DNA from: Bryobacterales bacterium
Lineage (GTDB): Bacteria; Acidobacteriota; Terriglobia; Bryobacterales; Bryobacteraceae
Length of the DNA: 64,000 nt
Assembly: GCA_003167255.1 (NCBI GenBank)
Contig: PMTR01000124.1
Span: forward strand, 1-64,000
Direction of reading: 5' to 3'
The position numbers and the translations under genes are program-made. Below the pieces are notes generated by a model, which saw only the letters and a program-made list of their open reading frames with translations, was not told where the DNA came from and made no database searches. This document shows, in pieces, positions 1-64,000 of the stretch; position 1 is the first letter of the stretch, and every line of letters begins with the position of its first letter.

Positions 1-201
1 GCCGCAGCAGGCGCGGCTCGCCGTCTTACCATCCGATACGGCGACCGGCAGGGCTTGCGAACCTTGGACGCGCTCCAGCTTGCCGTGGCATTAGAGGTGC
101 AGGATCGTGTTGGGTTAGAGGCCTTCGTGGCCGCAGACAAGGTTCTCTGTGAGGTTGCGACGCTGGAAGGCTTCGCCGTCCTCAACCCGGAACAACCCTA
201 A
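1..201 (+). CDS. VapC-like PIN-domain toxin, C-terminal part (5' truncated by window)
   Basis: Frame 1 is open from the first base to TAA at 199-201 and encodes 66 residues. The motifs LRTLDALQLA and FVAADKVLCEVA followed by GFAVLNPE are the usual last two helices and strand of PIN-domain ribonucleases of the VapC type; the Asp in TLDALQ and the Asp in AADK are the expected acidic metal ligands. Such proteins cleave RNA and are normally encoded just downstream of a small antitoxin, which would lie left of the window. The ORF track misses it because the start is outside. Recognition is by motif only; the subfamily is uncertain. Confidence 0.75.
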   Translation, partial: AAAGAARRLTIRYGDRQGLRTLDALQLAVALEVQDRVGLEAFVAADKVLCEVATLEGFAVLNPEQP

Positions 202-358
202 CGACTGGTGTAGTTGTATGAAAAGCGGCTCAAAGGATATCGGGCCATCGGGTACGAACTGGACAGTGAGCCCGCGAACGGCGCGGGCGTGCAGAGGCTC
301 ATCTGTGGGACCGCAGTCCTGGGGCTGACCTGAGGGACACCAAGCGGCGGAAAGTCAA

Positions 359-762
359 CTGTAGATAATTTTGTAGCTGACCAAAGCCTCCGACTCCAAC
401 AGGGCTCAACAGGCTTCAACAAGCGGCCCGCATCTCGTTGAAACATAAGTACTTGAAAACAAGACATTTTCGAAGAAGGCCGGACACCGCCTTGGGCACA
501 TGTGCGTTAACTACGGTTAATGGCCTGCAGTTTCAATAACTTACAGCACAAGAGAACCTGCTCAAAGTGCAGGTGCGCTTATCCTGGTCCTTTGGTCCCA
601 CCTGCTCACCTGCTAGCGACAGCTGGCCGGCCCGGTATGGCAGCTTGTGGAACCGTGAGGATGCTTTAGCTACATTTTTGACTACAGTCGCCTGCCAGAC
701 CGCTGGAAGGCCCGTCAATAGGCGGTTTCACCATGGGCGACCTCCTGCAATTGCGGCAGGTG
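359..762 (+). repeat. Composite dispersed repeat, copy 1 (A+B)
   Basis: The A part (359-500) begins TGTAGATAATTTTGTAGCTG, contains tandem decamer-like units ending in CAACAG or CAACAA, and ends in CGCCTTGGGCACA. The B part (about 526-762, with an inserted stretch near 550-640) ends in the small hairpin CCTGCAATTGCGGCAGG. The 100 bp before A (about 250-357) is also conserved before copy 4 (29,548-29,633); it reads as a short coding-like tail (YELDSEPANGAGV) of unknown origin. Other copies are at 9,408, 14,846, 29,634 and 35,069. No gene is seen between 202 and 932. Confidence 0.8.
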
Positions 763-840
763 GTCGCCGGGTAGAATCCGATGCGGACCCGCTGGAGCCG
801 GATGGTCCTGCATGGAACTTCTGCACCCTCTTCGATGAGA

Positions 841-885
841 CGGCCCTCTGTCATCCCGCCACTATGGCGGAATGACAGAGGGCCG
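841..885. repeat. 45-nt hairpin repeat, copy 1
   Basis: A near-perfect palindrome with arms CGGCCCTCTGTCAT and ATGACAGAGGGCCG around an inner CCGCC/GGCGG stem. Almost the same sequence occurs at 15,204-15,242 and 34,133-34,174, each time just after a B repeat end. It could act as a transcription stop, but no T-tract follows, so a REP- or MITE-like element is more likely. Confidence 0.75.
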
Positions 886-931
886 CTTTAGTGGCCGGAG
901 ATGGAGCCCAGATCGCGCGACCGCCAGTTTG

Positions 932-1363
932 CCGGCCACGCTGTTCAACAACAATGACACTTTGCTGTTGGGTGCCATTCCGAACGGCATCAACAATAGT
1001 GGCGTCGACACACCGGACTTTAGCTCCGGTAACCTCATGCTGAACACCAACCCCCGAAACGGCAAGCCGGCCTTCAACACGGCCTTGTTCAGTCTTCCCT
1101 CGTTGGGCAGTGTCGGCACCGCCTCGCGGCGGTTCTTCTATGGACTGGGCATGGCCAATGTCGATCTGGCCCTCCACAAGAACTGCAGCCTCCGCGAACG
1201 GCCAGCCCTGGATCTGCGCGTCGAGGCCTTCAACGTTTTCAACCACGTCCAGTTCTATGGCGCAGCGGCGGTCAACGGCAACATCACCAGCTCCAGCTTC
1301 GGTCAGGTGGTGGCCGCCGCCGCGCCACGCCCGGTGCAAGTGGCCCTACGCTTCACCTTTTAG
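932..1363 (+). pseudogene. 3' fragment of a TonB-dependent receptor gene (inverted duplicate)
   Basis: This frame encodes about 143 residues nearly identical to the C-terminus of the receptor at 4465-7899 on the other strand (for example TLFNNND, LMLNTNPRNGK, NVFNHVQFYGAAAVNG, final VQVALRFTF). The identity continues past the stop codon into GAGCCAGTAGTAATT (to about 1381) and is matched by 4449-4464. The upstream part of the gene is absent; the frame before 932 is hairpin and unrelated sequence. It is a dead outer-membrane barrel end left by an inverted segmental duplication that also bounds bfr. Confidence 0.85.
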
Positions 1364-1390
1364 AGCCAGTAGTAATTTGCGTTCCCGCGG

Positions 1391-1420
1391 TTGCCTCGGC
1401 CCGCTGCCACCAATTACAAT
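1391..1420 (+). promoter_or_regulatory. Predicted bfr promoter
   Basis: TTGCCT (1391-1396), an 18-bp spacer and TACAAT (1415-1420). The -10 box ends 9 nt before the ATG at 1430, so transcription would start at or just before the start codon. The ORF-track TTG start is the -35 box itself. No Shine-Dalgarno sequence precedes the ATG. Confidence 0.5.
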
Positions 1421-1429
1421 CCAGTCATT

Positions 1430-1906
1430 ATGCAAGGAAAGCCAAAAGTAATCGCCGAACTCAACGCCGCCTTGAAAGAAGAATTGACCGCCATCAACCA
1501 GTACTTCCTCCACGCCGAGATGTGCGAGAACTGGAAGTACGACAAGCTCGGCAGCTTCATCAAGAAGCAGTCCATCGACGAGATGAAACACGCCGAAGCC
1601 CTCATCGAACGCATCCTCTTTCTCGATGGTGCGCCGAATTTGACCGAGCTGTTGCACGTCACTGTCGGCAGCAATGTGAAGGAGCAGCTTGAGAGCGATC
1701 TGAAACTGGAAATCGGCGCTGTCGCCACGTACAACAAATCGATCCAGATCGCGCGGGACGAGGGTGACAACGCGTCGCGCGAGCTCTTCGAGCGCCTGCT
1801 GAAAGATGAAGAGAGCCACGTCGATTGGTTGGAGGCCCAGCTCCACCAGATCAAGGAAATCGGTTACGAGCGGTATTTGAGCCAGCAGATTCGCGAAGAA
1901 AAGTAA
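1430..1906 (+). CDS. bfr: Bacterioferritin
   Basis: 158 residues, the usual length of bacterioferritin, which forms a 24-subunit cytosolic shell that oxidises and stores iron. Starting at ATG 1430 (not the TTG at 1391) puts the known residues at their standard numbers: ferroxidase ligands Glu18, Tyr25, Glu51 and His54, plus the haem ligand Met52 in DEMKHAE. The later ligand motif DEESHVDWLEAQL is also present. The haem-binding Met supports a true Bfr over a haem-free ferritin or DPS protein. The gene sits between a dead TonB gene end and a dead copy of the 5' end of the downstream peroxidase gene, so it was probably moved with a duplicated segment. Peroxide and iron neighbours fit its role. 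Confidence 0.93.
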   Translation: MQGKPKVIAELNAALKEELTAINQYFLHAEMCENWKYDKLGSFIKKQSIDEMKHAEALIERILFLDGAPNLTELLHVTVGSNVKEQLESDLKLEIGAVATYNKSIQIARDEGDNASRELFERLLKDEESHVDWLEAQLHQIKEIGYERYLSQQIREEK

Positions 1907-1931
1907 GGGGCATCCCAGACGCACCGCCGCC

Positions 1932-2026
1932 CTGGCACGCTGCTCGCGCCGGAGGCCGGGAAGAAGTCATCCAGCCACTCGCCTGTTGTCATTCAGGAGG
2001 ACTTCGCCACTGTCATGTCTCGTAGC
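1932..2026 (+). pseudogene. Duplicated 5' fragment of the di-haem peroxidase gene
   Basis: About 95 bp here closely match the signal-peptide region of the peroxidase gene at about 3087-3181, including GGAGGCCGGGAAGAA and GTCATTCAGGAGGACTTCGCC. The match ends abruptly after ATGTCTCG, where unrelated sequence begins. It cannot encode a protein and records a local duplication. Confidence 0.85.
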
Positions 2027-2139
2027 CGCTATAAAATCACGGAATCGATCTGTATGTGGTCAAAACTTCGTGGTGTATTGAAATCAGCGCCTTGCCGTTC
2101 GGGCGCCGAGCTCCCGACCGCCTGCCGCGATTGCAGAGG

Positions 2140-2190
2140 TTCCAGGCGGATGGCGCGACCCTGTGGCAACTTCTGGAGCCTTGTGGAACC
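2140..2190 (-). repeat. Inverted fragment of the A repeat
   Basis: Read on the minus strand this matches the middle of repeat A in copies 3 and 5 (GGCTCCACAAGGCTCC...GTCGCGCCATC). At 2121-2139 there is also an inverted match to the small hairpin that ends B. It is the only copy in opposite orientation and lies between the peroxidase-gene fragment and the regulator promoter. Nothing else is recognised between 2027 and 2214. Confidence 0.6.
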
Positions 2191-2214
2191 ATGATCCCCT
2201 GCGAACATTGATGT

Positions 2215-2247
2215 TTGACATTTTATATCGGCTGCAATATTGTTGCA
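2215..2247 (+). promoter_or_regulatory. Promoter and operator of the Fur/PerR-like gene
   Basis: TTGACA (2215-2220), an exact 17-bp spacer and TATTGT (2238-2243) lie just before ATG 2251, implying a nearly leaderless mRNA. The inverted repeat TGCAA-TATTG-TTGCA (2233-2247) covers the -10 box and is a good candidate for self-repression. The same arrangement with another 5-nt centre occurs in the TonB promoter at 7951-7965. Confidence 0.65.
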
Positions 2248-2250
2248 ATT

Positions 2251-2805
2251 ATGGCCCCGGGAGATCGTTCCCATCTCAAGCTGGAGGATCTCGCACAGAT
2301 CTGTCGCGAACACGCTCTGCCACTCACCGTTCAACGGCGAGTGGTTCTGGAGGCCCTGTCCCTTCGTACGGATCATCCGACCGCCGATCAGATCTTTGAC
2401 GACGTCCGGACACGAATGCCAGAAATTTCCCGGACTACGGTGTATCGCGTCCTCGAAACGTTCGTTCGGATCGCGGTTGCCCGAAAAGTGTGTCACCCGG
2501 GCGCGGCAACCCGCTATGAGGTAAAGACGCATCGTCATCACCATCTCGTCTGCCTCAACTGCGAAAAAATGCTGGACTTGGAAGACCCATCCCTGGATGG
2601 TTTACCACTTCCCAGTGAGAGTTCCGGTTTTCAGATTGGCGACTATTCCATCCAGTTTCGAGGCTTTTGCTCAGACTGTGCTCGAAAACTGTCCACCCGG
2701 CGGACACGGCCAGCCTCGTCTGGTACGCCTGCGCCGAGAGCGAAGGCAAAAGCGGATTCATCCAGAGGAAGGAGAAGATCACGACGAGGTGGTCCGCAAG
2801 AGTGA
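2251..2805 (+). CDS. Fur-family metalloregulator, PerR-like
   Basis: 184 residues from ATG 2251; the track start at TTG 2215 is rejected because that TTG is part of the -35 box. The N-terminal winged helix contains TVQRRVVLEAL and ISRTTVYRVLETF, the Fur-family recognition region. The dimerisation half has THRHHHLVCLNC and GFCSDC, giving the two CxxC pairs of the structural zinc site and the His-rich regulatory site. A Lys/Arg-rich tail of about 40 residues (after CARKLS) is longer than usual and may add non-specific DNA binding. Position next to bfr and a peroxidase homologue suggests peroxide or iron sensing, hence PerR-like; Fur proper cannot be excluded. It probably controls its own gene and neighbours through TGCAA/TTGCA sites. 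Confidence 0.88.
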   Translation: MAPGDRSHLKLEDLAQICREHALPLTVQRRVVLEALSLRTDHPTADQIFDDVRTRMPEISRTTVYRVLETFVRIAVARKVCHPGAATRYEVKTHRHHHLVCLNCEKMLDLEDPSLDGLPLPSESSGFQIGDYSIQFRGFCSDCARKLSTRRTRPASSGTPAPRAKAKADSSRGRRRSRRGGPQE

Positions 2806-2897
2806 GATGCCCGCTGCGGGATTTCACGCAGGAGATTGAGTGTATTCCCGTGGCAGGCGCTGGCCCTCGATTGGTCATATCGCGCTTTTCTCTGTCT

Positions 2898-2913
2898 CTG
2901 CAACAGATTGCAG
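2898..2913 (+). promoter_or_regulatory. Inverted repeat upstream of the peroxidase homologue
   Basis: CTGCAA-CAGA-TTGCAG is a perfect inverted repeat about 115 bp before the peroxidase start. It resembles the TGCAA-N5-TTGCA sites of the regulator and TonB promoters but has a 4-nt centre. The motif AACAGATTGC is repeated at 2902 and 2929. No convincing -10/-35 pair is seen nearby. Confidence 0.4.
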
Positions 2914-3027
2914 CGCGGTACGTGGGTAACAGATTGCGGCGCCGCATGAACGTGGGCACGCCATAGGGGTGCATACGCTACGATGACGTCGTAGAAGTGT
3001 CTGCTGTAGGCAAAAGGAAGGAGAACT

Positions 3028-4428
3028 ATGAGATTTCGAGCGAATTGGGGCAGGGCTGCGGTGCTTGTGGCGGGCCTCGTTTTGGCCCTTGGCACACTTC
3101 TCGCGCAGGAGGCCGGGAAGAAATCATCCAGCTACTCGCCGGTTGTCATTCAGGAGGACTTCGCCACCGTCATGTCTCGCATGAGAGCGGCGAAACCCGC
3201 CATCATGCAGCGTCAGAAGGCGCTGCTGGAGGAGCGCTACGACCTAAGCGACCGCCCCGCCAGAGGCGTAACCATGTCTCGCGGCAAAGCGGTCCAAGAG
3301 GGCGTGCGCGTAAAGCTTCGAGGGGGCATGACCTGGGAGAGACTCGCGCAGATGCGCCCTGAAGAGATCCGCGACCGAGACGCGTTTCCCCTCGGCTTCA
3401 TGCCGTTGCCGCATCCGAATCATCCGGAAGGCGGAATGCTGTTCCCGAAGTACCAGATTGATGAGATCAAGAAGCAGGAAGGCCGCGACCTGACCCGCTT
3501 CGATCTCGATTTCAATCTGCCCGACCACATCATGCCGGAGTATCCGCCGGCCATCTATCTGACCACGCGACCCGATCTGGGCGATGTCTCCCAGGGCAAA
3601 GTGGTGACGATTGACAACTACTACGAGTTGTTCAACGGGATTTTGAATCCTAAGCAACTCGAGGGGTTGCGCTTGCTGGTAACGCCGTTCCCGCAGCAGC
3701 AATTCAATCAGACCGAGGATCGCCGTAGCGAACGCCCGCACCGCGGCGTCACCTGCTTCGATTGCCACGTAAATGGGCACACCAACGGCGCCACGCATCT
3801 GGTCGGGGACATTCGCCCGCAGGAGTTCCGGCATCGGATCGAAACCCCCTCGCTGCGCGGCGTTAACATTCAGCGCCTGTTCGGTTCTCAACGAGCGTTG
3901 AAGACCGTCGAAGACTTCACGGAGTTTGAGCAGCGTGCGGCGTACTTCGATGGGGACCCGGTCATTGCCATGAAGAAAGGAGTAAATATCTTGGATCGGG
4001 GAAGCCAGGTCCACTTTATGGCCGAGGTCGAAGAACTGCTGGATTTTCCGCCGGCGCCCAAGCTTGGCATTGACGGCATGTTGAATCCGAGAAGCGCTTC
4101 TCAAGCAGAGCTGCGCGGGCAAACGCTGTTTTTTGGCAAAGCAAAGTGCGGGTCGTGTCATCCAGCGCCGTACTATACCGACAACACGATGCACAATTTG
4201 CAAACGGAGCGTTTTTACAAGCCACGGATGATCAATGGCATGATGGCCACCGCCGAGGGCCCAATCAAGACGTTCCCGTTGCGGGGAATCAAGGAGTCGC
4301 CTCCCTACATGCACGACGGGCGGTTGTTGACGCTCGAAGACACGGTTGAATTCTTTAACTTGATCTCCGAGGTTGGATTGACAGCGCAGGAGAAAGCAGA
4401 TCTTGTCGCGTTCCTGCGAACCTTGTAG
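3028..4428 (+). CDS. Di-haem cytochrome c peroxidase / MauG family protein
   Basis: 466 residues with a strong Shine-Dalgarno AAGGAAGGAG before the ATG. A signal peptide (GLVLALGTLLAQ, about residues 1-27) sends it to the periplasm. Two CxxCH haem sites, CFDCH near residue 243 and CGSCH near 374, plus the C-terminal stretch FPLRGIKESPPYMHDG followed by TLEDTVEFFN, mark the bacterial di-haem peroxidase superfamily. Classical members reduce H2O2 with electrons from small cytochromes; MauG-type members oxidise other substrates. It is longer than the roughly 330-residue peroxidases because of about 200 extra N-terminal residues of unknown role. The neighbouring PerR-like regulator favours peroxide defence. 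Part of its 5' end is duplicated at 1932-2026. Confidence 0.85.
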   Translation: MRFRANWGRAAVLVAGLVLALGTLLAQEAGKKSSSYSPVVIQEDFATVMSRMRAAKPAIMQRQKALLEERYDLSDRPARGVTMSRGKAVQEGVRVKLRGGMTWERLAQMRPEEIRDRDAFPLGFMPLPHPNHPEGGMLFPKYQIDEIKKQEGRDLTRFDLDFNLPDHIMPEYPPAIYLTTRPDLGDVSQGKVVTIDNYYELFNGILNPKQLEGLRLLVTPFPQQQFNQTEDRRSERPHRGVTCFDCHVNGHTNGATHLVGDIRPQEFRHRIETPSLRGVNIQRLFGSQRALKTVEDFTEFEQRAAYFDGDPVIAMKKGVNILDRGSQVHFMAEVEELLDFPPAPKLGIDGMLNPRSASQAELRGQTLFFGKAKCGSCHPAPYYTDNTMHNLQTERFYKPRMINGMMATAEGPIKTFPLRGIKESPPYMHDGRLLTLEDTVEFFNLISEVGLTAQEKADLVAFLRTL

Positions 4429-4448
4429 GAGAGCAGCGAGAATGACCG

Positions 4449-4910
4449 CGAATTACTACTGGCTCTAAAAGGCGAAGCGCAGGGCCACTTGCACCAGGCG
4501 GGGCGCGGCGGCGGCCACCACCTGACCGAAGCTGGAGCTGGTGATGTTACCGTTGACCGCCGCCGCACCATAGAACTGGGCGTGGTTAAAGACGTTGAAG
4601 GCCTCGACGCGCAACTCCAGCCAGCGGCGTTCGCGGAATTTCCAATCCTTGTGGAGGGCCAGATCGAAATTGGCCATGCCTGGTCCGTAGAAGAACCGCC
4701 GAGCGGCGGTCCCGACACTGCCTAGCGAAGGGAGACTGAACAGGGCCGTGTTGAAGGCCAGCTTGCCGTTGCGGGGGTTGGTGTTCAGCATGAGGGGACC
4801 GGGGCTGACGTCCGGCGTGTCGACGCCATTGTTATTGATGCCGTTCGGAATGGTGCCCAAGAGCGATGTGTCGTTGTTGTTGAATAGCGTGACGGGCAGG
4901 CCGGTGCTGT
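4449..4910 (-). repeat. Right arm of a roughly 455-bp inverted repeat
   Basis: This is the 3' end of the TonB receptor gene plus 16 bp downstream. It matches 932-1381 in inverted orientation. The two arms enclose bfr, the peroxidase-gene fragment, the regulator and the peroxidase gene, so recombination between them could invert this 3-kb block. Confidence 0.8.
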
Positions 4911-7899
4911 AGCGCGCGATGCCTGACAGGCTCAACCCTAACGGCATTCTCCAGTTCCAGCTCGCCACGAAGTTGTGCCTCATGTCGAAGGCTGAGAGCG
5001 CCTTACTCAGTGTAGAATTGATGGGGTTGACGGGATCGGACAGGCTGGAGGACTGGTCCAGGGACTTGCCATAGGTGTAACCGGCGAGCAACTCCAGGGA
5101 GCCGGTGGTGTGGCGCAGGGTGGCCTCGAGCGAGTTGTAGTTCGAGTTGCCGATGGTTTTTTGGTACGTGACGGCCGCAAATTGGGGAGAAAAGGCGGTC
5201 CTCGTTCCATCGACGATGGATCCGGAGGCGGTAACATAGGTTCCGCTTTCGCCGAAGGGGCCACACGTGGCGGTGCCTGGCGCTACGTCCTGGGGCTGGC
5301 TCAAACTGAGGCACAGCGCGGGATTACCGGGGTTGGCGGAGATGAGCACCAGGAGGTGATGAGCCTGCGAGCCGGAGTAGCGGATGGCGGCCACGGTTCC
5401 GCGGGCCACTTCGCGCTCCACCGACAGCATATAGCTTTCGCTGTAAGGGGTGAGGTTTTGATGGAAGAAGGAAGGGACGCCGGTGATGGGCAGGTATTGC
5501 GACCAATCGACGGAAGTATTGGGATTTTGAACGGAGGCGCCATCGGCAGGGATGGGCTCCGGGAAGCGCTGGCCGATGTTTGAGCCATCGGAGGCGGTGA
5601 TGAAGGGATTCGGGAACAGCGGGGGCGCGACGCTGGTGTAATCGTAGCCATAGGGCGGATTGGCGCTCATGATGCCCGCCGAAAGGCCTTCAAACGCGGT
5701 GTAGAAGAGGCCATAGCCGGCGCGCACAACGGTGTTGCCGAGGGAGTAAGCGAGGCCGACTCTAGGAGCGAAGTTGGTGTAGCGGGCGGGCGCGAGGGTG
5801 GCGGGGATTCCTGGGTCGCCGGGAAAGACCAGGCCGGCCGGCGCACCGGGATAGACGAGCGACTGCTGGCCGGGCACGAGCGTCTGCAACTGGTTGTATT
5901 TTTCGCGCCAAGGCGGCAGGAGGTCCCAGCGCAATCCGTAGTCGAGGGTGAGGTTGGGCCGCACGTGCCAACTGTCCTGCGCGAACAGGCCCACGTAGCG
6001 GTTGCGGAGATAAAACGGGCGCGAGTCGCCTTGCGAGTAGCTGCTGGGGACGCCGAGCAGGAAATCGGCAAAATCGGAACCGGTGTCGGTGCCCTGGAAG
6101 AGAAATGACCCGTTGTAAATGGCATCGGGATTGATATTGACCTGGTCCAGGTGCACACTGGCTCCGAACTTGAACAGATGGCGGCCCGCGACTTTGGAGA
6201 ACTGGTCGGACCATTGATAGGTGTTGTTGGCCTGAGTGACACCGGTGGTATCGACGCCGATGGTGAAGTCGTTGAACGACACGTTTTCTATTCCCTCGAT
6301 TTGCGGCGCTAGCGGAACGATGCCGGTGAAGCCCTGGGAGGCCAGAGTGGGACCGACGCCGCCGGCGGGCTGCCCGATATGGTTGGCGTCGCGAAGATAT
6401 CCCAGGCGAAATTCGTTGACGGCGGTCGAGTTGAAGGTGCTGGTCAAGGCGACGGTGGCCATCTGCGCGCGGCCGGCCGAAGTGGCGTTAAAGCCCGGCC
6501 CGTTGGCGCCACCTTGTCCGGTGGGATAGGGATCGTTGAGCCAATAATCGTCGGCGAAATAGTAAGCGGAGAATGCGCCCCAGCGGGTATTCGCATCCAT
6601 GCGTAGAGCGGCCTTGTCGTCGCGCAAGATTTGATCGTCAGCGGAAGTTTCGAAGCTGCCGGGGCCAGCGTTGGGCTGCGGAATGTATGAGAGCAGGGCC
6701 TTGGCGGGGGCAGACCAGGCGCGTTGCGGAATGACGGCCTGGGGGAAAACGCAGTCGCTCGCATTGGAGCAGCCGTTGAAATAATAGCGTTCACCCGGAT
6801 TCACGCCGTATCCAAGTTTCTGAGACAGCAAGTTGGCCCAGTAAGAGCCGCCGACAGTTCCGGTGAGCGTGCCGGCGATATCGGAGAAGTCACCAGCGCG
6901 GTTGGCTGCGGAAGGCACCGAGATGAGGCCAGTATCGATGCCTTGGCGGGTGCGGGTACCCTGGTAATCGGCGAAGAAGAAGACCTTATCTTTGCGAACG
7001 GGGCCACCGATGGTGGCGCCAAATTGATTGCGCTGGAACGCTGCGCGCTGCGAGGCGAGGAAGTTGCGGGCGTCGAGCGAGGTGTTGCGGAGGAACTCGA
7101 AGAGGCTACCGGTAAAATCGTTGGCACCGGACTTGGTGGAAACCAGCACCTGGCCGCCGCTGAAGTTGCCATACTGCGCGTCAAAGCTGGCGGTGAGCAC
7201 GCGCATCTCGGAGATGGCATCCAAGTTCGGCACGATGGCCGCGCCCATATTGAAATCCTCCTGCCCGGCGCTGCCGTTGATGTAGAAGCCGTTGCTGGTC
7301 TCGCGCTGTCCGTTGACGGACAGGTTGCCGGGATTGAGGTCGCCTGAAGGACGAGTGTTGGTACATCCCGACATGACGACGGCATTCGGCTGCCTTGAGC
7401 TGAGCGGCGCGACACCCGGAGCCAGCGCCAGCAGATCCGTATAGCTGCGGCTGTTGAGCGGCACTGCAGAGGCTTTGGCGTTGGTGAGGGGTTCGCCTAC
7501 CTGCATATCACTTGTATCGATCTGGGAAGCCGACGCGTTCACTTCGACGGCCTCGCTGTGGGCGGCGAGGGCGAACACGACGTCGAGACGGGTTGAGGCG
7601 CCAGCGGTAACGGAGACCGCGCCACGATGGTAGGGCTGGAAGCCAGCGGCGGCGGCTTCGATTTCGTAATCCCCGGCGGGCAGGCCGGCGATCGTATAGC
7701 GGCCCTGGTCATCCGTCACTGTGCGCCACAGGGTCGCGACACCCGCGCGGCGTGCTACAATTTCGACGCCCGACACCGCCGCGCCGGCGGGATCGACCAC
7801 GGCGCCCTCGACATTTCCATCCGTTCCAGCCGCCCACGCCAGCCCAACCGCCAGCGCGAGGAGCGGCACACACTGAGAATTGCGGGTCAGTTTCATCAT
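4465..7899 (-). CDS. TonB-dependent receptor, Oar-like
   Basis: About 1144 residues from ATG 7899 (MMKLTRNSQ); the track start 237 bp upstream lies in the promoter region. A signal peptide (PLLALAVGLAWAAG) is followed by a carboxypeptidase-regulatory beta-sandwich (GAVVDPAGAAVSGVEI ... DDQGRYTIAGLPAGDYEIEA), a plug (VNGQRETSNGFYINGS, then YGNFSGGQVLVSTKSG) and a long barrel ending in aromatic VQVALRFAF. Such receptors are abundant in Acidobacteria and import large ligands or act in surface assembly; the substrate is not visible. Position beside bfr, FTR1 and a Fur-like gene, and an operator-like inverted repeat in its promoter, suggest iron control. Its last 430 bp are duplicated in inverse at 932-1381. 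Confidence 0.88.
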   Translation of the reverse strand: MMKLTRNSQCVPLLALAVGLAWAAGTDGNVEGAVVDPAGAAVSGVEIVARRAGVATLWRTVTDDQGRYTIAGLPAGDYEIEAAAAGFQPYHRGAVSVTAGASTRLDVVFALAAHSEAVEVNASASQIDTSDMQVGEPLTNAKASAVPLNSRSYTDLLALAPGVAPLSSRQPNAVVMSGCTNTRPSGDLNPGNLSVNGQRETSNGFYINGSAGQEDFNMGAAIVPNLDAISEMRVLTASFDAQYGNFSGGQVLVSTKSGANDFTGSLFEFLRNTSLDARNFLASQRAAFQRNQFGATIGGPVRKDKVFFFADYQGTRTRQGIDTGLISVPSAANRAGDFSDIAGTLTGTVGGSYWANLLSQKLGYGVNPGERYYFNGCSNASDCVFPQAVIPQRAWSAPAKALLSYIPQPNAGPGSFETSADDQILRDDKAALRMDANTRWGAFSAYYFADDYWLNDPYPTGQGGANGPGFNATSAGRAQMATVALTSTFNSTAVNEFRLGYLRDANHIGQPAGGVGPTLASQGFTGIVPLAPQIEGIENVSFNDFTIGVDTTGVTQANNTYQWSDQFSKVAGRHLFKFGASVHLDQVNINPDAIYNGSFLFQGTDTGSDFADFLLGVPSSYSQGDSRPFYLRNRYVGLFAQDSWHVRPNLTLDYGLRWDLLPPWREKYNQLQTLVPGQQSLVYPGAPAGLVFPGDPGIPATLAPARYTNFAPRVGLAYSLGNTVVRAGYGLFYTAFEGLSAGIMSANPPYGYDYTSVAPPLFPNPFITASDGSNIGQRFPEPIPADGASVQNPNTSVDWSQYLPITGVPSFFHQNLTPYSESYMLSVEREVARGTVAAIRYSGSQAHHLLVLISANPGNPALCLSLSQPQDVAPGTATCGPFGESGTYVTASGSIVDGTRTAFSPQFAAVTYQKTIGNSNYNSLEATLRHTTGSLELLAGYTYGKSLDQSSSLSDPVNPINSTLSKALSAFDMRHNFVASWNWRMPLGLSLSGIARYSTGLPVTLFNNNDTSLLGTIPNGINNNGVDTPDVSPGPLMLNTNPRNGKLAFNTALFSLPSLGSVGTAARRFFYGPGMANFDLALHKDWKFRERRWLELRVEAFNVFNHAQFYGAAAVNGNITSSSFGQVVAAAAPRLVQVALRFAF

Positions 7900-7943
7900 T
7901 GGTCTCGCTTTAGCTATATTAAGAACTGCTTTACTTGAACTTG

Positions 7944-7973
7944 AGTATACTGCAACTGAATTGCAAGAAGCAA
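7944..7973 (-). promoter_or_regulatory. Predicted TonB receptor promoter with embedded operator
   Basis: On the minus strand TTGCTT (7973-7968), an 18-bp spacer and TATACT (7949-7944) form a plausible promoter 45 bp before the start codon. The spacer contains TGCAA-CTGAA-TTGCA (7951-7965), the same inverted repeat and spacing as in the Fur/PerR-like gene promoter. Confidence 0.5.
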
Positions 7974-8232
7974 GAAGTGACCCACGTGCCGATGGCGTGG
8001 CGGTGCCCCAAGCCACCACGGCGGGTGGGGCAGGACTACCCCAACACCGGGGCTTCGACGTCCAACACGAGGTGATAAGGAGGCACTGAGGGGCAGTTGG
8101 TGCATCCTGGGGCGTTGTGGCGATCAGTTGCGGCACCGCTTCCGCTCTGTTGGGAATACCGATTTACCATGGTCGCATCTTGGCTCGTCGAGAGCCTGCC
8201 AAACCCTTCTGAGAGGTCATAGCCGCGCCTTG
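7974..8232. other. Intergenic, no gene seen
   Basis: Between the divergent TonB and FTR1 promoters. It holds GC-rich imperfect inverted repeats (GCCCCAAG...GGTGGGGC near 8010-8030) but no coding frame with family resemblance. Confidence 0.5.
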
Positions 8233-8261
8233 TTGACAGTCAGTTGCATCTGAGATGTAAT
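8233..8261 (+). promoter_or_regulatory. Predicted FTR1 promoter
   Basis: TTGACA (8233-8238), 17 bp, TGTAAT (8256-8261), then GTG at 8270. The near-palindrome TTGCAT-CTGAG-ATGTAA (8244-8260, one mismatch) overlaps the -10 box and may be a weaker member of the same operator family. The mRNA would be almost leaderless. Confidence 0.55.
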
Positions 8262-8269
8262 GGTTTGGC

Positions 8270-9289
8270 GTGAGCAGAGCGGAATCACATCGGCATCCCG
8301 GTCGAATCGCCGCGTCGAATTCTCCCTCGCGGTTGGCTTTGCTCGCCTCTCTGGCGGTTGGCGGTCTGTTGGTCGCCGCCGTCATGATCTGGCAGGCACT
8401 GAGCCAGGCCGGCAACCCCGATCCTCTCGCGCCGCACTTGGGTCTCAGCGCAGCAACGATTGACATTGGCGTGCTCGTGTTTCGCGAAGGCTTGGAATGT
8501 ATTCTGGTGCTCGCAGCCATCACAGCGACCATGGGCGCCTCCAACCATGACTATCGGCGCCCAGTGGCCGTTGGTGCCGGGGCAGCGTTCGTAGCTACCC
8601 TAGTCACATGGTGGGTTGCCATTGGCCTGATCGATGATCTGACGCAGAAGGTTTCCGCCCTGCATCTCCAGGCGGCCACGGGTCTCCTTGCAATTCTGGT
8701 GCTATTGCTGGTGATGAACTGGTTCTTCCACAAAGTTTACTGGACCGGATGGATCTCGGCACATACCAAAAAGAAACAAGGCCTTCTTGACCGCGCTAAG
8801 TCCACTGAGGTCTCCAAAGCGGATTTGTGGTGGGGCTTTGTCTTGCTCGGCTTTACGTCACTGTACCGCGAGGGCTTTGAAGTCGTCCTGTTCTTGCAGA
8901 GCTACCGCCTGAAGCGTGGCGGCCTGATCGTGCTTTATGGGGTGTTACTGGGCCTGCTGCTTTCGGGTATCGTTGCTGTCCTGACGTTCCTTGCTCATCG
9001 CCGCTTGCCGTATCGGCGAATGTTGGTCCTGACGGGTGTCATGCTTGGCGCAGTCTTGCTGGTGATGGTGGGCGAGCAGGCCCAAGAGATGCAATTGGCC
9101 CACTGGCTCCCGACGACCCCCATGCCGCGACTGGCAGCGGTGATTCCGCCGTGGATGGGGCTGTGGTTTTCGGTCTTTCCTACAGTCGAAACGCTGGTCG
9201 CCCAGGCAGTTGCCGGCGTGTTGGTCGTCGGTTCATATTTTGCTGCGAGTTTGGGTTTGCGCCGGGCCGGCCATCCTCACCGAAGCTGA
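8270..9289 (+). CDS. FTR1-family high-affinity iron permease
   Basis: 339 residues starting with GTG. The two signature REGxE motifs, FREGLECILVLAAI near residue 72 and YREGFEVVLFLQ near 203, are the iron-binding motifs of the Ftr1/EfeU transporters, embedded in about seven hydrophobic helices. Family members move Fe(III) across the inner membrane, in bacteria often with periplasmic EfeO and EfeB partners; neither is present here. Yeast Ftr1 works with an iron oxidase; the neighbouring di-haem peroxidase homologue is a speculative functional substitute. It is separated from the other iron genes by the divergent TonB receptor gene. Confidence 0.88.
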   Translation: MSRAESHRHPGRIAASNSPSRLALLASLAVGGLLVAAVMIWQALSQAGNPDPLAPHLGLSAATIDIGVLVFREGLECILVLAAITATMGASNHDYRRPVAVGAGAAFVATLVTWWVAIGLIDDLTQKVSALHLQAATGLLAILVLLLVMNWFFHKVYWTGWISAHTKKKQGLLDRAKSTEVSKADLWWGFVLLGFTSLYREGFEVVLFLQSYRLKRGGLIVLYGVLLGLLLSGIVAVLTFLAHRRLPYRRMLVLTGVMLGAVLLVMVGEQAQEMQLAHWLPTTPMPRLAAVIPPWMGLWFSVFPTVETLVAQAVAGVLVVGSYFAASLGLRRAGHPHRS

Positions 9290-9407
9290 AGTTGGCAAAA
9301 GACAGAAATGTGATCCAAGTGGATGCCCAGAAGGATAATAAGCCGTCGGGATCGAAAGCCTGATGAGAGGTTTTATCACATTCGACGCCACGAGGCTGAA
9401 GCATCCA

Positions 9408-9550
9408 CTGTAGATGATTTTGTAGCTGTCCAAAGCCTCCGCCTTCAACAGGGCTCAACAGGCTTCAACACGAGGACCGTATCTGCTTGAAACGTAAGTA
9501 GTTGAGAATAAGGCACTTTCCGGGAGTACCGGAAACTGCCTTGGGCACAG
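9408..9550 (+). repeat. Dispersed repeat, copy 2 (A only)
   Basis: CTGTAGATGATTTTGTAGCTG through ACTGCCTTGGGCACAG, with the tandem CAACAG units. After the core the sequence GGAGGTCGCATCTTTAGAATC weakly recalls a tRNA variable loop and T-arm but cannot fold as one. No B part follows. It separates the iron module from the two-component genes. Confidence 0.8.
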
Positions 9551-9739
9551 GAGGTCGCATCTTTAGAATCAACAGCTTAGCGGCAACATTTTGCCGATTG
9601 TAGAGAAAACTGTAGACAAAATCTGCCCGAGGATCTCCCCGATAACTCTCGCTGAGGGGCCCGAAGGGCCCTCCATAAGTTAAAGCAACGACGTTACTTA
9701 GTTAATTGTCTCGACGCCAGTCGTTCGTTGCTCTCTGGC

Positions 9740-10300
9740 CCGACCCCCTGTCCAAACAGCAGGCGCGCTCCGCTTTAGATCGTCATTAACCCGTCTGGCG
9801 GGCATCGGCGCCGGGCCGGTGTCCTCGGGATGTTTGCGATAGCGCACCCGTCGGTATTGCCTTCCGCCATGCGGAACAACGTCTGCACGCCGTTCGCGAT
9901 TATTTCGCAGCTCAATGCCCTGCCTGCATGTGCCCTGTCAACGCTTTCGAGGGCAGCCTCTCGGCGGTCCTTGCATGACTCGGGGTCAGGATGGTTCGCT
10001 AAACTTTTCCTGCATGATCCTTTCATTCACTACTCCACGCCGGTTGTCGGGTAAGGCAATGGCGCGGACCGAGCTTCGAATGATGCCGACGTTTCCATTG
10101 CCTCCCCTAAAATTCCGTACGGTGGGTTTTCCCCGGTACGGCTTCAAGGCCGGAATCTCAGGCGCGGCCTCCACCTTCACCTCGTTCCCCGGCGCCTCGC
10201 CGACGCAGCCACGATGTACTCCTTCAGCGCGGCCGCCGGTATACTCCGTGCCTGGTACCCCAGTAGTACCCTCTACCCAGCCGTAAACGTTTCAAATCTG
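9740..10300 (-). mobile_element. Possible group II intron remnant (5' non-coding part)
   Basis: On the minus strand the stretch resembles the RNA-domain sequence found upstream of many bacterial group II intron maturases, with its typical spurious reading frame (KPYRGKPTVRNFRGG, then SVRAIALPDNRRG). No reverse-transcriptase gene or domain V hairpin was found beside it, so at best it is a decayed 5' piece. The flanking 9551-9740 holds the hairpin GGGCCC-GAA-GGGCCC (9657-9671) and nothing else recognised. This rests on memory of similar sequences and needs a database check. Confidence 0.3.
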
Positions 10301-10384
10301 CTTGCATCGACCTAGCCTCTAGCCAGGACTGTTTATTTATCGAGCCGGCAAGCTTCACTCCAAGGGAGGCGGGGAGAACCTATC

Positions 10385-10837
10385 ATGCGCATCCTGGTGG
10401 CAGAAGACAATTTGGTTTTTCAGTGGGGGCTGCGGTCCATGCTCACACAATGGGGCTACGACGTAGTCGTGGCGAGCGATGGCGAGGAAGCCTGGCGCCT
10501 CCTGCAAGACGAAGAGGGCCCTCGCCTGGCGATCCTTGATTGGCTGATGCCGGGGTTGGATGGCATTGAAGTGTGCCGCCGCGTGCGCGCCAGCAACCAG
10601 ATCAGCTATACCTACATCCTGATTCTCACTGCGAAGACGGAAAGCGAAGATCTCGTCACCGCCATGGAGGCTGGCGCCGACGATTATGTCACCAAACCGT
10701 TCAAGTCTGGTGAACTGAGGGCCCGTTTGCGAGCAGGCTGCCGAATTCTCGAACTGCAGGAGAGACTCCAGTTCGCCCGTCAGCCTCTGGTCGTCCCCCC
10801 TGCGTTCGACGCCGCGAATGTGTATTCGCCTGAGTGA
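10385..10837 (+). CDS. Single-domain response regulator
   Basis: 150 residues, with GGGAGGCGGGGAG ribosome-binding sequence before ATG. The receiver fold is complete: acidic pocket Glu7/Asp8 (VAEDN), phospho-acceptor Asp52 in LAILDWLMPGLDG, switch Thr82 in LILTAKT and Lys104 in VTKPF. After about residue 120 there is only a short tail (REL-like helix and a Pro-rich end), so there is no DNA-binding or enzymatic output domain. It probably relays phosphate or binds a partner, like CheY/Spo0F-type proteins. The hybrid kinase 300 bp downstream on the same strand is the obvious candidate partner. Confidence 0.9.
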   Translation: MRILVAEDNLVFQWGLRSMLTQWGYDVVVASDGEEAWRLLQDEEGPRLAILDWLMPGLDGIEVCRRVRASNQISYTYILILTAKTESEDLVTAMEAGADDYVTKPFKSGELRARLRAGCRILELQERLQFARQPLVVPPAFDAANVYSPE

Positions 10838-10990
10838 CTCACATGCTGTCCGTTCGCGCCACGATCTCGGCCTAGCCACGTACAGGCTCGGTTGGGCAGT
10901 CTGCTGCTCACACGGGCCCATAATGCCTAAGGTTAATGGTGGTGGCGATATCGGACGTCGGCATTGACTTGGAATTGCGTCCGGGGCGTA

Positions 10991-11007
10991 CCCTAGCTAA
11001 GCTAGGG
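10991..11007. promoter_or_regulatory. Perfect 17-nt palindrome before the hybrid kinase gene
   Basis: CCCTAGC-TAA-GCTAGGG lies about 135 bp upstream of the kinase ATG in an otherwise gene-free 300-bp gap. It could be a dimeric-regulator operator or a short hairpin; no T-tract follows. Confidence 0.35.
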
Positions 11008-11140
11008 CGGTTGCCTTTGGGGGCATTCTGCGTTGTCAGAATTGCCGCGTCCGGTCCCGCCGGTCGATCGAATCCGCCCCAGACTGGAGCAGAGGTTAGC
11101 TTTTGTGCACATCGGTCCGCTTCGGCTCATACTCGCCCGG

Positions 11141-14100
11141 ATGAAACGAACCTTCGGGAGTGCCGCTGTGCGTAGGTCCACGCTCGTCGTCACAGCGGTA
11201 ATCCTCGTCGGTTCAGCCTGGATCTGGCACCACGACAGAGCCCGCCCATCACCGGCACGACCCTACCGGATGGGCTTTCAGCAGTCTCCACCGCGGCAGT
11301 TTGTTGATTCCCAAGGCCGGCCCTACGGGTCGGTCATAGACCTCCTTCGCGAGGCTGCGCGCCGCGCCGGTGTCCGACTCGACTGGATACAGGTTCCCGC
11401 TGGTCCGGATCGCGCCCTCTCCGATGGCATCGTCGACCTTTGGCCGATCGTCAACCAGTTACCAGAGCGCAAGCGTTTTCACTTCAGCGAGCCATACGCG
11501 CAAGCGACCTACTGGCTGGTAACAGAGCGCCAAAACGATGTTCGGGACACAAATGCCGTCGCGGGACGCGTTGTGGGTATCACGGAAGGACTGGCCAGGA
11601 CCATGGCCCAGAAGCACCTGCCACAGCCAAGGCTGCAGGCTTTCGAATCGGTACCAGCTTTGATCGCTAGCGTGTGCGATGGAACAGTATTTGCGGCCGT
11701 GATCCCAGAGAGCCCGACGCATGCGTCTGTATTCCGAAAGCCCGAGGACTGCGAGTTAAGGATGTCCCCAATTCCTGGAGCCAGGTTGTGGGCCGGCATC
11801 GCTTCCTCGCCGAAGCATCCGGACGCCGCAAGAGTGGCCGACTTGCTGCGCCACGAAATCGGCCTAATGGTCCAGGACGGAACGTTTTCAACCATTTCGG
11901 TGAAGTGGTTCGGCTATCCGACGAACGAAGCAGCGATGGTTGAGGCCATAACGTCGGCTCACAGGGAGGCCGATAGGCGCACAGCCTGGCTCGCGGTGGC
12001 CTCCTGCGCGGCCATCCTATTGCTCGGGATGGCAGCTCGGCTGTGGAGGGATAAGCAACTGTTGGCGCACCAAGACCTTTTGGAACAGAAGGTGGCCGAG
12101 CGTACGACCGAACTGGCACTGGCAAAGGACAAAGCAGAAACCGCTTGTGTGCTGCTCGAGCAAAGCCGTGCGCGGTTCACTCTTGCGCTGGACGGCGCCA
12201 GTGAGGCTCTCTGGGACTGCGATATCGCCAAAAGGCAGACGTACTACAGCGAACGCTGGTCCGAAATGTTAGGCTTCTCGCCCGAGGAGATTGGCGACTC
12301 CCCAGAGATCTGGGACCGCCTGGTACACCCGGATGATTACTCGATGGTGTGCCAAGCATTGCAGAACCACTTGGCTGGCCTAACCGAAAGTTATCAGGCC
12401 GAGTATCGCATGCGGACGAAGGACGGCGGCTGGCGTTGGATACAGGCACGAGGCAAGGTAGTTGAGCGCGCCGGTGACGGTTCTCCCATTCGCGTTGCCG
12501 GCACGCATTTGGACGTCACAGAACGCAAACAGGCAGAACAAGCGCTAGCGCGCCAGCATTACATCCTGGACAATCTCATCGAAAGTGTGCCCGATCATAT
12601 CTACTTCAAGGATCGTGCCAGCCAGTTCATCCAAGTGAATCGGGCGATGGTCAAGTTGTTCGGGGCGAATGACCCGGCCGAACTGATAGGTAAGAGCGAT
12701 TTCGATTTCTTTACGGCAGAGCATGCCAAGCAAGCCTACGACGATGAGCAGGGTCTGTTGGAAGGCCGCCAATTGATAGTGTCCAAAGAGGAGAAGGAAA
12801 CCTGGCCCGATGGACACCAGTCATGGGTCCAGACTACGAAGCTGCCTCTGCACGACGATTCGGGCGCCGCTATCGGAACTTTTGGCATCTCGCGTGACAT
12901 TACCGAGCGTAAGCGGATGGAGCAGGCTCTGCGCACGGCCAAGGAGGCTGCGGAGGCCGCCAGCCGGGCCAAGAGCGAGTTCCTGGCCAACATGAGCCAT
13001 GAGATCCGGACACCCCTGAACGGCGTGATCGGGATGACGGGGCTGCTGCTGGATACAGAGCTGTCGACGGACCAGCGCGATTACGCGGAGACGGTGCGGA
13101 GGTCGGGCGAGGCTTTGCTCGTGGTGCTCAACGATGTGCTCGATTTCTCCAAAATCGAGGCGGGCGAGTTGGCCCTCGAACCGTTTCCTTTCGATCTTCG
13201 TCTGGTGCTGGAAGAAGTCAACGAGATGTTGGCCTGCGCGGCCGAAGAAAAGAAGCTGGAGCTGATCCTGCGATACCCGCCGAACGTGCCGCGGTGGTTT
13301 ATCGGGGATGCCGGTCGGCTTCGCCAGGTGGTCACGAACCTCGTCGGCAATGCGGTCAAATTCACGGCCACCGGTCACGTTCTTATTGGTGTTGAGCGCG
13401 AGGAACCGGACGGGCAAAAGGCCGGCGTTCGCGTGTCGGTCAGCGATACCGGCCCTGGCATTCTTTCCGACAAACTGAATCTGCTCTTTAAGAAGTTCAG
13501 CCAAGTGGATGGGTCCATCACTCGAAAGCACGGTGGCGCCGGGCTGGGGCTGGCGATTTCGAAGCAACTTGTGGAACTGATGGGCGGGACCATCAGCGTG
13601 CAGAGCAGGCCGGGTGAAGGCACGACGTTCTGGTTCAGCTTGCCTTTGCCGCTCAGCGCCGAACCGCCTGCGGCACCGGCGCCGGTGGCGGACCTGCGGG
13701 GTTTACGAGTGCTGATCGTGGACGACAACGAAGTAAACCGGCGGGTGCTGCACGAACAGATCAGCAGTTGGGAAATGCGCAACGGCAGCTATGCGGGGGC
13801 GGTGCAGGCGCTCCAGGCGCTGCGCGAGGCGAGGGCGGCGGGCGATCCGTACCAGGTGGCGCTGCTGGATTACCAGATGCCCGAGATGGACGGAGCGACG
13901 CTGGCGGCGGTTATAAAGGCGGACCCGTTATTGAGCGACACGGTGGTGATCATGCTCGCGTCGGTGGGCGCGAAGTGCGGCACATGCAAGGAAGCCAGCA
14001 TGGATGCCTGCCTGGTGAAGCCGGTGCGGCAATCGCAGTTGCTGAACACGCTGGGGACGGTGTGGTCGAAGAGACTGCAGAGCGGGTTTGCGACACGGAC

Positions 14101-14554
14101 GGAAGCGCCGCGCGAGATCGCGGCGGTGAAATCGAAGCTGGCGGACAGGTTTGCGGGGACACCGGCGCGAGTGCTGGTGGCGGAAGACAACGTGGTGAAC
14201 CAGAAGGTGGCGGTGCGCATGCTGGAGCGGCTGGGGCTGCGTCCGGACGTGGCGGCCGACGGACGCGAGGCGGTGGAGCTGTGCACGATGCTGCCGTACG
14301 ACCTGATCTTCATGGATTGCCAGATGCCGGAGATGGACGGCTACACGGCGACGGCGGAGATTCGGAAGCGGCAAGGGTCGAACGGGCGGGTGGCGATTAT
14401 CGCGATGACGGCGGAGGCGATGGAAGGCTCCCGCGAGCAATGCATCGCGGCGGGGATGGACGACTACATCGCGAAGCCGGTGCGGCTGGACGACATGATC
14501 GAAGCTCTGGAGAAGTGGGTGCCGCAGGCGATCCCGGCGGCGCAGGGGTTGTAG
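11141..14554 (+). CDS. Hybrid sensor histidine kinase (SBP-PAS-PAS-HisKA-HATPase-REC-REC)
   Basis: 1137 residues from ATG 11141 ([10 protein letters not shown]); the track start 108 bp upstream has no clear ribosome site. Order: membrane anchor ([14 protein letters not shown]), periplasmic solute-binding type 3 domain (residues about 40-280), second membrane helix ([19 protein letters not shown]), two PAS/PAC domains (about 345-590, ending DVTERKQ and DITERKR), HisKA with [10 protein letters not shown] (His about 620), HATPase with DTGPGI and GGAGLGLAI, then two receivers ([13 protein letters not shown] and [13 protein letters not shown]). It senses a small periplasmic ligand and phosphorylates its own receivers and perhaps the upstream regulator. 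The 3' third uses GCG/CGG/GTG codons much more than the 5' half. Confidence 0.92.
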
Positions 14555-14845
14555 GCGGGATCAGCCGATCGGTATATGCTCAGCTCCTCCTGGTCAGCTC
14601 CTGCACGCAGGAGTGAAGTACCGGGAACCCTTCTCCTCCTTATCTACCTTTCTCGACCACCCGGCCCTTCCGCTATCGGGTGAGATAAGCCGCTTGTGAG
14701 ATCCCGCCGCCATCGCGCCTCGCCAAAAGTCTGCCAGGGGCGTTTTTCAAGGCGAGACGCATGGCCGCAGGCGTACGCATCAGCAGCGCAAAGGTCGGAA
14801 GAATTGGCGAAGAAACGGGCCCAGCGGCCTGGAGGAGAAATCCGA
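14555..14845. other. Intergenic after the kinase gene
   Basis: Contains the hairpin CTCCTGC-AC-GCAGGAG near 14,598-14,613, which may stop kinase transcription although only a weak T-run follows. The rest shows no gene that I recognise. Confidence 0.4.
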
Positions 14846-15178
14846 GTGTAGATAAAAATGTAGCTGGCGAGAGCCTCCGGGCTCCACAAGGCTCCACAAG
14901 TTGCAACAGAGTCGCGCCATCCGCTTGAAACGAAAACGCTTGAAAACAGGCCATTTCTGCCGGATACTGGAAACTGCCTTGGGCTCAGTGGATCTCCGGT
15001 TAATACCCCATGTACTTTTATATTTGTTTTCAATACTTTACAAAAATTGGTTGTTGCGGCTTGTTGAACCGCGAGGCTGCTACAGCTATGGTTTTGACTA
15101 CAGACGGGCGGTCAGGGTCGCTGGCGGGCCTGTCAATAGCCGGTTTCGGCATGGGCGACCCCCTGCTTTTGCGGCAGG
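14846..15178 (+). repeat. Dispersed repeat, copy 3 (A+B)
   Basis: A (14,846-14,987) from GTGTAGATAAAAATGTAGCTG to ACTGCCTTGGGCTCA with tandem GGCTCCACAA units, then B (to 15,178) ending in CCTGCTTTTGCGGCAGG. The A-to-B junction GGGCTCAGTGGATCTCCGGT is identical to that of copy 4. The 45-nt hairpin follows. Confidence 0.85.
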
Positions 15179-15203
15179 AGTACTCCCCTCGAAAACGGGA
15201 CGA

Positions 15204-15242
15204 CCCTCTGTCATCCCGCCACTGTGGCGGAATGTCAGAGGG
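15204..15242. repeat. 45-nt hairpin repeat, copy 2
   Basis: CCCTCTGTCATCCCGCC / GGCGGAATGTCAGAGGG; near-identical to the copies at 841 and 34,133, with compensating or single mismatches in the stem. Confidence 0.75.
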
Positions 15243-15243
15243 C

Positions 15244-15375
15244 CTATATTCGAAATTGGCGCGTCCCATATTGAAGGAGAACGACCACGTCGAGGTACCG
15301 GGGATCTTCTTTGATTTCGGAAAGTCGGACATCAAGCCCGAATCGGAGCCGGCCTTGAAGGAGCTTGCCGCGATG
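15244..15375 (+). pseudogene. OmpA-family C-terminal domain remnant
   Basis: One frame reads ARPILKENDHVEVPGIFF followed by DFGKSDIKPESEPALKELA, which is the first strand and helix of an OmpA-like peptidoglycan-binding domain. It begins right after the hairpin repeat and loses resemblance after the Ala-Met at 15,375, so about 40 residues survive. The parent gene was cut by whatever placed the repeat. Nothing clear lies between it and the hydrogenase operon; a TTGACA at 15,483 has no matching -10 box. Confidence 0.6.
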
Positions 15376-15543
15376 TCTTGCTCCGGTTGCTGTTTCCCAG
15401 CAGGCCGCCCGCATCGGTATAATCACGGAGAAACCTGCCGGAACAGTGGCACTCGAAAGCTGAATCGGTGGCAACCGCGTTCTTGACATGCGTAGTGGGG
15501 AGCAGCCTCCCAGGATCTGCTGAGTTCATCGCGGGATAATGGA

Positions 15544-16707
15544 GTGGGCGGAGTGGCTGAAAAAACACAGGCCATAGTGGAAGCCGGCCAGATCGAACGG
15601 CTGATCGAAGTGCTCCACAGCCGCGGCTATGAAGTGGTGGGGCCTACGGTGCGCGACAAAGCGATCGTCTACGACCGTTTGGAGAGGTTGGCCGATCTGC
15701 CCGTCGGCTGGACCGACGAGCAGGAGGCGGGCTCTTACCGGCTGAAGAGGCGCGAGGATGGCGCGCTATTCTGCTACGTGGTGGGGCCTCAGAGCTGGAA
15801 AAAGTATCTGCACCCGGCGGACGTGCGGCTGTTTTCCGCGCAACGACAGGGGGAGACCTTCCGGATCCTGAGCAATCCCGACCCTCCGCCCCCAGGGCGC
15901 CATGCCTTCTTGGGCGTCCGCGCCTGCGAGCTGGCCGCCATCGCCGTCCAGGACCGAGTGCTGCTTCACGACCGCTACCGCGATCCGATCTACCAGGGCC
16001 GCCGCGAGGGGATCTTCATCGTGGCCGTTAACTGTACCCAGTCGGCGGCCACCTGCTTTTGCACCTCGATGGGAACCGGGCCGCAGGCGCACGCAGGCTT
16101 TGACCTCGCCTTGACCGAGCTCCTTGGCCCCGATCACCATCGGATTCTGATCGAAGTGGGCAGCGAGGTGGGAGCGGAGGTGCTGGCCGAACTGGAGCAC
16201 TTCCAAGCCTCCGATGACGTGGAAAGGGAAGCCGAAACGGCGGTCGGCCGCGCTCGATCTCAGATTCAGCGGCGGATGGACACTACCGGCATCCGCGACC
16301 TGCTGTACAGCAACGTCGACCACCCCAGATGGGACGATGTAGCGCAGCGTTGCCTCACGTGCGCCAACTGCACGATGGTGTGTCCCACTTGCTTTTGCAC
16401 CACTGTAGAAGACGTGAGCGACGTGACTGGCGACCATGCCGAGCGATGGCGCAGATGGGATTCCTGTTTCACACAGAGTTTTTCTTATATCCACGGCGGC
16501 AGCGTGCGGTCATCCGCCAAATCACGCTACCGGCAGTGGATGACCCACAAGCTGGCATCCTGGATCGACCAGTTCGGCAGTTCCGGCTGCGTGGGCTGCG
16601 GGCGTTGCATTACCTGGTGCCCGGTGGGCATCGACATTACCGCGGAAGTTGGCGCCATCCGGGGCGCCACTGCTTCCGCTGGGGAGAACGACCATGGAAA
16701 CACTTGA
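15544..16707 (+). CDS. hydB: Hydrogenase beta subunit, 4Fe-4S dicluster (sulfhydrogenase HydB-like)
   Basis: 387 residues from GTG 15,544 (GTG 15,553 is an alternative start). The C-terminal third carries two ferredoxin-type cysteine sets, [16 protein letters not shown] and [16 protein letters not shown]; the N-terminal two thirds match the HydB/AsrA-type electron-transfer subunit, with further Cys clusters (ACELA, CFCTS). In group 3b NiFe hydrogenases this protein passes electrons between the small subunit and the flavin subunit. It is the first gene of a tight operon and overlaps the next by 14 bp. A GGATAATGG near 15,534 may be the -10 region. Confidence 0.87.
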
Positions 16708-17155
16708 GCGAATCGTAGCGGAACATCCCTTTTTCGCAGGCCTCGAGGAGCAATACATACAACTGCTGGCCGGTTGCGCTTCCAATGTGCGCTTCGAGGG
16801 AGGAAAGTATATCCTTCGCGAGGGCGAAGAAGCCTCGCAGTTTTTCCTCATCCGCCACGGCAGAGTGGCGTTGGAGATCTCGGCGCCCCATCGCGGCCGG
16901 TTGACTGTGGAGACGCTGGGCGAAGGCGACATCCTGGGGTGGTCGTGGCTGATCCCGCCGTATCACTGGCGCCTTGACGCCCGGGCAGTGGACCTCACGC
17001 GGGCCATCGCTTTGGATGGCACATGCCTTCGCACCAAGTGTGAACAGAACCACGATTTGGGCTACGAGCTGTTGAAGCGATTCGCCCACATCATGGAGCG
17101 CCGGTTGGAAGCCACCCGGTTCCAGCTTCTGGACGTGTACGCGGCCCACAAATAG
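16694..17155 (+). CDS. Cyclic-nucleotide-binding domain protein
   Basis: 153 residues from ATG 16,694, preceded by GGGGAG inside the end of hydB; the track start 45 bp upstream is less likely. It is a single cNMP-binding beta roll ([33 protein letters not shown]) ending in a helix, with no helix-turn-helix, so it is not a Crp-type DNA-binding factor. In several group 3b hydrogenase operons a similar protein sits at this place. A regulatory or structural role on the hydrogenase, perhaps sensing a nucleotide, is inferred from the operon only. Confidence 0.82.
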
Positions 17156-17163
17156 AGGAGTCG

Positions 17164-18003
17164 ATGGCGACGCTGCCTGCAGATCCGATGGTCCCCGATC
17201 CCTACCGCGTTGGGCAGGTGTGGAAGGAGACGTTCGACACTTTCACCGTGGCCCTGGAGCCTGCCCACAATGCGGCATCGAGCGCGTTCTCGCCGGGCCA
17301 GTTCAGCATGCTGTACGTATTCGGGGTTGGCGAGCTTCCCATCTCGATCAGCGGCGATCCGGAGGAGCCGGGCCGTCTGATCTACACGGTCCGCTCGGTG
17401 GGGCAGGCCACTCATGCGTTGGTGAGCCGCAAACCAGGCGAGATGGTTGGAGTGCGGGGACCCTTCGGCGGGTGCTGGCCCCTGGCGGAGGCGCGAGGCA
17501 AAGACGTGGTGCTGGTGGCCGGCGGCCTCGGCTTGGCGCCGCTGCGGCCGGCCATCTATCAAGTGCTGCGGCACCGCGAAGACTACGGCCGCCTGATCGT
17601 GCTCTACGGCGGGCGCAGCCCGCGGGACCTGCTCTATCGCAAAGAGCTGGCGGCGTGGGCCCGACAGCCCGATACCCAGGTCCTGTCTACGGTGGACTAC
17701 GGCGGACTGAGCTGGCGCGGCCACGTAGGCGTGGTGACCACCCTGTTCCGCTACGTCCGCCTGCAGCCGGCCCGCACGGTAGCGATGCTATGCGGTCCGG
17801 AGATCATGATGCGCTTCGTCACGCGGGAGTTGGAGTCGCATGGCCTGCAGGAGTCGGACATTTATCTGTCCATGGAGCGCAACATGAAGTGCGCCGTGGG
17901 CTTCTGCGGCCATTGCCAATACGGGCCCTACTTCATTTGCAAGGACGGTCCGGTCTTCCCCTACTCCAGGGTTCGGTCCTTACTCGAAAAGCATGAGATC
18001 TAA
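17164..18003 (+). CDS. hydG: Hydrogenase gamma subunit, FAD/NAD(P)-binding reductase (HydG-like)
   Basis: 279 residues, 8 bp after the previous stop. It has a ferredoxin-reductase beta barrel with the FAD-contact segment LPISISG, the nucleotide-binding loop [12 protein letters not shown] and the C-terminal 2Fe-2S cysteine cluster [17 protein letters not shown] typical of PyrK/HydG reductases. It links the hydrogenase to NAD(P)H in the cytoplasm. Next to hydB and the two catalytic subunits it completes the four-subunit bidirectional group 3b enzyme. The coenzyme preference cannot be read from the sequence. Confidence 0.9.
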
Positions 18004-18005
18004 GC

Positions 18006-18782
18006 ATGAAAGATAAACCCAGAATCGCTGTTTTCAAGTTTGCTTCCTGCGACGGGTGCCAGTTGAGCCTGCTGGACGCGGAGGACGAACTGCTCGGGGT
18101 GGCCGAGGCAGTGGACATCGTTTACTTTCCCGAGGCCAGCCGGACGATGCTAAAAGGACCATACGACATCGGGCTAGTTGAAGGCTCGATCACCACCCAC
18201 CATGACGCCGGGCGCATCCAACAGGTGCGCCGCCAATGCCGTACTCTGATCACAATCGGCGCTTGCGCAACCGCCGGGGGCATTCAAGCGCTGCGGAATT
18301 GGAAGGACGTGGATGAGTTCGTCCGCGTGGTCTACGCGACGCCCCAATACATCAGCACGCTGAAGATGTCCACTCCCATCGCCGAACATGTGCCGGTGGA
18401 TTTCGAGTTGCGCGGCTGCCCTATCAACAAGCACCAGCTCATCGAGTTGATCACCGCCATGTTGGCCGGCCGCAAGCCGAATATCCCGGCTTACAGCGTC
18501 TGCATAGAGTGCAAGCGGCGAGGGACGGTATGCATCGTGGTGGCGCGCGGTGTTGCCTGTCTGGGGCCGGTGACCCAGGCCGGCTGCGGCGCGCTATGTC
18601 CCAGCTTCGATCGCGGCTGCTACGGTTGCTACGGGCCGATGGAGAGCCCCAATACGGGCTCTCTAACCAACCAGTTTCGAATCCTAGGCCAAAGCGACCA
18701 GCAGATCTCGCAGTCATTTCGCAGCTACAACGCCTGGGCGTGGCAATTCCGGAAGGCCAGCGAGGAGTGTGAGCGCGCATGA
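18006..18782 (+). CDS. hydD: NiFe hydrogenase small (delta) subunit
   Basis: 258 residues, 2 bp after hydG. It holds the proximal cluster ligands CDGCQLSL and GACATAGG, the RGCPINK segment, and a second Cys-rich part ([11 protein letters not shown] ... [15 protein letters not shown]) for two more Fe-S clusters. There is no Tat signal, so the enzyme is cytoplasmic as in group 3. It passes electrons from the NiFe site to the beta and gamma subunits. Its stop overlaps the next start by four bases. Confidence 0.93.
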
Positions 18783-20074
18783 GCGGGGGCGGCAAGACCA
18801 TCAGGGTGGATTACCTGGCGCGGGTGGAAGGCGAGGGAGGGATCTACATCAAGCTGAAAGGCGACCAGGTCCAGGACGTCCAGCTCAAGATCTTCGAGCC
18901 GCCGCGCCTGTTCGAGGCGTTTCTGCGCGGCCGGCACTGCTCGGAGGTCCCCGATATTACCGCGCGCATTTGCGGGATCTGTCCTATCGCCTACCAGATG
19001 AGCGCGGTCCATGCCATCGAGCGCGCTCTGGGCATTGAGATCGATCCGGCCGTGCGGCTGTTGCGGCGGCTGTTCTACTGCGGCGAGTGGATCGAGAGCC
19101 ACGCTCTACACATCTTTATGCTCCACGCCCCCGATTTCCTCGGTTACCCCGACGCCATTCAGATGGCTCGGGACCACCGCGGCACCGTCGAGCAAGGTCT
19201 GCGGCTGAAGAAGACGGGGAACCGGATCGTTACGCTGATGGGAGGCCGGGAAATCCACCCCATTTCCGCGGCGGTGGGCGGATTTCATAAGGTTCCTTCC
19301 AAAACCGGACTGCGCTCGCTGGTGGAGGATTTGAAGTGGGCCCTGGACGCCTCGCTCTCGACGGCCCGGCTGGTGGCCGGATTCGAGTTTCCCGATTTCG
19401 AGCAAGACTACGAGTTCGTGGCCCTCTCGCACCCCGACGAGTACCCATTCAACGAGGGCCGGCTGGTGTCGAACCGGGGCCTGGATATCGATGCCGCCCA
19501 GTACGAAGAGCACTTCACGGAGCAGCACGTGAAGTACTCGAACGCCCTGCATTCCTATTTGCGGGGGCGGGGTTCGTACCTGGTCGGGCCGTTGGCGCGG
19601 TTCAACCTGAACTTCTCGCGACTGCCGGAAATCGCCCAACAAGCGGCGCGGGACTGCGGCCTGGCGCTACCCTGCCGGAACCCGTTCCGGAGCATCGTGG
19701 TGCGGGCGGTCGAGATGGTGTTCGCCTGCCACGAGGCGCTGCGGGCGATCGCCGAATACGAGCCGCCCGCTGCGCCTCGCGTCGAGATACCCGGCCGTGC
19801 CGGGGTGGGCTCGGCCGCCACCGAGGCGCCTCGCGGTCTTCTCTATCACCGCTACGAAATCGACGAGCGCGGGATCATCCTGTTGGCAAAGATCGTGCCC
19901 CCGACCTCGCAAAACCAGAAGCGCATCGAAGACGACCTCCGGCATTTCGTGCCCGGACTGATGACGCGTCCGGCCGAGGAGATCACGTTGCGATGTGAGC
20001 AGGCGGTGCGCAACTACGACCCCTGCATCTCCTGCGCCACCCACTTCCTGCGGCTGAAGATCGACCGGGAGTAG
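18779..20074 (+). CDS. hydA: NiFe hydrogenase large (alpha) catalytic subunit, group 3b-like
   Basis: 431 residues. The L1 motif [14 protein letters not shown] near residue 63 and the L2 motif DPCISCATH near the end supply the four Cys ligands of the NiFe centre. Nine residues follow the final His (FLRLKIDRE); in many large subunits a tail here is removed by a dedicated protease after nickel insertion, and such a protease gene follows directly. The motif set fits the cytoplasmic NADP-coupled group 3b, which can oxidise or evolve H2. Assignment to 3b rests on the operon composition and motifs rather than on a tree. Confidence 0.93.
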
Positions 20075-20076
20075 TG

Positions 20077-20550
20077 ATGTCGGTGCGGATCATTGGTTGC
20101 GGCAACATTGACCGCGGTGACGACGGCGCTGGTTTGTTGGTCGCCCGGCGGTTGCGGGAGTTGGGGACCGGCACCCAAGAGCAGAGCGGCGAAGCGCTGT
20201 CGTTAATCGAGAGCTGGGCTGGCGCCGAAACCGTCATTGTGGTCGACGCGGTAGTCAGCGGAAAGGCGCCGGGAGAGATTACGGTCTGGGACGCCCGCGC
20301 CCACCGGGTTTCCAGCGGCTTTTGGCCCGGTTCGACGCATCATTTCGGCCTCGCCGAGGCGGTGGAACTTGCGCGAGTTCTCGACCGGCTTCCGCCCCGC
20401 CTCTGGATCTACGGAATCGAAGGAAGGCGGTTTGAGCAAGGTAGCTGCCCCTCGCCCGAGGTGATGCGCGCCATCGGGGAGGTAGCGGAACGGATCAGAA
20501 GGTCGGTTCATATAAGAGAATTGAGCTTCCCCGAGCACCGAGCCCGGTAG
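20077..20550 (+). CDS. Hydrogenase maturation protease
   Basis: 157 residues from ATG 20,077; a GTG at 20,074 overlapping the hydA stop is possible. The N-terminal GCGNIDRGDDGAGL is the family signature, with a metal-binding Asp; the later Asp in VIVVDAV and His in STHHFGL complete the nickel-sensing site of HybD/HycI-type endopeptidases. It should clip the C-terminus of the large subunit once Ni is in place. Other hyp maturation genes are not in the window and must be supplied elsewhere. Confidence 0.88.
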   Translation: MSVRIIGCGNIDRGDDGAGLLVARRLRELGTGTQEQSGEALSLIESWAGAETVIVVDAVVSGKAPGEITVWDARAHRVSSGFWPGSTHHFGLAEAVELARVLDRLPPRLWIYGIEGRRFEQGSCPSPEVMRAIGEVAERIRRSVHIRELSFPEHRAR

Positions 20551-20681
20551 CGCCTCCGCCACGCGGGAACTACGAGCACCCCGCCGCCAAGAACAAGCAG
20601 GAGCAATGATGGATCTGGGACATTGGAGCCGGTCACGGCGAAAACTTCCATGGCGCCGTGAACGTCTTGGTGGAAGTAGAA
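20508..20681 (-). pseudogene. PEP-CTERM-like C-terminal remnant
   Basis: On the minus strand the last 58 codons of an otherwise shadow ORF read ...AVTGSNVPDPSLLLLVLGGG... followed by PAWRRR, which matches the PEP-CTERM sorting tag (VPEPS-type motif, hydrophobic helix, Arg cluster). The frame upstream of 20,681 runs antisense through the cytochrome gene and is not credible as its body. It may be the leftover end of an exosortase substrate. Confidence 0.4.
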
Positions 20682-20720
20682 GTTTGGCGCAACGCCGATG
20701 TCCCAATAGAGCCTCCTATA

Positions 20721-22949
20721 ATGAACTGGATGGTGCGCGAGGGACTTCGGGGTCGTCTGCCCGCCCTGCTGGTGTTGGCGGCTGCAATTGCGGTGGGCGG
20801 GTACTTCGGGCTCTGCCCTCGTCCCCACGTGGCGGAAAACGCGTACGTCGATTCCAAACTCTGCGCGGGCTGCCATTCGCAGATCGCGCAGAGCTACGCG
20901 GCCACCGGCATGGCCCGGTCGTTCTACCGGCCCCGTCCGGAGCACACGGTGACCGATTTCTATCACCAGACGGCCGGAATCCACTACGCGATGCTGGAGC
21001 GCGGCGGCAAATACTACCAGCGCCGCTGGCAGGCCGGATTCAACGGCGGGGAGACCAACGCCGAAGAACTGGCAGTCGACTACGCGATTGGATCGGGCCA
21101 TCACGCGGTTGCCTACCTGCACCGCACGAAGCGCGGAACCCTGATCGAACTGCCGCTGGGCTGGTACTCCGAAAAGGGCGGTACATGGGGCATGAACCCG
21201 GGCTACGACACCAACCATTTCATTCGCGGCCGCGAGATCACCTATGAGTGCATGTTCTGCCACAACGGGTATCCGGCCGTTCCCGCCGGTGGCGAGGAGC
21301 CCGTCTTTCCCGCCGAAATGCCGGAGGGCATCGACTGCCAGCGCTGCCACGGGCCGGGTGCGCGGCACGTAGCCGCGGCCATAACCTCCGGCGCGACGCC
21401 CGGGCAAGTGCGCGCGGCCATCTTGAATCCGGCGCGACTGACTCCGCAGCAGAAGATGGAGGTCTGCATGCAATGCCACCTCCAGACCACCAGCTCGCTA
21501 CTGCCCAGTTCCATCGTGCGGATGGACCGCGGGCCGTTTTCCTACCGCACCGGCGAGCCGCTGGGCGATTTCCGATTGTATTTCGACAAGGCCAACACCG
21601 CGGGTGAAGATCGCTTCGAGATCGACAACTCCGTCTACCGGCTGCGGCGGTCGCAGTGTTTCTTGCGGAGTAATGGCGCGCTCACATGCCTGACGTGTCA
21701 CGATCCGCATAACGTTCCGCGCGGCGAAGAAGCGCAGCGGCACTACAACGGCGCTTGCCGCCAATGCCACGCCGCCGTCTCCGCCCCGGGCCACACCGCC
21801 GAAGCGGACTGCGTGAGCTGCCACATGCCCAAACGGCGGACCAGCGACGTTGTGCACGTCGTCATGACCGACCACTTCATCCGGCGGCGGAAGCCCTCCG
21901 GCGACTTGTTGGCGGCAATCCTGGAACGCAACGACGAGGTCTACCGCGGCCCGGTGGTGCCTTACTATCCGGCGGCCGTGCCTCCGCTGTACACTGCCGT
22001 GGCGCAGGTCCGGGACGGCAGTAATCTGGGCCAGGGTATCGTGGAACTGTCGGCGGAAATTGCAAAGGAGAAGCCCCGCCAAGCCGGGTTCTACCTGGAG
22101 TCAGGCGACGCCTGGCTCAAGGCCGGGGACAAGGCGAAGGCCGTAGCGCCCTACGAGGAGGCCGCGCGGCTGGCGACGGAAAGCGACGCAGCGCTGCGGA
22201 GCTGGGGAGTTGCGCTGCGCGGCAGTGGACAAGCCGTGCGCGCGGTGGAGGTCCTCACCCGGGCAGTGGCGGTGGCGCCCGGCGATGCGAAGGCCTGGTA
22301 CGAACTGGCGATGGCGCACTCGCAGCAGGGACAGAAGGCGGAAGCCATCACGGAATTCCGGAAGTCGCTGGAACAGGATCCGGATTTTGCGTGGGCTTAC
22401 AACGGGATGGGCGTGGTCCTGGCGGACACCGGCCAGCCGGGACCGGCCGAGGACGCCTACCGTCACGCGCTGCGCCTCCAGCCGGATCTGGAAGAGTCGC
22501 TGGCCAACCTTGCTCTCCTCTTGGGTCCCAAAGGGCAACTCGCGGAGGCCGACTGGCTCTTTCGCGCGGCCTTGCGCATCAAGCCGGACGATGCCGTTGC
22601 GCGCAGCAACTACGCCGTGGCGCTGTCCTTCATGAACCGCTTCACGGAGGCGCAGCGCGAGGCCGAACTGGCGCTGCGGGGCGACCCCAACCAGGCGGAG
22701 GCGCACGATCTGCTAGGTGGGTTGCTGGAGAGCAAAGGGCAGTGGGACGCCGCCATGCGGGAGTTCGCGGATGCAGTTCGCCTGCGGCCCGATCTCAGCC
22801 GGGCGCAACTGAATCTGGGTCTGGCGCTCGAGCGGAAGGGCGACCATGCCGCGGCCGCCGAACACCTGCGCGCCGCGGCCGCCGGAACGGATACTGAAGT
22901 GAGCCGGCACGCTGCCGAAGCCCTGGCCCGAATCGGCGGGCGCCGCTAA
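20721..22949 (+). CDS. Seven-haem cytochrome c with C-terminal TPR domain
   Basis: 742 residues from ATG 20,721 (MNWMVREGL); the track start 63 bp upstream lacks a ribosome site. A membrane/signal helix (LPALLVLAAAIAVGGYFG) precedes seven CxxCH sites: CAGCH, CMFCH, CQRCH, CMQCH, CLTCH, CRQCH and CVSCH. The second half is a run of about seven TPR units (for example DAKAWYELAMAHSQQGQKAE). It is therefore a periplasmic electron carrier joined to a protein-binding scaffold, a combination common in Acidobacteria and Planctomycetes. It starts 170 bp after the hydrogenase protease gene; a link to hydrogen oxidation is only positional. Confidence 0.88.
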   Translation: MNWMVREGLRGRLPALLVLAAAIAVGGYFGLCPRPHVAENAYVDSKLCAGCHSQIAQSYAATGMARSFYRPRPEHTVTDFYHQTAGIHYAMLERGGKYYQRRWQAGFNGGETNAEELAVDYAIGSGHHAVAYLHRTKRGTLIELPLGWYSEKGGTWGMNPGYDTNHFIRGREITYECMFCHNGYPAVPAGGEEPVFPAEMPEGIDCQRCHGPGARHVAAAITSGATPGQVRAAILNPARLTPQQKMEVCMQCHLQTTSSLLPSSIVRMDRGPFSYRTGEPLGDFRLYFDKANTAGEDRFEIDNSVYRLRRSQCFLRSNGALTCLTCHDPHNVPRGEEAQRHYNGACRQCHAAVSAPGHTAEADCVSCHMPKRRTSDVVHVVMTDHFIRRRKPSGDLLAAILERNDEVYRGPVVPYYPAAVPPLYTAVAQVRDGSNLGQGIVELSAEIAKEKPRQAGFYLESGDAWLKAGDKAKAVAPYEEAARLATESDAALRSWGVALRGSGQAVRAVEVLTRAVAVAPGDAKAWYELAMAHSQQGQKAEAITEFRKSLEQDPDFAWAYNGMGVVLADTGQPGPAEDAYRHALRLQPDLEESLANLALLLGPKGQLAEADWLFRAALRIKPDDAVARSNYAVALSFMNRFTEAQREAELALRGDPNQAEAHDLLGGLLESKGQWDAAMREFADAVRLRPDLSRAQLNLGLALERKGDHAAAAEHLRAAAAGTDTEVSRHAAEALARIGGRR

Positions 22950-22982
22950 AAAAAGCGCCCCGAGGCTGTCCCCGGAGCGCTT
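22948..22982 (-). terminator. Intrinsic terminator of the downstream TonB gene
   Basis: AGCGCTCCGGGG / CCCCGGAGCGCT-type stem (22,955-22,981, a few mismatches) followed on the minus strand by a run of seven T. It lies between the convergent cytochrome and TonB genes and can serve both, though the T-run favours the minus strand. Confidence 0.75.
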
Positions 22983-23008
22983 CCATAATTGAGACGAAAA
23001 TCCCGGAT

Positions 23009-26000
23009 TTAGAAATCCAGGGCGCCGCGCATAAGTATGGTGCGGTTGCCGCTGGCGCCGGTGATTTGGCCGAATGTGGTGCCGGTGATGGTGAGACTCC
23101 CCTGGCTGAAGAACGGATGGTTCAGCCAGTTGGACGCCTCCCCGTAGAACGACAACGCCACTCGCTCGTTGATCCGGAACCGTTTCGTCAAAGCCATGTT
23201 CAGACTGATTGACGTTTTGCCGGGGTAAAAGATCCGCCCGCCGATCTGACCCGCCACTTGCGCTGGAGCGTAGTAAGCGGGGTTGACCGCGCCATTGGCC
23301 TGGACGATACCGGAAACGTTGGTCCGGATGCATTGACAAGTCGTGTCGTAGTTCCCGGTGGCCTGGGAAGCGGTGCTCTGCAGGAGTTGGTTGACGTTCA
23401 TGCCGTTCCCGAAAGCCACACCGCCGTCGGCCCCCAGATCGTTGAACACTGATCGCCCATTGCCGCCTCCCACGCTAGAGCCGCCGCCGAGTAGCAGGGT
23501 CGGCGCGCCGGAGATGACCTGGTTGGTACTGGCCACCGTCCAGTTGCCCAAAATCCCGTTCAGGATCTTGTTGTCCATGTTGACCCATTTCCCTCGCCCG
23601 AAGGGCAGATCATACGTCAAGTAGGATATGAACGTGTGCCGGTGGTCGAAAGGCGTCGGGCCGTAGTTCATATGGCCGTTGCGCAGCGTCCAAAAGGTGT
23701 AAGTGCCGGTCTGGTCGCTGGAATTGGAGACGCTACCCAGGGTCTTGCTCCAGGTGTAATGCGTGTCGAGCATCAGGCCATGGCTGAAAGCCCGGCGGAG
23801 CTCGATCTGCAGGCCGTTGTAGTTGTTGTTGCCATTGTCGTCCTGGTAGTTCACGGTGTTGGAATACGGGTTCCCGCGCCAGAAATTCTGCGCGTATCCG
23901 TTGTTCGCCGTGTATCCGAACCCCGCGGCGGCGCAGGGCGCGAAGTTGGAGCCCACCAGCCGACAGTAGTATGTGGCGCTGCTGGTGGTGGCCAGCGAAC
24001 TGGCCAGAGTACCCGCGGCGCCCTGTTCCAGGTTGGTGATGAAGGTGGAGTTTCCGAATCCCGAACTGGCGGCCAGGGCAGCGTTACTGCCATTGGCGCC
24101 GAAAGCAGCCGTAAAGATTGGCAGGGGCACCTGGCCCGCCAACCCGGTACTGGCAAAGTTGGAGACCTTCAGGGCCGGCGCGGGAAGCGCGGTGAGTTGC
24201 GCCACCGTCAGGCCGTTGGCAATCGCCAGGTTGCTCTGGGCGTTTTGGAACTCCTTCAGGAAGCCATTCTCGATGATATTGACTTCGTTCACGTTCTGGT
24301 AGTGCCAGACGTGGGTTGCCTTGGTGCCGACGTAGCGGATGTCGAGCACCAGACCCTTGGCGAGTTCCCGCTGGATGCGGAAGTTCCAGCTCTGGACATA
24401 CGGCGTCTTCAGGTTCGGGTTGATATAGGAGAAAGTCGTGCCGCCGTTCAGCGGGTAGGGACTCATCGGCAACTGCGAACTGAAGGCTGCGGGGCTGACG
24501 GAGAACGCCGGTGTCGGCGTGGTGAGGTTCAATGATCCCGGATTGGCGGAGATTGCCGCCGCCGCACTCTGCGATTGCGTCGACCCCGGGTTGCCGGTCA
24601 TGGTGTTCGAGATGGAGTTGATACCCTCGTTGTAGTAGGTCAGGCCATAGCTGGACGAGATGACGGTCTTGCCGTGCCCGATGAGCTTGCCCAGGAGGCC
24701 ATCGTTGGCCTCGGGACTCCAGGAAACGCCCAAGTTGGGCGCAGGGTTGATCATATCCCTCGAATACCCATAGCTCGGGTTGCCGAGCACCGGGTTGAAA
24801 CTCGAGTTCAACACCCCGGGCTGGAATGGGGCATTGGACGGGCCATACAGGTTCGACGGTTCGTTGTCGATGCCATTGAGACTGTGCAGAGCCCCGGTGA
24901 ATTCCCACCGCATGCCGTAGTTCATCGTCAAATTGGAACGTAGCCGGAAGGAGTCCTGCACGTACAGGCCGCCGGTAATATAACCGAAGCGGTCCATTAC
25001 AGGAGAGTACTTCTGATATTGGTGGGACACCTCGTCTACGTTGAGCGAAGTGCTCATGCTGCTGATCCGGCCCGTCAGCAGCGCGTACAGAGTCTTGGCG
25101 TTGCCGATGTCGGTCGCACTGCTGGTATTGATGAACGGCAGGTTGCCGGTTGCCGCCGCGGATGCGTTCGAAAAAACGTTATTGAACGGATCCGTCGTGG
25201 AAACACCGAAACTAATGTTCAGGATACCCCCGCTATTGTAGTGTTGTTCGTAAAAACTGGTCCGCAGGATGGAACCGCCCATGGTGATGGTGTGCTTGCC
25301 TTTTACCCACGTGAGGTTGTCGGTCCACTGCCACACCGGGTTGTTGCGCTTCCACGGCGTGATGTTGGGGATCAGAGGGGAAATAAGGGTTGTGTTGCTC
25401 GGGGTCGTGCCCAAGGTGAGGTTCCGGTCGCCATACGGCGCCCACTGGTGGATGTCGGATGGATTGTAGAAGTACTCCATGTTGCTCTGCGTGCCGAATA
25501 TGAAGTTGTTCAGCAGGTGCGGCGTGATCACGATATCCAGGGCATTCGTAGTCACCGGCGCGTCGATCTTGTAAGCGCCGTTGGAGGACATGCCGCCGGG
25601 ATAATTGGGCGTGCCCAGGATGTTCTGGTGCCGCTGGTTCCAGGTCCCGTGGTAACCGATTTTGGACGTGATCTGATAATCCAGCCGGGCCGTCGGGAAC
25701 AGGTTGGTGGTGTTGGTGCCGTAACCCCACAACATGGTCTGCTCAAAAGGCGTGCTGGGAGTCGCCAGGTAGCCGATGGCGCTCTTCTGCGTTGCGGTGA
25801 TCCCGTCCAAAATGCCTTTGATGGTCGCGTCGATGGTGCTCGAAAAACCGGCGGCTGCGGCGGCTGCAAGAACGTTGGCGGTGTGGTTCTGGCCGTCGGT
25901 TCCAACATAGGTGAAGTTGCCAGTCAGCGCTTGCGACTGCAGAACGGTGGTTGAAAAGGTACTCGCCCCGGGTTGAGGCTGATCTTCGAAGTTCAGAAAG

Positions 26001-26917
26001 AAGAACAGCCGGTGCTTGAAGTAAGGCGAAAATGGGACGAGAGGACCGCCCATATTGCCGTCATAATTCGCGGTGCGAGTCTTCGACCGATGGATGCCCT
26101 TGAGGATGTTGAAGTAGGTGTTGGCGTTAAAGTCCTCGTTGTTGGCCTGGTACAAAACGTGGAAATGATACTTATCGGTGCCGCGCTTGGTGGTGAAGCG
26201 GATCTGCATGGCGCCGTCGGCCCCCGCATCGGCGCCCAGTCCGCTGGTGGATACGGTGACTTCCTCGACAGCATCGAGCCGCTCCGGAGCGAAGGCGTAG
26301 AAGCTGGTGCCGCCGCTCTTGAATCGCTGCGAGTTATTGTTCATCCCGTCGAGGGTTATGTTCATGGAGGCGTTCGGCAGGCCGTTGAAGGTGCTGCCGC
26401 CCGACCCGGATTGCGCGCCCGGCATCAGCAGGGCAAAGCTCAGAGCGTCGCGGCTGGTATAGGGCAGTGTGGCGATGTTGCGGGAGTTGACGGTGGTCCC
26501 GACTTCATTGGAAGTGGTTTCCAGTTGCACCGCCGAAGCGGCCACCTCGACCGTTTCGGCCATGGAGCCCACTTTCAGGACTACGCCAATGTCAGTGGTG
26601 CGGCCGGAGTCGACCTGGATCTCACCGACGATGGCGACCTGGAAGCCTTGCGCGGTGGCGGTCAACTTGTAGGTGGCTGCCTGCAAATTCACGAAGACGA
26701 AGGACCCGTCATCGCCCGATGCGGTTTGCCGCTCGATGCCTTGCTCCGTATCGACCAATCTCAGCGCGACTTTGGGGATCACGGCGCCGGAAGTATCCTT
26801 CACTATACCGTGGATACCGGTTGTGGTTACCTGTGCAAACGCCAGCGGTGACAACGCGGCGATCGCCAGGACAAAAATGATTGTGACAATCCTTCGGTGC
26901 AGACCCTGCTGAAGCAT
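23009..26917 (-). CDS. TonB-dependent receptor, Oar-like (second)
   Basis: 1302 residues from ATG 26,917, which follows GGAGGAGCTAT; the track start 48 bp upstream is rejected. Signal peptide (IIFVLAIAALSPLAFAQ), carboxypeptidase-regulatory domain (GIVKDTSGAVIPKVALRL ... GSFVFVNLQAATYKL), plug (SMNITLDGMNNNSQRFKSGG, RFTTKRGTDKYHF) and a long barrel ending GNRTILMRGALDF. It has little similarity to the first receptor beyond the architecture. The ligand is unknown. A strong promoter with a LacI/GalR-type operator-like palindrome upstream hints at carbohydrate control, in contrast to the iron-linked copy. The secreted HExxH protein gene lies upstream on the same strand, 276 bp away. Confidence 0.88.
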   Translation of the reverse strand: MLQQGLHRRIVTIIFVLAIAALSPLAFAQVTTTGIHGIVKDTSGAVIPKVALRLVDTEQGIERQTASGDDGSFVFVNLQAATYKLTATAQGFQVAIVGEIQVDSGRTTDIGVVLKVGSMAETVEVAASAVQLETTSNEVGTTVNSRNIATLPYTSRDALSFALLMPGAQSGSGGSTFNGLPNASMNITLDGMNNNSQRFKSGGTSFYAFAPERLDAVEEVTVSTSGLGADAGADGAMQIRFTTKRGTDKYHFHVLYQANNEDFNANTYFNILKGIHRSKTRTANYDGNMGGPLVPFSPYFKHRLFFFLNFEDQPQPGASTFSTTVLQSQALTGNFTYVGTDGQNHTANVLAAAAAAGFSSTIDATIKGILDGITATQKSAIGYLATPSTPFEQTMLWGYGTNTTNLFPTARLDYQITSKIGYHGTWNQRHQNILGTPNYPGGMSSNGAYKIDAPVTTNALDIVITPHLLNNFIFGTQSNMEYFYNPSDIHQWAPYGDRNLTLGTTPSNTTLISPLIPNITPWKRNNPVWQWTDNLTWVKGKHTITMGGSILRTSFYEQHYNSGGILNISFGVSTTDPFNNVFSNASAAATGNLPFINTSSATDIGNAKTLYALLTGRISSMSTSLNVDEVSHQYQKYSPVMDRFGYITGGLYVQDSFRLRSNLTMNYGMRWEFTGALHSLNGIDNEPSNLYGPSNAPFQPGVLNSSFNPVLGNPSYGYSRDMINPAPNLGVSWSPEANDGLLGKLIGHGKTVISSSYGLTYYNEGINSISNTMTGNPGSTQSQSAAAAISANPGSLNLTTPTPAFSVSPAAFSSQLPMSPYPLNGGTTFSYINPNLKTPYVQSWNFRIQRELAKGLVLDIRYVGTKATHVWHYQNVNEVNIIENGFLKEFQNAQSNLAIANGLTVAQLTALPAPALKVSNFASTGLAGQVPLPIFTAAFGANGSNAALAASSGFGNSTFITNLEQGAAGTLASSLATTSSATYYCRLVGSNFAPCAAAGFGYTANNGYAQNFWRGNPYSNTVNYQDDNGNNNYNGLQIELRRAFSHGLMLDTHYTWSKTLGSVSNSSDQTGTYTFWTLRNGHMNYGPTPFDHRHTFISYLTYDLPFGRGKWVNMDNKILNGILGNWTVASTNQVISGAPTLLLGGGSSVGGGNGRSVFNDLGADGGVAFGNGMNVNQLLQSTASQATGNYDTTCQCIRTNVSGIVQANGAVNPAYYAPAQVAGQIGGRIFYPGKTSISLNMALTKRFRINERVALSFYGEASNWLNHPFFSQGSLTITGTTFGQITGASGNRTILMRGALDF

Positions 26918-26984
26918 ATAGCTCCTCCCTGAGTGACTTTGATACAGTGGACCCAAACAACCCAATTTCAGTTAAATTGAGGGA

Positions 26985-27013
26985 AGTATAAACGTTTCTG
27001 TAAGCGTTGTCAA
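26985..27013 (-). promoter_or_regulatory. Strong TonB promoter with overlapping palindromes
   Basis: On the minus strand TTGACA (27,013-27,008), exactly 17 bp, TATACT (26,990-26,985). The + strand sequence TGTAAGCGTTGTCA (26,999-27,012) fits the LacI/GalR-family operator pattern TGnAAnCGnTTnCA with one mismatch and covers the -35 box; AAACGTTT (26,990-26,997) is a perfect palindrome beside it. No LacI-family gene is in the window. Confidence 0.6.
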
Positions 27014-27192
27014 TGCTCGGCATCCAGCGCATGTAATTGTTAAAAAAGGACTTAATCCTCCGGAACGGGAGTGGGTCAAAATGATTTAATCGCTTCAGAT
27101 GAGGATTGACAGGCTATCCGGATGGCTACCGCGCCTGCCTACCCGGAAGAACCTGCGGCCAACGGTGGGTTCTTCCGCCGCTCATTCGAGAC

Positions 27193-29496
27193 TTACTTCG
27201 GATTCGTCGTCATTGACGAACGATGGCCTGTCGTGGTCTCCCAGTAGTCCATCCACCGCAAGCGAATCCCGTTGGTCCTCTCGATCAACTCTTTGCTCGG
27301 CGCGTTCCCGTGCTCTACTACAACCACCATCCCGGTATTGAATTTCTTTTGAGAATGATCCACGTCGGGCAAGCGCGGCCCGGCTACCGCAATGACATCC
27401 TGGACGGTCACCTTGGTTCGATCGGCCTTGAAAATCGGGTGGCCGTTGGCATCCCTTCCCACTGCCGCCAGGTTTCGGAGGATGAAGAAATCCGGCACCT
27501 CATTGGGCGCAATCAGCCCCATGAGATAGAGGTCCAGGTACGACCATCCGGTCGCCGGAACGTAGTAGTCGTCATCCAGTTGGGCGTAGGTGCCATCAAA
27601 ATTGTCCTGCCACACTCCGCCACCCATGGCCGATGCTTCCGTCGGCCGCTGGTACGGGAACGCCACCGGCGCCTGCAGGCCTCGCGCCCAATGCGTCGGG
27701 CCCAGTGGGATGGTTTCATCGCCCACTTTGGCGGACACAAAGGCCGCCCAGCGATGGCCCATTTCATGGCCGATCTGCGACATCGCATAGTCATACGGAG
27801 GAATCTTTCCATTGGAGGTCCGCTCCGCGAGCTGGTGAGAATAGCCTGTCACGTTGTGCGTGTTGGTGTCCGTAGTTCCTTCCGGCGGGTACTCCTGCAT
27901 CTGGTTGGCGCCCACGTACACCGGTTGGATGAACTGCCATTGGAACCTTCCTTGGCTGCAGTAACTCTCCAGATTTCTTTGGTTGGCGCCGATCCCGGTG
28001 ACTGCGCCGCCCGCTGGACCGCCGCCCAGCGGCCCGGAGCTGGAAGTGCCGGCCTCCGGGTTGTCTATGCGGAAGTCGGAGTAGTAGGCCAGCATATCGA
28101 ACTTGTCGCCCAGGGCCTTGATTACCGTGCAGGTCAGGTCCACCGCCCTGGGCGGCTTCATGTAATGGAACGCCTCGTAGACCACCGCGAACGGACCGTC
28201 CTGCTTCTTCACCGAAGACAGATCCACCGCGGGACTGATTAGTCCGGCGAGCTTCACCGCCTGCGGGCGTATCTGGTCTACGGTTACGGGAGGAGTCCCG
28301 GGTGTCTGAACAGCGGCGTACACAAAGATCTGGTCGCCCGTCTTGTATCCGGCGGGAAGAGTCCCTTGCACCGAGAGGCTGTTTCCGTCGATCTTCACTC
28401 CCGGTGACACACCCGTTCCAGACGCGTTGTAGCGGGAACCTGAGGCGCCGCCTCGGCCGCCGCGCCCTCCTGCTCCCAAACCCTGAATCGTCCAGATGGC
28501 GTCGGCACGCGCGCTCTGCGTACAGTCCCCCACCGGCTTCTTCCCATCCAGGCAAAGCAGGTAGGTGATACCCGCCATTCCCGGATCGCCTTCCGGCAGC
28601 ACCGGTCCGCGGGTTTCGATGGTCGCTTTCAAGAATAGGCCATCCACGGCCGCCAGCTTCACACTCTTTATATCGAGGTGGGGGGCCACGGCGGCATTCT
28701 CCGCGCCGGCGATGGTGGCAATCTCCTTTTCTGTGCCCTCCGTGACCATCGGGTAGATGCCGACGATCGCATCCTTTGCGGCCACCTCATCGTAAGACAT
28801 CTCAATCGTCCCGTCTTTCCGCAGCACCGCCTGGAAGCGGTTCACTGTCGGCGCCCACGTCATGTCCTGGACGCCGCCCACCGGCTCGGTCAGGCTCCAG
28901 GTGATCACCGCGCGGTCATCGAGCTCTTTCAGATAGCGGGTACCGGACATCCGCGGCTTAAAGAACACACTGATCGCGGCTACGGTGTTGATCAGCGTGC
29001 GCCCGGCCTGCTGCAACTCGGCGAAGCGGTCGACGGAGATACCACCGCCCCGGCCGCCGCCGCCACCTCCAGCGCCGCCCCTGCCGGCGCGCCCGCCGCC
29101 CGCCGGTTCGCCGAAAGTCATCGACCCGGTCATTCCCACGGAAAACGAGTTCCAACTCTTGCCGGAAAAGGGAAACGCGAAGTTCTTCAACGTCGCTTGG
29201 CTCCCGGTCATTTCGGGGCCGAACTCCGAGTCCCACTGCCATGCAAGGTTCTCGGCGCGGTATTGGGACCCATCCGGCGTAAACCGCAAGGTGTGGTGGA
29301 CCAGATCGAACAGGTAGGCCTTTCCGAGCACACCCTCGTCCAGCGTCATAACGATCAGGTCTCCCCGAGTGGAGATAGTGCCGATGGATTTCCCGGGCTC
29401 CTGACGCCCCTGCGCGTAGGCCAAGTTGTATAGCGCGAGAATTCCAAAAGCGCTCCACAAGGCGCTGTCCCTGAAAAAACGGCTGTTTCTCGTCAT
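27193..29496 (-). CDS. Secreted HExxH metallopeptidase-like protein
   Basis: 767 residues from ATG 29,496 (AGGG five bases before it; the track uses a GTG four codons upstream). A signal peptide (SALWSAFGILALYNLAYAQ) is followed by beta-rich sequence interrupted by a low-complexity Gly/Arg stretch near residue 135 and another near 350 (GAGGRGGRGG). Near residue 575 QIGHEMGHRWAAF contains HExxH, the zinc-binding motif of many metallopeptidases; it is surrounded by a conserved-looking block (THWARGLQAP, GGGVWQDNFDG, YLDLYLMGL). The third zinc ligand is not evident. A possible -10 TATAAT lies on the minus strand at 29,530-29,525. Substrate unknown; secretion and the adjacent TonB receptor suggest degradation and uptake of a polymer. 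Confidence 0.6.
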   Translation of the reverse strand: MTRNSRFFRDSALWSAFGILALYNLAYAQGRQEPGKSIGTISTRGDLIVMTLDEGVLGKAYLFDLVHHTLRFTPDGSQYRAENLAWQWDSEFGPEMTGSQATLKNFAFPFSGKSWNSFSVGMTGSMTFGEPAGGGRAGRGGAGGGGGGRGGGISVDRFAELQQAGRTLINTVAAISVFFKPRMSGTRYLKELDDRAVITWSLTEPVGGVQDMTWAPTVNRFQAVLRKDGTIEMSYDEVAAKDAIVGIYPMVTEGTEKEIATIAGAENAAVAPHLDIKSVKLAAVDGLFLKATIETRGPVLPEGDPGMAGITYLLCLDGKKPVGDCTQSARADAIWTIQGLGAGGRGGRGGASGSRYNASGTGVSPGVKIDGNSLSVQGTLPAGYKTGDQIFVYAAVQTPGTPPVTVDQIRPQAVKLAGLISPAVDLSSVKKQDGPFAVVYEAFHYMKPPRAVDLTCTVIKALGDKFDMLAYYSDFRIDNPEAGTSSSGPLGGGPAGGAVTGIGANQRNLESYCSQGRFQWQFIQPVYVGANQMQEYPPEGTTDTNTHNVTGYSHQLAERTSNGKIPPYDYAMSQIGHEMGHRWAAFVSAKVGDETIPLGPTHWARGLQAPVAFPYQRPTEASAMGGGVWQDNFDGTYAQLDDDYYVPATGWSYLDLYLMGLIAPNEVPDFFILRNLAAVGRDANGHPIFKADRTKVTVQDVIAVAGPRLPDVDHSQKKFNTGMVVVVEHGNAPSKELIERTNGIRLRWMDYWETTTGHRSSMTTNPK

Positions 29497-29547
29497 GGCT
29501 GCCCTCACGGTCCTGTCAAAACAGATTATAGATTATGTTTCCTCCCG

Positions 29548-29964
29548 GTACGAACTGGAAGGCGATCCCGAGAACGACGCGGGTGTGTAGACTGCGGCAG
29601 GGTTGACCTGACGGACATCAAGCGGCGGAAAGCCATGTAGATGATTTTGTAGCTGCCCGGTTCCTCCGGGCTCAACAGGATTCAACAAGCTTCAATAGGT
29701 TGCCCGTATCTTATTGAAACGTAAATACTTGAAAACATGGCATTTTCGGAAAAGGCCGGAAACTGCCTTGGGCTCAGTGGATCTCCGGTCAATACCTTAT
29801 GCGCTTTTATCTTTGTTTTCAATAAGTTGCAAAAACGGGCTGTTGCAGCTTGTGGAACCGGGAGGATGCTTTAGCTACATTTTTGACTACAGTCGCCTGC
29901 CAGACCGCTGGAAGGCCCGTCAATAGGCGGTTTCAGCATGGGCGACCCCCTGCAAGTACGGCAG
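29548..29964 (+). repeat. Dispersed repeat, copy 4 (pre-A, A, B)
   Basis: Pre-A segment (29,548-29,633) shared with copy 1, A (29,634-29,778) from ATGTAGATGATTTTGTAGCTG to ACTGCCTTGGGCTCA, and B to 29,964 ending in CCTGCAAGTACGGCAGG. The A/B junction is identical to copy 3. No 45-nt hairpin follows. From 29,965 to 30,119 nothing is recognised. Confidence 0.85.
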
Positions 29965-30119
29965 GTGCGCACGGGGTAAATCTCGAGCTGAAAACCGAAG
30001 CCGGCGACTCTTTCCGGGGCAGCTGGGTGCTCCTTCGGGCGATCGTGCCCGATATGTGGGCATCTCGTCCATTGACTGGTGGCGGTGCGTCACGCCGGTC
30101 CACTGTACGAGAAGGGAGT

Positions 30120-30275
30120 AGTCTCCGCGCCGGCCGGCGCTCGGCGGAAATCTTGATGTCCACTCGCGCCCCAGCCTTGGATCGTGGCGCGGTGACACTT
30201 CCGCCCAATGCCGCCGGCGCCAAGGGGCGCGAAGATTTCACAGGGACCGAGTCTGCCACCGGTAGAGAGCGGCAT
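30120..30275 (-). pseudogene. Ser/Thr protein kinase N-terminal remnant
   Basis: From ATG 30,275 the minus strand reads MPLSTGGRLGPCEIFAPLGAGG, which corresponds to the usual start MPLxxGxRLGPYEIxxPLGAGGMG of acidobacterial PknB-like kinases. It then frameshifts: RDPRLGRE-like and VDIKIS-like pieces (the VAIK lysine region) are found in the other two frames. The rest of the kinase is missing. A dead gene start left beside repeat copy 4. Confidence 0.6.
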
Positions 30276-30446
30276 GTGCAAGGATCAGTTCAGTTTAGCC
30301 GATCAGGAAGCGGGTTGTGCTCTGGATAAAGGATCCGGAAGCGCCGGCAGGTGGGGTTTCTTTCCATCTGACAGCCGAAGGCGGACCAGCCTCGACGCGC
30401 CGGCGGCGGCCACCGGCGCCGGCATGATTGCTTGCGCGACCGGCGG

Positions 30447-31466
30447 TTACTGCCGGCGCACGTCTACGGATCGTACATCTCCATCTTGGAGATTGACGGA
30501 GCAGGAGAACCCAAAGGAGTCGGAACGCATGCGCACGTCTGCGCGCACAGTCCCTACGATCCAGTCGTTCCGTCCAGGGCGATCATCCACATGGATGGAC
30601 AGAAAATCGACGTGCTGGTAGCCGTCGCGACGGACGCGGTCCTCTACGGCTCGCTGACAGGAATCCATCGCCACCCTGCTCGCAGACCGATCGGCATCGC
30701 CGGTACCCGGCCTGGAACGGTCACGATCGATGGGATCGATCTGCGCGGAACGTACCTGCCCGGTGTCAAAGTTGACCGAGCAAGAGAAACGGTAAGTCTC
30801 ATCCCGATCATAGCCGCGGCGGATGTCCAACATGCCTGTCACCCAGTCCTGGCGGCCAGGGCTATTATCCAGAGTCGTCGTTCGAAATGCCATGCTTGCG
30901 GAGTGGAAACGATCGAACGCCTGCTGCTTAACAGCATCCTGGCAGACTCGAACGGCCTGGTCGGTAGTAAACCTCTGGTCTCCCCGCTGGTCCCGGCCAT
31001 CGTACGCTCCACCACGACCCTGAGAATAGGGATTACCGCGATCGTCGCCGCCCCAGGTGAGATCGAAGGTATAGCCTTCAGCCCCGTTATCGGGATCTTG
31101 AATTCGAACAACTGCGACTCCGCCGTTTTGCGGTCCACGGACCAACTCCTGGCTGCCGCGCCCGTCCACGCCTGTAAACCGGAAGTTCGAAGGATTGGCC
31201 GGCATACCACTGGTGCATTCGAACCGACGCCACTGTGGAGGCTGTCCGGAGAGATTCCGGAGTGTCGCATTACCTCCGCGGACCTCCACCTCTGCGGCCC
31301 CGTCAACCAAAACTTCGATCGTGCACTTGCCCCGTTCAGGACTGCCACCTCCAGTGATACTGGCCCTACGTTGAATTGTTTGGCCGCTTGCGGTTCCGGC
31401 AAACGCGGCAAAGGCAACCACCCCGATTGCGAATAAACGCTTATCCCTATGTGCTTGTCTGTTCAA
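30447..31466 (-). CDS. Secreted protein with two Cys-containing repeats, function unknown
   Basis: 339 residues starting with TTG; GGGGGTGG lies upstream. A signal peptide (LFAIGVVAFAAFAGTASGQ) precedes a beta-rich N-terminal half and two related units of about 75 residues. Each has a helix with Cys (VCQDAVKQQ / SCQRAVEDR), then PGRQDWVTG / PGRNDWIVG, then FSCSVNFDTGQVRS / FSCSVNLQDGDVRS. The paired cysteines probably form disulphides in the periplasm. The plus-strand 334-residue ORF covering it is a shadow. I do not recognise the family; similar secreted proteins are frequent in soil Acidobacteria. Confidence 0.7.
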   Translation of the reverse strand: MNRQAHRDKRLFAIGVVAFAAFAGTASGQTIQRRASITGGGSPERGKCTIEVLVDGAAEVEVRGGNATLRNLSGQPPQWRRFECTSGMPANPSNFRFTGVDGRGSQELVRGPQNGGVAVVRIQDPDNGAEGYTFDLTWGGDDRGNPYSQGRGGAYDGRDQRGDQRFTTDQAVRVCQDAVKQQAFDRFHSASMAFRTTTLDNSPGRQDWVTGMLDIRRGYDRDETYRFSCSVNFDTGQVRSAQIDPIDRDRSRPGTGDADRSASRVAMDSCQRAVEDRVRRDGYQHVDFLSIHVDDRPGRNDWIVGTVRADVRMRSDSFGFSCSVNLQDGDVRSVDVRRQ

Positions 31467-32490
31467 TTGACCACCCCCGTGTTCAGTTGAGCACTCCTAT
31501 CGCCAAACTCCTCACTCCCCAGGTTTCAGCTATTTCGATTGTCGAGGGGCCGTTGAATCGGAAAGATCTGCACGTCCCGCGCAAAGACTCAAGGTGCAGT
31601 CCCGGCGATGAAAGGCAAACGCGAGCAGCGCGGATGTCCCACTTCCAGGGAAGGTTTGGACACTGAAGAAGAGGAACTCTGCGAGCAAAAAGAGGCAGTC
31701 GCAAGGCGTTTTCGCATCCGGACTCACCAGCCTGGCGAGGGATTCCGTAATCCGTCGCCATATGACCACTTGCAAAACGCCCGAACCGCCGGTGGCGGGT
31801 CAGCCGGTCCAGTCTACAATAAGCTCGTTTCACGGCCCCGATGTTGTAGGCACGCTCCCCGCACCCCTGTAGGTAAGCGTTGGGCGACCCCACGCGGGGA
31901 ATCCGGCGGCGGCCCGATTGCGGCGGTACTTCTACGAGTCGGCGACTACTCGCTCATGTGATTTCCGTGGACGGCGTATCACGGGATCTATCACCTGGCG
32001 TTTTAAGCGACACGTTCGGCTCGATCCTACAAACCTTCGATTAACAGCCGAATGGCTTTTAGCCGCCTCGCATTGCAAACACGAGGCTTAGACGCGCAAA
32101 AAGCGAATTGTGCCGGAAATTGGGGGAACTCTGGGAGGACTCTGCGCTTCTCCTTCCGGTCCCACCATCCGAGTGGAAATGTCACCGCATTCTGCACCAG
32201 ACGTTCGCTGCGGGTTCTCGTCTCATCCGGCCGGGTGGATCATCCCGGATGGGGTATTCTCGTTGCAGGGCTCCTGGCGGGATGGATGCAAGCCTGCGCG
32301 CCTGACGGCAAATTCTGCATGTCGGGTAGCTGCAGACTTGGCGACGACAGCCGGTGAAAGACTCGGGACGCCTTCTGTGTTAGGGCGTTTCCTTGCCATT
32401 ACGACTGGCCAGGGCAGACCCGGCCCTTGCTGTTTACATCATTCAGCCGTGGCCCCAAATGTGCTTAGGCCGTCCATGATGGAGGAATAA
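31467..32490. other. One kilobase without a recognisable gene
   Basis: Only short overlapping ORFs in several frames, none with a signal peptide, known motif or convincing ribosome site. The last 10 bases are the GGAGGAATAA site of the BON gene. It may hold decayed genes. Confidence 0.5.
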
Positions 32491-33048
32491 ATGTTCCACT
32501 TGAAGACTCTCAGTCTATGCGCCGCGGTGCTTGCGCCGCTTGTCGCCGGAATGTTTGTGGGATGCTCACAGCCGTCCCCGAAATCACCCGACGTTTCTGG
32601 CAACATTCGCCACTCACTTGATCAGGCCGGCTTCAAAGATGTTTCCGTAACTCAGGATCGCGACAAGGGCGTAGTGACCCTGGGCGGACACGTCGCGGCT
32701 GACAGGGACAAGGCACGAGCGGAATCTATTGCAACGTCCTTCGCCGGCGGACAAGTTGTGTCAAACCAGATTGCAGTGACTCCGCTGGGCAGCGAAAAGG
32801 CTGCCAAAGCCGTGAATTCGGATGTGGACGGAGGCATTGAGAAGAACCTGGATGCTGCTCTCATCCAGAACAAGCTTCATGAGAGCGTAAAGTACGCTGT
32901 CAAGAACTCGGTCGTCACGCTGACGGGCGAGGTCGACTCTCAATCCAAGCGCCGGCAGGCCGAGGGTATCGCCTCTTCAGTTCCAAACGTTGGGCAGGTC
33001 GTAAACGAGTTGCAGGTCAAGAATCAAAAGGCCACTACGTCGAAGTGA
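32491..33048 (+). CDS. BON-domain lipoprotein
   Basis: 185 residues with GGAGGAATAA directly before ATG. The N-terminus ends in a lipobox (VAGMFVGC, Cys about 25), so it should be anchored in a membrane facing the periplasm. Two BON domains follow: VSVTQDRDKGVVTLGGHVAADRDK and KYAVKNSVVTLTGEVDSQSKRR, as in OsmY and related proteins that bind phospholipid and help survive osmotic or envelope stress. It starts a run of four small stress-type genes on the same strand, spaced by about 50-180 bp and each with its own ribosome site. Confidence 0.88.
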   Translation: MFHLKTLSLCAAVLAPLVAGMFVGCSQPSPKSPDVSGNIRHSLDQAGFKDVSVTQDRDKGVVTLGGHVAADRDKARAESIATSFAGGQVVSNQIAVTPLGSEKAAKAVNSDVDGGIEKNLDAALIQNKLHESVKYAVKNSVVTLTGEVDSQSKRRQAEGIASSVPNVGQVVNELQVKNQKATTSK

Positions 33049-33161
33049 GAGATCTGCTCGCGTGTGTGCCCGTATGGTTTGCTGGAGGACACGCCGAGCT
33101 CTCGATTTCGGCGAGGATCAACAACCGCTCAAGAGTCAACGATAACGATAAGGAGAAAGAG

Positions 33162-33341
33162 ATGAAACAGAGCACGAAAGACCAGATCGCAGGCGGGCTT
33201 CATAAAGTGAAAGGCAACGTCAAAGAGAAGGCCGGCCAGGTCACCAATAATCCTGACTTAGAGGCCGAAGGCAAAGCCGAGAATCTCGCGGGCAAAATTC
33301 AAAAAACAGTGGGACGGGTTGAAAAGGTGTTCGAGAAGTAA
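33162..33341 (+). CDS. CsbD-family stress protein
   Basis: 59 residues from ATG 33,162, preceded by AAGGAGAAAGAG; the 98-residue track ORF starts too early. KDQIAGGLHKVKGNVKEKAGQVTNNPDLEAEG is the CsbD signature; these small, hydrophilic, highly expressed proteins are induced under general stress in many bacteria and their molecular role is unsettled. Neighbours (BON lipoprotein, two membrane miniproteins) support a stress cluster. Confidence 0.92.
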   Translation: MKQSTKDQIAGGLHKVKGNVKEKAGQVTNNPDLEAEGKAENLAGKIQKTVGRVEKVFEK

Positions 33342-33386
33342 ATCAGCCAGGCGTGAGTTAACGTTCAACAGAAAGGGAGATTAACG

Positions 33387-33542
33387 ATGTTGATCTTGAT
33401 CATCATCATTCTGTTGGTTTTCGGCCTTGGCGGTGGATACTACGGCCACAGCCGCTGGGGTTCCGGTGGAGGTGCGGGCATCGGGTTAGGCACCGTATTG
33501 GTCGTTCTCCTCATTGCCTACCTGATTGGGGCTTTCCGTTAA
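33387..33542 (+). CDS. DUF3309-like membrane miniprotein
   Basis: 51 residues, too short for the ORF track. ATG 33,387 follows GAAAGGGAGATTAACG. The sequence is two hydrophobic helices (LILIIIILLVFGLGGG and GTVLVVLLIAYLIG) joined by a short hydrophilic turn YYGHSRWGS, as in the DUF3309 family often found with CsbD genes. Role unknown; probably inner membrane. Confidence 0.75.
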   Translation: MLILIIIILLVFGLGGGYYGHSRWGSGGGAGIGLGTVLVVLLIAYLIGAFR

Positions 33543-33717
33543 GAGTGAAGCGGCCGTGCGCCACGGGTGCGGACCTTTGAGAACGAGTAACGACGAATTG
33601 AACCGCGAGCGGGCAGAAAGCCCCTTGCGTTGCGGATTGGGTGATTGCAGGAACAGAGGAACTGGCTGAGGAGGCGCTCGACGCCGGCATCCAGCTGTCG
33701 CCACCGAAGGAGGCTTC

Positions 33718-33927
33718 GTGAATAGGACGCTTGGGGTGATCTTGATTGTACTTGGACTGGTTGGTCTTGCGTGGGGAGGTTTTACGTACACGACCAGGGA
33801 GAAGGTCGTTGACATCGGACCGATTCACGCTACTCGCGACCAGACACATAATGTACCGCTGCCTCCCATCATAGGCGCCGTGGCGCTCATTGGCGGCATT
33901 GTGCTGTTGGTGGCAGGCAGGAAGTAG
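33718..33927 (+). CDS. DUF3185-like small membrane protein
   Basis: 69 residues from GTG with CGAAGGAGG upstream. Two hydrophobic helices (GVILIVLGLVGLAWGGF and IIGAVALIGGIVLLVAG) flank the conserved-looking stretch YTTREKVVDIGPIHATRDQ, which recurs in small stress-cluster membrane proteins of Proteobacteria and Acidobacteria. Function unknown. The gap before it (33,543-33,717) shows no gene. Confidence 0.72.
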   Translation: MNRTLGVILIVLGLVGLAWGGFTYTTREKVVDIGPIHATRDQTHNVPLPPIIGAVALIGGIVLLVAGRK

Positions 33928-34068
33928 GGACCTCCGCTCGGCTGGTAAATAGATCCGTGAAAACCGCCGCAATCGTGAGCCCGACCGAACGCGAAATTGC
34001 CACAGTTGCGTATCAATTATGGCTAGATAACGGCTGCCCCGTTGGATCGCATCAAGAAGACTGGTTCC

Positions 34069-34174
34069 GGGCAGACCCCCTGCAAGTACGGTAAGCGGTC
34101 GGGCCCCAAGAACGAAGCGTATTCGCTGAGGCGGCCCTCTGTCATCCCGCCACAGTGGCGGAAGGTCAGAGGGC
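34069..34174 (+). repeat. Dispersed repeat, copy 6 (end of B plus 45-nt hairpin)
   Basis: GGGCAGACCCCCTGCAAGTACGG matches the end of B in copy 4. It is followed by the 45-nt hairpin (34,133-34,174), the third copy. The A part is missing. Confidence 0.7.
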
Positions 34175-34184
34175 CTACCCCGGC

Positions 34185-34345
34185 GATGTTCGTGACAACA
34201 TCGCCCGGTACCTGGGCTCTGCCGGGCGACCATTGAACGCGCCGAGGCGATCGTCGAGGCCGCTGAAGAGGAGCCGGAAGAGTACGGCTATCTGGTGGAG
34301 CAGATGGACCGGAGCGGAAAAGTCGCCGGTGCTCTCCGGTTTCCA
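34185..34345 (+). pseudogene. ParB-like protein remnant
   Basis: Two frames together read VRDNIARYLG...GR and, after a frameshift near 34,232, IERAEAIVEAAEEEPEEYG then LVEQMDRSGKV. This resembles the helical middle part of ParB-domain proteins found in mobile elements. It starts just after the hairpin repeat and has no start codon. Confidence 0.4.
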
Positions 34346-34350
34346 CACAC

Positions 34351-34521
34351 GACAAGCAGACTTTACTCGTGCAGAACTATGCCATGCGGGAGTTTGCCGC
34401 CCGGCGGGGCTGGGCGAATTGTGACGCAGTTCCGTGAGATTGGCTCCGGGTGGGCAGCGAGAAACCCGTGAGAAGCTACTGGAGGCAGCACGCGGCCGGG
34501 GTCGACGTGGTGCTCGCGTAA
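34351..34521 (+). pseudogene. Serine recombinase (resolvase/invertase) remnant
   Basis: The frame DKQTLLVQNYAMREFAARRGW matches the N-terminal helix of resolvase/invertase-type serine recombinases. It continues in other frames as REIGSG, REKLLEAARGRG and VDVVLA, so at least two frameshifts separate pieces of the same catalytic domain. The catalytic Ser part upstream and the DNA-binding part downstream are missing. A dead site-specific recombinase. Confidence 0.65.
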
Positions 34522-34638
34522 TCGCGTTTGCGCCTGGGGCGACGGGGCCGACCGGAGCGGTTCAAAAACACGGCCGAGTGCTACATGCGCCATGCCAACG
34601 GGTCGGAAGCGTGTGCGGCCCGCGGATAGTCTTAGCAT

Positions 34639-34743
34639 TTACCGCCCAGCCATCTTGAGTAACCCTTCCAACGTCGTCTCCTTCGATAGCAGAAACTTCA
34701 AAACGTTTATGTTATTAAACTCGCACGTCTCGAACACAGTCGC
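34639..34743 (-). pseudogene. Transposase C-terminal remnant (IS66-like)
   Basis: The minus strand encodes ATVFETCEFNNINVLKFLLS plus KETTLEGLLKMAGR before TAA, resembling the last helices of IS66-type transposases. It is open only from the UPF0175 stop codon onwards. Family assignment is tentative. Confidence 0.4.
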
Positions 34744-34761
34744 CAGCACGAGGTATCCCGG

Positions 34762-35061
34762 TCAACTCGCCTTTGGAGCGTACCGCTGACGCAACTCCCG
34801 AATCTGCCGGAAGTCTTCTTCGTCGAGTTCGACCCGGAATCCGACGCCGCGCTCACGCAAGAGGTCCAAGAACTGAAGCCGCGAAAGTCCCAACAACTTC
34901 GCAGCCTCGGCCGGCGCCAGTTTATCCTCGCTGTAGAGACGCAGTACGATCTCCGTTCCGCAGAGTTTTCCTAGCTCATCAGGCGGAATCTGATCGAGGA
35001 TTCTTGGGGGCAGATCGATATCAATTTCCAGTTTCACGTTCACCGGTCCTAGCAGGATCAT
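34762..35061 (-). CDS. UPF0175-family protein (antitoxin-like)
   Basis: 99 residues. LPPDELGKL-like start, then VLRLYSEDKLAPAEAAKLLGLSRLQFLDLLRERGV, a helix-turn-helix type stretch characteristic of UPF0175 proteins, which usually pair with DUF3368/PIN toxins as antitoxins. No toxin gene is adjacent: downstream on its strand is the transposase remnant and upstream is repeat copy 5. It may be an orphan antitoxin. The start at 35,061 lies 8 bp from the repeat edge, so its promoter would lie inside the repeat. Confidence 0.8.
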   Translation of the reverse strand: MILLGPVNVKLEIDIDLPPRILDQIPPDELGKLCGTEIVLRLYSEDKLAPAEAAKLLGLSRLQFLDLLRERGVGFRVELDEEDFRQIRELRQRYAPKAS

Positions 35062-35068
35062 TATACCG

Positions 35069-35211
35069 CTGTAGATAAAATTGTAGCTGGCGAGAGCCTC
35101 CGGGTTCCATAAGGCTCCACAAGTTACAACAGAGTCGCGCCATCTGCTTGAAATGTAAGTAGTTGAAAATAGGACATTTTCGGCTGAGGCCGGAAACTGC
35201 CTTGGGCGCAG
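35069..35211 (+). repeat. Dispersed repeat, copy 5 (A) fused to a tRNA half
   Basis: CTGTAGATAAAATTGTAGCTGG through ACTGCCTTGGGCGCAG with tandem CCACAAG units. In place of B, the sequence continues as the 3' half of tRNA-Pro. This is the rightmost full A copy. Confidence 0.85.
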
Positions 35212-35245
35212 GGGGTCGGGCGTTCAAATCGCCCCGCCCCGACCA
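35197..35245 (+). tRNA. tRNA-Pro(UGG) 3' half (relic at an integration junction)
   Basis: CTGC-CTTGGGC-GCAG is an anticodon arm with UGG anticodon; then G, the variable loop GGGTC, T-stem GGGCG, T-loop TTCAAAT, CGCCC, acceptor strand CGCCCCG, discriminator A and encoded CCA. Every element has the right length. The D-arm and 5' acceptor strand are absent: upstream lies repeat A. It is not a working tRNA but the displaced 3' part expected where an element integrated at the anticodon loop. Confidence 0.88.
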
Positions 35246-35291
35246 TTCGAATCAGCGGGTTTACGGATATTTCGGCATCAATGAAAAGCCA

Positions 35292-35322
35292 CTGTAGATA
35301 GAATTGTAGCTGTGGCTTCCTC
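35292..35322 (+). repeat. Partial A repeat start after the tRNA half
   Basis: ACTGTAGATAGAATTGTAGC and the following TGTGGCTTCCTCC match only the first 30 bp of A. From 35,323 to 35,744 no gene is recognised. Confidence 0.65.
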
Positions 35323-35744
35323 CAAGATTCGCCCGCTTAATACTGGAGGTAGCGCACCTGTCGTCCTGGCGGAATGACTGGGGAAGCGACCCAGCCAACT
35401 CCAAAACGGCGAACGAGACGGCCGAGCGCAAACACAACCCCGTCGTCGCCCCCACAAACGGCACGCGACTCCGGCTATTTCCTCGCCTGATCTTGGGCTA
35501 AACCCTCAACGTGAGCCTCTTCATCAGTTGGTCAGGAACACGAAGTAATCAAGTCGCAAAAGCACTCCGTGGTTGGATCCACCTTACCGGCGGACGGATT
35601 GAGACACATTTTCACATTTTTGGCTCGCTTGCCGTTCTGGCTTGAGCACTGCATCATCCACATCGCAGATGAATAGATCGCCCGCGCATAGTGTGCCTCT
35701 GGTCACCCGAGCTTCCAGTTTCCCTCACCGGTCGCGCCTCCTTC

Positions 35745-37592
35745 TCAGCGCGGATCCAGCCGCCGAATCTCGAGATTGCTGGCACGCTGCCCACCGGCTA
35801 ACCCGCGACCCAGATCCCGCGTTCCGAACGCCAGGCCTGCCGTGCCCTGGTTGACACCGACGGCGGGGGGGCCCAGCCAAACCGGGGGAATCTTCACGCT
35901 CGTCACCCGATTGTCGCCCTGGTCAAACGAAAGCGTTTTGCCATCCAACCGGACTTTTAGGCTATCGCCGCGGGCTTCCATTTCCAGATGATGATACACA
36001 CTCGCGTCAAAACCGGTGTCCGGCTCCGAAAAGGCCACCAGGCTCCAGGGATTGAGCCGTTTGATCCGCACCATGCCCGTCGATTCGAGCTGTACCCAAT
36101 AGCCGGCTGATGTGCCGCCAATCAACCCGTCGCCGGCGGACGCCTGGCGACTGCGAAAGTACGGTCCGCCCAGCGTGGGCTTTCCCTCGTCACTAAGCGG
36201 CACCATCAGGTCCACTGCGATGCGCAGATCCTGCCCGGCATCCGCTCCTTCAATGTTGGCCAGGCCGCAATCGTTTTGCGCGCGCGCCAACTGAATGCCG
36301 GCGAGGTCTTTTCCGCGATTCCAAAACGGGGTGGAAAGATCTTGCGGGCCGCGGCTCCCGATCGATGTATCGCCATTGAAAACGGGCAGGTAATAATATT
36401 GGTCCAGGTCATGGAGACCGGCCGAGCAGCGATAGATTCCTGTGAGCCCGGCCGGGCTGAGCGCGCTGGGAAAGACGCGGACGTCGTCGATAGTGCCCCG
36501 AAAACTGGCGCCTGAAAGGATGAAACCGCCGATCTTCCACGTACCGGTTCGCTCAGTTGCCGGCTCGATGGCCAGCCGTTGTTCCGCGTCCACCTCGCCG
36601 TCCACGAAAATGCGCGCGGTCTTGGCTGAACCGCCGCCGTACGAAGCCGCCACAAAATGCCACGCGCCGTCGGCCCAATGGCCGGCGCCTGTCACAGATC
36701 CGCCAAGCCCGAAAAGCAGGCGCCCATCGGATTGCAGATAGAGTGTCAGGCGTTCCCGCGTTGGGCCGCGAAATGCCGATCCGTAATCGAACAGCGCGCC
36801 CTGATCCACGAAAGGCAGCGCTACTTTGAACCAGGCGGTGATGGTGCGCGCGGAATTGGCCGCCGGCAGCGCGTCGCTTGGTCCGGAAACGGCCGTTTGG
36901 AGCCCGTCAAACCACAGGCCGTTGCCTAGCTTGCCCGGCATCACGCGGACGTTCGCGGTCACCGTCCCCTGGATTCCGTGGCCGCTCGCATCGAGTACCT
37001 TCCCGCCGCGCACATCGTCCAGCTTCCACCACGCCGCCTCGCGATTGAACCGGGCCGGCGGCGAGCCTTTCCGGGAGCGCAATGTTACCGCCACGGCTGC
37101 CATGAGCAGGACTGCCGCGGTGATCGCGATGGCGGCGCGCGCCAATCGCCGCCGGGCCGGAAGCGTTGGCGCGGACGGTTCCAACCGCGTTTCGGCTTCG
37201 GCATTCGCATCGCCGCCAATACATTCCACCTGCGCCATCAATCCATAGCCCATCTTGGGGAAGGTCTTGATGATCCCGGCGCCCTTGGGATCACCTCCGA
37301 ACGCCCTCCTCAGTTCCATTACGCTCTGCACCAGCACGCCATCGGAGACGTTGGCGCCTCCCCAGACTTTTTCGATTAGCTCTTCCTTGGACACCAAGCG
37401 ATTGTGGTGTTCTGCCAGGTAGAGGAGAAAACGGTAAGTCTTGGGCCGGAGAGCGAGGATCTCGCCGCCGCGGCGGACGGATGCCTGAATGGGATCGATC
37501 TCGACTCCAGCAACCCGGTAGATCAGTGCTTTAGTCGAAATTTCGCCGTTTTTTCGCCCGGCTTTCGAGACGGTGGAAGACTGCTGCGCCAT
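35745..37592 (-). CDS. CadC-like transmembrane regulator with LamG-type sensor (pair 1)
   Basis: 615 residues from ATG 37,592 (the track uses TTG 37,604). Residues about 25-115 are an OmpR-type winged helix (RPKTYRFLLYLAEHHNRLVSKEELIEKVWGG ... PKMGYGL) without a receiver domain. One membrane helix (AAIAITAAVLLMAAVAVTL) leads to an outside region: a LamG/concanavalin-like domain (AAWWKLDDVRGG ... ARTITAWFKV ... FRGTIDDVRVFPSAL) and a second beta domain (GPYFRSRQASAGDGLIGGTSAGYWVQL). Like CadC or ToxR it should bind DNA while sensing a ligand, perhaps a glycan, outside the inner membrane. It is divergent from the giant secreted protein, 78 bp apart, and has a paralogue at 59,567-61,348. Confidence 0.85.
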   Translation of the reverse strand: MAQQSSTVSKAGRKNGEISTKALIYRVAGVEIDPIQASVRRGGEILALRPKTYRFLLYLAEHHNRLVSKEELIEKVWGGANVSDGVLVQSVMELRRAFGGDPKGAGIIKTFPKMGYGLMAQVECIGGDANAEAETRLEPSAPTLPARRRLARAAIAITAAVLLMAAVAVTLRSRKGSPPARFNREAAWWKLDDVRGGKVLDASGHGIQGTVTANVRVMPGKLGNGLWFDGLQTAVSGPSDALPAANSARTITAWFKVALPFVDQGALFDYGSAFRGPTRERLTLYLQSDGRLLFGLGGSVTGAGHWADGAWHFVAASYGGGSAKTARIFVDGEVDAEQRLAIEPATERTGTWKIGGFILSGASFRGTIDDVRVFPSALSPAGLTGIYRCSAGLHDLDQYYYLPVFNGDTSIGSRGPQDLSTPFWNRGKDLAGIQLARAQNDCGLANIEGADAGQDLRIAVDLMVPLSDEGKPTLGGPYFRSRQASAGDGLIGGTSAGYWVQLESTGMVRIKRLNPWSLVAFSEPDTGFDASVYHHLEMEARGDSLKVRLDGKTLSFDQGDNRVTSVKIPPVWLGPPAVGVNQGTAGLAFGTRDLGRGLAGGQRASNLEIRRLDPR

Positions 37593-37670
37593 ACTGTGGC
37601 CCAAGTAATTATATCCGGCCTCGCTTGGACTATACCAGGACCGCGCCGGAAACAGGAGGGAATACTACAA

Positions 37671-40600
37671 ATGTTCCGGAAGCGGGCGAGTGGGATTTGG
37701 AAAGGGGGGCTGGGTTTACTCCTGGCGGTGGCGCTGCGGGCTCAGTCGCCAACGCCCGTTGTCTATCAATACGACACTATTTCGATCAGTCCGCAAGTGC
37801 AATTCGGTTGTCCCCTATGGGGCGTCGGGAACGGCGTACCGAGCGGCGGGACGGTTAGGGTCACTCTGGACGCCAGTTGCAACGACCCGGCCTTTCCGAC
37901 GTTGCCGAATGGTGGGGAAACCGTAGCAAGCGCGTCGATCTTGATCACCTTCGCGCCCGGTCCCTTCACCGGGACATACAATGCAGCGGGGAACATTTTC
38001 ACCCTAACGTCCCCCTCCTCCGCAACCATCACCGCTACCCTCAACAGCACCGCCGCCAATGTGACTTGGGGAATCGAGGCGGGGGGGGAATTTCCGGACT
38101 TCAGCAATTCGTGCATCAACTTCCCAACGAAAGCTGGAGCCGCCACGCAATTGACCGCGACGTGCACCAGCTCAAGATTCGATGTCGGCTTCGATAGCCA
38201 GGGCCCAAGCATTTCCGAGGCAGTGGACGTTCACTTTAAAACCCCGACCCAGAATTATCTGCTCTCGGTCGATTTGATATTTCGGCCGAGTGCGCAGGGA
38301 GATTTGACAGTGACCCGCATTATCCCCGTCCAGGTGATTCACAGTTCCGACGAAACCATACCGATGATCGCCAACAAGCCCACCGTAGTGCGGGTCTACG
38401 TCAAGAGCGTTGGACAGAACCCCCAGCCAGTGAATGGCGTTAGCGCGCAGTTGCACGTCGCGACCTCCAAATTCACCCGCACGCTGGAGCCCTTTAACGG
38501 CCCGATCACGGCGCTTCCGTATACGAGTACGCTTCCGCCTACCGATCCGCCGGATTTCAATGAAGCGACCTTGGATTTCCGCTTGCCGGGCGACCTGATC
38601 GGTCCCGGCGCATTCAGCCTGCAAGCCCAGGTAGTTCCGCCGCCCGGCTTCCAGGACGCGAATCCCGCCAACGATTCGCTGCAGACCACGATTACGATGC
38701 AGCCACAGCCGCAAGGACCGAGCCCCGCCGTCAAAGGTACCTGGACCATAGGCTATATCTCCATCTGTACGCAACAGAATAACCAGCCACCGGTTTGCCC
38801 GCCGAACGATGTGGGCGCTCTATCCTATTTCGTGACGGCTCTTTTTCCGGTCGCCTTAAGGGGTGTGAACTTCATCGAAGCCGCGCACATCACGAGGCCA
38901 TACACCGCCTCCGACATCAGTACGAAAGATGGATATTACGCGTTGATAGCTCCGCTGCGCAAGTATTACCACCGTCTGCTGGCAAACCACATAGTGGTAG
39001 ATAACCTCATCGGATTCGTCCCGCCACCGGGGCCTTATGGCGGCATCGCGGACTTGAAGTCACCCCCGGATGTCCCTAACGTTGTGAGCACCGAAGAGGC
39101 CAGAGTCGCAGCGGTCACCGCGTACGCGAACGCAAGGGATTTCACGGCGAAAAACGTTGCTCATGAATTAGGTCATCTCGTGGGGTTGCGGCACACGAAT
39201 TTGAACCAACCTCCGGCTTGCCTCAAGAAAGCCGAAGACTCTTGCACCACATGGCCGTATCAAGACCCAACCATTCAATACCCCGGCTACAATGTCGGAC
39301 TCGAGACTTTGGTCCCCAAGAGTTTTTTCGACATCATGTCTTATTGCTCGGACCCTGCCGCGGACAATATCTGGATCTCGCCTTTCGATTACGTGACTCT
39401 CTTTCAGAACAACCTGGCGCCTTCGGTAGCCCCGGAGAACTCGACCGAGGCTTGCAACCCCATTCTGGATCTACTCCCGGCATCCATATCGAGAACGTTT
39501 TCGCGGCAAAGTGCAGGCTTCTCGACCGTCTTCCCGCAAGCCAACGGCCCCGCCCCGTCAAGCCGGGCGCAGGTACAGGCAGCCGCGCAAACTCTGGTGC
39601 TGGTAAGCGGAACGGCTAATCGCGATGGCAGTCCTGGAACACTGGATGCCGCGTTTCCGCTCACCACTACCGAGTCTCCCTCCACCAATATTCCTTCCGG
39701 CAACTACTGTCTGCGCTATTCCGGCGCCGCCGGAACCTTGGGAAGCACATGTTTCAACCTGGCATTTTTCGCAATGGAGAGTGCCACACAACTGAACCAG
39801 GAGTCATTTTCCTTGCTGGTGGCGCAGCCGTCGGGCACTACCCGGATCGATCTGGTAACCGGCGGGCAGGTGGTGGCATCGCTGGTTGGCGGCGCGGCGC
39901 CTCCTTCGGTGAGAATCTCCGCGCCCACCGCGGGCTCCACCTGGGACGCTTCGGTTCCGCAATCCATGACTTGGACCGGCAACGGATCGGGACCGAACAG
40001 TCTTATGTACATGGTGGACGCCAGCTCCGATGGCGGCAATACCTGGATTCCGTTGACTGACACCATCTCGGATGTCTCGCTTCAGGTGGATGCCTCCCAT
40101 TTACAGGGTCCGCAGGTATACTTCCGCGTCACCGCCAGCGATGGCCTTAACAGTTCCGCGGCGCAAGTGGGTCCGGTCACGCTCACGCAGACCGCGAAGC
40201 TGGCGGTGTCGCCCACTTCAGTGGATTTCCGAAATGGATTGATCTCGCAGCCGGTAAGCCGGCAGGTGACGCTGACGAATTCGGGCAGCGCCCCCGTCCA
40301 GATCGCTTCCGTCAACTTCAGCGATCCTTCCTTCACGCTAGACTCTCCGTCTTTGCCGGTGACCGTTTATCCGGGGGCGAGCGTGCCGCTCAATCTGGCT
40401 TTCCAGCCTTCCGCGGCGGGGGCGAAGAGCGCCACCATGACGATCGCCAGCAACGCCACAGCGACTCCTTCCATCACCGTGCCGCTGAAAGGCAACGGAC
40501 TCACCGTGACCGCGCCCGACGCATCGGCCAGTCCTTCGACGCTCGATTTCGGTACGGTTACCGTGGGCGCAAGTGGGTTGCAAACGGCCACACTGCAGAG

Positions 40601-43511
40601 CTTCGGACCGGCGCCGCTGCAGGTGAACTCGGTGAATGTATCGGGCGCCGGCTTCGCTCTAGTAACGCCCCAACCGGCTTTTACGCTCGCCCCCAATGGC
40701 ACGCTGGCGATTGCCGTTCAGTTCGTGCCGCAGAGTACGGGGGTTGCTACAGGCTCTCTTTCGATTTCGACCAGCGACCCGGCGCATTCCAACATCGCTA
40801 TCTCGCTCAAAGGGTCGGCGGTGACTCAACTGGGTGGCACGTCGCCGCTCATTACTCCCGCCGGCGTGGTGAATGCCGGCAGCTTCGCGGGGGGAGGAGT
40901 TTCGCCGGGCGAGATCGTGACCGTGTTCGGAAGCAATATCGGTCCACTGTCGCTCGCCCGCGTGCAAGTAGCCGATGGCCAGTTAGCCACCTCCGCCGGA
41001 GGCACACAGGTTTTATTCGACGGCACTCCGGCGCCGATGATCTATGCCGTTTCGGGACAGGTGAGCGCCATCGTTCCGTATGAGGTTTCAGGCGAAGCCG
41101 TCACCCAGGTACAGGTTGTTTACAACGGAACTGCTTCCAATACGGTGGAAGTCCCGGTGGCGCTCACCGCGCCGGCACTGTTCACTGCCTACGCTTCCGG
41201 CAAAGGACCGGGAGCGATTCTCAATCAGGATTCCACGATCAACTCCGCGGCCAATCCGGCCGCGCAAGGGTCGATCGTAATTCTCTACGGGACGGGCGAG
41301 GGCCAAACTTCTCCGTTAGGCGCCGACGGTCTGCTGGCGAATTCCTCAACCTTGCCGGCGCCGTTTGCGCCGGTGACGGCGACCATCGGCGGACAGAGTG
41401 CAAAAGTGCTTTACGCGGGAGCCGCGCCCAGCCTGGTCGCGGGTGTCCTCCAGGTCAACGCCGTACTTCCGGCCAACATCGGCGGCGGCGCCCAGCCGGT
41501 GGTGCTGACTGTGGGCGGCGTGGCGAGCCAGACCGGAGTGACCGTAGCCATCGCTGGCACGGCAACTAGCGCTATTGGCGTCTCGCCGTCGGCCGTCAAT
41601 TTCGGTTCGGTTCAGGTGGGACAGAAGAGCGCTCCGGTGACCGTTACGATTCAGAACACCGGTTCGGGCGCCTTAACCGTCAGCGGCGTCAGTATCAACG
41701 GCGCCCAGTTCGCCGCGACAGGAGTGCCGGCGCTGCCATTCACCATTGCGGCCGGTGGACAAAGCTCGTTCCAGATCGCCATGACGCCAACTTCGGCGGG
41801 GACGCAGACCGGTACGTTGACGATTGCAAGCAACGATTCCAAGAACCCCTCGCTTCTCGTTTCGCTTACCGGAACCGGGACCGCCGTCGCGCCGCAGATT
41901 CCAAACCCGGCGAGTCTCAACTTCGGAACAGTGCAGGTAGGCACGTCCAAGACGCTCGCCTTGTCATTCAGCAATACGGGTACGGGCGCGGCCACCATCA
42001 CCGCATTTACTCCGTCCGGCGCCGGTTACACTGCGAGTCTTGCCTCCGGAGAGTCTCTGCCGTTCACGCTCAACCCCAACGCCGCATTTACCCTGAACGT
42101 GACGTTCACTCCGGCCACAGCCGGTACGCTTACGGGCTCCGTGACCATTGCAGTGAAAGAGATCGCGGCGGTGACCGCCAATCTGACCGGTGTCGGATCG
42201 GCGGCATCGATTACCGTCAGCCCCACTTCGCTCGCATTCGGCAACGTCAACGTCGGCCAGACCAGCGCTGCCAAAACGGTGACGCTCACTAACAGCGGGT
42301 CGGCCAACGGCAGTGTCACGCTCAGCACCAGCGGGCCTTTTGCCGTCTCACCGGCCAGCCTGAGCGTGCCAGCCAATGGTACGGCGACGGCCTCCGTCAC
42401 GTTCGCGCCCACCGCGGCCCTGTCCTCAACCGGTTCGCTCACTGTCAGTGGAGTGGCGACGCCGGTCGCGTTGACGGGCACCGGCGTCGCCGTACAGAAA
42501 GGAGGCGGAACGGGCAACATCGTCTATCTCAAAGTGGAGGGCGGCCAGTACGATGCCGCCTCGCACACGCTAAAAACCATCGCCTCCACCTGGGATACCG
42601 ATAACACAACGCAGAACTGGATGATCGGGATTTCCGCCGTCGGCCTGTCGAACCCGCTGCTGAATAATCCGGGGAAAGCGATCAACATTCCAGCCGGCAG
42701 TTACTATGCATATTTCACTCCGAATACGTGGGGTAGCGATATCCGAATCACGGTGGGCTGGGCCGATAAGACCACCGACATCTCTTATTTCCACGTGGCC
42801 GGATACGGAGTGGCCCTTCCGTGGCCGAACGAAGATGGTACGAACAATATCACGGTGACCTATGACAGCACCGCCGTGACGCCTAACTACCCGTGCCGGG
42901 TATTTCAGGCCGCGGCCGCGCCCGGCTGCTCGGCCGCGGGCGATGTCCTACTGCTGAAGATTCTCGGTGGGACCGGCGGCGGTGCCACGACAACCAGTGA
43001 CGTCACGCTCAAAGCCGATGGTGGCACGTTCAACGCCGAAGCTGGATTACCAGGCGGCGCGGCCCTCGCCTATTTCGTCACGCGGCTGACGCCGCCGTCC
43101 TATCCAGCCACGCTCAAGTCAGTGCAGATCTATTTCTCTACGCGCGCCGATGGTCTGCCAGTGAACACACCCATCTCCGTAATCGCGGCATCCAACCCCG
43201 GCGGCTCGTCGACGCTTAGTTTATCCGGGAATCCGGACATCGTGGCGTCCTCGGTGACCGGCCACGACGCGTTTCTTACGTTCAATGTTCCGGCCCGTAC
43301 GATCACTTCGGGCGATTTCGCGGTCGGTTTCGCCGTGGCGAACCCGGCCAACATCTATCCCGCCGATCTCGACCAGGCCAGCCCGTCGCAGCAGCGATCA
43401 TACGTCTCACTCGATGGCAAGACCTTTTATCTGATGGACTCCATTGGTTCCAGCGGCAATCTGGCCATTCGGGCCGTGGCGACGGTAAACAGCACCTCGG
43501 GGGTTCAATAG
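37671..43511 (+). CDS. Giant secreted metzincin-like protein with choice-of-anchor-D repeats and TIGR03437 segment (pair 1)
   Basis: 1946 residues from ATG 37,671 after CAGGAGGGAATACTACAA; the track start 267 bp upstream overlaps the divergent regulator. Signal peptide (GGLGLLLAVALRAQS), beta domains, then a metalloprotease core with HELGHLVGLRH near residue 498 and the Met-turn FFDIMSYC near 553, the metzincin signature. Next come a fibronectin-like part, choice-of-anchor-D (ASPM-SPD-2-Hydin type) repeats (about 845-1060), the Solibacter TIGR03437 segment (VVNAGSFAGGGVSPGEIVTV, about 1063-1290), three more anchor-D repeats and a C-terminal beta region of about 330 residues. Probably exported and surface-bound or released, with an active zinc protease. 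Control by the divergent regulator is inferred. Confidence 0.85.
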   Translation: MFRKRASGIWKGGLGLLLAVALRAQSPTPVVYQYDTISISPQVQFGCPLWGVGNGVPSGGTVRVTLDASCNDPAFPTLPNGGETVASASILITFAPGPFTGTYNAAGNIFTLTSPSSATITATLNSTAANVTWGIEAGGEFPDFSNSCINFPTKAGAATQLTATCTSSRFDVGFDSQGPSISEAVDVHFKTPTQNYLLSVDLIFRPSAQGDLTVTRIIPVQVIHSSDETIPMIANKPTVVRVYVKSVGQNPQPVNGVSAQLHVATSKFTRTLEPFNGPITALPYTSTLPPTDPPDFNEATLDFRLPGDLIGPGAFSLQAQVVPPPGFQDANPANDSLQTTITMQPQPQGPSPAVKGTWTIGYISICTQQNNQPPVCPPNDVGALSYFVTALFPVALRGVNFIEAAHITRPYTASDISTKDGYYALIAPLRKYYHRLLANHIVVDNLIGFVPPPGPYGGIADLKSPPDVPNVVSTEEARVAAVTAYANARDFTAKNVAHELGHLVGLRHTNLNQPPACLKKAEDSCTTWPYQDPTIQYPGYNVGLETLVPKSFFDIMSYCSDPAADNIWISPFDYVTLFQNNLAPSVAPENSTEACNPILDLLPASISRTFSRQSAGFSTVFPQANGPAPSSRAQVQAAAQTLVLVSGTANRDGSPGTLDAAFPLTTTESPSTNIPSGNYCLRYSGAAGTLGSTCFNLAFFAMESATQLNQESFSLLVAQPSGTTRIDLVTGGQVVASLVGGAAPPSVRISAPTAGSTWDASVPQSMTWTGNGSGPNSLMYMVDASSDGGNTWIPLTDTISDVSLQVDASHLQGPQVYFRVTASDGLNSSAAQVGPVTLTQTAKLAVSPTSVDFRNGLISQPVSRQVTLTNSGSAPVQIASVNFSDPSFTLDSPSLPVTVYPGASVPLNLAFQPSAAGAKSATMTIASNATATPSITVPLKGNGLTVTAPDASASPSTLDFGTVTVGASGLQTATLQSFGPAPLQVNSVNVSGAGFALVTPQPAFTLAPNGTLAIAVQFVPQSTGVATGSLSISTSDPAHSNIAISLKGSAVTQLGGTSPLITPAGVVNAGSFAGGGVSPGEIVTVFGSNIGPLSLARVQVADGQLATSAGGTQVLFDGTPAPMIYAVSGQVSAIVPYEVSGEAVTQVQVVYNGTASNTVEVPVALTAPALFTAYASGKGPGAILNQDSTINSAANPAAQGSIVILYGTGEGQTSPLGADGLLANSSTLPAPFAPVTATIGGQSAKVLYAGAAPSLVAGVLQVNAVLPANIGGGAQPVVLTVGGVASQTGVTVAIAGTATSAIGVSPSAVNFGSVQVGQKSAPVTVTIQNTGSGALTVSGVSINGAQFAATGVPALPFTIAAGGQSSFQIAMTPTSAGTQTGTLTIASNDSKNPSLLVSLTGTGTAVAPQIPNPASLNFGTVQVGTSKTLALSFSNTGTGAATITAFTPSGAGYTASLASGESLPFTLNPNAAFTLNVTFTPATAGTLTGSVTIAVKEIAAVTANLTGVGSAASITVSPTSLAFGNVNVGQTSAAKTVTLTNSGSANGSVTLSTSGPFAVSPASLSVPANGTATASVTFAPTAALSSTGSLTVSGVATPVALTGTGVAVQKGGGTGNIVYLKVEGGQYDAASHTLKTIASTWDTDNTTQNWMIGISAVGLSNPLLNNPGKAINIPAGSYYAYFTPNTWGSDIRITVGWADKTTDISYFHVAGYGVALPWPNEDGTNNITVTYDSTAVTPNYPCRVFQAAAAPGCSAAGDVLLLKILGGTGGGATTTSDVTLKADGGTFNAEAGLPGGAALAYFVTRLTPPSYPATLKSVQIYFSTRADGLPVNTPISVIAASNPGGSSTLSLSGNPDIVASSVTGHDAFLTFNVPARTITSGDFAVGFAVANPANIYPADLDQASPSQQRSYVSLDGKTFYLMDSIGSSGNLAIRAVATVNSTSGVQ

Positions 43512-43814
43512 GAGCCGAGCGATTGAGGGGGAAAACCGGGGACTTCCTCGTGGTCGGAGATCTTCAGCGTTTGGTTGGGCGTCACCTGGATGGCTACGTC
43601 GGCCAGGGAGCCTAAAACCTTGAGGGCGCGCTGTCTGTGCGGACGGAGGGCGGGTCGCTCCAGCAGGACTTCCCGGTATTCAGCCAATACTGCCGGTGAG
43701 ACGCAAGGAATAACAAGTCCGTCAACCACCAGGTCAAACACCGCGGCCGGACAGGCCGGTCTGCTTGAAGACGGCTGAATAGAGGACGCTCGTGTCGAAA
43801 ACGACCCGGATCAT
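43505..43814 (-). pseudogene. PIN-family toxin, frameshifted and truncated
   Basis: From ATG 43,814 the minus strand reads MIRVVFDTSVLYSAVFKQTG, then stops at TGA; a one-base shift near 43,740 resumes as FDLVVDGLVIPCVSPAVLAEYREVLLERP, the second part of the same PIN domain (catalytic Asp in FDTS, Glu in EYREVL). The end (ISDHEEVPGFPP) lacks the expected last acidic block. The ATG overlaps the antitoxin stop by ATGA. The toxin should be inactive unless the shift is a sequencing error. Confidence 0.75.
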
Positions 43815-44137
43815 CGTAGGGGTTGTTTGATTTTTCTCTTCTGCTTCTGCTGACGGTAGGCTTCGATTTCGGCGTTAATCTGGCGGGTGGTCAGCCTGCT
43901 GGCCCCGGTCTGGCTGGCTTCGTTGCGAAGCTCAGACACTACCTGTTTAAGCTGAAGCAGCCGCTGGGCGCGTACAGGGTCGACAGTAAACTGGCGGTCT
44001 TCTTCCTCACGCTGGTAACGCCGGTAGGTTTCCCGCACCAGCTCGCTGAGCGTCCGGTTTTCTTTCCTGGCCGTCCTTTCCATATCCCGCAGTAGGGCTG
44101 GAGGGAGAGAAATTGTCAAACTCCTGGTGGTTCTCAT
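43811..44137 (-). CDS. Ribbon-helix-helix antitoxin
   Basis: 108 residues. The N-terminus TTRSLTISLPPALLRDMERTARKENRTLSELVRET is a CopG/RHH DNA-binding fold; the C-terminal half (RLTTRQINAEIEAYRQQKQKRKIKQ) is the charged toxin-neutralising tail. Stop codon overlaps the PIN toxin start, the typical antitoxin-toxin layout. It is intact while its toxin is broken, as expected if loss of the toxin is tolerated. Confidence 0.85.
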   Translation of the reverse strand: MRTTRSLTISLPPALLRDMERTARKENRTLSELVRETYRRYQREEEDRQFTVDPVRAQRLLQLKQVVSELRNEASQTGASRLTTRQINAEIEAYRQQKQKRKIKQPLR

Positions 44138-44578
44138 GGGTCTTGCTTGTTAATGCTTGATCTTGCTGCTTGTAGCATAGCAAATGCGCAGAATCTGTCA
44201 ACCAGTCTGATTCGCCGACTCGCCAATTCCGAAGCCTGTATGAGACTACCGCCCCGGTCGCCGTGCGTGCCCACAGTGAAGGACAAGACGAGTCTGGCGC
44301 CGTTAGCATACGTCGCGGTGACCGGATGACAGAGAGGCTTGCGGTCAAAACCGACGCGCTTGGGCCACCCCCCCGCCGAAAGAGTTCTACTACACAGCCG
44401 CAATTTCGACAGCAAAACCACCGACAAGCCACAGCATAGATTTACCGCTTAATCACCGTAACCTGGAGCGCCGCGGCCGCGCTGTCCGAGCTCTTGTCAA
44501 TCTCCCCTCACGGCAACGGTGTGCATCGGGCTTTGGCCCGAACACCGGGCCGCCGCGATATGGCACACTGTATACTTC
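44138..44578. other. Intergenic with a short coding-like stretch
   Basis: The minus strand has a frame with HPVTATYANGARLVLSFTVGTHGDR (44,250-44,330) that looks protein-like but is flanked by nonsense. I cannot assign it. No other gene is seen before the ATG at 44,579. Confidence 0.35.
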
Positions 44579-46989
44579 ATGATTCCACCGCGCGAGCCGT
44601 CGGGCGCCGGTCCGTCTCCCGAAGCTGCAGAGATTGTCCGCCTGATCGCCAAAGGCAACTCCAAGTCCGCGGTCGAGGCGGCCAAGCTGCTATTCAAGCG
44701 TTCCGGCACGCCAGCCAGCGAAGAACTCCTGGTCGACGCCTATGTCGCCAGGGTCCGCGCGATGCTCGAACACCGCATGAGCGTGGAGGCCGAAGCCTTG
44801 GTTCGGCTGGTGCGGGAGCGGCACCCGGCCTTGGCGTCGCGGCTCACCGTCTGCGTGGCGAGCGCACTGGCGCCGGGGCTGGGCTGGACGAACTGGTGCG
44901 GCCCTTGTCCGACCCGGCCGTATCGGCGGAAGTGCGAGACTCCGTCGAACGGATTCTCCGTTGCGGCCTGACCGATCCGGCAGCCTTGGCGGCATGCGCC
45001 GCGCTGGCCGCGGACCATCCTCTGCGGCTCGCGGCCCAGGCGGTCGCGCGGGCATTCAACGCGGTCACCAGCGGTCCAGTGGACGATGCCGCGCTTGTGT
45101 TGCCCGAGGTTTCGCGGCGCAGCCCGCTGGCGCCATGGAAGTTCCTCGTGCGCGCCGTTGCCAGTTACTACCGCCAGGAAGACGCCGCCTGCGCGGAGCA
45201 ACTTCGCGCCATCGATCCCGAATCGGCGCCGGCGCGCCTGGTCCCCGCCCTGGAAGTCCTGCTGGGAAGCGGAGACGCGGAAAAGCTCAAGCCCGCCGCA
45301 GCCGCTCTGGTCGCACAGGCTGGCGGCACCTTCGAGGCGTTGCGTGACGCCCTGCAAGAGATCGATGCGGCGTTCGAAGAGGACGTGCCCAAGCTCATCA
45401 TGGGAGCTGTCCGTATCGCAGCGCCGCTGGTTCAGCAGCAATGCCCCGCAATCCTCACCGACTTCCGCCGCCAGATCTGTGTGATGGGGATGCTGCAGGA
45501 CCTGGCGCCCGGGCAACTCAACGCCGCTTTGGGAGGGCCGCCCAAAGGTGACGCCCGTTTCCTGCTGTTGCAGGCGCGAGCGCTGGAGGTGGCCGGTGCT
45601 CCCCCGCTGTTCGCCGGCAACGTGTGGGAGATGTTCTGTCACGCGGCCATTAAAGAGGGATGGTTCCCGGCACGCGGACCGGAAGCGGCCGTCCTGTGCC
45701 TTCATATGGCTGAACTGGCTGCAAAGATCGATCCCGAGGATCTTTCGCGCGAGCGTCAGGATGTCTTCCAGGCGATGCGCCGGGAGATGGCCGAGGGTGT
45801 GGAAGCCGGCGAGCCGCCGCTGGACCACCTGCACGCGCAGCCGCTGTTCGAGCGGGCCGCCGCCATGGATCCATGCGCGCAAGTTTTCGAGCGCTGGACC
45901 GATTGGGCGATTCAAAGCGGCCAGCCGGGCTCCGCCCAAGCCGCCGCCGAAGCGTGGCACACGGCTATTCCCACCGACCCACGTCCGCTGCTGCACCTGA
46001 TGCGGCTGTCGGAGGAACGCGACGCATTTAAGAAAGCCCTCGGATATCTGCGGCGGGCGGAGGCACTCGACGGCGTCAATGCGGAAGTGCGGCGCGCGCG
46101 CCTGCGCCTGCTGATTCTGGGCGCGATTCGTCATCTGAAGCAGCGCAAGCCACGTTTGGCCGAGCCGGAGCTGGCCGAACTGGAGACCTTGCCCCAGGCC
46201 CGTGAAAACGATCGGCCGGCTTTCGTGGCCGCTTTGCGGTGTGTCGCCGCGTTCCTGACGGGTGATGAGAAGTCCTCCCTGGCGGCATTTGAGAAGGTGC
46301 GTCAAGTGCTGGGACAGCCGCTAGGGGCCAGGCTGGCCTTGGCCGCGGTTGGATCCCTGTGCGAGGTCCCGCTCGGTATTCCACCCGAGGAAGCCCGGGA
46401 AGGCTGGATACAAGCCGTCCCGCGTGTCTGCGAGATGGGGTGGGATCTCGGCTTCACCATCCGCCCACCGGAGGACTCGAAGCGGGCCATCTTGCAGGAA
46501 TTGGGCACCGCCGATACGGCGGCGCTCGAGCGTTTCGGCCGCACCGTCATCCGCCTGGGGTGGAAGGATGTGGCCTTTTCGGTTTCCTCCGCCGGTCTGG
46601 CGGCGGGCAAGGGCGCCGAAGGCCGCTTCCTGCTCCTGCGCGCCATGTCGTACTCCGGCGGGGCCGACGAGCGCCAGGAAGAGTGCCTGTGCGCGACCCT
46701 CGCGTTCGCGCGGCTCAGCGGAGACACGAGGTTGGCCGCGGAAGCCGCCGGGCAGTGGCGGGATATGAGCATGGACGCTTGCTGGGGCGGGGATCCACCC
46801 GTGATGAGCCAAAGGCAGGTGCAAGCCGTGTTGAAGCGCGAACGTTCGGCGCGCAGACTGCCCTCGGATCCCTACAATCCATTTGCGGTCGCGGTCGATC
46901 CGCCGCTCGGTTTCGGTCTGCCTTTTCCCCGGCGCCGCCGCGGCCGGCCGGTCCGCCTCGCCGATGACGATGAGGAGTTGTTGTTCTAG
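44579..46989 (+). CDS. Large helical protein of the Hsp70 cluster (apparent frameshift)
   Basis: The N-terminus MIPPREPSGAGPSPEAAEIV and the next 80 residues (KGNSKSAVEAAKLL ... LVRERHPALASRL) lie in one frame. From about 44,870-44,895 the protein-like frame is the one that continues as GLDELVRPLSDPAVSAEV to the stop at 46,989. The switch falls in a G-rich run (GCCGGGGCTGGGCTGG), so either the gene is frameshifted or the sequence has an indel. The combined product of about 800 residues is Ala/Leu/Glu-rich and TPR-like helical (EALDGVNAEVRRARLRLLIL). No enzyme motif is seen. It precedes a J-domain gene by 8 bp, so it is probably a substrate-binding or scaffold partner of the dedicated Hsp70. 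Confidence 0.7.
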
Positions 46990-46997
46990 AAAATCCT

Positions 46998-47291
46998 ATG
47001 GCCCCAATCGATCCGTACCAAGTGCTCGGAATCGCGCCGGAAGCCTCCGGCGAAGAGATTCGTGCCGCCTATTTGCGGAAGATCCGCGAGCACCCGCCGG
47101 AGCGCGACGCGGAAACCTTCGAACGAGTACGCGACGCCTACGCGGAGTTGCGCGATCCGCGTGAGCGCACCCGAAGGCGACTGTTTGGAGAGGATCCCCT
47201 GCAGCCCCTCACCAACCTGCTGGATGGGCGCACGCCGCTACGCCGGTTCGCCGGCCCCAAGGCTTGGCTGGCGGCGCTTCACGAAAAATGA
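46998..47291 (+). CDS. J-domain protein (DnaJ-like, variant HPD)
   Basis: 97 residues. DPYQVLGIAPEASGEEIRAAYLRKIREHPPERDAETFERVRDAYAEL is a J domain, but the canonical His-Pro-Asp loop is HPPERD, two to three residues longer. The HPD tripeptide normally stimulates Hsp70 ATPase, so this variant may suit only its own partner. There is no zinc-finger or C-terminal substrate domain. The stop overlaps the next start (ATGA). Confidence 0.85.
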   Translation: MAPIDPYQVLGIAPEASGEEIRAAYLRKIREHPPERDAETFERVRDAYAELRDPRERTRRRLFGEDPLQPLTNLLDGRTPLRRFAGPKAWLAALHEK

Positions 47292-47978
47292 GTCAACCCG
47301 ATCGCGAATCGATTTTGCGCCGCTTCGCCGCCTGGCTGGACGAAGCGCTGGCGCGCGAAGACGCGCCGCAAGGCATCCCGGTCGAGCTCCTGGATGCGCC
47401 AGCGGTTCCGCCGGACGGAGACCTATATGCGGTGCAAGCCGCGGTAACCGTTCTGGCGCAGGAGGTGAAACTGCAAGGGCGCAGCTTCAAGCAGCTCAGC
47501 GAAACAGTCGCGCCCATCGCGGAGATGGCGCCGGCGCTGTCCGCGGCCATCGAGCAGGCTCGCTTGCAGGCGCGCCGCGAAGTGCTGAACGTGCTGCTGG
47601 ATCTGCGCGACCGTTTGCTCCGCGGCGAAGAGACGGCGTGCGCAACCGCTGCCGCCATCGCCGCACCCAAGCGTTGGTGGCAGCGCCGCAAAAGTCCGCG
47701 GGCCGGAGAGGTGGTGGGGGCGCTCCGTGAAGGTTACGCACTGACCCTCGCTCGCCTGGACGAGGCGCTTGCCACATACGGCGTGAGTGAAATCGACTGC
47801 GCGGACCGCCCCTTCGACCCGGGCGAAATGCACGCCACCGGAATTGAGGAGACCGATACGGCCGCCGAAGGAACGGTGGTGGCGGTCTTACGGCGCGGTT
47901 ACGAATGGAATGGAGAAGTCTACCGGCCGGCCGAGGTGCGCGTGGCGCGGCTTCCGGAAAAATTGAAGGAGCAATCCG

Positions 47979-47986
<8 letters not shown>
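47288..47986 (+). CDS. GrpE-like nucleotide exchange factor
   Basis: 232 residues from ATG 47,288; the track start is 24 bp too far upstream. A helical N-terminal half (VQAAVTVLAQEVKLQGRSFKQL) and a C-terminal beta wing ending GYEWNGEVYRPAEVRVAR match the GrpE fold, which releases ADP from DnaK-type chaperones. It is longer than E. coli GrpE and divergent in the first 60 residues. It overlaps the J-domain and Hsp70 genes at both ends, so the three are translationally coupled. Confidence 0.8.
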
Positions 47987-49786
<1,800 letters not shown>

Positions 49787-49790
<4 letters not shown>

Positions 49791-50035
49791 GCGGTTGTCC
49801 CGTCTGCCGGGCGGGATTCCGCGGGACTGCCGTGTGTCCCCGCTGCGGCGCCGATCTCACGGACCTGATGTCCATGGCGGTGCGTGCCTGGCGCTCACGC
49901 GAGTCCGCGCGCGAGGCTCTGGCGGCGGAGGATTGGGTGGCCGCGCGCGAGCTGGCAAGCCAGGCCCAGCGTCTGCACGACACCCCTGCGGGGCGAGCTC
50001 TGCTGGCCGTCACTTTGTGTGTGAATTGTGTTTGA
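49787..50035 (+). CDS. Small zinc-ribbon protein
   Basis: 82 residues starting GTG 49,787, overlapping the Hsp70 stop (GTGA). Two CxxC pairs (CPVCRAG and CPRCGADL) form a zinc ribbon, followed by a helical part (AVRAWRSRESAREALAAEDWVAARELASQAQRLHDT) that looks like one TPR-type hairpin. It may be a substrate-handling adapter of the Hsp70 operon, replacing the zinc finger the J-domain protein lacks. That role is inferred from position. Confidence 0.7.
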
Positions 50036-50135
50036 AGCGGCCGACCGTCTTGGCGAGCTTCGCACGGTCCAGCGTGGTGGAGCCCGGCCACCCAATTTTT
50101 TCAGATGCTAGACTCTGATTGAAGGAGACCGTCCC

Positions 50136-53078
50136 GTGTTGCTCCGAATGCTCTTCGCCGCCTTGTTAGCTGCGGCCTCATCCCGGGGGGCATCCTACTA
50201 CACCCTCCGCCTGGACGACCCCAAGGCCGTCTACCTCACCCCTGACACCTTCCCCGTCCGCGGCGACGGTCTCGCCGACGATACCGCGGCCCTGCAGCAG
50301 GCCATTGATAAGGTTCAGGAAACCACCAGCCAGGGAATCGTCTTCGTTCCCCAAGGCCGCTACCGCCTGACGAAGACCGTCAACATCTGGCCCGGCATCC
50401 GCGTGATCGGCTATGGAGCTGCCCGCCCCGTCTTCCTCTTGGGCGAAAGCACTCCCGGCTACCAGGACAAGGACAATGAGCGCTACATGATCTTCTTTGC
50501 CGGTAGCCGGCCCGGCGCGGGACGCGGGGGTGGCGGTGGCCGGGGAGCCGCCGCCGGGAGAGGCGCCGCCGGCGGTCAACCCCCCGATGCCAGCCCCGGC
50601 ACCTTCTACTCCGCCATCAGCAACATCGATCTCGAGATCCGGGACGGCAATCCCGGCGCCGTCGGCGTCCGTGCCCGCTACGCCCAACACTGCTTCATGG
50701 CGCACATGGACTTCCGCATTGGCTCCGGCCTCGCCGGCATTCACGAAGCCGGCAACGTGGGCGAGGACCTTCATTTCTATGGCGGCCAGTACGCCATCTG
50801 GACCCGCAGACCCTCACCGGGCTGGCAGTACACGGTGGTCGACTCCACCTTCGAGGGCCAACGGGAAGCGGCCATCCGCGAACGCGAAGCCGGCCTCACG
50901 CTCATCCGCCCGCACTTCCGCAACGTCCCCACTGCCATCTCCATCGACGCCGGCGCCCCCGACGAGCTCTGGGTGAAGAACGGCCGTATGGAAGACATCA
51001 CTGGCCCAGCCGTCATCGTCAGCCTGGAAAACAACGCGCGGACCGAGATCAACCTCGAGAACGTGGTCTGCCGGGGTGTTCCCGTATTTGCCGCCTTCCG
51101 CGAGAGCGGAAAGAAGGTCGCCGCCCCAGCCGGCATCTACGAGGTGAAGGTCTTCTCGCACGGCCTGAACTACACCGATATCGGCGGCGTCCCCGCCACG
51201 CGCGACGTCTTCGAAGCCAGCCCGCTCCCCGTCATGCCGGCCCCGGTTCAGTCCGACCTCCCCGACCTGCCGCCGCGCGACTCCTGGGTCAACATCCGCA
51301 CGCTGGGCGCCATGGGCGATGGCGCGACTGACGACACCGCCGTCTTCAAGAAGGCTATCGCGGGAAATCGCGCCATCTACCTGCCCAGCGGCAAGTACGT
51401 GGTCAGCGATACCATCGCGCTCAAGCCCGACACCGTCCTCATCGGACTCCACCCGAGCACCACCCAGATCGACCTGCTCGACTCGACCCCCGCATTTCAG
51501 GGCACGGGCTCTCCGAAGCCGCTGGTCGAGGCGCCTAAAGGCGGCGCCAACATCCTGATCGGCATCGGACTCTACACCAACGGAATCAATCCGCGTGCCG
51601 TGGCGGCCAAATGGATGGCCGGCACGGATTCCATGATGAACGACGTGCGCTTCCTCGGCGGCCACGGAACCAACAGACTCGACGGCACTCGCGAGAACCC
51701 CTACAACAACACCCACACCGCCGATCCCGACCTCAATCGACGCTGGGACAGCCAGTACCCCAGCCTGTGGGTGACCGCCGGCGGCGGCGGGACCTTCTTC
51801 GACATCTGGACACCCAGCACCTTCGCGCAGGCCGGCATGCAGGTCTCCGACACGTCCACCGAGGGACGCGTCTACCAGATGTCCAGCGAACATCACGTGC
51901 GCTATGAGGTGCAACTCCATAACGTCTCCAACTGGCAGATCTACGCGCTGCAGACCGAGGAGGAGCGCGGTGAAGGTGGTTTCGCGCTGCCGCTCGAAAT
52001 CGATGGATCGAGCAATATCACCCTGGCAAACTTCCACATTTATCGCGTGATCAGCACCTTTCAGCCGTTTCCGTGGGCCATCAAAGTTTCCAACTCCCGC
52101 AACATACGGCTGCGCAACATCCACTGCTACAGCAACAGCAAGGTGTCGTTCGACGCGGCGGTTTACGACCAGACCCACAGCGTGGAAATCCGCCAGCGCG
52201 AGTTCGCCTGGCTGACCATTTCCGGCGACGCGCCGCGGGCCCACCCGAAACCGGCTTCCCCGATCCTCGCCGCCGGCGCCAGGGTGGAGAAGCTGGCAGG
52301 TGGCTTCTACAACATTTCGGGAGGCGCCGCCGATCCCGCGGGCGATTTCTATTTCGTCGATGCGAGGTGGCAGAGGATCTATCGCTGGTCGGCCGCGACC
52401 CGCCAGATCTCCACCGTCCTCGATTCTCCGCTCGACCCCGTCAACCTCGCCTTTGACAAAGCGGGCAACCTGATGGTGGTCGGCTACTCCGGAAACGGAA
52501 CCGTCTACACCTTCAAGCCCGGCGCGCCCGAAAGCGAAATCCGCCTTCTGAAAGCCGAGCCCTTCACTCCCCGGCCCGGTATGACCCCGGTGCTGCCGGC
52601 CGGCGACTACCACCTGCAACCAGCCCAGCGGTCCTATCAATATGTTTCGCCCGACGGCTCAACCTTCATCTCAGCCGGCCAGGACTTTGTCAACGGCACG
52701 CTCAGTTGGGGCGTCAAGAGCAGCGACCTGCTGCGCGCCTTCGGATTGGCTCGCGCGGCGCCAGGCAAACCCTATTACCTCACTGACGAATCCGAGCTGA
52801 CCACCTGGTCCGTCAAGGTCGGGCCGGACGGCAACCTGACCGGCCAAGAGCTCTTCGCCGATCAGGGCGGCGAAAGCGTGGCGGTTGACGAGCGCGGCAA
52901 CGTCTACATCGCCGCCGGCCAGATCTACGTCTACGACCCGGCCGGCAAACTGATCGACACCATCGAGGTTCCCGAGCGTCCACTGCAATTGGTCTTCGGC
53001 GGAAAAGATGGACAGACCCTGTTCATTCCCGCGCGCACCTCACTCTACGCCGTCCGCATGCGCATCCGCGGCCGTTGA
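50136..53078 (+). CDS. Secreted double beta-helix protein with C-terminal beta-propeller (GH55-like)
   Basis: 980 residues from GTG after AAGGAGACC. Signal peptide (MLFAALLAAASSRGAS). Two right-handed beta-helix (pectate-lyase-3 type) domains each begin with the hallmark of this fold: VRGDGLADDTAALQQAID near residue 43 and LGAMGDGATDDTAVFKKAI near 393. Paired domains of this kind are known from GH55 exo-1,3-beta-glucanases and phage-tail-like lyases. A Gly/Arg/Ala low-complexity linker (near 127-150) interrupts the first. From about residue 720 on, repeats such as GGAADPAGDFYFVDARWQRIYRW form an SMP-30/NHL-like propeller. Likely a periplasmic or extracellular carbohydrate-active protein; substrate not readable. 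Confidence 0.75.
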   Translation: MLLRMLFAALLAAASSRGASYYTLRLDDPKAVYLTPDTFPVRGDGLADDTAALQQAIDKVQETTSQGIVFVPQGRYRLTKTVNIWPGIRVIGYGAARPVFLLGESTPGYQDKDNERYMIFFAGSRPGAGRGGGGGRGAAAGRGAAGGQPPDASPGTFYSAISNIDLEIRDGNPGAVGVRARYAQHCFMAHMDFRIGSGLAGIHEAGNVGEDLHFYGGQYAIWTRRPSPGWQYTVVDSTFEGQREAAIREREAGLTLIRPHFRNVPTAISIDAGAPDELWVKNGRMEDITGPAVIVSLENNARTEINLENVVCRGVPVFAAFRESGKKVAAPAGIYEVKVFSHGLNYTDIGGVPATRDVFEASPLPVMPAPVQSDLPDLPPRDSWVNIRTLGAMGDGATDDTAVFKKAIAGNRAIYLPSGKYVVSDTIALKPDTVLIGLHPSTTQIDLLDSTPAFQGTGSPKPLVEAPKGGANILIGIGLYTNGINPRAVAAKWMAGTDSMMNDVRFLGGHGTNRLDGTRENPYNNTHTADPDLNRRWDSQYPSLWVTAGGGGTFFDIWTPSTFAQAGMQVSDTSTEGRVYQMSSEHHVRYEVQLHNVSNWQIYALQTEEERGEGGFALPLEIDGSSNITLANFHIYRVISTFQPFPWAIKVSNSRNIRLRNIHCYSNSKVSFDAAVYDQTHSVEIRQREFAWLTISGDAPRAHPKPASPILAAGARVEKLAGGFYNISGGAADPAGDFYFVDARWQRIYRWSAATRQISTVLDSPLDPVNLAFDKAGNLMVVGYSGNGTVYTFKPGAPESEIRLLKAEPFTPRPGMTPVLPAGDYHLQPAQRSYQYVSPDGSTFISAGQDFVNGTLSWGVKSSDLLRAFGLARAAPGKPYYLTDESELTTWSVKVGPDGNLTGQELFADQGGESVAVDERGNVYIAAGQIYVYDPAGKLIDTIEVPERPLQLVFGGKDGQTLFIPARTSLYAVRMRIRGR

Positions 53079-53132
53079 GCCAATTTGGTGGGACAGGCGA
53101 TCGGTTTTTGTCGCCTGTCTTCCGCTGGCAGC

Positions 53133-53160
53133 GGCAGGCCACAAAAGGCGATGGCCTGCC
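53133..53160. terminator. Hairpin between convergent genes
   Basis: GGCAGGCCA-CAAAAGGCGA-TGGCCTGCC, a perfect 9-bp stem, in the 266-bp gap between the beta-helix gene and the giant protein gene. No strong T-run, so termination may be weak or Rho-assisted; it could also be a dispersed palindrome. Confidence 0.45.
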
Positions 53161-53344
53161 CCACCTTCTTGCGCCCGAGACTTTCCGCTCAAAGGGGGCA
53201 ACCGTAATCGGTCACAATGCAGGCGATGACAAAGTCGAACGACATCTGCGTGGTCTCTGGCCAACGCTGATTACCTCGACAGCAAAACCGGCGGAGAAAG
53301 AAGACCGAGCCCGCATTGCCCACCCCGCAAGCCAAGCATGCGAT

Positions 53345-56300
53345 TCATTTGATGGGCAGGCGGGCATCGAGTGAATTCATCTCCGCCACTGTCAGAATCC
53401 GTCCTTTATACACCGCCAGGTATGCCATCTTCCCGTTCAGCGCGGTCATGCCGTCGAAGCTCGCATCTCCGATTCGGAAGGGCTGATTCGTCGCACTGGC
53501 GTAGGTCAGCGTTCCGACTCCATCGATGGCGGTAGGTTTCGCTAACTCGGTCCCGTTGACGTACACGTGAGCCACCGCAGCCGTTGCGACACTCCCATCC
53601 CAGGTCACCGCGAGTTGAGCCCACTGTCCCGCCGCAACCGCTCCGCCCGTCGAGATGACGCGCATGTCCTGGCCGGATTTCTCCACCGTGAGATGCAGCG
53701 CTCCGTTTTGGTCGAATCCAAACAGAAATCCATCGGCGGCATTCTGGTCATTCTTCTCGGCGATTCCAGCCGCGGTCAGGGCGTTGACGAAAACTTTGGC
53801 GACAATGGTGAACTGGCTCGTGGGCAGCTTGTCGAATATCAAATCGGTTCCGGCATTCAGATAGCTGTTCAGATAGCCGCCGCCGTTGAACGTGATCGAG
53901 GGATCGCTGGTGTTCCACGTCGGAATAGCGGCGCCGGCGAAGCTCGCCTGTTGGCCGTCCACAAGGTTCTGGTCCGTGGAGCCTTTCCCCTCGTTCATCA
54001 GGAACAGACCCGCCAGGTTGGTGGAAAGCGGGTTGCTCGAATCGAGTACCGATCCAACCGGGCGGGACGGCACACCAGCCACGCCGCCTCCCGTGCCGGA
54101 TTTGCACTTTCCGGCGCTGCCGGCGTTGAAGATGGAAAGGATCTCCGCCGCGCTCAACGCGCGATTGTAAATCGCTGCCTCATCGATCAGACCGTTGAAG
54201 GGCCGAGGGAGGAAAGAATCTTCGCGTCCGATGAAGACGTTGTGGTTGGTCGCCTGAATCGCACCGGTGGAAGTTGCCGAAGACACCGCTTGGCCGTTGA
54301 CATACAACACGTATTGGCCGCTGGCCGCGTCAAACGTCATAGCCACGTGCGTCCACGCGTTGAGGGGGATGATGCCCCCTTGCGGGTGCGGTTCCCGTCC
54401 TCCCGATTGGTGGATCGCACTGAAGAGATTGAGGCCGCCGGAGCCCGGAACCAGCCACAAGCCATACGCGTCGGAGTCCGCGACGTCGGCGAAGCTCTGC
54501 GCCCACTTGGTGACAATCGCCGCCAGATTCGTTCCCGTAGGCGCAGTGCGCGGATTGATCCACGTCTCGATGGTAATGGCGGAGGTGATCTGGAGATTAG
54601 CGGGATTGCCGGCGGAAACATAGCCGGTGCTGCCGTCAAACTGAAACGCCTGGCCAACCTCGCCGGCAGCGAACGTGGTGCCGCCTTGGATCGTCCCGTT
54701 GTTCGCGCCAGCCGAGTCGTTGGCATTTCCGTCGCCCCTCCACCAACTCACCTGGTTAGCCGGCGGCGTAAAACAGACGGCTACCGGCGTAACGCCGGTT
54801 CCCGTCAGCGCGACGTTCAACTTGCCGCGGGTGGGGTCGGGATCGTTGCTGGTGATGGTCAGCGTGCCTGTTTGCGCCACCGCCGCCACAGGCGCAAAAC
54901 GCACGCTCAGGGGCAGCCCCGCTGCGGGAACAGTGACCGGCAAAGTTGGCGGGGAGACGAGAGAGAATAACGAATTGGTGATATTGAAAGCGGTCAGCGA
55001 TAAGGTTCCTCCGCCTGTGTTGCTGACCGTGAGCGTGATCGCCTTGTTCGCGTTCGTGTTCACGCTGCCAAAATCCAGAGTGGTGGGGGAAACCGAGATG
55101 ACCGGCGTCGCCGCGCCCGTACCTGTGCCGCTGAGGTTGACGGTCAGCGACGGCGTGGCGGGATCGGTGCTGGCAAACGTGAGCGTGCCGCTTTGCGCTC
55201 CGGCCGCCGTGGGAGAAAAGCGGATGGTGACGTACTGGTACGAGCCGAAGCCCACGTCGAACGCGGGCAAGGTAGTCACCAGGAACGGCGGCGAGGTAAT
55301 CACCATGGCGAAGCGCGGATTCGAACCGGTGACGCTATTCACCGTGAGCACCTTGTTGCCACTGTTGTTGACGGTCAATACGATATCCTTCGTCTGTCCG
55401 GCGGGCACGCTGAGGAAATCGGCACTCGGGGGCGAAACCGAAATGATGGGCGCAACGGCGGCAACTCCGGCGCCACTCAGTACAATCGAAGCCGGCGAGT
55501 TGGCATCGTTACTCACCAGCGTAAGCGTCCCGTTGGATGCCGTCGCGGAGGCGGGTGTATAGCGCACGGTAACGGTCTGCGGCGGTCCTCCGGGCGGCAC
55601 GCTGAACGACGCCGCGGTGGTCCGGCTGAAACCGGCGCCGGTCACCGTTACGGAACTCACTGACAGCGCGGCGCTGCCGGTATTCGAGACAGTCACCGAT
55701 AGCTCCTTGAACTGCCCTACGGTCACGTTTCCAAAAGGTAACGAGCTAGCGGATAGACCAAGCTTCGGAAGGGCGGTTGTGTTGCCTTGAACCGCAAGAT
55801 TCACCACTGGAGTGGAATCGCCCGGGAACTGGATCACCAGCGGCAAACTGCCCGAAGGCAGGGTCGCCGGAAGCTGAATGTTTAACTGCACCAGTCCGAC
55901 ATATGTGGGGGTTAAGCCCGCGAAGAGAACTCCGGCCGGCGCTCCGGCAACCGTGACGGTGGGCGTATCCACAGCCATTGCGTACTGCGGCGCGGGCGCG
56001 CCCACGTCGGTGCCAGGAGCGTTGGTCAACTTGCCAATCCCGGTGGCGTACACTACCAAAACCTCATTGGGCGTTGCCGGATTGGAGGGCGTCACGAGTT
56101 GGTTGGAGGCGCCATGGACAATGATGGGATCGATCGCCGTGGCGGTCCGCGCGTAGGTGAATACGCCCACACCGTAGTCCGCTATCGGAACCACTACCGC
56201 GGGAGACGCCACCCCGTTGACGGTCACCACCACTGAGGCGAAGGAGCCGGGCGGAACGTCGGCCGGCGTCTGGAAGTCCATCTGAGTTGCGTTTACGAAA

Positions 56301-59300
56301 AAGATCGGTGCTGGAATACCGTTCACCGCAACGCTCACACCGGCAACCGAAAACGGGAACGGCGCGGAAGGCGCCTGAGCCGCAGTAGAGCCGGGCAGGA
56401 GATTTGAGCCAAAGAGCACCGCCAGCCCTCCGCGCGCCAGCTTCGGAGTATAGCTGGCCGCATTTCCTACGCTACCCGAGGTGATTTGGGGCGAAGTGGC
56501 GCTGGCGCTCGCGCCGGTGCCGCGAATGGCAACGGGGAAGGACGCATGGGTTGGGTCGTTACTGGAAATCGTGATGGTGGCGGTCCGCAAGCCCGTCGAG
56601 CTGGGCGAGAATCGAAGAATCACATCCTGGCCCGCTTGCGAAGAGACGGTTAACGGCGTGGATGGGCCCGCCACTGTGAACTGGGGATCGGAGCTGCGGA
56701 ACGACGTCACATTCAAGTCAGCGGAACCGCCGTTGGTGAGGGAAAGAACCGCCTCTCCTGTCTGCCCCATGGGAACGGTGCCGAAATCGAGCGGCGCCTG
56801 CCCGGCAAAGATGCTGGTCTGGGGAGTGGTGGACACTTGCGCAGACAACGGCACGGTGAACACCGGGGTCACCGGATCGTTGCTCCTGATGGTCAGCGTG
56901 CCGCTTTGATTGCCGGAAGCAGGCGCCAGGAGGTTGACCGTCACGGTGAACTGCCTCCCCACCAATATGGGATACGGGGGCGTCTGCGAAGTTACGGTGA
57001 ACGCGGGATTATCGACGCTGATGCCACTGATGGTCAAGGGGCCGCTTCCGGAGCTGGTGATTCCGATGCTCCCGGTCGCACTCTGGCCAAGAAGGATGTT
57101 GCCGAAATCCAGGGTGGGCGCGGCCGCACCGATCTTGGGCGTCTGCGTGACCGTAAGCGGGCCGACGGTGGCTGTGCCGGAGTTGAGGCCGGTCGCGGCG
57201 ATCACCCGGAAAAACACCTGCGCGCCGCCCATGATCTGGGAAGTGTCGAATGCATACTGTTTGTCGGTGATGTCCGTTGCCATGGGCAGCCAGGTATTGC
57301 CGCCGTCGGCGGAATACAGCACGGCAAACACCACGTCCGGCGCCGCTCCACTAACCGACCAGGTGATGGTGTTGCTGCCTTGCCACCGGTCGCCGCTCTT
57401 CGGCGAAAGGATGGTGACCACCGGATCCTGCGCCGCCGTGGCCGAGGTCAAAAGAGCGCCGCCACGGACCAAGGAGAGTTTCGTGGTTCCCGCCGGCCAG
57501 GGCGCGACGACTGTGAAGAACTGCTGATCGAGACCGGCAATCCCGGTGGCCGACACATCCAGATTGAAACAATACTGGCCCAGCAGGCCGCCCGCATTGC
57601 TGAATTGCAGGCAGTGATTACCCCCCGGTTGAGACGGGGGTTGCGAATGCGCCGTGGTGACGTGGTAGACCGGATCGAACTGGGCTCCCGAGCTATCCCT
57701 CTGAACCGTGCCGCTGACCACCACGTATTCGCTGGTACCGGCAGCCTGAGGCACAGCATGTTCGATCCTGGCTGGCTGCGCGACAGGGGCCTTTTGAAAA
57801 AGGGTTTGGTAATCCGCTGGCGTTATCCAACGGCCGGGAGCGGGATCCATGAGATTGGGTGTATCGGTTGGTACGATGCCGTTGTCAAAGTACCGTGAAA
57901 CGCCAGGAATACCGCTGCTGGAATCCCAACCAACTTCACCCACGTCGCCTACGTGGTCGGTGAGGCCGAACTGATGGCCCAGGCGATGGGCGAGACGAAA
58001 AATGTCGTCGGCTATGCCGAAACGTGGTTGCCAGGAGATCTGGGATGGCGTTCCATGGAAAGCCAGTTTCTCGTACCATGCAATGTCTCCGCCAGCTCGA
58101 TAAATAGGGCCAGTCCAGGCTGCGAGATGATCCATACGGGGTATGAGGGACAGATCATATATGTTGAATACGACAAAGATTTTGTAGAGAAGCCTCGACA
58201 ACTTGAAATCGAAGTAAGGATAGTCGAAAGGGATCTGATTCGGGCCGACAACTGCGGAAAAAACCGGTGGCGCCGGGACCGGGATCTCGTAGAATCGCAT
58301 GACACCGTCCGGAAACGGAAAGGCCGCCCCCGCTATATCGTCGAATATCAGAGCGCTCTTGGGGCAGCTCTGTCCGAGATCCACACATAGAGGCAGAAGA
58401 CCGACATAAAACTCCGCAGGAGCGCTTGCGTTTGTGTAAAACTGTACGTCCTTCTCCGTGTGGGCAGTGTATGGACTGGGTCCGGTGCCAATCGGCACGT
58501 AGTCATGCGCATCGATCGATAGGTGAAATGAGCCGGCTGGTGGGTTTCGCAACTCAAAGTTCAGCGAACTGTACCAGCCATCACGGGGGAATACTGTGGG
58601 CCCGGCATGGGTAGTTTCAAAATCGTCATACCCATTAAGAGTGCCGCTTATCGCGCCAGCGCTTTCGCCATCGGTAGTCACGAAGAATACGCGGACGAGA
58701 ACGGACTTTCCCGCGATTAGGGGCACTGCTGTGTTGTCGGCGTCAGTCTGAATGGACTGCACAACCTCAACGTGATCGATTTTGAGTGGTGACAGTGTTG
58801 ACGGGGTAAAGCTCCATTCGAAGTTCGCGACGACCCCAAAGGTATCGCCGAAGCTGGCCGGGAGTTGACCCTGAATCGCCACCGCCAGGGAGACGGTGGA
58901 CGGACCCCCGTCGATCATATTCGTGACGCCGCCGCACGTAGTACTGGGAGGAGCGTTATTGGCGTTTATGCTGCAACCGACGAACCCATGCCCAGGAGTA
59001 TTGGTGTCATAATACACGCTGATAAGACCGTTGGTGATTCCGGTAAATTTCTGGTTCACGGTGAACTGCGCGGGGGGAGAAACGACGTCATTCCCATTCG
59101 CCGGCGCGCCGATAGTGGTAATGGTGGATGGAGCGGTAATCGAAACCGTGGCGGAGCCGGGCCTGTTTACGTCGGTGGACGTAACTGTGATGGAGCCGGC
59201 CGCCGTGGTTACAGCGATATGGTAGAGCGCGAGCGTGGCCGCATCAGTACCAACCACGGGGTTGAGCGGCGTAAGCGGAATCGTGCTTTGCGCCCACGCG

Positions 59301-59437
59301 AACGGCGCAAGAAGCCGCGCGATAAGGACGAGCCCAGCAACGTTCCGACTCCCAAGGGCTTTCCCGATTGTGATCAATCCCCGTCCAGCGGTCTCCATCC
59401 GACGCAACAAATTCATCGATGGCCATCGGCTCATCAT
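53345..59437 (-). CDS. Giant secreted protein with inactive metzincin-like domain, anchor-D repeats and two LamG domains (pair 2)
   Basis: 2030 residues from ATG 59,437, after GGAGGGAAACCTA. Signal peptide ends LIARLLAPFAWAQS. The N-terminal half aligns in order with the pair 1 protein: beta domains, then HRLGHQFGLTDH near residue 484, where the catalytic Glu of HExxH is Arg, then PNLMDPAPGRW as Met-turn equivalent. After it come an Ig-like part, anchor-D repeats, a TIGR03437 segment (GSVGNAASYTPKLARGGLAVLF, about residue 980), four further anchor-D repeats, and two LamG domains (WWRGDGNANDSAGANNG ... AITIETWINPR; then LFLMNEGKGSTDQN...). Likely a secreted binding protein rather than a protease. 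The LamG domains resemble those of its regulator, suggesting a shared ligand. Confidence 0.85.
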   Translation of the reverse strand: MMSRWPSMNLLRRMETAGRGLITIGKALGSRNVAGLVLIARLLAPFAWAQSTIPLTPLNPVVGTDAATLALYHIAVTTAAGSITVTSTDVNRPGSATVSITAPSTITTIGAPANGNDVVSPPAQFTVNQKFTGITNGLISVYYDTNTPGHGFVGCSINANNAPPSTTCGGVTNMIDGGPSTVSLAVAIQGQLPASFGDTFGVVANFEWSFTPSTLSPLKIDHVEVVQSIQTDADNTAVPLIAGKSVLVRVFFVTTDGESAGAISGTLNGYDDFETTHAGPTVFPRDGWYSSLNFELRNPPAGSFHLSIDAHDYVPIGTGPSPYTAHTEKDVQFYTNASAPAEFYVGLLPLCVDLGQSCPKSALIFDDIAGAAFPFPDGVMRFYEIPVPAPPVFSAVVGPNQIPFDYPYFDFKLSRLLYKIFVVFNIYDLSLIPRMDHLAAWTGPIYRAGGDIAWYEKLAFHGTPSQISWQPRFGIADDIFRLAHRLGHQFGLTDHVGDVGEVGWDSSSGIPGVSRYFDNGIVPTDTPNLMDPAPGRWITPADYQTLFQKAPVAQPARIEHAVPQAAGTSEYVVVSGTVQRDSSGAQFDPVYHVTTAHSQPPSQPGGNHCLQFSNAGGLLGQYCFNLDVSATGIAGLDQQFFTVVAPWPAGTTKLSLVRGGALLTSATAAQDPVVTILSPKSGDRWQGSNTITWSVSGAAPDVVFAVLYSADGGNTWLPMATDITDKQYAFDTSQIMGGAQVFFRVIAATGLNSGTATVGPLTVTQTPKIGAAAPTLDFGNILLGQSATGSIGITSSGSGPLTISGISVDNPAFTVTSQTPPYPILVGRQFTVTVNLLAPASGNQSGTLTIRSNDPVTPVFTVPLSAQVSTTPQTSIFAGQAPLDFGTVPMGQTGEAVLSLTNGGSADLNVTSFRSSDPQFTVAGPSTPLTVSSQAGQDVILRFSPSSTGLRTATITISSNDPTHASFPVAIRGTGASASATSPQITSGSVGNAASYTPKLARGGLAVLFGSNLLPGSTAAQAPSAPFPFSVAGVSVAVNGIPAPIFFVNATQMDFQTPADVPPGSFASVVVTVNGVASPAVVVPIADYGVGVFTYARTATAIDPIIVHGASNQLVTPSNPATPNEVLVVYATGIGKLTNAPGTDVGAPAPQYAMAVDTPTVTVAGAPAGVLFAGLTPTYVGLVQLNIQLPATLPSGSLPLVIQFPGDSTPVVNLAVQGNTTALPKLGLSASSLPFGNVTVGQFKELSVTVSNTGSAALSVSSVTVTGAGFSRTTAASFSVPPGGPPQTVTVRYTPASATASNGTLTLVSNDANSPASIVLSGAGVAAVAPIISVSPPSADFLSVPAGQTKDIVLTVNNSGNKVLTVNSVTGSNPRFAMVITSPPFLVTTLPAFDVGFGSYQYVTIRFSPTAAGAQSGTLTFASTDPATPSLTVNLSGTGTGAATPVISVSPTTLDFGSVNTNANKAITLTVSNTGGGTLSLTAFNITNSLFSLVSPPTLPVTVPAAGLPLSVRFAPVAAVAQTGTLTITSNDPDPTRGKLNVALTGTGVTPVAVCFTPPANQVSWWRGDGNANDSAGANNGTIQGGTTFAAGEVGQAFQFDGSTGYVSAGNPANLQITSAITIETWINPRTAPTGTNLAAIVTKWAQSFADVADSDAYGLWLVPGSGGLNLFSAIHQSGGREPHPQGGIIPLNAWTHVAMTFDAASGQYVLYVNGQAVSSATSTGAIQATNHNVFIGREDSFLPRPFNGLIDEAAIYNRALSAAEILSIFNAGSAGKCKSGTGGGVAGVPSRPVGSVLDSSNPLSTNLAGLFLMNEGKGSTDQNLVDGQQASFAGAAIPTWNTSDPSITFNGGGYLNSYLNAGTDLIFDKLPTSQFTIVAKVFVNALTAAGIAEKNDQNAADGFLFGFDQNGALHLTVEKSGQDMRVISTGGAVAAGQWAQLAVTWDGSVATAAVAHVYVNGTELAKPTAIDGVGTLTYASATNQPFRIGDASFDGMTALNGKMAYLAVYKGRILTVAEMNSLDARLPIK

Positions 59438-59566
59438 TAGGTTTCCCTCCGTCCCAGCCTTCACGCACCCAGGCGCAGCAGAGTCAGTCTGAACGGGTTG
59501 TAGGAAGAAGTCCTGACTGGGACCTGAGATTTTTCTGAAACCATTGAAAATGGAGGATATTTAGCT

Positions 59567-61348
59567 TTAGCGGACCGTCGGAGGACGATAGGAATTTACA
59601 ACCAGGTTCCGCACCTGCTGGCCTCCGCCGCTGTAACGGGGGGTAGCCATGAAGCCGATGCCGGCGCAACCGGAATTCTTTCCCGGCGGCTTCTGCTCTT
59701 CCCACCTGGCGGGAATCGGCACGGTCGAGACGGTCCGGCCACCCTGGTCGAATACGACTCGCTCGCCGTCCAACGATACTTCCAGGGTTTGCCCCAAGCT
59801 GGCGGCCTCGAGGCGGTGAAACGCATCGGCGGCGAATTCGGGACGGGGCGCGGAATAAGCCACCACCTCGGACGGGTTGAGCCGCCGAACGCGGACTACG
59901 CCGCTGGAATCCAGCAGCACCCAATACCCGGCCGAGGTCCCGCCGATGATCCCGTCGCCGGGCCTTGCGGAACGGCTGCGGAAGTAAGGGCCGGCCGCGG
60001 TCAGGCCGTCGCCGTTCTTTGGCACCCGCACGTCCATGCTGAAGGCCAGGTCCTGCCCGATGTCTGTACCCTGGATGCCGGCGATGGGACATTCGCCGGC
60101 GGCCAGGGAAAACTGGACGCCGCCAAAATCGTTTCCCGTTTGAACAATGGAATGAGAACCGATGTCCGTGAGCGGGGCGCCGGCTTCCGGTCCAAGCACG
60201 GGAAAGAAATAACCGGCCTTGCCTCCGGGCAGGGTGACGTCGGCGGACCGGCTGGAACAGCGGTAGAGAGCCTGCAGTTCGGCCGTGCGCACGGCCCGGG
60301 AATAGACCCGGACATCGTCCAGGTCGCCGCGGAATGCGGTCTGGCTGCCGAACGGTCCACCCAGAAGCCACTTCGGATAGTTCCCCGTGTGCGGCGGCAG
60401 CGGCAGCTTGCCGGAGGCGTCAAGCACGCCATCCACAAATATGTGGGCCAGGTTGGTTGGGGGACCTTCATACACGCCGGAGACGAAGTGCCACGCGCCA
60501 TCCAGCAACGATGTACGGCCGCGGACCGCGCCGGCGGCGGCGTCATATCCGAACCCGATCCTGCCGTTTTGCATCAGCATCAAATGGAAGTTTTGCGTTT
60601 CGATAATGCGCGGCGCGCCGTATCGCAAAATATTGGTATCGTCGCCATTGGAAGAGGAAGTTCTGATCCAGGCCGTGATCGTCCGCGGCGCGGAACCCCG
60701 AGGCAGTTGGTTGAGGCGATCCTCACCTTCCAGGTATCCCCCTGTGCCCGCCGGGAAGTGAAGCGCCTTGCCTCGGATTCCCTCTGCCCACTCGGCCTCG
60801 CCCACCAGCCAACCCGCGTTGGCGCCGTTCCGGGAAGAATCCTGCACGCGGCGTCCAGCGCCCTCATCGAAGCGCCACCAGGCGACCTCGTCATAGCGCG
60901 GTTCGGGTTTCGCGCGCGCCGCTAACCAGAAAGCACCGGCGGCGCAAGCGCACAGCGCCGCTACCACCATCACCGCTCCCGTGGGAAACCCGCGCACCGG
61001 AGCGGCCGCCGGCTCTTTGGGCGCTTCCCGGGTGCCCTCCTCGACGTGGCCAATGAATTGGTAACCCGCCTTCGGCGCGGTTCTGATCCAACGGGGGCTG
61101 CCGCGGTCCTCCGCCAGCGCGATGCGGATATCGCTAATGGACCGGAAGAGCGAGTCGTCGGTGGCTGGCGCTCCGTTCCAGATCCGCTCAATCAATTCAT
61201 CCTTCGAGACCACCTGGTCGCGATGCGTCACCAGGTACAGCAGAATATCGAAGACCTTGTGCCGCAGGTAGACCTCGGCGCCCGCACGGTGCAGCGACCG
61301 CTGCGCAGGATCGAGTTCAAAATCTTCGAAGCGGTATACCGTTCTCAT
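59567..61348 (-). CDS. CadC-like transmembrane regulator with LamG-type sensor (pair 2)
   Basis: 593 residues from ATG 61,348. Same order as the pair 1 regulator: winged helix (RFEDFELDPAQRSLHR ... KVFDILLYLVTHRDQVVSKDELIERIW ... APKAGYQF), one membrane helix (GAVMVVAALCACAAGAFWLAA), LamG-type domain (VAWWRFDEGAGRRVQD ... RTITAWIRT ... FRGDLDDVRVYSRAV) and a second beta domain (GPYFRSRSARPGDGIIGGTSAGYWVLL). It lies directly upstream of the giant protein on the same strand (129 bp), so both may form one transcription unit. Lacks any phosphorylation domain; sensing would be direct. Confidence 0.87.
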   Translation of the reverse strand: MRTVYRFEDFELDPAQRSLHRAGAEVYLRHKVFDILLYLVTHRDQVVSKDELIERIWNGAPATDDSLFRSISDIRIALAEDRGSPRWIRTAPKAGYQFIGHVEEGTREAPKEPAAAPVRGFPTGAVMVVAALCACAAGAFWLAARAKPEPRYDEVAWWRFDEGAGRRVQDSSRNGANAGWLVGEAEWAEGIRGKALHFPAGTGGYLEGEDRLNQLPRGSAPRTITAWIRTSSSNGDDTNILRYGAPRIIETQNFHLMLMQNGRIGFGYDAAAGAVRGRTSLLDGAWHFVSGVYEGPPTNLAHIFVDGVLDASGKLPLPPHTGNYPKWLLGGPFGSQTAFRGDLDDVRVYSRAVRTAELQALYRCSSRSADVTLPGGKAGYFFPVLGPEAGAPLTDIGSHSIVQTGNDFGGVQFSLAAGECPIAGIQGTDIGQDLAFSMDVRVPKNGDGLTAAGPYFRSRSARPGDGIIGGTSAGYWVLLDSSGVVRVRRLNPSEVVAYSAPRPEFAADAFHRLEAASLGQTLEVSLDGERVVFDQGGRTVSTVPIPARWEEQKPPGKNSGCAGIGFMATPRYSGGGQQVRNLVVNSYRPPTVR

Positions 61349-61477
61349 CCAGGCCCACGTTGAGCGTCTGCCGCCGAACCCTGAGTACGATTGAGCCGGG
61401 ATTTCCGTTTGGGACCCAACTCCTGTTCAGTATACCCTCGGCCGGCGTTCTTGACCCGCGAGTTGCGTTTTCTGCAC

Positions 61478-61600
61478 GCCGGCTGAGAGCCGGCGGCAGC
61501 CAGGATTGGCTGCCCCACCGAGCGGCGGAGCCGCAGCCAAAATGGGTGCACGGCCCGAAGCGCCGACAAGAATGTCGGCGTTGCGGGCTTGGAAGCCCGC
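61478..61600. repeat. Cluster of five perfect stem-loops
   Basis: GCCGGCT-GAG-AGCCGGC, GGCAGCCA-GGAT-TGGCTGCC, GCGGC-GGA-GCCGC, GCCGACA-AGAA-TGTCGGC and GCGGGCTT-GG-AAGCCCGC follow each other within 123 bp. No gene is present from 61,349 to 61,647. It resembles the palindromic intergenic elements scattered in acidobacterial genomes; a structured RNA is possible. Confidence 0.6.
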
Positions 61601-61647
61601 TCCACGAGGGCTGTGAAATCTTCTCGTGCTGCGAAGACTTTAAAGAG

Positions 61648-61827
61648 TTAGCAGAATGCAGAGTATGCCGCAGACCCCTTGATGAAGAGATCGACCGTGA
61701 ACACTGACGCGAGTTTCTCTGCCTGCTCCTTACTAATGGAACGCTTCCCGCCCAGGACTTCTGAAGCCCGGCCGCGGGTGCCGGGCACAGGCAGCAGGTC
61801 CTTGCCTGTTCGTCCGCTCGTCTCCAT
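61648..61827 (-). pseudogene. HigA-like antitoxin, C-terminal fragment
   Basis: From an internal Met (61,827) the minus strand encodes 59 residues: GRTGKDLLPVPGTRGRASEVLGGKRSISKEQAEKLASVF matches the helix-turn-helix core of HigA/HTH-XRE antitoxins (usual pattern KDLxPxxGxRSRVSEVLNGKRxLS). The N-terminal third is missing; the reading frame continues upstream only a few residues. No toxin gene is adjacent. A very short intact antitoxin cannot be fully excluded. Confidence 0.65.
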
Positions 61828-61858
61828 CAGGTACCGCTCGTGGCAGCGTCGAGCGCCC

Positions 61859-62287
61859 TCAGATTCCGCTGAGAGTTATTGCAGCACCCACGATGAAAAA
61901 CACCGTTCCCACAATGGGGAACAGGACTAAATTGCCGGGGAGTTTGCGTTCCAGAACCGCGGATGCCGGCTTTTGTGGATCGTAGAAGACGTCCACCTCG
62001 GTGCCCGGCTGATAGCGGGCGAGTTTCGCCTTGGTGGTTCCGGAGCCGGAGCCGCTCAGGCTGACGCGGTTGCCGCGCAGCGTAGCGCCGGCAACCTCAT
62101 AGTCATAGGCTACGCGGACGTCCTCCGAGCCAGGCCCGTTCTCTGTGTCAGGGTGGCGATAGACATCGGATGCGACCACGCGGCCGCGCGTGGACGGCCA
62201 TTGACCGGTGGCCTTGGCCTTCTTTCGCAGAAAGAGCCAGATAGCGAACATCGCCGCGCCAACGAGAATGAATATGGGTCCTAACAT
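61859..62287 (-). CDS. DUF3592 membrane protein
   Basis: 142 residues from ATG 62,287, preceded by GGAGATCACT; the track start 48 bp upstream is rejected. N-terminal helix (IFILVGAAMFAIWLFL), a beta domain (WPSTRGRVVASDVYRH ... VRVAYDYEVAGATLRGNRVSL ... YQPGTEVDVFYDPQKPASAVLE) and a C-terminal helix (VLFPIVGTVFFIVGAAITL) are the DUF3592 arrangement. Function of the family is unknown. The gap 62,288-62,547 shows no gene. Confidence 0.85.
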   Translation of the reverse strand: MLGPIFILVGAAMFAIWLFLRKKAKATGQWPSTRGRVVASDVYRHPDTENGPGSEDVRVAYDYEVAGATLRGNRVSLSGSGSGTTKAKLARYQPGTEVDVFYDPQKPASAVLERKLPGNLVLFPIVGTVFFIVGAAITLSGI

Positions 62288-62547
62288 AGTGATCTCCAGT
62301 TTGAGAAAGCGCGCCGGCTCCCTGCCGGACCGCATTGTGGGCTTTTACGCCGTGCATCAGCGAGGGCGTTTGCGGGCCTTTGCAACTGGCCCAGCGGCCA
62401 CCGCTGTAGTTGGCCGCCGCACCAGGCTTGGGTCACAAGTCCGGAAGCTGTCGTGGATGTGGTTAGCAGCGTCATAAGCAGGGACATTCGTCGAGAACCG
62501 CTATGCCCTCGGCCTCAGCGTTCGGCAATGTCAAAGAGTCCGAATGA

Positions 62548-63237
62548 CTATTTCTCCTTGGTATAGACGCGGCCGTCGATGTTCAGGTTGTCGCCGGGCG
62601 CCGGGAAGATCATGTGCCGCTCGCTCTTGCCGTTCTTGACCAGCATCAGAATGTTGTCCTTGATGTTGTAGGTCCCGGTGGCTTGAGAAGTCTGCGAGCT
62701 GGTAACGCTTGCTCCTTTTACTGCCGATACGGTGTCGAGACCGGTGATGTTTTTCTCCCCATACGTTCCGTCGGATTTGAAGGTGAGGAACGTGGGTGAG
62801 GTGACGGTCACGGCCGACGATGAGGAAGCGGCGAACTTCGAAGAGAAGGGCCGGCTCCAGGAGCCGTTCAGATGCGTACCGGCCGCGTACTTCTGCACGG
62901 GCGTCAGTATGATGTAGTTGAGCTGGATTCCGCCGTTCAGCGTCTGGAACGCCCATTCTTCCGCTTTGCCGTTCCTGTACTTGATGGCCAGTTTGGCGCC
63001 GGATAACGTGTAAGTCCCGCAGACCGCCGGATTCGCCTTGCAGGCGTTCTCGAAATCCTCGGGCGCGATTCCGGTAGTGGGCAATCCCTGCAGCACTCGA
63101 CCGTCGCCGAGGAACCACCAGTACACCTCGGCAAAGCCGCGCATGTTGTCGAGGCCAAAGTAAAGGTTGTTCAAGGTAGCCGCAGCGGCCGGGAGGGATC
63201 CGAGCAGCAGAAAAATCAAGGCTAGGTTCTTTCGCAT
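62548..63237 (-). CDS. Secreted protein of unknown function
   Basis: 229 residues from ATG 63,237 (GAGGACAATAC upstream); the 394-residue track ORF extends wrongly into the divergent oxidase gene. Signal peptide MRKNLALIFLLLGSLPAAAA. The rest is beta-rich with one Cys pair (NACKANPAVCG) and the repeated-sheet look of a lipocalin-like or avidin-like domain (WAFQTLNGGIQLNYIIL, FLTFKSDGTYGEKN, IKDNILMLVKNGKSERHMIF). I do not recognise the family. Divergent from the oxidase gene, 196 bp apart. Confidence 0.72.
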   Translation of the reverse strand: MRKNLALIFLLLGSLPAAAATLNNLYFGLDNMRGFAEVYWWFLGDGRVLQGLPTTGIAPEDFENACKANPAVCGTYTLSGAKLAIKYRNGKAEEWAFQTLNGGIQLNYIILTPVQKYAAGTHLNGSWSRPFSSKFAASSSSAVTVTSPTFLTFKSDGTYGEKNITGLDTVSAVKGASVTSSQTSQATGTYNIKDNILMLVKNGKSERHMIFPAPGDNLNIDGRVYTKEK

Positions 63238-63433
63238 TGTATTGTCCTCGTTATGTGGTTCCGCGGAAAACGCGAATCCCGGATGCGCCGATGGTGCGTG
63301 ATAGATAGTCGGCGGAAATGAGAACTTTGTGACAGGCCTCGTGAAAGATCTACGGAATTGGGGTTTGCCCCACTCAGGGTGGCCAGCCGGGTGTATAATC
63401 GCGTATCCCGCAGGTCGAGAGGGGAAAACTGTC

Positions 63434-64000
63434 ATGAATTCCCGCCGCGAGTTTTTGAGCTTCCTGGCGGCCAGTCCCTTGGCGCTGGCGCAGTCCGACG
63501 GGATTACCGATCCGAAGGCCGCGCTGAGCGTGATGGATTTCGAGGAAGCCGCGCGGCGTCGAGTGCCCATCGCGCACTTCGCGTACATCGCCACGGGGGT
63601 GGACGATGACGCGACGCTCAAGGCCAATCGCGAGGGCTTCAAAAAGATCCAGTTGCGGCCGCGGCGGCTGGTGGATGTGAGCAAGGTGGATTCTTCCGTC
63701 GACTTGTTCGGAACCAGGTGGCCATCGCCCATCTACATCTGTCCGTGCGGAAGCCAAAGAGCGTTTCACGCCGACGGCGAACTGGCGACAGCGCGGGCGG
63801 CGCGGGCGCAGAACGCGCTGCAAATGCTCTCCACCGTCTCGTCCACCCCGGTGGAGGCGGTGGCCGAAGCTTTGGGACGGCCGCCCTGGTATCAGCTTTA
63901 CGCACCGAACCAATGGGATGGAGTCCAGAAGCTGGTGCGCCGGGTGGAGGCCGCCGGCTGCCCGGTACTGGTGCTCACCGTGGATCAGAACGCCGGCCGG
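63434..64000 (+). CDS. FMN-dependent alpha-hydroxy-acid oxidase/dehydrogenase, N-terminal part (cut by window end)
   Basis: 189 codons are visible and the frame is open at base 64,000; the ORF track misses it. ATG 63,434 follows GAGAGGGGAAAACTG. NSRREFLSFLAASPLALAQ is a Tat-type export signal. Then MDFEEAARRRVPIAHFAYIATGVDDDATLKANREGF, LRPRRLVDVS, and LQMLSTVSSTPVEAV ... PPWYQLYAP fit the lactate dehydrogenase LldD / glycolate oxidase family, which oxidises 2-hydroxy acids with FMN in a TIM barrel. The catalytic His and Arg lie beyond the window, so activity cannot be judged. A Tat signal is unusual for this normally cytoplasmic or membrane-associated family. Confidence 0.85.
   Translation, partial: MNSRREFLSFLAASPLALAQSDGITDPKAALSVMDFEEAARRRVPIAHFAYIATGVDDDATLKANREGFKKIQLRPRRLVDVSKVDSSVDLFGTRWPSPIYICPCGSQRAFHADGELATARAARAQNALQMLSTVSSTPVEAVAEALGRPPWYQLYAPNQWDGVQKLVRRVEAAGCPVLVLTVDQNAGR

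Follow-up and report, generated by a model that had tools for sequence, protein, structure and literature searches.

Two kinds of candidate Fur-family operator at a peroxide and iron locus of Bryobacterales

The closest described relatives of the operators considered here belong to Fur-family regulators of several bacterial groups. The native feoAB1 operator of Fur from the Alphaproteobacterium Magnetospirillum gryphiswaldense (MgFur) is TTAATCGCAACTCATTCGCAATTGC (crystal sequence TTGCAAATCATTTGCAA), and its footprinted core CGCAACTCATTCGCA is the consensus of the sites that we call class 2 below; Arg57 of MgFur forms two hydrogen bonds with the G that its operators conserve (PMC4506495). For the PerR of Geobacter (perR-rbr-roo), a box AaTGCAATAAAATACCAAT overlying the -10 box has been predicted (PMC545781). 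The Streptomyces Nur box, tTGCaa-N5-ttGCAA, matches our sites in consensus and spacing when compared by operator consensus only, but Nur is nickel-responsive and linked to sodF and nik genes (PMC3919588), and no sodF or nik genes are present here. The Desulfovibrio Zur motif ATGCAACnnnGTTGCAT is the same dyad as well, although it is a predicted zinc operator upstream of znuABC-zur (PMC545781). In contrast, the classical Fur box GATAATGATNATCATTATC is built of GATAAT hexamers.

We analysed a window of 64,000 nucleotides from a Bryobacterales (Acidobacteriota) genome, in which genes for bacterioferritin, a PerR-like regulator, a MauG-like di-heme protein, a TonB-dependent receptor and an FTR1-family permease lie close together (Table 1). 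A sequence-only reading of this DNA had described one inverted repeat before four of these genes, as a possibly distinct operator type for a shared regulator. All four strings that it named are present in the window, and they are of the TGCAA/TTGCA type, unlike GATAAT- and TTATAAT-type boxes. At the regulator, the receptor and FTR1, dyads do lie over or between promoter boxes, and orthologous promoters keep them; only the site before the MauG-like (peroxidase) gene lacks such conservation. Three of the four promoters thus hold up, and they carry two classes of putative operator, both of known kinds and newly placed in Acidobacteriota. The reading that we prefer, at a probability of roughly 0.78, is that two Fur-family repressors would act here, a PerR-like protein at TGCAATATTGTTGCA and an iron-responsive Fur at the TonB receptor and FTR1, and that chance probably explains the dyad before the MauG-like gene. 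Sequences, conservation, gene neighbourhoods and residues were established in the analysis.

Table 1 Features of the locus (window coordinates)
Feature	Position	Strand	Evidence
Bacterioferritin	1430..1906	+	TIGR00754 1.1e-55; no dyad in own promoter
-35 box TTGACA, PerR-like gene	2215..2220	+	Sequence; same spacing in orthologs
Candidate class 1 operator TGCAATATTGTTGCA, covers -10 box TATTGT (2238-2243)	2233..2247	+	Ortholog conservation; matrix rank 1
PerR-like Fur-family regulator (R61, D104, CxxC...CxxC)	2251..2805	+	Pfam FUR 1.2e-22; 2FE3 match; residues
CTGCAACAGATTGCAG, N4 dyad, probably chance	2898..2913	+	No counterpart at homologs; low matrix scores
MauG-like di-heme protein	3028..4428	+	Homologs directly downstream of same regulator clade in L049, L064, L073 (73-79% identity)
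TonB-dependent receptor, CarboxypepD_reg domain	4465..7899	-	Pfam OMP_b-brl_4 and CarboxypepD_reg
Candidate class 2 operator TGCAATTCAGTTGCA (TGCAACTGAATTGCA) of TonB receptor	7951..7965	-	Weak -35 (7968-7973) on one side, -10 TATACT (7944-7949) on the other; matrix rank 1
Candidate class 2 operator TGACAGTCAGTTGCA, overlaps FTR1 -35 box TTGACA (8233-8238)	8234..8248	+	TGACAnTCAGTTGCATCTG in G449 and G312; matrix rank 2
FTR1 -10 box TGTAAT	8256..8261	+	Sequence; TGTAAT also in G312, G449
FTR1/EfeU-family iron permease	8270..9289	+	Pfam FTR1 3.7e-14

The best PDB match of the window's regulator is Bacillus subtilis PerR (2FE3, E 1.9e-21). N61/D104 are named as hallmarks of PerR and R61/E104 as those of Fur in PMC8638851, which cites earlier work. 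The source genome encodes three Fur-family proteins: the window's regulator (C68), which is R61/D104; a paralog beside katG (C25), which is N61/D104 and hence of the PerR type; and a third (C113), which is R61/E104 and of the Fur type. Asp104, the residue tied to H2O2 sensitivity by the rule in PMC8638851, is present in C68 and in every member of the R61/D104 (RD) clade. Position 61, however, holds Arg in C68 and its clade rather than the Asn associated with reading of a PerR box, and the operator is TG...CA, not TT...AA. Among the PerR regulatory ligands H37, D85, H91 and H93, C68 keeps the three histidines and has Glu in place of the PerR Asp at position 85, and the four cysteines of the structural zinc site CxxC...CxxC are all kept. 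Orthologs of C68 occur in Bryobacterales, other Acidobacteriota, Geobacter/Desulfuromonadales and Planctomycetota, and they form one group in the tree, the base of which is weakly supported.

In the regulator promoter the -35 and -10 boxes are 17 nt apart, and the ATG follows 7 nt downstream of the -10 box, so that the transcript is probably leaderless; the same holds for orthologs. The promoters of L050, L051, L053, L054/L080 and L055 (= G003) have TTGACA and, after about 17 nt, TGCAATAnnnTTGCA, whose dyad covers the -10 box. One base of the dyad is different in L052 and L110, the dyad is degenerate in L056 and in L049 (the nearest relative of the window regulator), parts only are found in L057, and no clear class 1 dyad is seen in the promoters of L063 and L073. 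The Bryobacterales flanks hold no further TGCAA-N5-TTGCA except one single-mismatch match each in L057 and L080. Genes of peroxide defence are linked to the regulator repeatedly: catalase follows it in L050, L051, L053 and L055 and KatG in L056 and L057, bfr is adjacent in L061-L063 and rubrerythrin in L077 and L079, and in Geobacter-type loci the neighbours are a flavodiiron protein and desulfoferrodoxin. This linkage is accompanied by a conserved dyad in the regulator's own promoter.

Class 1 resembles the Geobacter PerR system in its regulator clade, its left half TGCAATA, its overlap with the -10 box and its peroxide-defence neighbours. In Bryobacterales, by contrast, the right half is TTGCA, which makes the dyad symmetric, and the regulator has katA, katG, bfr or a MauG-like gene beside it. 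Bound to TGCAATATTGTTGCA across the -10 box, the PerR-like protein (2251-2802) would repress transcription of its own gene and of the operon that follows. With Asp at PerR position 104 in the metal site, peroxide would oxidize the protein and thereby release the promoter.

Both class 2 sites fit TGCAAnTSAnTTGCA. Among orthologs of the TonB receptor, the five most similar (60-70% identity; G449, G254, G129, G220 and G368) all have the dyad, in three copies in G129, as TGCAA-CTCAG-TTGCA-like sequences or TGACA-TTCAG-TTGCA; among more distant orthologs it is found in L187 and L192 only. For FTR1, the sequence-only reading was right that a dyad precedes the gene, but the dyad that it named, TTGCAT-CTGAG-ATGTAA, is out of the conserved register. 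G449 and G312 have FTR1 orthologs that share TGACAnTCAGTTGCATCTG with the window, and the conserved dyad is therefore TGACA-GTCAG-TTGCA at 8234-8248, ten bases away; TGACAnTCAGTTGCATCTG is missing from the other nine FTR1 promoters compared. The GTG start of FTR1 at 8270, 7-8 nt after the -10 box, indicates that this transcript is probably leaderless too.

Score matrices for the two classes were built without the source-genome sites and trained mostly on orthologous promoters, so the ranks restate conservation rather than constituting independent discovery. The class 1 matrix gives its top score in the window to 2233-2247 (21.95, against 19.4 for the best of 60 shuffles). With the class 2 matrix the top score is that of 7951 (24.77, against 20.3 for the best shuffle), followed in second place by 8234 at 19.09, which is below the best shuffle. 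The MauG-like site and the rejected FTR1 register score poorly.

Class 2 sites extend beyond this locus. Of ten genomes, most have more matches to TGCAACTCAGTTGCA than to its reversed control when up to two mismatches are allowed (9/6 versus 0/0 in the source genome and 11/10 versus 1/0 in G449); the signal is weak in G326. Every site of this type was read in G220 and G368, where many lie in coding sequence. Orthologous promoters with the dyad in both genomes are those of the TonB receptor, a PepSY gene, a second receptor, a Dps-like ferritin and feoAB, together with paired sites 51 bp apart at a Fiu-like receptor, YbiX dioxygenase and PepSY group; the source genome also has one class 2 site at feoAB. 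At feoA the sites share bases with the start codon and the codons for MQLS; conservation of the protein could explain them, and they carry less weight. The 7-1-7 dyad (T/C)GCAACT-n-ATT(T/C)GCA of the MgFur feoAB1 kind stands before iron-uptake genes. Class 2 shares with MgFur its iron genes and an Arg on the DNA-reading helix, which contacts the conserved G in MgFur. The footprinted operator comes from an Alphaproteobacterium, whereas these putative operators lie in an acidobacterial host and at other receptor families.

A Fur of the C113 type is encoded in all ten genomes (68-100% identity), and its own promoter has no dyad. G129 and G349 encode a second Fur, 46-47% identical to C113 and R61/E104 by inspection, whose own promoter carries three dyads in each genome (TGCAACTCAGTTGCA, TGCGAATCATTCGCA and TGCGACTAAGTCGCA in G129; TGCAACCCAGTTGCT, TGCGACTGCGTCGCA and TGCGACCAAGTCGCA in G349), all fitting TGCRA-N5-TYGCA; in G349 this fur gene is followed after 2.6 kb, in the same orientation, by FTR1. 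A Fur is thus tied to class 2 by location, and we infer that the C113 Fur binds class 2 sites. Iron-loaded Fur, most likely the C113 paralog, would repress the TonB receptor (7951) and FTR1 (8234) through TGCAAnTSAnTTGCA and release both promoters when iron is scarce. Binding, repression, metal and peroxide responses, the identity of the binding Fur and leaderless starts are, for both classes, predictions from sequence.

A separate observation concerns L230 (1609-1842; G220 C1), which encodes a 78-residue protein corresponding to the C-terminal half of Fur only (PF01475 positions 76-120). This protein is 53% identical to the second Fur of G129, and its gene is preceded by a TGCAACTCATTTGCA dyad and followed by a TonB receptor. 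It may be what is left of a fur gene, or else a dimerization domain that stands alone.

Under our preferred reading, two Fur-family repressors would read one half-site, TGC(A/G)A. We propose that the half-site is common because both regulators carry Arg at the DNA-reading position 61, where the Arg of MgFur touches the conserved G of TGC. The distribution of residues and operators fits this. Five N61 proteins (L002, L023 and L031, plus L116 and L132 elsewhere in the tree) have TT...AA dyads, whereas R61 proteins of the RD clade with recognizable dyads have TG...CA boxes. In the tree, Asn61 has two independent origins.

The N4 dyad before the MauG-like gene is the one claimed site that does not survive comparison. 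Nothing comparable lies upstream of 18 other MauG-like homologs (one with 156 bp upstream only), and it is also missing upstream of three operonic homologs; the dyad is probably due to chance. The gene itself is probably part of the regulator's operon, because L049, L064 and L073 have a homolog directly downstream of a regulator of the same clade. The MauG-like proteins of these loci and of the window are 73-79% identical between Acidobacteriota and Planctomycetota, beside the same regulator, and movement of the pair by horizontal transfer is possible.

Several repeats surround these genes. A 455-nt inverted repeat (87%; 930-1384 and 4444-4898) is accompanied by a C-terminal remnant of the same TonB receptor (872-1363) upstream of bfr, and a 93-nt direct repeat (91%; 1930-2022 and 3087-3179) corresponds to a remnant of the N-terminal part of the MauG-like gene upstream of the PerR-like gene. 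A 146-nt repeat at 355-500, 9404-9549 and 29636-29776 flanks the block from bfr to FTR1; three of its four genome copies are on the window's contig.

Could the dyads simply be chance matches in A+T-rich promoter stretches? In the window, TGCAA-N5-TTGCA occurs without mismatch at 2233-2247 and again at 7951-7965, and 2899-2912 has the dyad with an N4 spacer. The 64 kb hold no fourth exact match with a spacer of N4-N6, against an expectation of 0.15, and none of 100 shuffles reaches three; with two mismatches permitted, the window count is at shuffle level (19 versus 23). Pattern searches of the whole source genome give five exact N5 matches versus four in the reversed control. Three of the five matches (in C90, C152 and C167) lie inside coding sequence and were rejected as operators. 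The bare dyad is thus no evidence, and the weight rests on position and conservation. Conservation in orthologous promoters refutes chance for 2233, 7951 and 8234, making it a very improbable explanation of the whole, although it holds for the MauG-like site. A dyad upstream of the C25 paralog, TGCAACACCTTTACA, was likewise treated as chance; a better one there, next to katG, is TTAGATATAATCTAA.

On the single-regulator claim, the PerR-like protein would occupy every site and so co-ordinate iron uptake with peroxide defence. This claim draws on the identical half-site, on the position of everything within 6 kb and on R61, which suits both classes. In addition, the class 1 matrix places the TonB-receptor site second, so that the PerR-like protein may cross-bind there. 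We nevertheless consider it unlikely. Class 2 sites are kept in G220, G368, G254, G312 and G326, which have no member of the C68 clade, and they mark general iron genes, whereas class 1 sites elsewhere occur almost only at the regulator's own promoter, with a dyad that differs in centre and neighbours. Since the class 2 dyad stands in relatives that lack the PerR-like gene, an iron Fur is its likely reader. Somewhat less improbable, though still doubtful, is competition of the two repressors for shared sites, at which iron and peroxide signals would meet in genomes with both proteins (G000 and G129). R61 in both, the identical half-sites and the matrix cross-scores agree with competition; the centres differ, however, position 7 being A in class 1 but T in class 2, and the regulator site ranks only 17th with the iron matrix.

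A claim of a new operator type is not borne out, as class 2 is the footprinted Magnetospirillum Fur operator (PMC4506495) and the left half of class 1 is that of the predicted Geobacter PerR box (PMC545781). A limited literature search found no Fur box described for Bryobacterales, and the present comparison is a first outline of the candidate iron and peroxide operators of this acidobacterial order. Less probably, a family of peroxide sensors with D104 and R61 may share the half-site of the iron Fur and compete with it at iron-uptake promoters, in which case peroxide would directly gate iron import in Bryobacterales. The relation between residue 61 and operator position 2 offers a testable natural data set in which one residue would set the second base of the operator.
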